33,242 nucleotides of DNA, taken from a virus. The stretch lies in IMG/VR virus record IMGVR_UViG_3300021226_000106, positions 1 to 33,242 of that record; one strand, written 5' to 3'. Within the stretch, counting starts at the first letter, position 1. Each line of letters begins with the position of its first letter. This document shows positions 1 through 33,242 of this stretch, piece after piece. The notes beneath the pieces were generated by a model, which saw only the letters and a program-made list of their open reading frames with translations, was not told the origin of the DNA and did no database searches. A program made the translations under genes and the position numbers.

Positions 1-3000
1 AAATTAGTTAAGTCTGCCATATTAAGTACTGTTGTTCCAGTTGTATTATGACTGACAGTGATAAGACTATTGCTAAAATTAATTGAACGGACTCCAGTAC
101 CCGAAGAACTAAAGATACCTGTTGCTAAAGTGCCGCCACCTAATGTTAATGTGCCTGAAGTTAGAGTATACGTACCATTTGTGCTTAAAGACTGTGTACT
201 CCTAAAAGTAACATCTCCTGCTGTTTGAGTAAATGTTGGTACAGCGCTTAATACAGATGTTCCACTCTGTGTATAAGACCCCGATGTTGTAACAAAACTA
301 ACTGAGGGTGTTATTGTACCATTTGTATGAGCAAAAGCTCCATTAACAGTAAATGTTGTACAAGTAAGTGTACCAAGATTACTTAAAGTACCTGCGGTAA
401 ATAAGGCAGTACTACTACATGTTAAGTTAAATGTAGCAAAATTAATTGTACCCGCTGTTTGTGTATATGTAGTACATCCTAAAGCAGCTGCCAATGTAAC
501 TGTACCAACATCATTATTAACCGTTAATGCAGCTATAGTTTTTCCATTAGGTGTTATTGTTCCTGTACCACGTGCATTTATACTTAAACTGGTATAAGTA
601 CCGCCCGCTAATGTTAAATCTCCATCTATATTTAAAACTGTAGCTGCTGGCGAAGATGTACTACCGGTAAAATTTAAATTATTAAACCAGCCACCAGTTG
701 TAAGTGTTGGTATAGATGCGCCAGATATAAGTGAAAGATTAATAGCTGTAGAAGGGGATCCTCCTGCAGTAGTACCAACATTAAATGTACGTGTTACACT
801 CATTGTGGAATTAAATGCACCATTACCTGTCCAAGAGAAATTTGTTAAGTCTGCCATACTTAACACAGTTGTGTTTAGTGTTGTATGTGCAAGTTTGATA
901 TAACTAACAAAGGGATTTAGTGCTGAACTAACAGGTACTACTGTATAAGTCATAGTATTAGCAAAAGAAGAACTATCAGTTAAGAAGTTAGCACCATTTA
1001 CGGTGTTTAACAACAAACTTGTTTGAGTTCCTGTAATTGCTGATATATTTGTACCAATGGCACTTTGCGTTGATGTAAGTGAGGTTTGCGGAACAATAAA
1101 ATTACTTGTATATACTGCAACACCTTTAACAATACGTAAATTTGAAATATTACCAGGAAAATATCTTTGGTCAACAGCTGCACCAACCCATAAAGTTGTA
1201 CTTGATGTTGCACCCATTGAAGTTATTGCTACCGGAGTTTGTCCTACCCCATTTACATAAGCTGTGACAAACCCACCATTACGAACTAGTGCAAAATGAT
1301 ACCATGTGTTTGCTGTCACTAATGCTGAAGTTAAATCTTGACTGATACCACCAGCAGCACCATCACCTACAATCCATTGAGGCGTAGTACCATTAAGCCA
1401 AAGTGCGTAAGAAGGATTGAGACCAGTACCACCACCTTTCCAAAATACTGATGCAGCACCTGTGGTAACAGTAAGATAAAACCAACATTCAACAGTCCAT
1501 GAAGTTGCAGTTGATAAATCTAATGGTCCAGCATTGGCTGCTGTTGTTTGTGCATATTGAGATATTCCATCTAAAGATATACTTCCTGTACCGCCAGAGA
1601 TAGCAGAGCCTAATCCAAGAGAACGAGTGCCTGTACCTGTTGAACTGAATATACCTGTTGTTAGTATTACACCATTACCTAAAGTTAATTGTCCAGAAGT
1701 AAATGTGTAAGTTCCGGTTGCAGTTAAAGCGTATGATTTATTAAAAGTTACTGTACCAGCTGTTTGTGTAAAGGTAGGTACTGCACTCAATGTGCCCGAT
1801 CCAATACTTAATCCATAAACAAAACTGCCGGATAATACAACAAAGCTAGTTGAAGGATTAATTGTTCCTTGTTCAAAAACGAACGTTGGTCCATTCAATG
1901 TAAATGTTGTACAGTTAATAGTACTAAATGTGGTAACTAAATTACCTCCATTCCATGTAAATGTACTTGAGCAAGTCAGTGTTAAAAAATTTAAGTCTAG
2001 TGTACCTAAAGTTAGTGTTGCAGTAGTGCATAAAGTTGGATTGCTAGCAAGTGTGGTTGTTATACCTGCTGTATTAATAACTAAAGGACCTATACTTTTA
2101 CTTGCACTTGTACCAATATAACCAGAACCTACCATTGTTGCTGTTAGGCTAGTAAGAGTACAGGTACTCAAATCAGATTTCAATGAAACTAGGTTAAGAC
2201 TGGTTGCTGGAACAGTAAATGTTGTTGTTGTTCCAAGGTCTAATTCACCAAACCAACTACCTGATGATAATGTAGCTATAGATGCACCACTAATTAAATA
2301 AAGTCTCGGAGCATTAGTAGCTGAACCACCAGCTGTTGTTCCAAACGTAAATGTTCTTGTAGCACTCATTGTTGACTGAAAACAACCTGTACCAGACCCA
2401 TATGTTCCACTACTTGTGTATGTGAAATTAGTCGCATTTGCCATGGCTAGGTTAGCCTGTCCTGTGGCTGTGGTAGCAAGAATAATATTAAATGTACCAA
2501 AATTAATTGAACGAGTTCCTGTACCCGAAGAACTAAAGATACCTGTTGTTAGATTACCACCTAAAGTTAGTGTACCTGCTGTTAAGAAATAGGTACCTGT
2601 AGCACTTAAAGAATGTGTACTCCTAAAAGTAACATCTCCTGCTGTTTGAGTAAATGTTGGTACAGCGCTTAATACTGATGTACCACTTTGTGTATATGAT
2701 CCACCTGTTGTAACAAAACTAACTGATGGTGTTATTGTACCACTTGAGTGAGCAAAAGCTCCGTTAACAGTAAATGTTGTACAAGTAAGCGTACCAAGAT
2801 TATTTAAAGTACCTGCAGTAAATAAGGCTGTATTAGTACATGTCAAGTTAAATGTAGCAAAATTTATTGTACCTGCTGTTTGAACGTATATACTACACCC
2901 TAAAGCAGCTGCTAATGTAACTGTACCAGCACCGTTATTGACCGTTAATGTAGACAGAGTCCTTCCACTAGGTGTTATTGTACCTGTACCAACTATATTT

Positions 3001-3290
3001 ATGCTTAAAGCGGTATAGGCTCCCCCAGTTGCTAGCGTTAAATCTCCATTTATATTTACTGTTGTTGCATTCGGTATACTCGTTGAACCAGTGAAATTTA
3101 AACTATTAAACCAGCTACCAGTTGTAAGTGTTGGGGTGCCTGAACCAGATGTAAGTGAAAGATTTGGTGCTGCGGCTGAACTACCACCGGTTGTTCCACA
3201 TGTAAAGGTACGTGTAAGACTCATAGCAGAACTAAAACCACCTGTACCTGTACAAGTAAAATTTGTTACATTTGCCATACTTAACACAAC
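1..3290 (-). repeat. tandem ~830-bp coding repeats, one interrupted by LamG
   Basis: The coding DNA of the giant adhesin repeats with a period of roughly 830-840 bp. Unit starts fall near 3285, 2452, 865 and 27; the last is only begun. The 865-2452 spacing is about 750 bp longer because the LamG segment sits there. At the DNA level the copies are diverged, but one block of 62 bases is identical between 193-254 and 2614-2675. Those blocks are 2421 bp apart, a multiple of three, so the frame is kept. Confidence 0.8.
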
Positions 3291-3854
3291 TGTTGCTGCA
3301 GCATTGTATGTAAGTAGGATATTATTTGTACCAAATTGTACAGAACGAGTGTTACTACCACTAGAACTAAATATGCCAGTAGTTAGGTTAAAACCGTTTA
3401 ATATTAAAGTTCCAGTAGTTAGTGTTGTCGTAAGACTTATACCTAAAGTTAGTGCACTACCTAAACTCCAACTACCAATACCATTAAAAGTAATAGAACC
3501 ATTAATTGTTACAGCATTAGTAGTTATTGTTTTACCTGTAGTAGTGGCATTAAAAGTTATACCACCAGTACTAGACCAAACAGTACCTGCAACCAATGAC
3601 ATGGAACCAGATACGCTAAGTGTAGGAGTAGTTCCAGTTGCAAATGTTACAACCCCTGCTGATACTGTAATATCTAAACAGTTTAAAGCACCCGTCATTG
3701 TAACGGTATAAGTAGCCGCCTGTTGGAAAAATACACTATCGGCTGCTGTTGGAACAGCGCCTGCCAATGTGGTTAGACCAGCATCAGAATACCAATGTGT
3801 TGTGTCTGTGGTAGACCAAGTTCCAGCACCACCACCCCAATAACGATTTGCCAT
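1..3854 (-). CDS. giant repeat-rich tail adhesin with LamG domain (3' end outside window)
   Basis: The frame is open from an ATG at 3854 to base 1, at least 1284 codons, so the C-terminus is missing. The start has a strong GAGGAG ribosome site lying inside the last codons of the 66-aa gene upstream. The protein is extremely rich in Thr, Ser, Gly and Asn with short beta-strand-like steps, as in beta-solenoid adhesins. A unit of about 277 residues begins with an LxMA(N/D)xTNF motif near residues 190, 467, 996 and 1276. Between the second and third units lies a concanavalin-like LamG domain (about residues 755-930), recognisable by SLDGISQYAQ, a WTVECWFYL strand, WYHFALVRNG and SNLRIVKGVAVYT. 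LamG-type domains often bind glycans, so a role in host-surface binding at the tail or fibre is inferred. It is the last visible gene of the fibre operon. Confidence 0.85.
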   Translation of the reverse strand, partial: MANRYWGGGAGTWSTTDTTHWYSDAGLTTLAGAVPTAADSVFFQQAATYTVTMTGALNCLDITVSAGVVTFATGTTPTLSVSGSMSLVAGTVWSSTGGITFNATTTGKTITTNAVTINGSITFNGIGSWSLGSALTLGISLTTTLTTGTLILNGFNLTTGIFSSSGSNTRSVQFGTNNILLTYNAAATVVLSMANVTNFTCTGTGGFSSAMSLTRTFTCGTTGGSSAAAPNLSLTSGSGTPTLTTGSWFNSLNFTGSTSIPNATTVNINGDLTLATGGAYTALSINIVGTGTITPSGRTLSTLTVNNGAGTVTLAAALGCSIYVQTAGTINFATFNLTCTNTALFTAGTLNNLGTLTCTTFTVNGAFAHSSGTITPSVSFVTTGGSYTQSGTSVLSAVPTFTQTAGDVTFRSTHSLSATGTYFLTAGTLTLGGNLTTGIFSSSGTGTRSINFGTFNIILATTATGQANLAMANATNFTYTSSGTYGSGTGCFQSTMSATRTFTFGTTAGGSATNAPRLYLISGASIATLSSGSWFGELDLGTTTTFTVPATSLNLVSLKSDLSTCTLTSLTATMVGSGYIGTSASKSIGPLVINTAGITTTLASNPTLCTTATLTLGTLDLNFLTLTCSSTFTWNGGNLVTTFSTINCTTFTLNGPTFVFEQGTINPSTSFVVLSGSFVYGLSIGSGTLSAVPTFTQTAGTVTFNKSYALTATGTYTFTSGQLTLGNGVILTTGIFSSTGTGTRSLGLGSAISGGTGSISLDGISQYAQTTAANAGPLDLSTATSWTVECWFYLTVTTGAASVFWKGGGTGLNPSYALWLNGTTPQWIVGDGAAGGISQDLTSALVTANTWYHFALVRNGGFVTAYVNGVGQTPVAITSMGATSSTTLWVGAAVDQRYFPGNISNLRIVKGVAVYTSNFIVPQTSLTSTQSAIGTNISAITGTQTSLLLNTVNGANFLTDSSSFANTMTYTVVPVSSALNPFVSYIKLAHTTLNTTVLSMADLTNFSWTGNGAFNSTMSVTRTFNVGTTAGGSPSTAINLSLISGASIPTLTTGGWFNNLNFTGSTSSPAATVLNIDGDLTLAGGTYTSLSINARGTGTITPNGKTIAALTVNNDVGTVTLAAALGCTTYTQTAGTINFATFNLTCSSTALFTAGTLSNLGTLTCTTFTVNGAFAHTNGTITPSVSFVTTSGSYTQSGTSVLSAVPTFTQTAGDVTFRSTQSLSTNGTYTLTSGTLTLGGGTLATGIFSSSGTGVRSINFSNSLITVSHNTTGTTVLNMADLTN

Positions 3855-3857
3855 TAA

Positions 3858-4058
3858 TTACTCCTCTGTAGGCATTGCACTAATTACGGCATACCAGTTA
3901 TTGTATCTTTCTTGCTGCATATCTAGAATTTGTTGAGGATTTAGTTGACTATACTCTGCTTCAGAAAACCACAAAGCATCTCTAAAGGTATTTGTACCAT
4001 CAGTTTTTTCAAAAATTATCTGAACCTTACCATCTGCTATATTTATAATATCATCCAT
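3858..4058 (-). CDS. small acidic protein between fibre genes (66 aa)
   Basis: This is a 66-residue, acidic, soluble-looking protein with no membrane segment. It is read as real because it has a Shine-Dalgarno (AAGGA) before the ATG at 4058, fills the gap between two fibre genes almost exactly, and its last codons (PTEE) supply the GAGGAG ribosome site of the next gene. Its middle, around DALWFSEAEYSQL, followed by an amphipathic QQILDMQQERYNNW stretch, resembles short proteins that follow tail-fibre genes in other phages, some of which act as fibre assembly factors. I do not recognise a named family, and the assembly role is a guess from position only. Confidence 0.7.
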   Translation of the reverse strand: MDDIINIADGKVQIIFEKTDGTNTFRDALWFSEAEYSQLNPQQILDMQQERYNNWYAVISAMPTEE

Positions 4059-4069
4059 AATTATTTTCC

Positions 4070-6130
4070 TTAGAATCCAAAGTTTTTAGCCACTAATTGC
4101 CATTTGACTGCGTCTGAATCATAGATAAATCCTAGATAGTCCCATTTAAGCGCTCCTGAAGATGTACCAGGTAGTGGTAGGTCTGTTGAACCATCAAAAA
4201 TAGTACCCCAAGAAAAAGTTTGCACATTAGTAGACTTGATTTTAAGTATAAGTTTTTGCCCATTTACAGGACTACCTGTAGTATTATTTATTGTTAATGT
4301 ACCAGTTGCCTGAGTATTAATTTGAGTGGCGATATCAGTTGTATCACAGTTAATGGTAATTGAGGTTGCGTCTGTTATAGGTATCATTCGGCTACCTAGT
4401 GTAACTGTAACATCATTTCCAGCTGCTGTTGATGTTAAACCTTGTCCAGTAAAATTTATACTATTTACTGAAGTAGTTAAATTTGTACCACGATCTTTAA
4501 TAGCTATAGCAGCAGAGGCTGTTATAGTTATATCACTAGAACCATTAAAAGATACTCCATTAATTAAACGAGGAGTAGTTAAAGTTGCTGCTGAACCAGC
4601 AGTAGCGGCATTAAGGTTTGCTACTTGAGTAGTAGATGTTACAGTAAAGGGCGCTGTGCCGGTTGCCACAGTTGAGGTTATTACACCAGAGGCAGATACT
4701 GTAGTAAATGCACCAGTGCTAGCTGTTGTTGCTCCAACCGTACCATTAATGTTAATTGACGCTGTGCTAGTCCAAGTTGGTGGAGCATTGCCTGCGCTAA
4801 TTAGTATTTGTCCAGAAGTACCATATGCAGTCCCTGTTGCACCAAATGATACGCCACCAGACGATGTAACGCGAAGGCGCTCAACAAATCCACCAGTGTA
4901 TGTAACAAAATCACCGCCAGTTCTGATGCCTAAAACGCTAGTGCCATCATATTGCATCCAGTTATTTGTATTTGTGAAATACCTATAACCACTTACAATA
5001 GTGTTGCCTTGAACATCTAATTTTTGTGCTGGAGAAGTAGTACCGATACCAACATTACCTGCGCTATCAATACGCACACGTTCGGATGGAACTGTTGTGT
5101 TTAAAGCAGTAGTTGCAAATGACAGAAATCCTTCTGCATTAGTAGCGCTCCATGTACTTGCAGCAGTGCCACTAATATAAGCACCTGATAAACGCAAATT
5201 AACGCCATTATCGCCACTAAAATAAACTTTACCTATGTTGTCGCTAGTAGTAAGCGCCGTATAAGTAAGTGCTGCTAGTTGAGCTGTAGTAGAACGCGAA
5301 CTTGCAAAATAAAGTTCGGAACCTCTTACTTGTCCTGCCGTTACATTTAATCCCGGTGTAACTAAACCAATAGACCCCGGATTGTTTTCATTTCCGTCTC
5401 CGCCATATACCCATAATGTTGGATTTTTTGTAAGAAGAAGTGAAGGAAGTTTACTACCATTAGGATTTTGAATTTGACCATAGCCAAATACATCTAATTT
5501 TTGTGCTGGTGAAGCAGTTCCAATGCCAATGTTGCCGCTGGAGTCGATACGCATCCGCTCTGTTGCAGTAGTAGCAAATATAAGCGGGTATGCTTGTTGC
5601 ATCCACAGACCGGCAACACCTGTTGGCAAGTTGTTTATCGTGCCGCCTGAATTATTAAATCCTGCTGTAAGCGTACCTGTGCCTGACAAATCTAGACGAA
5701 GTGTGGATGCTCCAGCGCTACCACCAATAATGGCTTCAGATACATTTCCTGAACCACCACCAATGGTAAGGTTATAAGCTGGCGTAACAGTACCAATTCC
5801 AAGCCTATTGTTGACGCTATCCCAAAACAAACTGCTGCTTGAGCCAAAAGCAGAAGTACCTGCGCCAAATGGGATGTATCCAGCGGTTAAAGACGTTAGT
5901 CCTGTGCCTCCATTGGCAACCGGCAATGTTCCAGTAACGCCGGTAGTTAGAGGTAAACCAGTAGCATTTGTTAACGTACTACCAATAGTACCAATTGTAG
6001 TTCCGTCTGACTTTTTGTAATATAATAAACCATCAGCATAGTTTAAAGCTAATTCCCCAAACGCCAAGTCCCCTACTACTGGCACACGCGCAGCAATAGA
6101 GGACTTCTTTAAAATAACTTGAGTTGCCAT
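4070..6130 (-). CDS. tail fibre protein (686 aa)
   Basis: This is a fibre-like structural protein. The N-terminus (MATQVILKKSS, then GDLAFGELALNYADGLLYYK) is a form common to phage fibre proteins that attach to the tail. It is followed by a VANGGTGLTSL step and several NRLGIGT / GIGTASPAQKLDV beta-repeats (near residues 100-120, 200-212 and 360-372) typical of trimeric fibre shafts. The C-terminal ~100 residues, from about MIPITDATSITIN to KWQLVAKNFGF, form a compact domain common at phage fibre ends. I see no S74 intramolecular chaperone. The start has AGGAG seven bases upstream. It is co-transcribed with the 704-aa fibre gene, with a hairpin in the gap between them. Receptor binding is inferred. 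Confidence 0.85.
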   Translation of the reverse strand: MATQVILKKSSIAARVPVVGDLAFGELALNYADGLLYYKKSDGTTIGTIGSTLTNATGLPLTTGVTGTLPVANGGTGLTSLTAGYIPFGAGTSAFGSSSSLFWDSVNNRLGIGTVTPAYNLTIGGGSGNVSEAIIGGSAGASTLRLDLSGTGTLTAGFNNSGGTINNLPTGVAGLWMQQAYPLIFATTATERMRIDSSGNIGIGTASPAQKLDVFGYGQIQNPNGSKLPSLLLTKNPTLWVYGGDGNENNPGSIGLVTPGLNVTAGQVRGSELYFASSRSTTAQLAALTYTALTTSDNIGKVYFSGDNGVNLRLSGAYISGTAASTWSATNAEGFLSFATTALNTTVPSERVRIDSAGNVGIGTTSPAQKLDVQGNTIVSGYRYFTNTNNWMQYDGTSVLGIRTGGDFVTYTGGFVERLRVTSSGGVSFGATGTAYGTSGQILISAGNAPPTWTSTASININGTVGATTASTGAFTTVSASGVITSTVATGTAPFTVTSTTQVANLNAATAGSAATLTTPRLINGVSFNGSSDITITASAAIAIKDRGTNLTTSVNSINFTGQGLTSTAAGNDVTVTLGSRMIPITDATSITINCDTTDIATQINTQATGTLTINNTTGSPVNGQKLILKIKSTNVQTFSWGTIFDGSTDLPLPGTSSGALKWDYLGFIYDSDAVKWQLVAKNFGF

Positions 6131-6150
6131 ATTGGCTCCTAATAAGGATG

Positions 6151-6177
6151 AGCCCTGCTATAGAGCAGGGCTTTTTT
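6151..6177 (+). terminator. intrinsic terminator facing rightward (against local genes)
   Basis: A 9-bp perfect stem (6151-6159 with 6164-6172) and a 4-base loop are followed on the plus strand by six T. Read on the minus strand, in the direction of the genes, the run of A comes before the stem and no U-tract follows. As drawn it would stop rightward, antisense transcripts. It sits between two fibre genes. Confidence 0.6.
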
Positions 6178-6181
6178 GATT

Positions 6182-8296
6182 TTAATATGTTCCGCCGTCT
6201 ACTACATTTGACCAGTAAGGATTACCTGTCGAATCTTCACGTAGGAAACTTCCATCAATTGCTGAAGCAGCTGTAATCCCTACAGCTGAGGTACCATTAC
6301 CGTAAACAGCTCCACGAGCAGTTATTGTAGCAACACCCGTACCACCATACTGTACCCCAATACCTGTACCATTCCATGTACCTGCAGTAATAGTACCAAG
6401 AGTAGTAATTGAGGTTTGACCAATATAAGTAGATGCAATATCAATTGAATCAGCATTAACAAGAATACGATTAGTAGTACCGCCTATATCAATAACATTA
6501 CCAGTTTTTGTAAGACCAGCACCAGCAGTAATAGAACCTGCACCTGTAAACTGTTGAAATACAACAGCTGTAGTCCCTAAGGTACCACCTTGATCAGAAG
6601 TACATAAGTATCCGATATCAGCATTAACTGTACCTAATTCTGAGAATACATAAGCTGAAGGTAGTTTAGACCATGCATCAGCGTCTGTTGCACGTGTCCA
6701 AGAACCTACTGCAACAACATAGATACCATTATCAGCTTGAGTTGTTTGATCTTTAACTAGAACACGGTCACCGGCTACTACCGCAATGCCGTCAATTGTT
6801 TGTGCTCCACTTAGGGTAATATTTGCTGTAGTTGCAGCCCTAACTGACGCTTTAGGGTCGAGACCCTGCATTGTTACATCAACGTAATTTTTAGTAGCAG
6901 CATCTTGTGCGCTAGTAGGATCAGCAAGATTTGATATACGTTTAGAGGCAACATCAACAGTACCAGTTCCATTTGGAACTAAGTTAACATTTGTATTTGT
7001 ACCACCAGCGGTAAACGATAATGCACCAGTACCCGTAATAGAACCAGTAGCAGTACCAGTACCTCCATAACCAACACCAACCCCATTTCCATTCCAAGTA
7101 GAACCTGTTGATAAAGTTTTATTGGTTAGTGTTTCAGTACCTGCTAGTGTGGCTAGTGTACCTGTTGTTGGTAGGGTTACTGAAGTTGCAGCTGTTGCAG
7201 TAAATGTTTGGCTAAAGGCTCCTGCGTGTACTACTGTAGCTCCATCATTAATGGTTAGTGTTGACCCAGTAGCAGGGGCAGTAATTGTTACCTTATTAAT
7301 ACTTGTAGCAGATGCAACACCAAGAACTGGAGTAACAAGTGTTGGAGTATTAGCAAATACTAGCGAACCTGAACCGGTTTCATCGCTGATTACACCAGAT
7401 AATTGAGCAGACGTAGTAGCTGCAAATACACTTAAGTTATTTGTAGTAAGTGCTACTGTACCTGTTAGTGCTGGTAGGGTAATTGTTGTAGTACCTGCGG
7501 CAGCGCTAGCTAATAGGGTGGTTGTGCCAGAAGTAGAACCACTAAAGTTTGCACCAGTTCCACCAATTGTTGGTAAGGTTAATGTTTTATTAGTTAATGT
7601 TTGAACGCCTGTTAGGGTAGCAACTACACTAGTATCAATATTAATTGTAAGTGTATCAGCAGTTGATACCTTACTTGCAGTAGTTGTAATACCTGTACCA
7701 CCTGTAATGGTAAGAATATCAGTACCTAAATCAACTGCAGCAGTACCAGTACTACCTGCTAAACTAAGTGTAGTTGATATAGCTACACTACCTGCAGCCG
7801 TTAATCTACCTTTTGCATCTACTGTAAACGTAGGGATTGCAGATGCAGAACCATAAGAACCAGCAGTTACTGCAGTATTAGCTAAAGTTGCGGCTGCTGT
7901 TACATTACCAGTACCGTCAATCGTAGGGGAGGTATATGTTACATCACCTGTTAAACTTATTGTGCGACCAGTCGCCCAAGCAGTAGCTGTACTAGCATTA
8001 CCTGCTAATGCAGCACTAATAGTGCCTGCTGTAAAATTACCGCTAGCATCACGTTTGACTAAAGTAGATGCTGTATTTGTATCAGTGGCAGCAGAAACCA
8101 TATCGGTAAAATACTTACCGCCAATAACTACGTGATTTACAGCATTACCTGAAGTTTCTGTTCCAGAACCGATATATAAACGATCACCACCATTAGAACC
8201 ATTATCTGCTAAAGCTGAGTAAGCTAATTCACCAGCACCTAAGGTTGTAGGATTGCCCGATACCTCAGATCTTTTAATCTTTATTGTAGATGCCAT
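6182..8296 (-). CDS. tail fibre / virion structural protein (704 aa)
   Basis: The protein begins MASTIKIKRSEVSGNP, with AGELAYSALADN and GGDRLYIGSG close behind, a start shared by many fibre proteins of T4-like and marine phages. The body is built of repeats of the type LTNKTLTLPTIGG and LVTPVLGVASATSINK, plus TGTWNGTGIGVQYGGTGVA-like steps, which are standard fibre-shaft modules. Near residues 470-580 there is a distinct stretch, NYVDVTMQGLDPKASVRAAT then DRVLVKDQTTQADNGIYVV and GSWTRATDAD, a known conserved fibre domain. The ribosome site is AAGGA before the ATG at 8296, and only nine bases separate it from the preceding gene. Its role as a fibre or fibre-like decoration is inferred from composition and position. 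Confidence 0.85.
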   Translation of the reverse strand: MASTIKIKRSEVSGNPTTLGAGELAYSALADNGSNGGDRLYIGSGTETSGNAVNHVVIGGKYFTDMVSAATDTNTASTLVKRDASGNFTAGTISAALAGNASTATAWATGRTISLTGDVTYTSPTIDGTGNVTAAATLANTAVTAGSYGSASAIPTFTVDAKGRLTAAGSVAISTTLSLAGSTGTAAVDLGTDILTITGGTGITTTASKVSTADTLTINIDTSVVATLTGVQTLTNKTLTLPTIGGTGANFSGSTSGTTTLLASAAAGTTTITLPALTGTVALTTNNLSVFAATTSAQLSGVISDETGSGSLVFANTPTLVTPVLGVASATSINKVTITAPATGSTLTINDGATVVHAGAFSQTFTATAATSVTLPTTGTLATLAGTETLTNKTLSTGSTWNGNGVGVGYGGTGTATGSITGTGALSFTAGGTNTNVNLVPNGTGTVDVASKRISNLADPTSAQDAATKNYVDVTMQGLDPKASVRAATTANITLSGAQTIDGIAVVAGDRVLVKDQTTQADNGIYVVAVGSWTRATDADAWSKLPSAYVFSELGTVNADIGYLCTSDQGGTLGTTAVVFQQFTGAGSITAGAGLTKTGNVIDIGGTTNRILVNADSIDIASTYIGQTSITTLGTITAGTWNGTGIGVQYGGTGVATITARGAVYGNGTSAVGITAASAIDGSFLREDSTGNPYWSNVVDGGTY

Positions 8297-8305
8297 TTTA
8301 ATTCC

Positions 8306-8593
8306 TTAGTATTGGCCAGCTTCTAGAAGCTGTTCTGTTAAATTCTTAGTTGCTATCCATATTTGATAGTTGGAATCGTAAACCAATATCGAACCATTAT
8401 TTAGATTACTAGTGCTAACATCAGTTAGCTGGGATAGCATAGTAGCACCAGGTATACCTTGTGGTCCTTGAGGACCTTGAGCCCCTGCAGATATAACTGG
8501 TTCAATTATCTTATTTTCATAAGATATAGTATTTGTTGTATAGTCAGTTACTAATTGTATAGTATTTATTCCTACAACTATATTATCGCTCAT
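8306..8593 (-). CDS. small tail protein with short collagen-like segment (95 aa)
   Basis: A 95-residue protein with a central collagen-type triplet run (AQGPQGPQGIPG, about residues 38-49), then TMLSQLTDVSTSNLNNG and ILVYDSNYQIWIATK. Gly-X-Y triplets are common in phage tail fibres, where they trimerise. The DVS..LNNGSILVYDS..W form recurs in fibre and head-decoration proteins. The start codon overlaps the stop of the upstream gene as ATGA, so translation is probably coupled; GAGG precedes it. It is likely a minor tail or fibre-linker protein, but no precise function can be read. Confidence 0.75.
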   Translation of the reverse strand: MSDNIVVGINTIQLVTDYTTNTISYENKIIEPVISAGAQGPQGPQGIPGATMLSQLTDVSTSNLNNGSILVYDSNYQIWIATKNLTEQLLEAGQY

Positions 8594-9177
8594 CTTGTTA
8601 CCTCTTTAAAGAGCGCAATAGAGCCAACACAAAAAGGAGTAACCTGACCACTACTAGAAATTAATTCTAATCCGTATACTGCTGTTGAAAAGTCAAATCC
8701 TGCAGTTATAGTATCACTCATAGTTAAGGTTATTGTTTTATTAACATTACTAATATTTAATAACCCATTAGTGCTTGTTAATTCCTGTATTACTGTATCA
8801 CTATTAGCACTAGCGCGAATTTGCATTCTACCTGTAACTCCAGTTAAATCTATAGGAGTATTATACTCTACGATTCCACCAGCTATATACGCTTTATATC
8901 CAATACTATTAACTGAATTAATTGTGATTGTATCTGAGGTTACACTCGTAACTTGATAATACGTATCGCCATTAAGTTCCGTCATACCTGATATATTAGT
9001 AAATTTTACTCTCCAATCAGGTGTAAGATTGTGTCCAGGTGCAGTAACAACTAGGGGTGCAGATTGTGCAATGGCTGTAATAGGTACATATGTTTTTTGT
9101 GAAGATTCCCAACGTAATACTTCACTAAAAGTACTGCCTTGATATATTTTAAAATTTATTCTTGCTGGAGTAGTCAT
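8590..9177 (-). CDS. putative tail/baseplate-proximal structural protein (195 aa)
   Basis: The N-terminus (ARINFKIYQGSTFSEVLRWES) is a widespread start for small phage tail proteins that precede fibre genes, somewhat like the N-terminal part of BppU-type baseplate proteins. Residues about 30-100 hold an inserted beta domain (VVTAPGHNLTPDWRVKF, TYYQVTSVTSDTITIN) of the kind annotated as an E1 FCCH-like domain. The C-terminal half (IDLTGVTGRMQIRAS to GLELISSSGQVTPF) resumes the host fold. The gene overlaps both neighbours by ATGA and has AAGGAG before its start, so it belongs to one translationally coupled block with the membrane/coiled-coil gene upstream and the collagen-like gene downstream. 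It probably links the tail tip to the fibres. Confidence 0.8.
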   Translation of the reverse strand: MTTPARINFKIYQGSTFSEVLRWESSQKTYVPITAIAQSAPLVVTAPGHNLTPDWRVKFTNISGMTELNGDTYYQVTSVTSDTITINSVNSIGYKAYIAGGIVEYNTPIDLTGVTGRMQIRASANSDTVIQELTSTNGLLNISNVNKTITLTMSDTITAGFDFSTAVYGLELISSSGQVTPFCVGSIALFKEVTR

Positions 9178-9515
9178 TTTATCTCCTTCTGCGTTATAAA
9201 GCCATGCAGTCTAATAATTTCTTTATTAAGATTACTAATTTCTGTTTGTAGCTTTTGATTTTCTAAAGTAAGATCAGACAATTGCTGACTTAACCTTATT
9301 AATTCTGACTGTAATTTACCTACTTCAGCAGATAATACAGAATTCTGTGAACTCATACGTTCTAACTCATCATGCATCATTGATAATAGTGCAGATTCTT
9401 TATTATTACTAGACCAAGTTTTTAGAAGTAGTTGTAAGCCAACGGCAATACCTACTACTGCTAGAAACCCGGTAGATATCCATTCGGATATAGTACTGGG
9501 TATGGTTGACTCCAT
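9174..9515 (-). CDS. membrane-anchored coiled-coil protein (113 aa); spanin- or holin-like candidate
   Basis: It has one transmembrane helix (about residues 14-34, STGFLAVVGIAVGLQLLLKTW) near the N-terminus. The rest, about residues 38-108, is a long heptad-patterned coiled coil rich in L, S, Q and E. This single-N-terminal-helix plus coiled-coil layout matches inner-membrane spanin subunits (Rz-type), and some phage holin-like proteins look similar. No lysis partner such as an endolysin or outer-membrane spanin lipoprotein is visible nearby. It is the first gene after its own strong promoter and is coupled by ATGA overlap to a tail gene. The layout is directly visible; the lysis role is inference and could be wrong. 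Confidence 0.75.
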   Translation of the reverse strand: MESTIPSTISEWISTGFLAVVGIAVGLQLLLKTWSSNNKESALLSMMHDELERMSSQNSVLSAEVGKLQSELIRLSQQLSDLTLENQKLQTEISNLNKEIIRLHGFITQKEIK

Positions 9516-9516
9516 G

Positions 9517-9563
9517 GGCGTCTCCTCTATAAAGTAAATTTAGGCATAAATTTTAGACGCCTA
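9517..9563 (-). promoter_or_regulatory. leader with two mutually exclusive hairpins before fibre operon
   Basis: Just downstream of the promoter, the minus-strand RNA segment at 9555-9561 (GGCGUCU) can pair perfectly with 9517-9523 (AGACGCC). That second arm lies between ribosome site and start codon and takes two bases of the AGGAG (9522-9526). The same first arm, as UAGGC at 9559-9563, can instead pair with GCCUA at 9541-9545. The two pairings cannot coexist. Whether they regulate translation is unknown. Confidence 0.4.
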
Positions 9564-9577
9564 TGTAGTTTTGTTCT

Positions 9578-9606
9578 ATTATACCACGTTAGGGTCATAG
9601 TGTCAA
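9578..9606 (-). promoter_or_regulatory. consensus sigma-70 promoter for membrane/fibre operon
   Basis: On the minus strand TTGACA (9601-9606) and TATAAT (9578-9583) are separated by exactly 17 bases. TGG directly before the -10 gives an extended -10. It lies about 60 bases upstream of the membrane/coiled-coil gene and just after the terminator of the GIY-YIG gene. Confidence 0.9.
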
Positions 9607-9642
9607 GATAAAAAAGTTCTATGGTTACTAAAATTTTATAAA

Positions 9643-9680
9643 AATAAAGCCTTTATTTTGAATAAAATAAAGGCTTTATT
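9643..9680 (-). terminator. intrinsic terminator after GIY-YIG gene
   Basis: A perfect 17-bp stem (9643-9659 with 9664-9680) with a 4-base loop is followed on the minus strand by a U-rich run. It overlaps the stop codon of the nuclease gene by two bases. The arms are AT-rich around a central GCC/GGC. Confidence 0.85.
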
Positions 9681-10377
9681 ATGCTAACTTCCACCCTTTA
9701 TGGGATTTTCTACTATAGTTTAATACTCTATTAAGTCCACTTAGATTTAATTTATGTAATTTGGCAAAAGTGGTACAGTTGTTTACTATATAACTAGTAC
9801 CATCAGGAGATATAATTTTAGGGTATAATATGTTTTTTCTTGCAGCAGAATTAGATAAAGTATATCTATTGCCTTTTAAATTTAATAAAATATTATATCT
9901 ATCAGGATATATTTCTGATAACCATTTATGTATAGCTCCTTGAGATATCATAGCAACTGTACCATAACTTACTTTAGTTATATCACTAACATCTCTTAGA
10001 GATACTTCAGGATAATCTACCAAGTAATCAAATACTTCTATTATTTGCATATTTGAATATACTGATAAAGGCGAATTCTCTCCTTTTAGTTCGCATCCAC
10101 CTGACGCTTCTCTAGAAGTATTAAATCCTATATCAGCAGATTTCCAAATATCTATAGCAGTATTTTCGGCTAAATCTAGTTCTATACTACTACATTCTAA
10201 AACTATTTCAAGAGTTGGATACCCAAATGACCTAAAAGCTGCATTCATTTTTATTGAATGACAATTATTACGCAGATCTCTAATATGTTCTTTAAAACGT
10301 TTTTCTATATTAATAGATTGTCCTATATATACGCCATTTGTATTAGGAAAGTTTAATTTATATATCCCACAAGTCAT
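9679..10377 (-). CDS. GIY-YIG homing-type endonuclease (232 aa)
   Basis: The N-terminal GIY-YIG nuclease domain (about residues 1-90) shows GIYKLNF, VYIGQS, the catalytic-type Arg in KRFKEH, and the Glu of LAENTAID. A middle helical region (EVSLRDVSDITKVSYGTVAMI) looks like a helix-turn-helix. The C-terminus (ISPDGTSYIV to SRKSHKGWKLA) matches the NUMOD/IENR-like DNA-binding end found on phage homing nucleases. I chose the ATG at 10377 because the domain begins there. The frame extends to a TTG at 10434, but that TTG is the -35 box of a promoter. No Shine-Dalgarno precedes the ATG. The gene stands alone between a terminator, its own promoter and a second terminator, so it is probably a free-standing mobile nuclease inserted between tail genes. 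Confidence 0.9.
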   Translation of the reverse strand: MTCGIYKLNFPNTNGVYIGQSINIEKRFKEHIRDLRNNCHSIKMNAAFRSFGYPTLEIVLECSSIELDLAENTAIDIWKSADIGFNTSREASGGCELKGENSPLSVYSNMQIIEVFDYLVDYPEVSLRDVSDITKVSYGTVAMISQGAIHKWLSEIYPDRYNILLNLKGNRYTLSNSAARKNILYPKIISPDGTSYIVNNCTTFAKLHKLNLSGLNRVLNYSRKSHKGWKLA

Positions 10378-10405
10378 AGCAGTATTTTTAGTTAATAATA
10401 TACAT

Positions 10406-10434
10406 ATTATATCAGGTAAATAAGGTAAAATCAA
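10406..10434 (-). promoter_or_regulatory. promoter of the GIY-YIG gene
   Basis: TTGATT (10429-10434) and TATAAT (10406-10411) on the minus strand are 17 bases apart, with an extended TGA before the -10. The predicted start of transcription is only about 20 bases before the ATG at 10377. Confidence 0.8.
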
Positions 10435-10438
10435 TATA

Positions 10439-10479
10439 AAAAATATCCCGCCCCTAATTTTTAGAGACGGGATATTTTT
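10439..10479 (-). terminator. bidirectional intrinsic terminator after small tail protein
   Basis: AAAAATATCCCG (10439-10450) pairs with CGGGATATTTTT (10468-10479). A and T runs at the base of the stem let it work on either strand. It overlaps the stop codon of the 342-aa tail gene by two bases and lies just before the GIY-YIG promoter. Confidence 0.85.
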
Positions 10480-11506
10480 AAATTTCTTCTATTTCAACTT
10501 TACTGGAGTACATTGTATGCATAGTATGTGTAATATCTGACATACTAGTTAGTTTACCATATATCATCCAGGTTTGTTCTTTATCATAATCTTCTGACGC
10601 ATCAGGAAATAAGCTTATTAGTAAACCTTTATTTATACCATTAGTTTTTAAAATTTTAGTAAAAGTAGCACGGTCTGTAGGGTTTAAGTAAGTTAAATCA
10701 AAACTCATACTATTGTACTGAATTCCACGATTAGTAACTAGGTCACCGGCTTCTGTTCTGTTATTTGTACTTAACGATCTTGGTCCATATGTTAATCCAA
10801 AACTTGTATTAAAGGTTGGTATCCAAGCATCCCCAATTATTAATCTTGAAGCTTCTATGTATCCTGCTGTATTATTTGTATCAACTATAGTAACTGTACA
10901 ACCAGTACACGTCTGTGCTGAGGAAAACCAGGCTCTACCATATACTCCACCACCGTATGAGTATGTACTAGCTCCTGTTGGTAAATAGGTAGTATCTGAA
11001 CTATTAGTAAAGATTTGAGATACATTACCAGTAGTTGCAGTTGAGCCACCAGTACAAGTAACATTGATTGTTGCAGTTGAAGTAAGATTAGTAAAAGGTA
11101 GCACTATTCCTCTAATAGTTTTTGAACTACCAAAACTTATCGTTAATGTTGCAGTTGTAGTATTAGATCGCCATACTAAAGCTTTTTTATCTATTAATAG
11201 GTTACTAACCGGGGTAGCAGTTGTTAAAGCTGTAATAGTGATAGATCCTGTAGTTGTAGCATGATTTTGACTAACTACCCAACTAGTACCACTTCCACTA
11301 ACAATGTAAGTTCCGTTTATTACCCCAGTTCCTGTTAGATACATTCCTACAGCTATAGTGCCCACTACAGTTCCAACTGTTAAAGTTGTTCCAGTAATGC
11401 TAGAAGTACTTAGAGTAGCACTTGCAGTATTTGCTGTAGTAGAAGCAGTAACAGTAGAAAGGTCAGCAATATTGTTCCATATTACTCTTAAATTATTTAT
11501 TGCCAT
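10478..11506 (-). CDS. tail structural protein with inserted beta module (342 aa)
   Basis: The start MAINNLRVIWNNIADLSTVTAS, with AAAGGAC upstream, resumes after an insert at VLVWRSNTTTATLTISF-like sequence. The later part (TIRGIVLPFTNLTS, then AGYIEASRLIIGDAWIPTFNTSFGL, and ending TMYSSKVEIEEI) has the look of a conserved tail-tip associated protein with a discoidin-like beta-sandwich, commonly found after the central tail gene in siphophages. Residues about 25-95 are a Ser/Thr/Gly-rich module (ITGTTLTVGTVVGTIAVG, then NGTYIVSGSGTSWVVSQ) that also occurs in the neighbouring 849-aa protein. It ends the operon at a bidirectional terminator. Structural role: confident. Exact position in the tail: unknown. 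Confidence 0.8.
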   Translation of the reverse strand: MAINNLRVIWNNIADLSTVTASTTANTASATLSTSSITGTTLTVGTVVGTIAVGMYLTGTGVINGTYIVSGSGTSWVVSQNHATTTGSITITALTTATPVSNLLIDKKALVWRSNTTTATLTISFGSSKTIRGIVLPFTNLTSTATINVTCTGGSTATTGNVSQIFTNSSDTTYLPTGASTYSYGGGVYGRAWFSSAQTCTGCTVTIVDTNNTAGYIEASRLIIGDAWIPTFNTSFGLTYGPRSLSTNNRTEAGDLVTNRGIQYNSMSFDLTYLNPTDRATFTKILKTNGINKGLLISLFPDASEDYDKEQTWMIYGKLTSMSDITHTMHTMYSSKVEIEEI

Positions 11507-11516
11507 TTGCTGTCCT

Positions 11517-14066
11517 TTAAACAGTTATACTAATATAGGGAGTTGCACCAAAATCAATCACAAATGTACCTGTACTATTTTTTATCTGTTGACCTACAAG
11601 TACACCGCCTTTAACTTCTAAGTCGGTACCATTCCAGGCTATGCCTTTAGTAAAGCCGGCATCACCTATTTTAAGTTTTGGTGTACCACTATCATTACCT
11701 ATAAAAAATCCAGCATTAGTAGAATCAGCATATGTTGACTTACCTGAATATAGTGCACCACCTGAGGCTACTGATACAACACCTAAATTTGCCGATAGTG
11801 CTGATAGATTACCTACTTTTAAGTTACTTAAGTATGGGTTACCCCAGGTTATTACGCCAGTAGAATTATTAAGTATACCATCACTTTGATACATATACTG
11901 ACCATCACTTAAGGTACCTGTTGCAGTAAACGACCATGCTGTAAATGCATTAGTAAAAGTGCTAGTAGGTGGAACATTTCCAACACCTGAAGTAGGCGCT
12001 GCAGGATTTGCCCATACACCTGTTGAGATTATATAGGCAACACGGGCAGAATCACCCTGTAACCCTAAAAATCCTATTGTATACTGACTAGAGGCGCTCC
12101 AGTTTGATGCTGTTGTTGATGCAGTAATTACATCGGTTAAAACAATATTTCGCTGGTATAGTACATAAGAAGTATTTGGTGCGGTTCCTGCAGCTGAGGT
12201 CCAGCTATAGGGTGTGCCCCCAGAGGACCAGGCTACCGGAAATGCGCTAATAGTGGCTGTAGCCCAGGTATATGTAAAAGCTCCTGTGTATGTTAAATTA
12301 GTACCTGAAGGTGCCCAAACAAACATACTTACTGTTTGTGACTTTGTACCCTCTGCTACTCCATATCTTCCTACACTAATGTAGTCTATTACTACTTCGC
12401 TAACAGCAGTACTAAATAAATTGAATCTAAGTCCTGTTACTGTAGAATTTGGTTGACCTGTACTAATATAAGTATTTGTACCAAAATCAAGAGTACGCAT
12501 ATCCAGATTAATAGTTGTCCAAACGCCTATGGCAGGGGCAGGTATAAGTTTGTATGCGGTACTTTCTGCTTGACCACTTGAGGTATAGTACACTCTACCA
12601 GTCCAAGTACCGCTAACTCTTTTAATCCGCATACTAATTAAATAATTATTAGCGGTTACCAGGGTTGCGTTATTAAGATTTAAGTTCTGTATATTCCGTA
12701 AACTTGTTGTTGTATCAGAATCTTGGGTTACTATAGAATCACCTGTATATCCAGTACTACTAAGAGTAGTACTAGCAACTGTTTGAGATTGATTAATTGT
12801 CCAAGTATTTGCAGACCCACTAACGACATATGTTCCTGGTAGCACTTTTGCTGCAGTAACTGATACAACTGATCCTGCAAGTGGACCACTACTACCAACA
12901 AGTGTATAAGTTAGACTAGTAGCTGAAACAATGGATGCCACAGTACAGCTACTAGGTGTAGCTCCTGTGAATATTGCTCCGCCACCTGTACTTATGGCAC
13001 TTAAATTAACACCTACTTGAACACCTGAAGTAGTAGTTAAACCAGTTATAGTTACAGTCCAGGGTCCTGTACCTACTATAGTACCAATTGTACCATTCCC
13101 TAGAGCAAGAGTAGTAGAGCCGCCAATAAACTGACCTGCAGCTATAGTACCACCACTAGTTCTAGTAAGAGTTGTACCACTAATCGTGCCTATAAAATCT
13201 CCTATAGTAGAAGCATAGTCAGTTGTCCAATTATACGTAGTTCCTGCTGGTGCTACAGGAAGAAGTTTTCCAGCAAAATCATAGTTATTTACTGAGGTAA
13301 TATTAGTGCCATCTGCACCAATACTACCATTACTTACCTTATTATATACTACTGTTTTACTATATGTAGTAGCGGCTGGCGTAGCTGCACTATCGTACAC
13401 AGTAATAGTATATACAATATATGCACCATCTATGGCTATACTTGAAATAATAGGTTGAGTCCAACTAGTACCAGACCCAGTACCCGCACTAGCAGTTAGA
13501 TTACTAACCGTATAACTTACAGAAAAACTATTAGGTGTAGTAGTATTTGAACTATAAGCTAGTGCAGTAGTTCCCCTAGTTACAGTAATAGTTTGATCTG
13601 TATTGGTATAATTTAATGGTGTACCTGTAGAATCGCAAGTTACTAATACATTTGTTCTACTTAGATTAATAATTACTGGGTCAGATGCTTCTGCCGTATA
13701 ATTTACAGTATAGTAAGCATACGAAGTATCTAAATAAGTTTCTGTTACTATACATCTATATTGTACAGAGGCATTTTTAATCCATGCATCTGTATTATTT
13801 ATAGTTAAAGTTTTTGAGTTACTGCCTAATGCTACCCAAGTAGTAGGGTTAGCAGATGTAGCATAACTCCAGCTATACACTGCATTAGAAGTATATATTA
13901 ACCCACTAGTTGTAGCCGTAAGTGTAATACTAGTAGGAAGAATTGTAGTTGTATTTTTACTTATTAAAAATTGTCCTGCTGTACCAGTAATTGATACAGC
14001 ACCCGTTAAACTTCTGTACGGGGCTGTTTGTAGAGCTTTATCTCTATCATTTTGTAATGTTGCCAT
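11517..14066 (-). CDS. central tail tip / tail fibre-like protein (849 aa)
   Basis: This long, mostly beta protein begins MATLQNDRDKALQTAPYRSL. Residues about 45-250 look like consecutive Ig/fibronectin-like domains (YSWSYATSANPTTWVALG, VQYRCIVTETYLD). Residues about 284-435 are Gly/Thr-rich inserted modules, followed by a jelly-roll-like domain ending VVIDYISVGRYG (about residues 435-560). The C-terminus (GGALYSGKSTYADSTNAGFFIGN, then IAWNGTDLEVKGGVLVG) is the standard end of siphophage central tail tip or J-like proteins. The start overlaps the stop of the 808-aa gene as TAATG, with GGAGG upstream, so the two are translationally coupled. It probably forms the distal tail tip or the straight central fibre. 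Confidence 0.85.
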   Translation of the reverse strand: MATLQNDRDKALQTAPYRSLTGAVSITGTAGQFLISKNTTTILPTSITLTATTSGLIYTSNAVYSWSYATSANPTTWVALGSNSKTLTINNTDAWIKNASVQYRCIVTETYLDTSYAYYTVNYTAEASDPVIINLSRTNVLVTCDSTGTPLNYTNTDQTITVTRGTTALAYSSNTTTPNSFSVSYTVSNLTASAGTGSGTSWTQPIISSIAIDGAYIVYTITVYDSAATPAATTYSKTVVYNKVSNGSIGADGTNITSVNNYDFAGKLLPVAPAGTTYNWTTDYASTIGDFIGTISGTTLTRTSGGTIAAGQFIGGSTTLALGNGTIGTIVGTGPWTVTITGLTTTSGVQVGVNLSAISTGGGAIFTGATPSSCTVASIVSATSLTYTLVGSSGPLAGSVVSVTAAKVLPGTYVVSGSANTWTINQSQTVASTTLSSTGYTGDSIVTQDSDTTTSLRNIQNLNLNNATLVTANNYLISMRIKRVSGTWTGRVYYTSSGQAESTAYKLIPAPAIGVWTTINLDMRTLDFGTNTYISTGQPNSTVTGLRFNLFSTAVSEVVIDYISVGRYGVAEGTKSQTVSMFVWAPSGTNLTYTGAFTYTWATATISAFPVAWSSGGTPYSWTSAAGTAPNTSYVLYQRNIVLTDVITASTTASNWSASSQYTIGFLGLQGDSARVAYIISTGVWANPAAPTSGVGNVPPTSTFTNAFTAWSFTATGTLSDGQYMYQSDGILNNSTGVITWGNPYLSNLKVGNLSALSANLGVVSVASGGALYSGKSTYADSTNAGFFIGNDSGTPKLKIGDAGFTKGIAWNGTDLEVKGGVLVGQQIKNSTGTFVIDFGATPYISITV

Positions 14067-16492
14067 TAGATGATTACCTCCACATTAACAATACCATTTG
14101 CCCAATCAGGTGATAATGTTATTACTTGCCCAGACTTTCCAGAGTTTAACCCAAAACGATTATGAGTTAAAGTTACCCACTGACCTAATTTTAGGGACAT
14201 TAACTTACTAGTACCTGTAAACGCATAAATAGTATGGGGCACTTTATAATAACTTAATAAAGATGTAGCTAACGCAGATGCATCAGATCCAACTATTAAT
14301 TTTGTATCTTTCTGAACAGGAGTAGTATCTAACTTATAAATAGATTGTACGCCTGTATCTGCTTGAGTATTAGAGTACCATTCATCAGCAAACATAACAG
14401 CTGCAGTACCTGGGGTAAGTGCAGCTACATTTTGTTGTACTGTATAATTTTTACAATAACCTATCTTTATAGCAGCAGTTATATCGGTTTTACTAGATAT
14501 ATGTAAGCTATGATGTAGGATATCATTATCAGTAATACTTGTAATAGTACCAGAAGGAGAGTTTTCTAATTTTAATAACTGTAGTTGGCCTGCTCGATTA
14601 AAGAATAGTTGAGCATTTGCACTAGCAGCAATCTCTTGACAAACAGTTAACACATTAGCCCTATCAGATACTAGTACACCTATAGGAGCTATATTTGTAG
14701 TAGCAAAACTAATAAAGTTCGTTAAATCTATATCACTAGCTGAAAGTTTATTACTTTTTTGGCCATACTGAGTAACTATAAGTGCAATAATATTTGCAAT
14801 ATTATTAGTATATACATTCTCTAGTAAGCCTCCGGGTGTTATAGATAGTGTAGCAGTTTGACTACCAGTAGTAGTAAAAGTATTAGATACAGTACTATTA
14901 CTTAAATTTATAGATCGCTTTACGCCTTGTACAGATGCAGTAATAGGACCTGGTTGTGCTTGTTTAAGAACAAATTTACTGGTTGTTAAGTCTACGCTAG
15001 CTAAAATAGGTCTAGTTTCTATATAGATATCTGAAGCAGCACTTGCAGTACTTAGTGTTACTGCAGCACCTCCATCAGTTAGAGATACGGTAAATGTAGT
15101 ACCTGAATCTATAGTTTTAACATAATATAGAGTACTTACCGATATTCCACCTATTGCCGTATTGAATACTATTCTAGAGCCTACAGAAAAAGTGCTAGTA
15201 CTAGCACAAGTAATTAAATTAGTTGTAATAGCTGTAGATGAAGCTGTTGTAGTGTATTTAACGTTAAAAACTTGACTTGTACCTGTAGCAGTAATTAATG
15301 TTACTGCTAAAGCTAAGTCTTGAGTTGTAGATACAGTAAAAGTAGAAGCACTATCTATAGTTTTTATATAGTATACTTTACCAGCCAGTATATTACCAAT
15401 TGATGTAGTAAATACAACTGGATAACCAATTGTAAAAAGAGAGGTATTATTACAAGTAATTAGGTTAGTTGTAACAGCTGTCCCTATAACACTAGTACCA
15501 AAAACACCACTATCTGTATAGATAGGTGTACCATTAGAACGTATTTCAATTACTGATTCAGATTTTGTTATGGAGGTTTCTGCTAAAACAGGGTAAGCTA
15601 TAGAGGCTGTTGCATTTGACAGAGTAAAGGCTGCTGTACCATTAATATTACCACCAGTATATGTTGCAGCAATAGTAAATGTAGTAGCAGAGTCTACAGT
15701 TTTAATATAGTAAGCAGTTCCGGGTACTATACCACCAAAACCACCTGAGTATCCTGTAGTAGAAAAGGTAAAGACGACTTGTTTATTAGGAAAAAATCCT
15801 GCCGTACTTGCACAAGTAATTAAATTAGTTGTAGCCGCGGTACTGGTTACTAATGTACCTGTATTAGTATCATTAAACATATACTCTGGTGAAGCAGTAC
15901 CTCCAACTAAAATTGGAGACATGTTATGAACTTCGCCAAATATTAGTGGACGTATGGTATCCTGGTTAGTTTGTCCGCCTGCCCAAGTTCCGTATATACC
16001 TAATATGTTATCTGTTAGTGGATAATTTAGTCTTTGTAGCTTATCACGAACCTTTATATTAATAGATTCACGCGCGCTAGAGTCTATGTCTGCAATTATT
16101 CCATCAAAAATCTTTTCAAAAGTTGTGCTACTCTGTATATTTGCAAGAGTTGATGCCCATCTTGGGTCACCTAGGTATACTTTTATACCTCTATTAACCC
16201 AGATATATTTAGTGTAGTCTAACCAACTATCGAGATCTCCATTATCATTAGCGATTTGAATATCGCCAAAACTCATAGATAGGCTACCATCAATACTAAT
16301 GGATTCTGTTGTCTGTAGTGTTCCAGTAAGATAAGGTAAAAAGGTTACAGCAGAATCACTTGTAACGTACCCCTTACTCGAAAGATAGAAGCTAGTTTCT
16401 GCACTAGTGGCAACATTCCAGGCTGTTACTTCAACTAGTAAACAACGAATACTAGTTTGATCTTCCAGCCAAGTTTGTGTTATATAGCTCAT
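14066..16492 (-). CDS. tail hub / tip protein with tandem FCCH-like modules (808 aa)
   Basis: The start chosen is the ATG at 16492 because GGGAG lies just upstream; an in-frame TTG at 16504 lies before that ribosome site. Residues 1-215 (MSYITQTWLEDQTSIRCLLV, SFGDIQIANDNGDLDSWLDY, RPLIFGEVHNMSPILV) and residues from about 485 onward (SKFVLKQAQPGPITASVQG, VSDRANVLTVCQEIAASANAQLFF, ending SGQVITLSPDWANGIVNVEVII) form one conserved siphophage tail protein that behaves like a baseplate hub. The middle, about residues 220-485, is three tandem modules with the pattern TNLITC...F.....VVF......YYIKT(I/V)DS.(T/S)TFT, resembling E1 FCCH-like domains. It is the first gene of its operon, right after the tape measure. 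Confidence 0.85.
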   Translation of the reverse strand: MSYITQTWLEDQTSIRCLLVEVTAWNVATSAETSFYLSSKGYVTSDSAVTFLPYLTGTLQTTESISIDGSLSMSFGDIQIANDNGDLDSWLDYTKYIWVNRGIKVYLGDPRWASTLANIQSSTTFEKIFDGIIADIDSSARESINIKVRDKLQRLNYPLTDNILGIYGTWAGGQTNQDTIRPLIFGEVHNMSPILVGGTASPEYMFNDTNTGTLVTSTAATTNLITCASTAGFFPNKQVVFTFSTTGYSGGFGGIVPGTAYYIKTVDSATTFTIAATYTGGNINGTAAFTLSNATASIAYPVLAETSITKSESVIEIRSNGTPIYTDSGVFGTSVIGTAVTTNLITCNNTSLFTIGYPVVFTTSIGNILAGKVYYIKTIDSASTFTVSTTQDLALAVTLITATGTSQVFNVKYTTTASSTAITTNLITCASTSTFSVGSRIVFNTAIGGISVSTLYYVKTIDSGTTFTVSLTDGGAAVTLSTASAASDIYIETRPILASVDLTTSKFVLKQAQPGPITASVQGVKRSINLSNSTVSNTFTTTGSQTATLSITPGGLLENVYTNNIANIIALIVTQYGQKSNKLSASDIDLTNFISFATTNIAPIGVLVSDRANVLTVCQEIAASANAQLFFNRAGQLQLLKLENSPSGTITSITDNDILHHSLHISSKTDITAAIKIGYCKNYTVQQNVAALTPGTAAVMFADEWYSNTQADTGVQSIYKLDTTPVQKDTKLIVGSDASALATSLLSYYKVPHTIYAFTGTSKLMSLKLGQWVTLTHNRFGLNSGKSGQVITLSPDWANGIVNVEVII

Positions 16493-16517
16493 AAGTTCTC
16501 CCAATTCATTTCACCCT

Positions 16518-16546
16518 ATTATACTCGTTTAGGTAAACTAAGTCAA
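16518..16546 (-). promoter_or_regulatory. sigma-70 promoter for tail hub operon
   Basis: TTGACT (16541-16546) and TATAAT (16518-16523) on the minus strand, spacer exactly 17. The base triplet before the -10 is GAG, so unlike the other promoters here it lacks the extended TGn. It lies between the tape-measure terminator and the hub gene. Confidence 0.88.
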
Positions 16547-16566
16547 GCATAATTTTTGGTAGGCAT

Positions 16567-16592
16567 AAAAAAGCCCGCTTATGCGGGCTTTT
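16567..16592 (-). terminator. intrinsic terminator after tape measure
   Basis: AAAAGCCCGC (16569-16578) pairs with GCGGGCTTTT (16583-16592) around a TTAT loop. On the minus strand the stem is followed by six U. It begins four bases past the tape-measure stop codon. Confidence 0.9.
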
Positions 16593-16595
16593 CCA

Positions 16596-19500
16596 TCAAG
16601 CTACTTTAACCATAGAACGGGTTTTCCAGTTCTGTTGATTTACTGCTGCTAATTGAGCCTCAGCTAAAGCCTCAGCATTTTGTCTATTAGCATCGTAGTT
16701 TGTTTGAATAATATCTCCTGTTTGTCGATTTTGGTCGGCGCGCAATTGAGACACTTCTTCTTTTAGTGATTTAATTTCTGCGATTAATTCTTGGTTATTA
16801 AATAGGTCATTACTAGCACGATTTGAGTATACTCTGCCAGGATTCTTGAAATCTACGATTTCAGGGCCCTGCTCACCAACTAGGGATAAGCCTGTGGCTA
16901 AGCCTCCCATTGCATGCGGTGTAATTGGCAAACCTGCTGCGACTGCAGCAGAGTCACTTGTAGCCTTAGCACTATAATATGATGATAGTATTTCTGCTGT
17001 AGTTTTTGTAGCCGTGGCAATTGTATCTAAGAAACCTAACTGTTTTTGTGTATCAGTTAATTGACCAGATAGCTGGGTAGTTAACGAATCCACTGTATCA
17101 GTAACAGCTGCAAAGTCTGCTGCATATTGTTGACCACCACCAGTTACGTCTCTGGATACTGATAATAAGCTATCAGATACAGATTGTATTTTTCCTAGTG
17201 CTTCGTCTCTTGCTGCAATATCTTCTTTACTGCTTGTAAGATTAATATTTGCTCTAGCTGCTGCTGCTGTTTGTGTAAATAGTGCTTTAGCTTGTGCATA
17301 CTTCTCTATAGGTGTTAGAGTCGAGGCGGCTCCTTGTAGTAGTGAAGATTTATACTGTTTTAAAGTTTTAATTGCACTTTCTAGTGCTGAAGTAGTTGAT
17401 TTATATTGATCAGTTAGTTGCTTCTTTAAATCCATTTCGTCAGTTAAAGCATAAATATATTTTTGACGTGGCTTAAGGGCATCATCCATAGCATCTAGCT
17501 CTTTTTGACGAGATAGGGCAGTAGCTTCAGAAGTTTTTCCTAATAATTCAAATATTTTTATATCTTGATCTGTGAATTGATTTGCTGCCTCATTAACTGC
17601 ATTAGCTACATCATCTACTGCACTGCTTAAAGCAATAAGTTTACCATAAGCAGTAGCACTTGCAATATCCGTAACTTTAAACCCTAGTACTAGCTCTTTA
17701 AACTGTGCTTTAGTTAAGTCACTTGCATATCCAAGTTTATTTAATTCCTTATTAAGAGCAACCTGCTTTGGAGTAAGTCTTTCTGCAGGAGTTAAGAACT
17801 TATCGGCAAAAGTTTTAGATTGGTCAATAAAGTTACTTAAACTACCTGATGCCTTAATCATTGCATCAGATAGTGCTATACCTGTAATACCTGTTCCTAC
17901 ATTAGTTTTCCCAACGCTATCCATTGCTAGATTTACTTTATCCATGCCGTCTATAACCCGTAAGGTTGTTTCAAGCATTCCTTCACCAAACTTATTATAA
18001 ACTTGCAAAGACTGGAATACAGTACCTGCAGCCTTATCTAACATTGAACTAAATACGCTATTTATAGCATCTTCTAGGGCTTTTCCTGATAGTCCGCGTA
18101 GGGAAGTTAGGGTTGATACATCTACAGTAGCTAGGCTTTTCATTACTTGCGCACTAGTCATACCAAGTTTTTTGCCTGCCTCAATCATAATGTTACCAGC
18201 ATTATTAAAAACTTTTCCTAGTGATTCGGCTAGTTTAGTATCTATATTTCCTAATTGCTGGTCTAAGCTTTGACTAGTACTACTCATCCATAAAAAGCTA
18301 GAACTACTTGTAGTTAAGACATCTTCATATGTTCGTACTGATTTGCTGATATTTTCCATTACGCTGGCAAAACTACCTGAAATCTTTAACCCTGCATCCG
18401 TAATTTCCCTACTAGTAGAGCTACCAAGTAGTCCACCTAAAACACTCCAGCCTGTACTACCTTCTTGAGTTCCAAATTGACTCCCTGTACGAAGACCTAC
18501 TACAGTAGAAGCATTCATAGCAACTCCTGTAATACCATCTTTAATATCTGATAGTAATTCTACCATCTTATTTGAATAAGATAGTCCTTCTACAGTTGTT
18601 GCATTAAGTATAGCTAATGAGTTATCAATTGATTGAGACTTAGCAGTTGGATCTCCAGTAACTGTTCCAGTTCCTTGTGCAGTTTGACGTTCTGCAGCAG
18701 TTTTACCAGTCATGTCAACTGAAGTACCACCTTGACTAGCAAATCCTAAAGCTGCAATAGCTGCGGCTCCGGCCGCCCATCCCCAAGGTCCCATAGATTC
18801 TAGAAACTTCATCATAACTGCAGGTACACTAGCTGAACCTACTGCTGCACTTGAAGCTGCGGCACTTGCAGCCGCTTCAGCATCAGCAGCTGCTTGAGCC
18901 GCAGACCACGCTGCTGTAAGACCTATTTTCTCAGCAAAATTAGCTATTACTGTACCTATTTCTTTTGCCTGATTAAACATCTGCATAGCATGATTGGCTT
19001 TTTCTAAATTATTCAGTAATTTATACCCTACTTCATTCTCTTTAAATAGTTTCTTAGATGCACCTAGTATTGCTCCAATACCTGCTAACTGATTTTGACT
19101 GTGTTTTTCATCAAGAGTCATTAAAGCTTTAGTTAATCTAGTTTCTTCTGCACTTTTTGATTCTGTTTTATCAAGCTGACTCTGAAGGGATGCCTTCTTA
19201 ATTAGGTACTGCTCATCTTCTTGATTAAAACTTTTAAGTATTTCAAAACTTTTGCCTAAGGCAGTTCCAATATCTCCAAATATTACTACAAGATTGGTAG
19301 TTATTGATACTAGTTTTGCCATCTCCTCTGCTTGATCTGCTAACACCTGTTTTAATCCTGAAGCTAGCTCAATTGCTTGTTTTCTAGATTCATTGGTTGC
19401 ATCTAATTGAACTAATTGATCTGAAACTATAGAATTATTTCTACTATTTATTTTACCAATATCTAATAATTGCGATGCAATAATTGCATTACCTGCTATA

Positions 19501-22500
19501 GCATTATCTCTCTGCTCTTTTGTAGCTTCGGAATTCATTATTACAGCGGCATTTTCATCTTTTAAAAGATTTAGTCTACTTATTAAAGGATCATACTTTT
19601 TAGCCTCCTCAGCTGCTGATTTTACAATATTAGCCTTCTCTTCTTGATATTTACGATCCTCTGCTGCTAGTTTTAAACTATCTGATTGTCTAATATATTC
19701 TGATTCAGATATTGCCCCAATTTCTTTTAAATAACTTAAATTATTTTCTTGTATTGTATCTTGTATATTTTTAAGTTCTAGATAACTATCTTTTCTTGTT
19801 TTATTATAATCTAATTCTTCTTTATTTAGCTGATCTACTCCCTTTTTACGGTCTATAAATAATTTATTTTCCAAACTATTCATATCTGATGTAGATTTAT
19901 TATTTAAAGTAATTCTTTCTGTGATAATATTAGTGATAGCTAAACGTGCTTCTGCTAAAGCCTCGGACTCTTCAGCTGTTTTATTTGCTTTTGTACTTAA
20001 TGCATCTATTACAACTTGAGCTCCTTGCTCTTTTTGTTGTAGAGATAATTTATCTAATTGGTATTTATTCTCTAAAGCATCTATTTTTAAAATAGCTTCT
20101 CTAGAAGTTAGAACATCATTGTAAGTTACCGAATACTGCTTTAAAGCTTCGATTTGTTCAAGACCTACCTGTATACCTGCACCTTCTGCTTGTAAAGTTT
20201 TTATCCCTTGTCCAATACTTTCCGAAGATTTACCCGCTTTTCTTTGAAGTTCTACACTTTTAAGCTGTGACTTTATACCTACCATTGCCGCGTCTCTACC
20301 AAAAGATTCACTAATTACTTTTGATATTAATCCATAGGCTTTATTGCTTATTTGTACGTCTACAGGAACTCCTGCACGCCCACCACCTGTAGTAGAGCCA
20401 GCAACATTTACTGCGCCAGACCGTAATTCTGCGGCGGTTGTTTTACCACTAGCAAGATCAGATAAAAGTTTTTGAGCTATTGTTACAGACTGTAAAGCCT
20501 CGTCAGCCATTTTCCAAGCTTCTTGATCTTTTGCATCAAATGCTAATCTTTTATCTTCTGTTAGTTTTAACGCCTCTATCTTAAGACTTAGACTTTCTAG
20601 AGCTAATGTATTAGACCATTTTGCATTTAAATCGAGTAATTGTAAGTCTATCTGGCGTTTAGCTATCATAGCATCTAAATTAGCTGTACCGCCTCCAGAA
20701 GCTTTTATCAAATCAGAATATGTTTTTGATATAGATATTGAAGCCTCTTGCATGGCCTTTTTAAGACCTTGTGACATTAAATCAATACTGGATTTGAATA
20801 ATTCTGGAGCTATAAAACTAAATTTCTGTACCTCTGCACGAGCAGCGGCATTAGCTGCTTTTACTCTTTCTTGTGCTATTTTAAGTCTATCAGTTTCTAA
20901 TTTTAGTAGTTTATTTTGTTTTACTACGGGATCATCCTCTCCCATGGAAACTTGAGATACATAAGTTGGGTTTAATTTATTAAATTTATCTCTATCTACT
21001 CTAGCTTTACTTTCTGCTGCTGCTGCTGTTTTAACAGCTGCTTGCGATGCCGCTAGTTCTGTATTTATTTTCTCTATTTCTTTTCTTGAAGCTAGTAGAA
21101 TTTGTTGAGTTCCAGGAGGTAGTAAGCTTAATGTTTGTGTATCTTTTATTAGGGCATTAAGACTTTGCATACCCTCTATAGGATTTTTAATTACTTCTTT
21201 AAAACTATCGAATACTTTTTCTAAATCTTGTCCCATTTTACTGTAAATATCAGTAAGCTGTAATGAGTTAGTCATTTCTAACCCAGTTTTATTTAATTGC
21301 TTTAATGCATCTACAAATGAAGTAAGTGCTGTAGCACCATTTTGAGATGCCGTAGCAGATCGTTCTATTATGCTACTAATATTTCCTATTTTACTCGATA
21401 GTAGTGTTTTATCAATATCTTTTATTGAATTTTTAAAACCTTCAAGGCTAGATATATCTACGTCTTGTCCTAATAAACTTTCTAGCTCTTTTTTCGCTTG
21501 TAGTTTGGCAGGACCTTCATCTAGTAGTTTAAAAGCATCTACTACAGTTTCACTTATATTATTGCGTAATTTATCTTTAGAACTTTTTCCAAATTTACCA
21601 AATATAGTTTCATCCCAAAACTTGTCCCAACCACTTTGAGCAGCTTCTAATTTTTCAAACTTATATATAGTATCTTTAAAAGCGGAAGATAGTTCACCGA
21701 TTGCAGTTGCTTTTGCTTGAATACTTTGTACAGATAATTGTTCAAGTAAAGGCTTTTTATTTATAACATCTAAAGTTCTACCAACATTATCAAAAGATGA
21801 ATTTAGTGCATCTAAAGACTCATTATAGACTGAAGATTGCTTGGAACTACTTCCAAACCAGGAATCTAAAAATTCGAATGCAATTACAACTAATCCAACA
21901 TATCCTAGTAAACTCATCAAAGTATTTGCTAATGTTGCTAATGCTTCACCTAGTATAACAGCCGTACCAGCACCTAGAGCCCACATATTTTTTAATTTTT
22001 CCCAAGCACCAGTAGCTTTAGGAACTGCTACACCATCTACCATACCACCGCCAGAGCCGTGAATCTTCATTTCAGCATTTAATACTGCCCAAGCTGCTTG
22101 AGTGCCTAGAACTGCTGCGGTTTCTGCGGTTAGTGCTAGTATTCTTCGTCTAGAAGCTTGTTGGGCGGATTGACCCAAATTCTGTTCCATTAAAGTTGAG
22201 TGTGCAAATCTGCCAGATTCTGCAGCGATTTTTTTATCAACCTCTATTTCTGCAAATTTATCGCTATCCTGTCTAAGCTTAGTAGCTTTAGCTAGATAAT
22301 TATTTAGCTTCTGTCCTTGCTTTTTATATAGTTCATCATCAGAACTTAGCAAAGTATTTGCTCGATCTTGTATAGCTTTCATATCTGCGCTACTTAGATC
22401 AAATACACTCTTTTTAGTTAAACCTTTAACCTCGCTACCAATTATTTCCTGATTAGATTTAAATCTTTTTAGACTTTCTATCCGGCTCTTATTATCTAAT

Positions 22501-23624
22501 TGAAACTGTCTTTCTGCTGATTGTGAAGCAGCTAGATCTCCTGCCTCTAGTCTAGCTTTATTATCATCTGCGGCTTGTTTTAAATTTCGAAAAGACTCTT
22601 TTCTCAGATCATCTGCAGCTTTACGATACATACCTATAGCTGGGATAGCTTGTTTTAATAGTAAGGAGCCTAATGCTGTTAAAGTAACTGTTAATCCTGT
22701 TGGGCTAGCAGATAGTGCTTGCATTATTGGGCCTAAAACCTTATTAATTAATTCAAGACCGCTTTGCATCAAATTACTGATAGAAGCTAAAACCTTTGTA
22801 TATGGGTTTGTATCTAATGCAATATTGCCAAACTTTCTTTCACCTTCACTTAATACAGCATTAGTAAATGCCTGTTGCTTTTCAAAAGTACTTAAAGCAT
22901 CTACACTTTTACCTAATTGTTTTGCATATTCTTGCTGAGCTGGAATCACTCTAGTCATAATTCCAAGTTCGTCTAATAATTCTGGTTGAGTTTTAATAAT
23001 ACCTTTTGTTAGACGGTCCATTGAGTCTGGAAGATCTCTACCTAATGCTAAAGAAGCTGTTTTTGCTACTGCTGTTAAACGCAGCATCTGGCTACTTGTC
23101 ATTCCAGCTGATGTACCCATAGCAGTTGAGGTCATAGCTTGTTGTAGAGATATAGCACCATCAGTAACATTAACTAATTGTTTTGCTAATCCACCAAGAT
23201 TTTTTCCTGATACAGCACCTATTTGATCTAACCCTTTAATAAGATTAGAAGTATCCATAGCTTTAGAAAGTGCAGTAAACGCAGCACTTACAGCATATAA
23301 GTTAGCCGCAAAAGTTGCATAGACGTGAACAAGCCCGCCCAAACCTTGTGCTTGTGCGGCAAAGTCTCTTCCACCTGCCCCAGTAGAGCCAGTTATACCA
23401 CGACTTAAATTTGTATCACTTGCACCACCACCAGGCTGAGCAGCTGCAGCTCTATATTTTGCAGCTACTGGTTGACTCGCAGCAACGCCTTCACGGGCTG
23501 CCATGACTGCGTTAGGTACTCTTATTTCTGAAGCTGCTTTTTTAGATGCTTCTAAACTTTTTCTTAACTGTTCTGCCTTACCACCGTCATCAAGATTAAT
23601 GCCTATCGTAACGTTATTTGCCAT
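16596..23624 (-). CDS. tail tape measure protein (2342 aa)
   Basis: This is the largest gene in the window and lies directly after the G/GT chaperones, as expected. The protein is mostly helical and coiled-coil, rich in Ala, Lys, Gln and Ser, with two hydrophobic stretches (about residues 555-592, LGYVGLVVIAFEF, and 1600-1630, GPWGWAAGAAAIAALGFASQ) that may insert in the host membrane during DNA entry. The C-terminal GGLATGLSLVGEQGPEIVDF with NPGRVYSN (about residues 2240-2265) is a signature of many siphophage tape measures. If the usual ~0.15 nm per residue applies, the tail would be near 350 nm. It has its own consensus promoter and a terminator on each side. The ATG at 23624 has GAGGGG upstream. 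Confidence 0.97.
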   Translation of the reverse strand: MANNVTIGINLDDGGKAEQLRKSLEASKKAASEIRVPNAVMAAREGVAASQPVAAKYRAAAAQPGGGASDTNLSRGITGSTGAGGRDFAAQAQGLGGLVHVYATFAANLYAVSAAFTALSKAMDTSNLIKGLDQIGAVSGKNLGGLAKQLVNVTDGAISLQQAMTSTAMGTSAGMTSSQMLRLTAVAKTASLALGRDLPDSMDRLTKGIIKTQPELLDELGIMTRVIPAQQEYAKQLGKSVDALSTFEKQQAFTNAVLSEGERKFGNIALDTNPYTKVLASISNLMQSGLELINKVLGPIMQALSASPTGLTVTLTALGSLLLKQAIPAIGMYRKAADDLRKESFRNLKQAADDNKARLEAGDLAASQSAERQFQLDNKSRIESLKRFKSNQEIIGSEVKGLTKKSVFDLSSADMKAIQDRANTLLSSDDELYKKQGQKLNNYLAKATKLRQDSDKFAEIEVDKKIAAESGRFAHSTLMEQNLGQSAQQASRRRILALTAETAAVLGTQAAWAVLNAEMKIHGSGGGMVDGVAVPKATGAWEKLKNMWALGAGTAVILGEALATLANTLMSLLGYVGLVVIAFEFLDSWFGSSSKQSSVYNESLDALNSSFDNVGRTLDVINKKPLLEQLSVQSIQAKATAIGELSSAFKDTIYKFEKLEAAQSGWDKFWDETIFGKFGKSSKDKLRNNISETVVDAFKLLDEGPAKLQAKKELESLLGQDVDISSLEGFKNSIKDIDKTLLSSKIGNISSIIERSATASQNGATALTSFVDALKQLNKTGLEMTNSLQLTDIYSKMGQDLEKVFDSFKEVIKNPIEGMQSLNALIKDTQTLSLLPPGTQQILLASRKEIEKINTELAASQAAVKTAAAAESKARVDRDKFNKLNPTYVSQVSMGEDDPVVKQNKLLKLETDRLKIAQERVKAANAAARAEVQKFSFIAPELFKSSIDLMSQGLKKAMQEASISISKTYSDLIKASGGGTANLDAMIAKRQIDLQLLDLNAKWSNTLALESLSLKIEALKLTEDKRLAFDAKDQEAWKMADEALQSVTIAQKLLSDLASGKTTAAELRSGAVNVAGSTTGGGRAGVPVDVQISNKAYGLISKVISESFGRDAAMVGIKSQLKSVELQRKAGKSSESIGQGIKTLQAEGAGIQVGLEQIEALKQYSVTYNDVLTSREAILKIDALENKYQLDKLSLQQKEQGAQVVIDALSTKANKTAEESEALAEARLAITNIITERITLNNKSTSDMNSLENKLFIDRKKGVDQLNKEELDYNKTRKDSYLELKNIQDTIQENNLSYLKEIGAISESEYIRQSDSLKLAAEDRKYQEEKANIVKSAAEEAKKYDPLISRLNLLKDENAAVIMNSEATKEQRDNAIAGNAIIASQLLDIGKINSRNNSIVSDQLVQLDATNESRKQAIELASGLKQVLADQAEEMAKLVSITTNLVVIFGDIGTALGKSFEILKSFNQEDEQYLIKKASLQSQLDKTESKSAEETRLTKALMTLDEKHSQNQLAGIGAILGASKKLFKENEVGYKLLNNLEKANHAMQMFNQAKEIGTVIANFAEKIGLTAAWSAAQAAADAEAAASAAASSAAVGSASVPAVMMKFLESMGPWGWAAGAAAIAALGFASQGGTSVDMTGKTAAERQTAQGTGTVTGDPTAKSQSIDNSLAILNATTVEGLSYSNKMVELLSDIKDGITGVAMNASTVVGLRTGSQFGTQEGSTGWSVLGGLLGSSTSREITDAGLKISGSFASVMENISKSVRTYEDVLTTSSSSFLWMSSTSQSLDQQLGNIDTKLAESLGKVFNNAGNIMIEAGKKLGMTSAQVMKSLATVDVSTLTSLRGLSGKALEDAINSVFSSMLDKAAGTVFQSLQVYNKFGEGMLETTLRVIDGMDKVNLAMDSVGKTNVGTGITGIALSDAMIKASGSLSNFIDQSKTFADKFLTPAERLTPKQVALNKELNKLGYASDLTKAQFKELVLGFKVTDIASATAYGKLIALSSAVDDVANAVNEAANQFTDQDIKIFELLGKTSEATALSRQKELDAMDDALKPRQKYIYALTDEMDLKKQLTDQYKSTTSALESAIKTLKQYKSSLLQGAASTLTPIEKYAQAKALFTQTAAAARANINLTSSKEDIAARDEALGKIQSVSDSLLSVSRDVTGGGQQYAADFAAVTDTVDSLTTQLSGQLTDTQKQLGFLDTIATATKTTAEILSSYYSAKATSDSAAVAAGLPITPHAMGGLATGLSLVGEQGPEIVDFKNPGRVYSNRASNDLFNNQELIAEIKSLKEEVSQLRADQNRQTGDIIQTNYDANRQNAEALAEAQLAAVNQQNWKTRSMVKVA

Positions 23625-23638
23625 ATGTTCCCCTCATC

Positions 23639-23660
23639 AATGCGTAAAAACAGACGCATT
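23639..23660 (-). promoter_or_regulatory. hairpin in tape-measure leader
   Basis: AATGCGT and ACGCATT (23639-23645 with 23654-23660) form a perfect 7-bp stem with an 8-base loop in the leader RNA, ending about ten bases before the ribosome site. No U-tract follows, so it is not a terminator. It may protect the RNA 5' end or shape translation. Confidence 0.45.
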
Positions 23661-23676
23661 ATTATTAGTAACCCCA

Positions 23677-23705
23677 ATTATACCACTAATGGATAAGAAT
23701 GTCAA
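23677..23705 (-). promoter_or_regulatory. consensus promoter for tape measure
   Basis: TTGACA (23700-23705) and TATAAT (23677-23682) on the minus strand with a 17-base spacer and TGG before the -10, so an extended consensus. It lies 53 bases upstream of the tape-measure ATG. Confidence 0.92.
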
Positions 23706-23727
23706 CAGCTAAAATTTTCTAGCCAAT

Positions 23728-23759
23728 AAAAAACCCCTGTACCTTTCAGTACAGGGGTT
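23728..23759 (-). terminator. intrinsic terminator after tail chaperones
   Basis: AACCCCTGTAC (23732-23742) pairs with GTACAGGGGTT (23749-23759), loop of six. The minus-strand transcript then reads six U. It starts two bases past the stop of the chaperone T-frame. Confidence 0.92.
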
Positions 23760-23761
23760 AT

Positions 23762-24139
23762 CTAATTTTTTGATTTTGGCTTTGCATCAGCAATGGCCTT
23801 TGACCTATGCCTATCAATAATTCCTATTAACTCAAACTGAGTTCTTCTATCTTCGACCGGTACATCAAGTAGTTCAAGTATATCTAATATACCTGAATAA
23901 GACTTACCCATATATATCCCGTTCATAGTATCCCACTCATCTCGTAGCTTTTGGTAAATACCTAAAGCTTCTTGAACATCCAAACAGAAGTCTTCAAATT
24001 CTATCGGGATTTCTTCATCTAAAGGTTCAGTACCCATTGCTTCGCACATTTCAAAGTAAGCTTCCTTAGTCATTGAAACAACGCTATTTGCAAAGTAGGA
24101 TTCTAATTGCCGGTTTAATTCGACGTACTGGTCTTCGTG
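23762..24139 (-). CDS. tail assembly chaperone, T-frame (made only by -1 frameshift)
   Basis: This is the C-terminal half of a lambda G-T-type chaperone fusion, about 125 residues after the slip. Its frame is open upstream of the internal ATG at 24073 back to a TGA near 24154, and the added residues (HEDQYVELNRQLESYFANSVV) continue smoothly into SMTKEAYFEMCEAMGTEPLDEE, the pattern of chaperone T-domains (MTKxxxFEMCExxGxEP). The fusion to the 143-aa protein would be about 261 residues: 136 from the first frame, 125 from this one. The gene ends at a terminator just before the tape-measure promoter. G and GT proteins coat the tape measure during tail assembly. A separate start at the ATG 24073 is possible but has no good ribosome site. 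Confidence 0.88.
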   Translation of the reverse strand, partial: HEDQYVELNRQLESYFANSVVSMTKEAYFEMCEAMGTEPLDEEIPIEFEDFCLDVQEALGIYQKLRDEWDTMNGIYMGKSYSGILDILELLDVPVEDRRTQFELIGIIDRHRSKAIADAKPKSKN

Positions 24140-24546
24140 AAATTTGAGAGCTCAGTTACAGTCTCAGATATAAAAGCATCAAAATTGGCAGATGCTTGCA
24201 TTAAGAATAATGCGTTATCTTGGTCATATGGAAGATCAGATTCCATATCTTGCCCCGTTAAATCAACTGGCGCAAGTTCTTCTAAGTAAGAAAGCTTAAG
24301 ACCAGACCATCCTTTAATACATGCGTTAACGTATAGTTGTAAGAATAATTTGTCATCAAGTTCTTCAACTGGTTGACGGTTCTTATAAGTCGTTTTAGTA
24401 GCCTTCTTACGAATACCTACTAAGGTTTCGCGAGAAAGAAATACCACGTTAACTTTGAAGCCATTTAAACCTGGATAATCTACTTCGACCGTTTTTGATG
24501 GTACTAATAGTGATTTAAGGCTTAGGGCTGCATTTTGTGTTGCCAT
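24115..24546 (-). CDS. tail assembly chaperone, G-frame (143 aa)
   Basis: The ATG at 24546 has AAAGGAC upstream. The protein (SLKSLLVPSKTVEVDYPGLNGFKVNV, RETLVGIRKKATK, LFLQLYVNACIKGWSGLKL) has the compact N-terminal chaperone layout seen in siphophage G-type proteins. The 0-frame product ends seven codons after the slippery site, which is usual for G proteins. It lies between tail tube and tape measure, the standard place. Its likely job is binding the tape measure and the tail tube subunits before assembly, with the minor GT fusion needed in a fixed ratio. Confidence 0.9.
   Translation of the reverse strand: MATQNAALSLKSLLVPSKTVEVDYPGLNGFKVNVVFLSRETLVGIRKKATKTTYKNRQPVEELDDKLFLQLYVNACIKGWSGLKLSYLEELAPVDLTGQDMESDLPYDQDNALFLMQASANFDAFISETVTELSNFTKTSTSN
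24139..24145 (-). other. -1 ribosomal frameshift slippery heptamer
   Basis: The minus-strand heptamer A AAT TTC lies in the 0 frame of the G gene (codons AAT 24144-24142, TTC 24141-24139). This is the canonical X XXY YYZ form; a one-base backward slip gives AAA TTT and continues in the open T frame as CAC GAA GAC. I saw no clear downstream stem within easy reach. Confidence 0.85.
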
Positions 24547-24584
24547 TTAAATTGTCCTTTTATTATTGTGAGACGAGAAAAAGA

Positions 24585-24608
24585 GGTAGGGGAGATCAAC
24601 CCCCTACC
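24585..24608 (-). terminator. probable terminator or attenuator after tail tube gene
   Basis: GGTAGGGG (24585-24592) pairs with CCCCTACC (24601-24608), loop of eight. The minus-strand transcript then reads UCUUUUUCUC. No promoter is visible between it and the chaperone gene, so some read-through is needed; it may reduce chaperone expression relative to tail tube. Confidence 0.65.
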
Positions 24609-24617
24609 AAGAAAATA

Positions 24618-26033
24618 TTAAGCTGCGTAGTAACGAACTGTTAAATCATTTGTTTCATCAAGAGCAAAAGTATTACCATTCGCTGTTGCTGACGGTACAT
24701 AACCTTCAGCAGTGAAGTTAATAGCCGTTGAAACAACTGCCTGAACATCAACTGTTGGTACGCTAAACGTAACTGAAGGCATATTCAGCTCTATTCTATT
24801 ACCATTAGAGGCACCACCAACTGCAATAGTTAGAGCAGCCATAGGTTCAACAGAAGCAGAAGCAGCTGCAAGCATGTCCTTTAATAACTGACCTGTACTA
24901 CCTACACCAGTACCTGTTTTTAAGTATGCATTGATTGTACCAGTGATAGAACGTGTACCTGTATAGTAAACTGCTGGTACATTAACAACACCAAGGTTAG
25001 CAGGTGTAACATAACTAATGTTATTATTAATTGTTACTGACCCACCTGTTAGTGCCATTGTATAAGAGGCAGCAGCTGCAGAACCAAGAGCATTAAGAGT
25101 ATTAAATGCAACAGTGCTTAATTTATTAGTAATAAATGGTGCTGAAGTATTTTTAGCAGCTGAACCAGCAGTAATTGTAGCTAGTGTAATAGCAGATTCT
25201 GTAAGTGCAGTTGCTTGACCAGTCCATGCTAAAGTAGCAATGGCATCTAGACCAAAGTCAATTGTTACCTGATTCATAGCGCAGTTATCTACCTGATACA
25301 CAACATTATCAACAGCAAACAACATACCGAATTTTTGTAACTGGTTTACGTTCGAACCAGCTGTTGTAACTGTAGACCATGTAGAGGCTACTGGAGCCCA
25401 TGCCGATTTATAGAATTTAACTGTACCGATAGTAATACCAGTAATAGCAGCACCTGCAGCTTTTGGAGTTGCTAGGTCAAGCGTAATAGACGATGCAGTT
25501 AGAGTTGTTACTTGGGCTGCACTATTTACAACAGTAAGATCCGTTGTACCTGTTAAACCACTAATTACAACCCAGTCACCTACTGCTAAACCTGCATAGG
25601 TCATTGATGTACCAGTGATAGTTATTGTACCATTACCGTTACTAAATGCGTACGTTGCGCTAGAGACTGTACCACCTAGGGTGATAGTATTAGCAGTACT
25701 AATAGCATTCGCGCTAAACATTGCGTTCCACAGTACTGACTCTTCAGCAGTAATGGAGGTTGTTGCATTGTAAGGACGCACATATGTAGAGAATGAGAAG
25801 TCTACAGGAGCTAAGCTTGTGTTAAAAGAACGTTGACCACGAACAGGAGCAACACCAGCTTCTGAAATTGTAATAACGTCTGCGTTTGTATTTTGTGAGA
25901 ATGTAAATCCATCAAGAACTTGAATTTCTTGGGTATTTGCAGTTGTAAAACCAGTACTTTGAATTACACCGGTTGAAGAGTTAACGTTTGAAGTAAAGAA
26001 TACTCTACTATTACGTACTAGATTTAATGCCAT
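24618..26033 (-). CDS. major tail tube protein (471 aa)
   Basis: The start MALNLVRNSRVFFTSNV with a good AAGGA site, the GFTFSQNTNADVITISEAG segment and the C-terminal NDLTVRYYAA are the marks of siphophage tail tube proteins. It lies between the tail terminator and the chaperones as expected. At 471 residues it is long for a tube protein. Residues about 117-215 (ITLGGTVSSATYAFSNGNGT, YAGLAVGDWVVISGLTG, TTLTASSITLDL) look like an extra beta module of the FCCH-like kind, probably displayed on the outside of the tube. In the C-terminal third, VSTAINFTAEGYVPS resumes the tube fold. A hairpin terminator follows the stop. Confidence 0.88.
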   Translation of the reverse strand: MALNLVRNSRVFFTSNVNSSTGVIQSTGFTTANTQEIQVLDGFTFSQNTNADVITISEAGVAPVRGQRSFNTSLAPVDFSFSTYVRPYNATTSITAEESVLWNAMFSANAISTANTITLGGTVSSATYAFSNGNGTITITGTSMTYAGLAVGDWVVISGLTGTTDLTVVNSAAQVTTLTASSITLDLATPKAAGAAITGITIGTVKFYKSAWAPVASTWSTVTTAGSNVNQLQKFGMLFAVDNVVYQVDNCAMNQVTIDFGLDAIATLAWTGQATALTESAITLATITAGSAAKNTSAPFITNKLSTVAFNTLNALGSAAAASYTMALTGGSVTINNNISYVTPANLGVVNVPAVYYTGTRSITGTINAYLKTGTGVGSTGQLLKDMLAAASASVEPMAALTIAVGGASNGNRIELNMPSVTFSVPTVDVQAVVSTAINFTAEGYVPSATANGNTFALDETNDLTVRYYAA

Positions 26034-26105
26034 CTTATTTTCCTTTTATTTAGTATCTCTGGTAATCTACTAGATATTTATCTGTGCTCATACCGCTGAT
26101 ACGGG

Positions 26106-26543
26106 TTACATCATCTGATATCTAACCTGTAGGTTCATTTCACCTATGGCATAAGGGGCCAATAGCCCTTCATCAGTTGTTATTGAAACTACCAAAATTT
26201 CAGTAGTTTCGTAATTGTTGGTCGTGTCATAAACTAAAACACGATTACTATCAATAATATTTTCCACATCCTCTAGAAGTTTTTCTAGCTGATCTTGGGC
26301 GTCCTCACCTTTACAGTACATTTTAAGTGTTATACCTAGGTAAGCCCAGGCAAATCCTGCAGGAAGGTACTCTCGGGTTTCGGAACCAGAACAAGCATAC
26401 ACACAAGGGAAATCGTTAACCTCATCCCAAAATTTTAAGATTGGGTATGCGTTAGAAAATAGGTCTATATTATAAGGAGGATTTCCATTTATAAGTTTAA
26501 GCTTTTCTACGATAGCTTTTAAAATCGATGTTCTACGACTCAT
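26106..26543 (-). CDS. tail terminator / tail completion protein (145 aa)
   Basis: A 145-residue protein (RRTSILKAIVEKLKLINGNPPYN, FPCVYACSGSETREYLPAGFAW, AYLGITLKMYCKGEDAQDQLEKLLEDVENII) with the size, order of elements and C-terminal beta strands (GEMNLQVRYQMM) of gpU-like or tail terminator proteins. These form a ring that stops tube growth and joins it to the head. It overlaps the upstream gp10-like gene by ATGA. It is followed by 72 bases of non-coding sequence without an obvious signal before the tail tube gene. Confidence 0.82.
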   Translation of the reverse strand: MSRRTSILKAIVEKLKLINGNPPYNIDLFSNAYPILKFWDEVNDFPCVYACSGSETREYLPAGFAWAYLGITLKMYCKGEDAQDQLEKLLEDVENIIDSNRVLVYDTTNNYETTEILVVSITTDEGLLAPYAIGEMNLQVRYQMM

Positions 26544-28006
26544 ACTACAACTGCCCTCATTCTATTAGCTACTTTGGATTCTGCAATATCTCTAATTGAT
26601 TTTGCAATCAGCAGTTTAGGGTCTCTAGATTTTGGAAAACCTTGGCGATAGCCAGGTTCAAATGTTTGATAAGGATTCTTCATATAGCTATAAAAAGCTG
26701 TAATCATACCCTCTCGGCTTTGGCTCATGCGCTCTACTTTAGCTGACGCTGCGAAGCGTCCGGTTCTGTAATTAAGAATATCTCTGGAACTTCCTGAACC
26801 CATATTTGCAGATATTACATCTTGCAAATGTGTATTAAGTAGAGCCTGTAAACTGGCTAGTGAATAAGTTACCTGAGTTTGTTCCACTATTTTAGAACTA
26901 TCTTTTTTAACTGCCTTTAATTTACTTTTAGCAGCTTTTAACTTATTAATTTCTTCAGTATTACTTTTAGGTTTCTGTATTTTAGTAGTTTTCTTAGCTA
27001 CTAAGGCTTGTTTTACTGCGTACTCTACTTTAGATTTAGGCTTGCCTTGTAGTATATTTGTTAAATCTTTTGCAATTAAATCTATATAAGATGGAGACCC
27101 CGGCGTATTTATCAAGGTCTGAAGCATACTGGTAGGACTTTTTAATATATCCTTAGCGTCTTTATCAGTTAGATTAAATAACTTTCTAAGTTCTGTAACT
27201 GCTGCAGCACTTGCCCTGCCAGACTCTATATTTGTTGTACTAAACTGTATTTCAACTAAGTATTTATCACTTGATTTAATATAGCTAGCATATATTTCTT
27301 GATCTATTGCATTGGGAAGATTTGCGGAGGCTAAGTCATCTGCTTGCAATTTATTAATATAAGAATCTAGCACACCAATTAATAAATTTCTTTGTTTTTC
27401 TGCTAATTCATCAGCCTTATTTAACTGATCCCTGAATTGCTTAGCTAAATTTGTTGCAAGACTTACTACGTGCCCTTTATTAAAAAAGTATCCAAAAGAA
27501 CCTTGTCTTTTTCCCTCTTTTTCAATAGTATCAATTAGTTTTTGCTTTTCACTACCTCTAAGACCAGGCTCAGCATTCAGAGCTTGCTTTTGCAATCTTA
27601 CATAGTCATCTTCGGCTCTATGATATGCTTCTTGAACTTCATGATAGCTATCAAATAGTGATACTAATTTAGTAGATATAGTATCAAATCCTATGGACTC
27701 AAACTTTACAGCACTAGAGCCAGCAACGTTTAGAAAAACTCCTGATATACCGGAACTACCCGCCCCTGGTTTAGCTAGTTCTCTAAGAAAAATATCTGCC
27801 TCATAATCTTCCATAATTAAACCAGTTACGGTTTTATACATATCTTTAACTGTCTTTTTAGTAATATAAAAAGAAGTCTTTGAGGCAATCTGTTGACTTG
27901 ATCTCAGTGAATCTACTGTATTAGTTACAATATTTTTATCTAACTTTTTTAGCCAATCTTTATATATCTTGCTTTTAACTGCAGAACTAAATGCCTCTAT
28001 ACTCAT
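26540..28006 (-). CDS. neck / gp10-like head-tail joining protein, enlarged (488 aa)
   Basis: It sits in the slot of HK97 gp10-like neck proteins, between connector and tail terminator. The C-terminal ~90 residues (RDILNYRTGRFAASAKVERMS, FYSYMKNPYQTFEPGYRQGF, RSIRDIAESKVANRM-like) show the pattern of that family. At 488 residues it is much longer than usual (~120-150). The N-terminal ~350 residues are charged and helical, with a KPKSNTEEINKLKAAKSKLKAVKK linker-like stretch around residues 350-385, and resemble nothing I can name. The start at 28006 comes just after the connector stop and lacks a clear ribosome site, so coupled translation is likely. Function: probable neck/tail completion, with an unexplained large N-terminal domain. 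Confidence 0.68.
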   Translation of the reverse strand: MSIEAFSSAVKSKIYKDWLKKLDKNIVTNTVDSLRSSQQIASKTSFYITKKTVKDMYKTVTGLIMEDYEADIFLRELAKPGAGSSGISGVFLNVAGSSAVKFESIGFDTISTKLVSLFDSYHEVQEAYHRAEDDYVRLQKQALNAEPGLRGSEKQKLIDTIEKEGKRQGSFGYFFNKGHVVSLATNLAKQFRDQLNKADELAEKQRNLLIGVLDSYINKLQADDLASANLPNAIDQEIYASYIKSSDKYLVEIQFSTTNIESGRASAAAVTELRKLFNLTDKDAKDILKSPTSMLQTLINTPGSPSYIDLIAKDLTNILQGKPKSKVEYAVKQALVAKKTTKIQKPKSNTEEINKLKAAKSKLKAVKKDSSKIVEQTQVTYSLASLQALLNTHLQDVISANMGSGSSRDILNYRTGRFAASAKVERMSQSREGMITAFYSYMKNPYQTFEPGYRQGFPKSRDPKLLIAKSIRDIAESKVANRMRAVVV

Positions 28007-28008
28007 AA

Positions 28009-28587
28009 TTAATTATAACTCGCAGTATATAGATCTAGTATACGTTTAATATGAGCAGGAAAGTGAGTATTACTTAAATACTCAATTTGCATAGAATTAG
28101 GGTTAACATTCTTATGCGTGTGGACTGCAGAGTCATTCTTTAGGTAGTAGGCGATAATATCCAAAGTTACTAATTTTAAGTCAGCTGGTATACTGTCGTA
28201 ACCCGCAGTATATGTTACTCTGTAGCCATTGATAGCTTCTGGAAATGTTTTTGTTAAAATAGGTCTTAAACTATTTGTTGCCTTTGATAACACGAAATCT
28301 GTGTATTCGACTAAACTAGTATAATTATTACCGTAATCGGCTGAATATTCTAAACTTAGAATAGATTGTACAGGGTACTCATCTAATTGTATTGCCTCGG
28401 TGCCGCCTTCACTATAGTCAACTTTAGGGTCATTTACATAATCAATAAACGATCTGCGACAAATTGTTTTTACTAGATCAGACACCTTAGGTATCAGGTT
28501 ATCAATAGCAGAATCACTAGTAGTACTAGAGATGCCCATATAGGCCTTATATTCTGCTCTTGTAACTAATGGTAATGAAATTGCCAT
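28009..28587 (-). CDS. head-tail connector, HK97 gp6-like (192 aa)
   Basis: The protein MAISLPLVTRAEYKAYMGISS, then DSAIDNLIPKVSDLVKTICRRSF, RVTYTAGYDSIPADLKLVTLDIIAYYL and a C-terminal helix is a clear gp6/gp15-like connector, the ring that binds under the portal. I chose the ATG at 28587, which has AAAGGAAT upstream. The reading frame extends to 28653, but those 22 codons run through the terminator hairpin after the capsid gene and do not look like protein. It is followed after two bases by the neck gene. Confidence 0.88.
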   Translation of the reverse strand: MAISLPLVTRAEYKAYMGISSTTSDSAIDNLIPKVSDLVKTICRRSFIDYVNDPKVDYSEGGTEAIQLDEYPVQSILSLEYSADYGNNYTSLVEYTDFVLSKATNSLRPILTKTFPEAINGYRVTYTAGYDSIPADLKLVTLDIIAYYLKNDSAVHTHKNVNPNSMQIEYLSNTHFPAHIKRILDLYTASYN

Positions 28588-28630
28588 AATTATTCCTTTA
28601 TCTTTTACATACCCTGCTCGCAGAGTATGT

Positions 28631-28657
28631 AAAAGACGGGACCGAAGTCCCATCTTT
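28631..28657 (-). terminator. UUCG-loop terminator/attenuator after capsid gene
   Basis: An 11-bp stem (28632-28642 with 28647-28657) closed by C(UUCG)G on the minus-strand RNA is followed by four U. One position pairs as G-U on the minus strand but is a C-A mismatch on the plus strand, so the signal favours the gene direction. It starts 12 bases past the capsid stop. No promoter follows, so it should lower rather than abolish expression downstream. Confidence 0.85.
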
Positions 28658-28668
28658 ACTCTTAAAAA

Positions 28669-30570
28669 TTAAGAAGTGAAACGAAGAGCTGAAACACCAG
28701 CACCTAGGTTTGTTGCGATTTGTGTCATACCTGTACGTAGGCTGGCAACTAATACACGACGTTGTGTTTCCACAAGTTCTTGTGTATCCATACGCAGACC
28801 ACGTTGGTTACCAACGATGAAGTTAGGCGTATAAACAGCGATAGCACCAATGTTGCTAGTAGTAGCTGCAAGGTTAGTACCACTTGTTGAAGATGGTAGT
28901 TCTGCAGAAACTAGAACTGGGCTGTTACCGATTTGACCGATTTGACCAGTTAGCAATGTAGCTTGTACACCAACTTGGTTCATTGTCTGGAATGTGGTAT
29001 CTTCTAGCAAGTTGTAATATACGTCGGTATTAACAATGAAGGTAACTTCATTAGGATCAAGACCAAGAGCGCCAAGATCTTTACGTAGCGAACGCATTTT
29101 AGCAACAGTGATAGGAGTTGCAACTGCACCAGTAGTAGCAGAAACACCAGCATACACGCCAAGACCTTTTACAGGGTCAGAACCAGAACCAGCACCTAAC
29201 AAGAAGGCTTTGTCGATTGCTTTAGCAGTACGACGAACCATAGCGTCACGTACGATAGGCATTAGAGCGATCAAGCTATCTTCTTCCTCTTCATATGCCA
29301 TATATTCGTTGGTAGCAACTTTATAAGCATTAAGAGTGATTTCTTTCAACTGATGAGTAGCATTGCTACCAGCACTACTAGAAGAGCCAAACTGAGCGTT
29401 AGTTACCCATGTTGCATATCCAGCTTCTGGATTTACAGGAATAGTCATAACATTGGTCTGCATTGTAACATTACGTAGCAATGGAGCAACAATCAGCTTA
29501 CGACGAACCTCAGCTTCCATAGCCATAGAAACTTCAAGTTCCCATGTAGCTGAAGGTAGGTGAGCACCAGTTTTTTCCATCAATTGACGACCAAATTTGG
29601 TATCTTGCATTGACTTACCAGTGATAGTAGCCAATAGAACGGCTTTCTCTTTATCTGCATAAGAAGCTTCACCTTGCTTTTCGTTGCTGAAAGTCATTTT
29701 TGACTTTTGGATAGCTTCGATTTCAGCAGATTTTTCAGCTAGAGCAGCGGTTAGGCCTTCTAGAACTGATTTCGTGCTAGAAGCTTGTTCAGCGAAACGC
29801 TTTTCAACTTCAGCCAATAGTTTCTCTGCACCAGTTTCAGTAGGAGTAGCCATGGCTACAGCTGCCTTGATGCGTGCTTGCACTTCAGCTTCTTGAGCAT
29901 CAGCAAGGGATTTTGCAGCAGCTTGTTCAGCTAGTGCTTTAGCAGTAGCTTCAGCTACCATTTGTTTAATTTCGTCTTGGGTCATTTCGACTTCCTTCTG
30001 TGATTTGCTGTCTGCTTCCGTTGAGGTTTCTAGCCCTTTAGCTGATTCGCTTTTGGGTGCAAACTGCGATTTAAATTCTTTGTACTCATCAGCATCTGAA
30101 AATGCTTTAGACAAACTAAAAAGAGTATTTTGATTACAAGGTACTGATACAACTGATATTTCTACCAATTCCAATCCCTTAACAACAAATACTTCTGCTG
30201 CAGCATTATATTCAGCATCTAAAACTCTGAATCCAACACTAAATGCGGTTACTACTTCATCTTTTACTAAATTGAAAATCTCAGCTGCTGCTGAAATTCT
30301 CGCCTTAATCCATAAACCTTTTGAATCTATTCTATAATCTACCATGCGACCTATTGGGTCATCATGGTCATGTTGTGCTAATATAATAGGATTTTTTAGG
30401 TAGTTCTGAATTCCAGCTTCCCAAACACTTGTAGGAATAACATCGTCTGATCTATCTACATCGTTAGTACTTGCGTAACCTTCGATATAAAGAGATTCTA
30501 TGTTTTCACCTACCGTCGGTAGCTGTTTAGTAAAAGTACTATTTATAAATAATACTTTATTCTTATTCAT
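28669..30570 (-). CDS. prohead protease-major capsid protein fusion (633 aa)
   Basis: Residues 1-155 are an HK97-type (U35) prohead protease: LAQHDHDDPIGRM gives the catalytic His (67 or 69), VTAFSVGF the Ser (111) and LELVEISVVSVPCN the Glu (137). Residues about 165-300 are an Ala/Glu/Lys-rich coiled coil that plays the delta/scaffold role. Residues about 330-633 are an HK97-fold capsid protein (WELEVSMAMEAEVRRKLIV, MTIPVNPEAGYATWV, ending RVLVASLRTGMTQIATNLG). AAGGAG precedes the ATG at 30570. Proteases fused to capsid proteins are known but are not the common arrangement. An internal in-frame start at 29985 may release the capsid part separately. A terminator follows. Confidence 0.95.
   Translation of the reverse strand: MNKNKVLFINSTFTKQLPTVGENIESLYIEGYASTNDVDRSDDVIPTSVWEAGIQNYLKNPIILAQHDHDDPIGRMVDYRIDSKGLWIKARISAAAEIFNLVKDEVVTAFSVGFRVLDAEYNAAAEVFVVKGLELVEISVVSVPCNQNTLFSLSKAFSDADEYKEFKSQFAPKSESAKGLETSTEADSKSQKEVEMTQDEIKQMVAEATAKALAEQAAAKSLADAQEAEVQARIKAAVAMATPTETGAEKLLAEVEKRFAEQASSTKSVLEGLTAALAEKSAEIEAIQKSKMTFSNEKQGEASYADKEKAVLLATITGKSMQDTKFGRQLMEKTGAHLPSATWELEVSMAMEAEVRRKLIVAPLLRNVTMQTNVMTIPVNPEAGYATWVTNAQFGSSSSAGSNATHQLKEITLNAYKVATNEYMAYEEEEDSLIALMPIVRDAMVRRTAKAIDKAFLLGAGSGSDPVKGLGVYAGVSATTGAVATPITVAKMRSLRKDLGALGLDPNEVTFIVNTDVYYNLLEDTTFQTMNQVGVQATLLTGQIGQIGNSPVLVSAELPSSTSGTNLAATTSNIGAIAVYTPNFIVGNQRGLRMDTQELVETQRRVLVASLRTGMTQIATNLGAGVSALRFTS
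29985..29999 (-). promoter_or_regulatory. internal ribosome-binding site and ATG in the protease-capsid gene
   Basis: AGAAGG (29994-29999) lies eight bases before an in-frame ATG (29983-29985), residue 196 of the fusion. Starting there gives a 438-residue scaffold-plus-capsid protein beginning MTQDEIKQMVAEATAKAL, without the protease. The codons are in a variable linker region, so the site is not forced by a conserved protein motif. Confidence 0.6.
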
Positions 30571-30590
30571 CTTACTCCTTAATAAGTGTT

Positions 30591-31784
30591 CTAAGTAGCT
30601 GTTGTATCAGGCTTTGTAGGCGCACCACCCTGACTAGGGTTAGCTGCTGAGCCTGCAATATTTGCCGGTATACGTAAATCATCATGCCCCGCTACTGGCT
30701 GATAGCGTAATTCAGTTCTAGCTTCATTAGCGGAAATAATTCCACCATTAACTAGGCTTACATTATACGCAGCTATATCTTTTAAGTCTGGCTGAAGGGC
30801 CGAAACATTACTAGTAATAGCTTCTATATCATATCCGAAATATCTCTCCATTGCTGAAGTATACTTACGAATGATAGGCATAATTGTTTCTAAATAAAAT
30901 AAGCGCATATTAGGAGAGATGTTAGCATTATTGCCACCATCTAGTAATAAGCTAGGCACTCCAAGTGCTTTTAATATTTTAATATCATGGGATTTGATAG
31001 AGGTATCAAAATCCATATCTTGGAAACTGGCATTTAATAGATTACTAGGTTTAAGACCTGAATCTAAAATCATTGGCTTTCTAGCACCATTTTTTGGGCT
31101 ATAACCTGTAATCCAGTTTTGAATTGTTTTTTGTTTTGCGACTTGACTTAGAGTATTATCTGTAGTTAATACCATTCCAGGTACTGCACCATTATCAAAG
31201 AAAGTTTCTTGAAATGCGTGCATTTTATATAGGATCTCAATAGACCTATTAGCTGCCATTAACCTTGAACTACCACGATAGATAGAGCTGCTGCAAATAT
31301 CACGAATGTGTATAATTTCATCAGGTTTAAAATCCTGTGTATTATTATACTTATATCCAGCAATAAACGTTTTAGGGTCGGGTAAAATCTGTACATTTGC
31401 TGCTGGCAAATGATACATAAAAGCACCATCAAAGTAGATAAAGATATTACCTTCTAGGATAAAATCTGTAAAGATGCTCTCTCTGAAATCTTGGATTGAT
31501 TGATAAGGATTAGGTCTATAATTTAGTAAATTATAGAGTGTTTTCTGGCGCATCCCTGCTTTAACATCAGATGCAATCTTATCTTTAATATCGAAGTCTA
31601 AACTAGAGCAACCTGATACAATCATATTTGTACCGCGGTTTACTGTCTCTAGTTTCTTAAATGAGTTCTTGTAGCCGACTGAAGCGTCTGAGCCTACAAT
31701 GACACCTTCTTGTCGAAGGATAATTTCTTGTGCAGGATTAAGTTTCTCACGAAACCAACTCGCTGCCGAATTGTACCATGCCAT
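30591..31784 (-). CDS. portal protein, HK97 type (397 aa)
   Basis: A typical HK97-family portal of usual length. MAWYNSAASWFREKLNPAQE is followed by the LETVNRGTNMIVSGCSSLDF segment, then YNLLNYRPNPYQSIQDFRESIFTDFILEGNIFIYF, the GSSRLMAANRSIEILYKMHAFQETFF helix region, and ALGVPSLLLDGGNNANISPNMRLFYLETIMPII. Those stem and crown elements are the portal hallmark. It would form the 12-mer ring for DNA passage at the head vertex. It starts eight bases after the HNH stop with AGGAAT upstream, in one operon with the HNH and capsid genes. The C-terminal tail (GGAPTKPDTTAT) is low complexity. Confidence 0.95.
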   Translation of the reverse strand: MAWYNSAASWFREKLNPAQEIILRQEGVIVGSDASVGYKNSFKKLETVNRGTNMIVSGCSSLDFDIKDKIASDVKAGMRQKTLYNLLNYRPNPYQSIQDFRESIFTDFILEGNIFIYFDGAFMYHLPAANVQILPDPKTFIAGYKYNNTQDFKPDEIIHIRDICSSSIYRGSSRLMAANRSIEILYKMHAFQETFFDNGAVPGMVLTTDNTLSQVAKQKTIQNWITGYSPKNGARKPMILDSGLKPSNLLNASFQDMDFDTSIKSHDIKILKALGVPSLLLDGGNNANISPNMRLFYLETIMPIIRKYTSAMERYFGYDIEAITSNVSALQPDLKDIAAYNVSLVNGGIISANEARTELRYQPVAGHDDLRIPANIAGSAANPSQGGAPTKPDTTAT

Positions 31785-31792
31785 ATGGATTC

Positions 31793-32227
31793 CTATGTAA
31801 ATTGGCTAAAATATGAGCCTACTACAGATGAACCCTTAGCTACTTCTTTACCGGCTGCCTTATCCTTCTGAATATCAACCCAGCGTGCTTGACGCTCAGC
31901 TGAACCAGGTGGAGGAGCTTTTCCGAATATTCGATGTAAGGAGACATGGTGCTTATTACATAAAGTCCTGACTTGCTTGTAGAGCTCATCATGATGTTCA
32001 GCAATAAACTCGTCCCTAACTTCTAGTATTCCAGCATCAGTTGAAATATCGTAATGTTTTCTGGTAGCCCAACTTTCTAGCAGGATTGTAATTGAATGAA
32101 AGTGATGCAGCTCTAAGTCATCTTGAGTACCACATATATAGCAGTGGTCTTGTTTATCGTAGGCTGCTTTTGCTTTATCTCTTACGTGTTTAACGGCGAT
32201 ACGTTTATTCTCGGTATTTTTGGCCAT
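31793..32227 (-). CDS. HNH endonuclease, packaging-associated (144 aa)
   Basis: The protein shows the HNH zinc/nuclease pattern: CYICGTQDDLELHHFHSI, then LCNKHHVSLHRIFGKAPPP. The HH in the first block and the CxxxHH in the second are the metal and catalytic positions. Small HNH proteins beside terminase and portal, such as HK97 gp74, are known to support DNA packaging with the large terminase, and this one sits in that place. It is the first gene of the head operon, just after a consensus promoter, about 24 bases of leader and no visible Shine-Dalgarno before the ATG at 32227. A homing role is less likely given its lack of a DNA-binding extension, but cannot be excluded. Confidence 0.85.
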   Translation of the reverse strand: MAKNTENKRIAVKHVRDKAKAAYDKQDHCYICGTQDDLELHHFHSITILLESWATRKHYDISTDAGILEVRDEFIAEHHDELYKQVRTLCNKHHVSLHRIFGKAPPPGSAERQARWVDIQKDKAAGKEVAKGSSVVGSYFSQFT

Positions 32228-32257
32228 ATTTTATATGCACGTTTTAGTATTGCCCCT

Positions 32258-32286
32258 ATTGTACCATGGATGCAGCGAAGTGTCAA
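32258..32286 (-). promoter_or_regulatory. promoter for HNH-portal-capsid operon
   Basis: TTGACA (32281-32286) and TACAAT (32258-32263) on the minus strand, spacer 17, with TGG before the -10. It drives the head genes leftward and lies back to back with the rightward promoter at 32326-32354. Confidence 0.85.
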
Positions 32287-32325
32287 TATTCAAATTTTTT
32301 GTGCCCACATGCCCTAAATTTATAC

Positions 32326-32354
32326 TTGCTGATAAGATATCCCTATGTTATAAT
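32326..32354 (+). promoter_or_regulatory. promoter for the rightward GIY-YIG gene
   Basis: TTGCTG (32326-32331) and TATAAT (32349-32354), spacer 17, with TGT before the -10. It is divergent from the head-operon promoter, with 39 bases between the two -35 boxes. Confidence 0.82.
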
Positions 32355-32374
32355 ATTACTAAAGGAGAAACATA

Positions 32375-32977
32375 TTGACTACAGGAATATACTTACTGAA
32401 TTTTAAAGACGAGGCGTTCTATATAGGCCAGTCACAGGATATTGAAACCCGTTGGAAGCAGCATAGAGATAAGTTTGTTAAAGGTAAAGCAGCAGAAAAA
32501 ATGCAAAATGCCTATAATCTCTATGGAATGCCTATGGGTATAATACTGGTTGAGTGCCACAAAGATTTTTTAGATACTTTTGAAAATTACTTTATTTGGG
32601 ATCAAAAACAGTTTCCAGGCTGCTTAAATACGTCAGCACCTGAACCAGACCTAACAATTAACTATGATTTCTTATTATCGCAAAAAGACTTAATAAAAGC
32701 CTCTCCTATAGACTTAATGGAGGTAGCTATTGATCTAACAGGAGAGAAGGCTTCCTTAGAACTAAAGTTAAAAGAACTTCAAGATACCTACAATAAAGAG
32801 TATATGCAGATTGCTGCTGAAGTAGAGTTGCAGGAGGGCAAAGATGAAAATGTTGACTTAGTGTTATACTACCAAGATCAGCTTAAAGTACTAGAAGATA
32901 GGGTAGAGATAGCCGATCTTGCAATTAAACGGCTACTGACCCGAAACTGGTATCAAAGGCTCTTTAACCACCTATAG
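32375..32977 (+). CDS. GIY-YIG nuclease (200 aa), rightward, TTG start
   Basis: The only plus-strand gene. The start is a TTG, chosen because AAAGGAG lies seven bases upstream and the nuclease domain begins at once. Residues 1-90 are a GIY-YIG domain: GIYLLNF, AFYIGQS, the Arg of ETRWKQH, and the Glu in DTFENYF. The C-terminal half (about residues 110-200) is a charged coiled coil (LTGEKASLELKLKELQDTYNKE, YYQDQLKVLEDRVEIADLAIKRLL) rather than a NUMOD-type DNA-binding end. The gene stands between terminase and HNH with its own promoter and runs head-on into the terminase gene, overlapping its 3' end by 14 bases. No terminator follows. It is probably a free-standing homing-type nuclease. Confidence 0.9.
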   Translation: MTTGIYLLNFKDEAFYIGQSQDIETRWKQHRDKFVKGKAAEKMQNAYNLYGMPMGIILVECHKDFLDTFENYFIWDQKQFPGCLNTSAPEPDLTINYDFLLSQKDLIKASPIDLMEVAIDLTGEKASLELKLKELQDTYNKEYMQIAAEVELQEGKDENVDLVLYYQDQLKVLEDRVEIADLAIKRLLTRNWYQRLFNHL

Positions 32978-33242
32978 TATATGTATAGATTGCATATCTT
33001 ATAGCATCAGCCATGTGCGAAGCCATACCATGCTCAGGTTTCTCTGATTTTACCGAATCTCTTGAATCCCAGCGATATTGGTCAAACATAAATAGGGTAT
33101 GCTCACAGTGAGGCGCTACCCGAATGCGATTTTGCTCAACTAAAGTCTGTACTAAGGCAATGCCGTCTAGTACAGACTTTTTTGCTTTAATAGTAGCGAT
33201 ATCATAAGTGTAGGCTAAGTCCGCTGCAAACTGTGCAGCAGC
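32964..33242 (-). CDS. terL: terminase large subunit, C-terminal end (partial)
   Basis: Ninety-two codons plus a TAA stop at 32964-32966; the rest lies beyond the right edge. The segment reads AAAQFAADLAYTYDIATIKA, LVQTLVEQNRIRVAPHCEHTL and, near the end, HGMASHMADAIRYAIYTYTI. The H..DA(I/L)RYA motif is the metal-binding end of the RNase H-like nuclease domain of terminase large subunits, which cuts the concatemer during packaging. The position upstream of HNH and portal fits. Its last 14 bases overlap the convergent GIY-YIG gene, and no terminator of its own is visible. Confidence 0.88.
   Translation of the reverse strand, partial: AAAQFAADLAYTYDIATIKAKKSVLDGIALVQTLVEQNRIRVAPHCEHTLFMFDQYRWDSRDSVKSEKPEHGMASHMADAIRYAIYTYTIGG

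Follow-up and report, generated by a model that had tools for sequence, protein, structure and literature searches.

A fused protease-scaffold-capsid gene with a conserved, probable internal start codon in uncultivated relatives of phage T5

A single gene in a group of uncultivated phages related to T5 carries the coding information for a prohead protease, a scaffold domain and a major capsid protein, and its sequence is best explained if it makes two 3′-coterminal proteins that co-assemble and are then matured by the protease (probability about 0.92). The gene was analyzed in a 33,242-nucleotide viral sequence, IMG/VR record IMGVR_UViG_3300021226_000106, referred to below as the window. A second initiation site within the gene is strongly supported: a Shine-Dalgarno (SD) sequence and an ATG have been conserved over deep divergence, codon usage breaks at this point, and the downstream part is homologous to the capsid gene that T5-like phages carry separately. 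The internal start appears real by every sequence test applied and is very probably used; a 438-amino acid scaffold-capsid protein (46.5 kDa) would then very probably be made beside the 68.2 kDa fusion. These computed masses agree with the sizes of about 47 and 68 kDa given in the earlier note, which had proposed an internal start for a scaffold-capsid protein free of the protease, and that proposal gains support from the comparisons described here.

Results

Organization of the fusion gene

The earlier note had described the protease and capsid protein as one frame of 633 codons, a description that holds, although the strand had been left unstated. The minus strand carries the gene, from a start at 30570 to a stop at 28669, as 633 amino acids in a single open frame. 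The protein is matched by the NCBIfam models proheadase_HK97 and major_cap_HK97 and by Pfam Peptidase_S78 (residues 26-152, E 1.1e-14) and Phage_capsid (residues 352-594, E 9.8e-13). The S78 scores exceed the curated cut-offs (PF04586, 55.4 bits vs 21; TIGR01543, 73.6 vs 59), and H67, S111 and E137 are invariant in 22 diverse relatives. From what is known of the S78 family, we take these three to be the His/Ser/Glu catalytic-type residues. The gene and its parts are as follows.

28669..30570, minus strand: protease-scaffold-capsid fusion gene (633 aa, 68.2 kDa; single open frame, Pfam, NCBIfam)
30115..30495, minus strand: S78 prohead protease domain (residues 26-152; H67, S111 and E137 invariant in relatives)
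29572..29985, minus strand: scaffold (delta) domain (residues 196-333), predicted helical, from AF2 helices and alignment with the T5 pb8 delta domain
28672..29571, minus strand: predicted mature capsid protein (residues 334-633, 300 aa, 31.8 kDa)

The AF2 model of the fusion protein, of low confidence (mean pLDDT 60), shows a protease barrel at residues 26-141, a disordered linker at 169-198 and long helices at 198-239 and 248-290, so the internal start falls between the linker and the scaffold. Foldseek searches with this model returned T5/DT57C capsids, the T4 gp21 protease and herpesvirus proteases. The capsid part matches the HK97-fold major capsid protein of the T5 type in both sequence (phmmer, E 1e-42 to 8ho3) and fold (Foldseek against T5/DT57C, E 2.7e-12 with the low-confidence model), and the window protein aligns with the T5-type capsid from the scaffold onward. 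The mature chain of T5 pb8 (5tjt, 299 aa), from which about 160 residues have been removed (PMC11313276), begins behind a Lys that aligns with Lys333 of the window protein, a residue nearly invariant among the relatives. The aligned site therefore predicts a mature protein of 300 amino acids, as compared with 299 in T5. In 8/8 long relative contigs the fused gene is the only S78 gene of the record, and the protease must therefore derive from the full-length product.

The portal gene precedes the fusion gene, which is followed by genes for head completion, a p143-like protein, the tail terminator and the major tail protein. The head module of T5 and other Demerecviridae, the nearest cultured phages, has the same neighbors. 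In the 488-amino acid protein encoded at 26540-28006 (minus strand) the only recognized part is a T5 p143 tail-completion domain close to the C-terminal end (389-478), and a homing endonuclease-like gene (GIY-YIG/HNH PHROGs) lies between tail genes at 9679-10434 (minus strand). The host search gave one partial match only, on a Verrucomicrobia MAG contig.

The internal Shine-Dalgarno sequence and start codon are conserved

At the junction between protease and scaffold the minus strand reads CACAGAAGGAAGTCGAAATG. The AGAAGG that the earlier note had placed eight bases before an in-frame ATG at 29985 is present, with a spacer of 8 nt and the ATG in the frame of the fusion gene. The initiation signals of the two predicted products are listed below.

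30575..30580, minus strand: SD sequence AAGGAG of the full-length start (4 nt before the ATG at 30570; duplex energy -8.7 kcal/mol)
29994..29999, minus strand: internal SD sequence AGAAGG, from sequence and conservation
29983..29985, minus strand: internal start codon ATG (Met196), present in 116/116 close sequences and with a counterpart in 35/35 distant fused relatives

A scan of viral contigs yielded 80 relatives, 81 sequences with the window, all with the gene as a single fused frame. A second scan, queried with conserved stretches outside the junction region, added 35 sequences of identical arrangement. The ATG is found at the aligned position in 81/81 members of the first set and 35/35 of the second (116/116, window included), and an AGGA core lies upstream of it, at a fixed place, in all 116. 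We then compared the internal start with 14 other in-frame ATG columns, each common to at least 20 sequences, in 49 representatives sharing less than 95% identity. An SD-like tetramer precedes the internal start in 49/49 representatives and the control ATGs in 4/546 cases. The internal SD sequence and ATG are thus more than a chance occurrence.

A trough of low RNA structure is present at the internal start; since it does not go beyond that of synonymous shuffles, it was not retained as evidence. The region around 30001-29947 (minus strand) gives a blastn match of 82% over 55 nt to a gene of Lactococcus ul36-type phages, annotated as unknown or as a DNA methyltransferase; this match is probably due to chance.

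Codon usage changes at the internal start

Conditioned on the amino acid, codon choice shifts sharply across the junction. Among Arg codons AGA falls from 49% to 1% while CGT rises from 18% to 71%; Ile ATA goes from 13% to 0% and Gly GGG from 17% to 0%. The pooled maximum-likelihood single change point lies 10 codons before the internal ATG. When the window was analyzed on its own the change point fell at codons 195-208, with a gain of 62.5, whereas none of 500 synonymous shuffles exceeded 40.5. When codon choice was scored with an index derived from the capsids of the relatives, the window gave 0.43 for the protease, 0.75 for the scaffold, 0.71 for the capsid, 0.59 for the major tail protein and 0.48 for the portal, and the scaffold exceeds the protease in 49/49 representatives. 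The strong bias begins at the start codon, with the scaffold domain, rather than at the conserved capsid fold. Several T5-like phages show the same contrast, in their case between a protease gene and a capsid gene that are separate. ATA, AGG, GGG and GGA also fall after the internal start in the pooled set of distant fused genes, and the break is weak in single genes of that set.

The simplest reading of this break is that the downstream part of the protein is made in larger amounts. The earlier note had supposed the nested product to be abundant and the full fusion rare; the codon bias speaks for this indirectly, but the strength of the SD sequences does not. On average the duplex energy is -7.4 kcal/mol for the outer SD and -6.1 kcal/mol for the inner one, and in the window the values are -8.7 and -5.8 kcal/mol, respectively. 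Since the outer SD is the stronger, SD strength does not make the fusion rare, and we discarded it as the cause of the product ratio. Either something besides SD strength sets the ratio, or the earlier supposition overstates how rare the fusion is. A conserved RNA hairpin located before the internal start is a candidate for setting it.

A conserved RNA element precedes the internal start

The peak of synonymous conservation of the entire gene is found in the stretch of 25 codons before the internal start, within the protease frame, at the following element.

30005..30069, minus strand: conserved RNA element (65 nt, covarying stem; 19 nt separate its end from the internal ATG)

Of 51 conserved codons with at least four synonyms in the protease part, those fixed as a single codon in all representatives all lie in the block of the element, and they include a Gly GGG. 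RNAalifold and pair counts define a stem in which GC..UUUGC.CC pairs with GG..GCAAA..GC, enclosing a nearly invariant apical hairpin, CAGCUAAAGGGCUAG. In 59 sequences 96% of cells pair, and four stem pairs show two-sided changes in 10 cells, as compared with 1.2 in shuffles. On the tree, six branches swap both partners of a stem pair for another pair; when the partner column was shifted by 1 to 6 positions, 0 or 1 such branches were left. The apical hairpin varies hardly at all and has no covariation support of its own. With the covariance model R1 the element was detected in the window and its close group, but not in the T5-like or distant fused loci tested, nor in loci L016, L120 and L127. 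Some fused genes thus do without the element, and internal initiation as such does not require it. An Rfam search gave no match overlapping 30005-30069 at E up to 5, the gathering score not being reached.

We infer that the element may act in cis as a signal for the capsid cistron. More tentatively, and at somewhat less than even odds, it would be a new element acting in cis to determine how much capsid is made relative to fusion protein, in a large uncultivated group of T5-related phages. Candidate modes of action are recruitment of a factor, processing of the mRNA to a stable capsid mRNA, or feedback by the capsid protein. A recoding signal was rejected as an explanation of the block; both other frames stop inside it, and no slippery site was seen in a suitable frame.

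The strong nucleotide-level conservation and the covarying hairpin just upstream of the start are also what would be expected if the surplus of capsid protein came mainly from a separate or processed mRNA that begins inside the protease gene, at a promoter or RNase site at or near 30005-30069, with the internal SD and ATG as its first start. The bias that SD strength leaves unexplained is in keeping with such an mRNA, as are terminator-like hairpins that follow the capsid gene.

28600..28655, minus strand: tandem hairpins just after the capsid stop (MFE -31.4, z -5.6)

The first of these is a UUCG terminator-like hairpin with a short U run, and this U run is the 5′ arm of the second hairpin, of 16-17 bp. 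Strong folds follow the capsid stop in 44/44 relatives with enough sequence, and the hairpins could end or protect the capsid mRNA. A promoter within the conserved block, however, finds no support in its sequence. Each of 8 long relative records has a single occurrence of the motif AGCTAAAGGGCTNGA, exact or with one mismatch, and the window has a single one even when three mismatches are allowed. The motif is hence not a shared promoter motif, and sigma-70-like sites are not in excess of chance. Furthermore, L016, L120, L127 and the tested distant fused relatives lack the element and yet have the SD and ATG. We consider a separate or processed mRNA a possible main source of the surplus, though not the favored one; it is compatible with two proteins being made from one gene. 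The start of the next gene is probably near 28586, after AAAGGAA, the listed start of its open reading frame (28653) falling within the tandem hairpins.

Nucleotides, and not just residues, are conserved at the internal start

If the full-length fusion alone were translated, the protease would have to be cut off each capsid subunit at maturation, and AAGGAA and Met would be conserved as a protein motif, Lys-Glu-x-x-Met. The frame is indeed open throughout, the full-length start has a good SD sequence, and the fusion itself is very conserved. Nevertheless, it is the nucleotides that are fixed at the internal start, and not just the residues. The Lys codon of the SD is AAG in 47/47 representatives that have Lys, while over the protease part AAG accounts for just 25% of Lys codons; wherever a representative has both Lys and Glu at that place, the SD reads AAG GAA; and AGGA is retained where the encoded residues have changed, from Lys to Glu or from Glu to Asp.

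Distant relatives argue in the same direction. A profile of the capsid protein reached fused genes at 34-43% identity, and among loci with a complete region all those outside the T5-like group are fused. With the junction taken as codons 180-262, an SD precedes an in-frame ATG in 35/35 distant fused relatives examined (3/35 have two candidates), whereas 7.3% of their 496 other in-frame ATGs pass the same test. The peptides at this place are others, and the SD takes the form AAGGA, GGAGA, GAGGA or AGGAG depending on the clade, which indicates that a function was kept rather than one inherited string. One translated unit would also be expected to show uniform codon usage, and in a T5-like shell each of about 775 subunits would carry a protease domain, the T5 prohead having 775 copies of pb8, from which protease pb11 removes the scaffold domain (PMC5292684). 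Translation of the full-length protein alone is accordingly very unlikely. That the internal SD and ATG are a disused relic of a recent fusion of two genes is hardly credible: T5-like phages do keep the genes separate and the tree needs a single change between fused and split, but the SD and ATG are kept in 151/151 fused genes examined, down to about 34% identity, and the codon contrast has been maintained though other synonymous sites turned over.

Discussion

A model for head assembly

In the two-product reading, ribosomes starting at 30570 would produce the protease-scaffold-capsid protein of 68 kDa, and those starting at the internal SD and ATG (29985) a scaffold-capsid protein of 46.5 kDa, which corresponds to the precursor of T5 pb8. 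Both products would co-assemble into the procapsid through their common scaffold and capsid domains, which would place a limited number of protease domains inside it. The protease would then cut behind Lys333, so that scaffold and protease come off and a shell protein of about 32 kDa remains. Such a design would be a simple genetic way not to load every capsid subunit with a protease. Gene callers will annotate just the long protein in such viruses, missing what is likely the main structural protein. The RNA element upstream of the internal start, the more novel part of the finding, is a specific and testable candidate for RNA-level control.

Origin of the fused and separate genes

The internal start bears on the origin of the separate protease and capsid genes of T5, as a fused gene with an internal start can split, or two genes can fuse with the second start kept. 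In a tree of protease plus capsid sequences a well-supported branch has the split T5-like genes on one side; the fused loci L154 and L162 adjoin these genes and the window group is farther off. One fusion or one fission suffices for this tree, the outgroups being too distant in the protease tree to root it. The fused L154, L156, L158 and L162 lie nearer to the split T5-like genes than they do to the window group, and they are useful for asking whether the separate genes of T5 arose by fission. Two apparent fusions were set aside: in the Moraxella phage 'coat protein' matches the two genes are separate in Mcat1, and the one-piece match in Yersinia phiR2-01 corresponds to two annotated genes.

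Comparison with known systems

T5 has the same order of parts, an S78 protease (pb11) and then a capsid protein with an N-terminal scaffold (pb8). In the seven T5-like phages compared, however, the protease and the capsid protein have two separate genes, which are adjacent, differ in frame and meet at the point equivalent to the internal start, whereas the window and its relatives have both fused into one frame that contains an internal start. The RNA hairpin conserved in the window group was not found in the T5-like loci. Protease-capsid fusions as such are already catalogued: PHROG 4523 ('major head and protease protein') and PHROG 617 are profiles from reference phages that span a protease and a major head protein. 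When we searched the open literature, we found no account of an internal start in a fusion of this kind.

The closest parallels in design are found in other viruses. In phage lambda, C is a protease-scaffold protein and a nested in-frame start gives the scaffold alone, Nu3, with the same 3′ end. The nested product of lambda is scaffold only, the capsid protein is encoded by a separate gene, and the protease belongs to family S49. In the window the in-frame internal start with its SD would likewise, as judged from its sequence, give 3′-coterminal products, but the nested one includes the capsid protein and the protease is of family S78. Herpesviruses, whose proteases are matched by the modeled protease domain of the window, make a rare protease-scaffold protein (UL26) and an abundant scaffold (UL26.5) with a common C-terminus; the nested product has its own mRNA and the capsid protein lies outside the fusion. 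A low-copy protease fusion would be common to both, while in the window the capsid protein is part of it. A low-copy protease fusion with a high-copy nested product would thus be the scaffold solution of lambda and the herpesviruses, here applied to the capsid protein.
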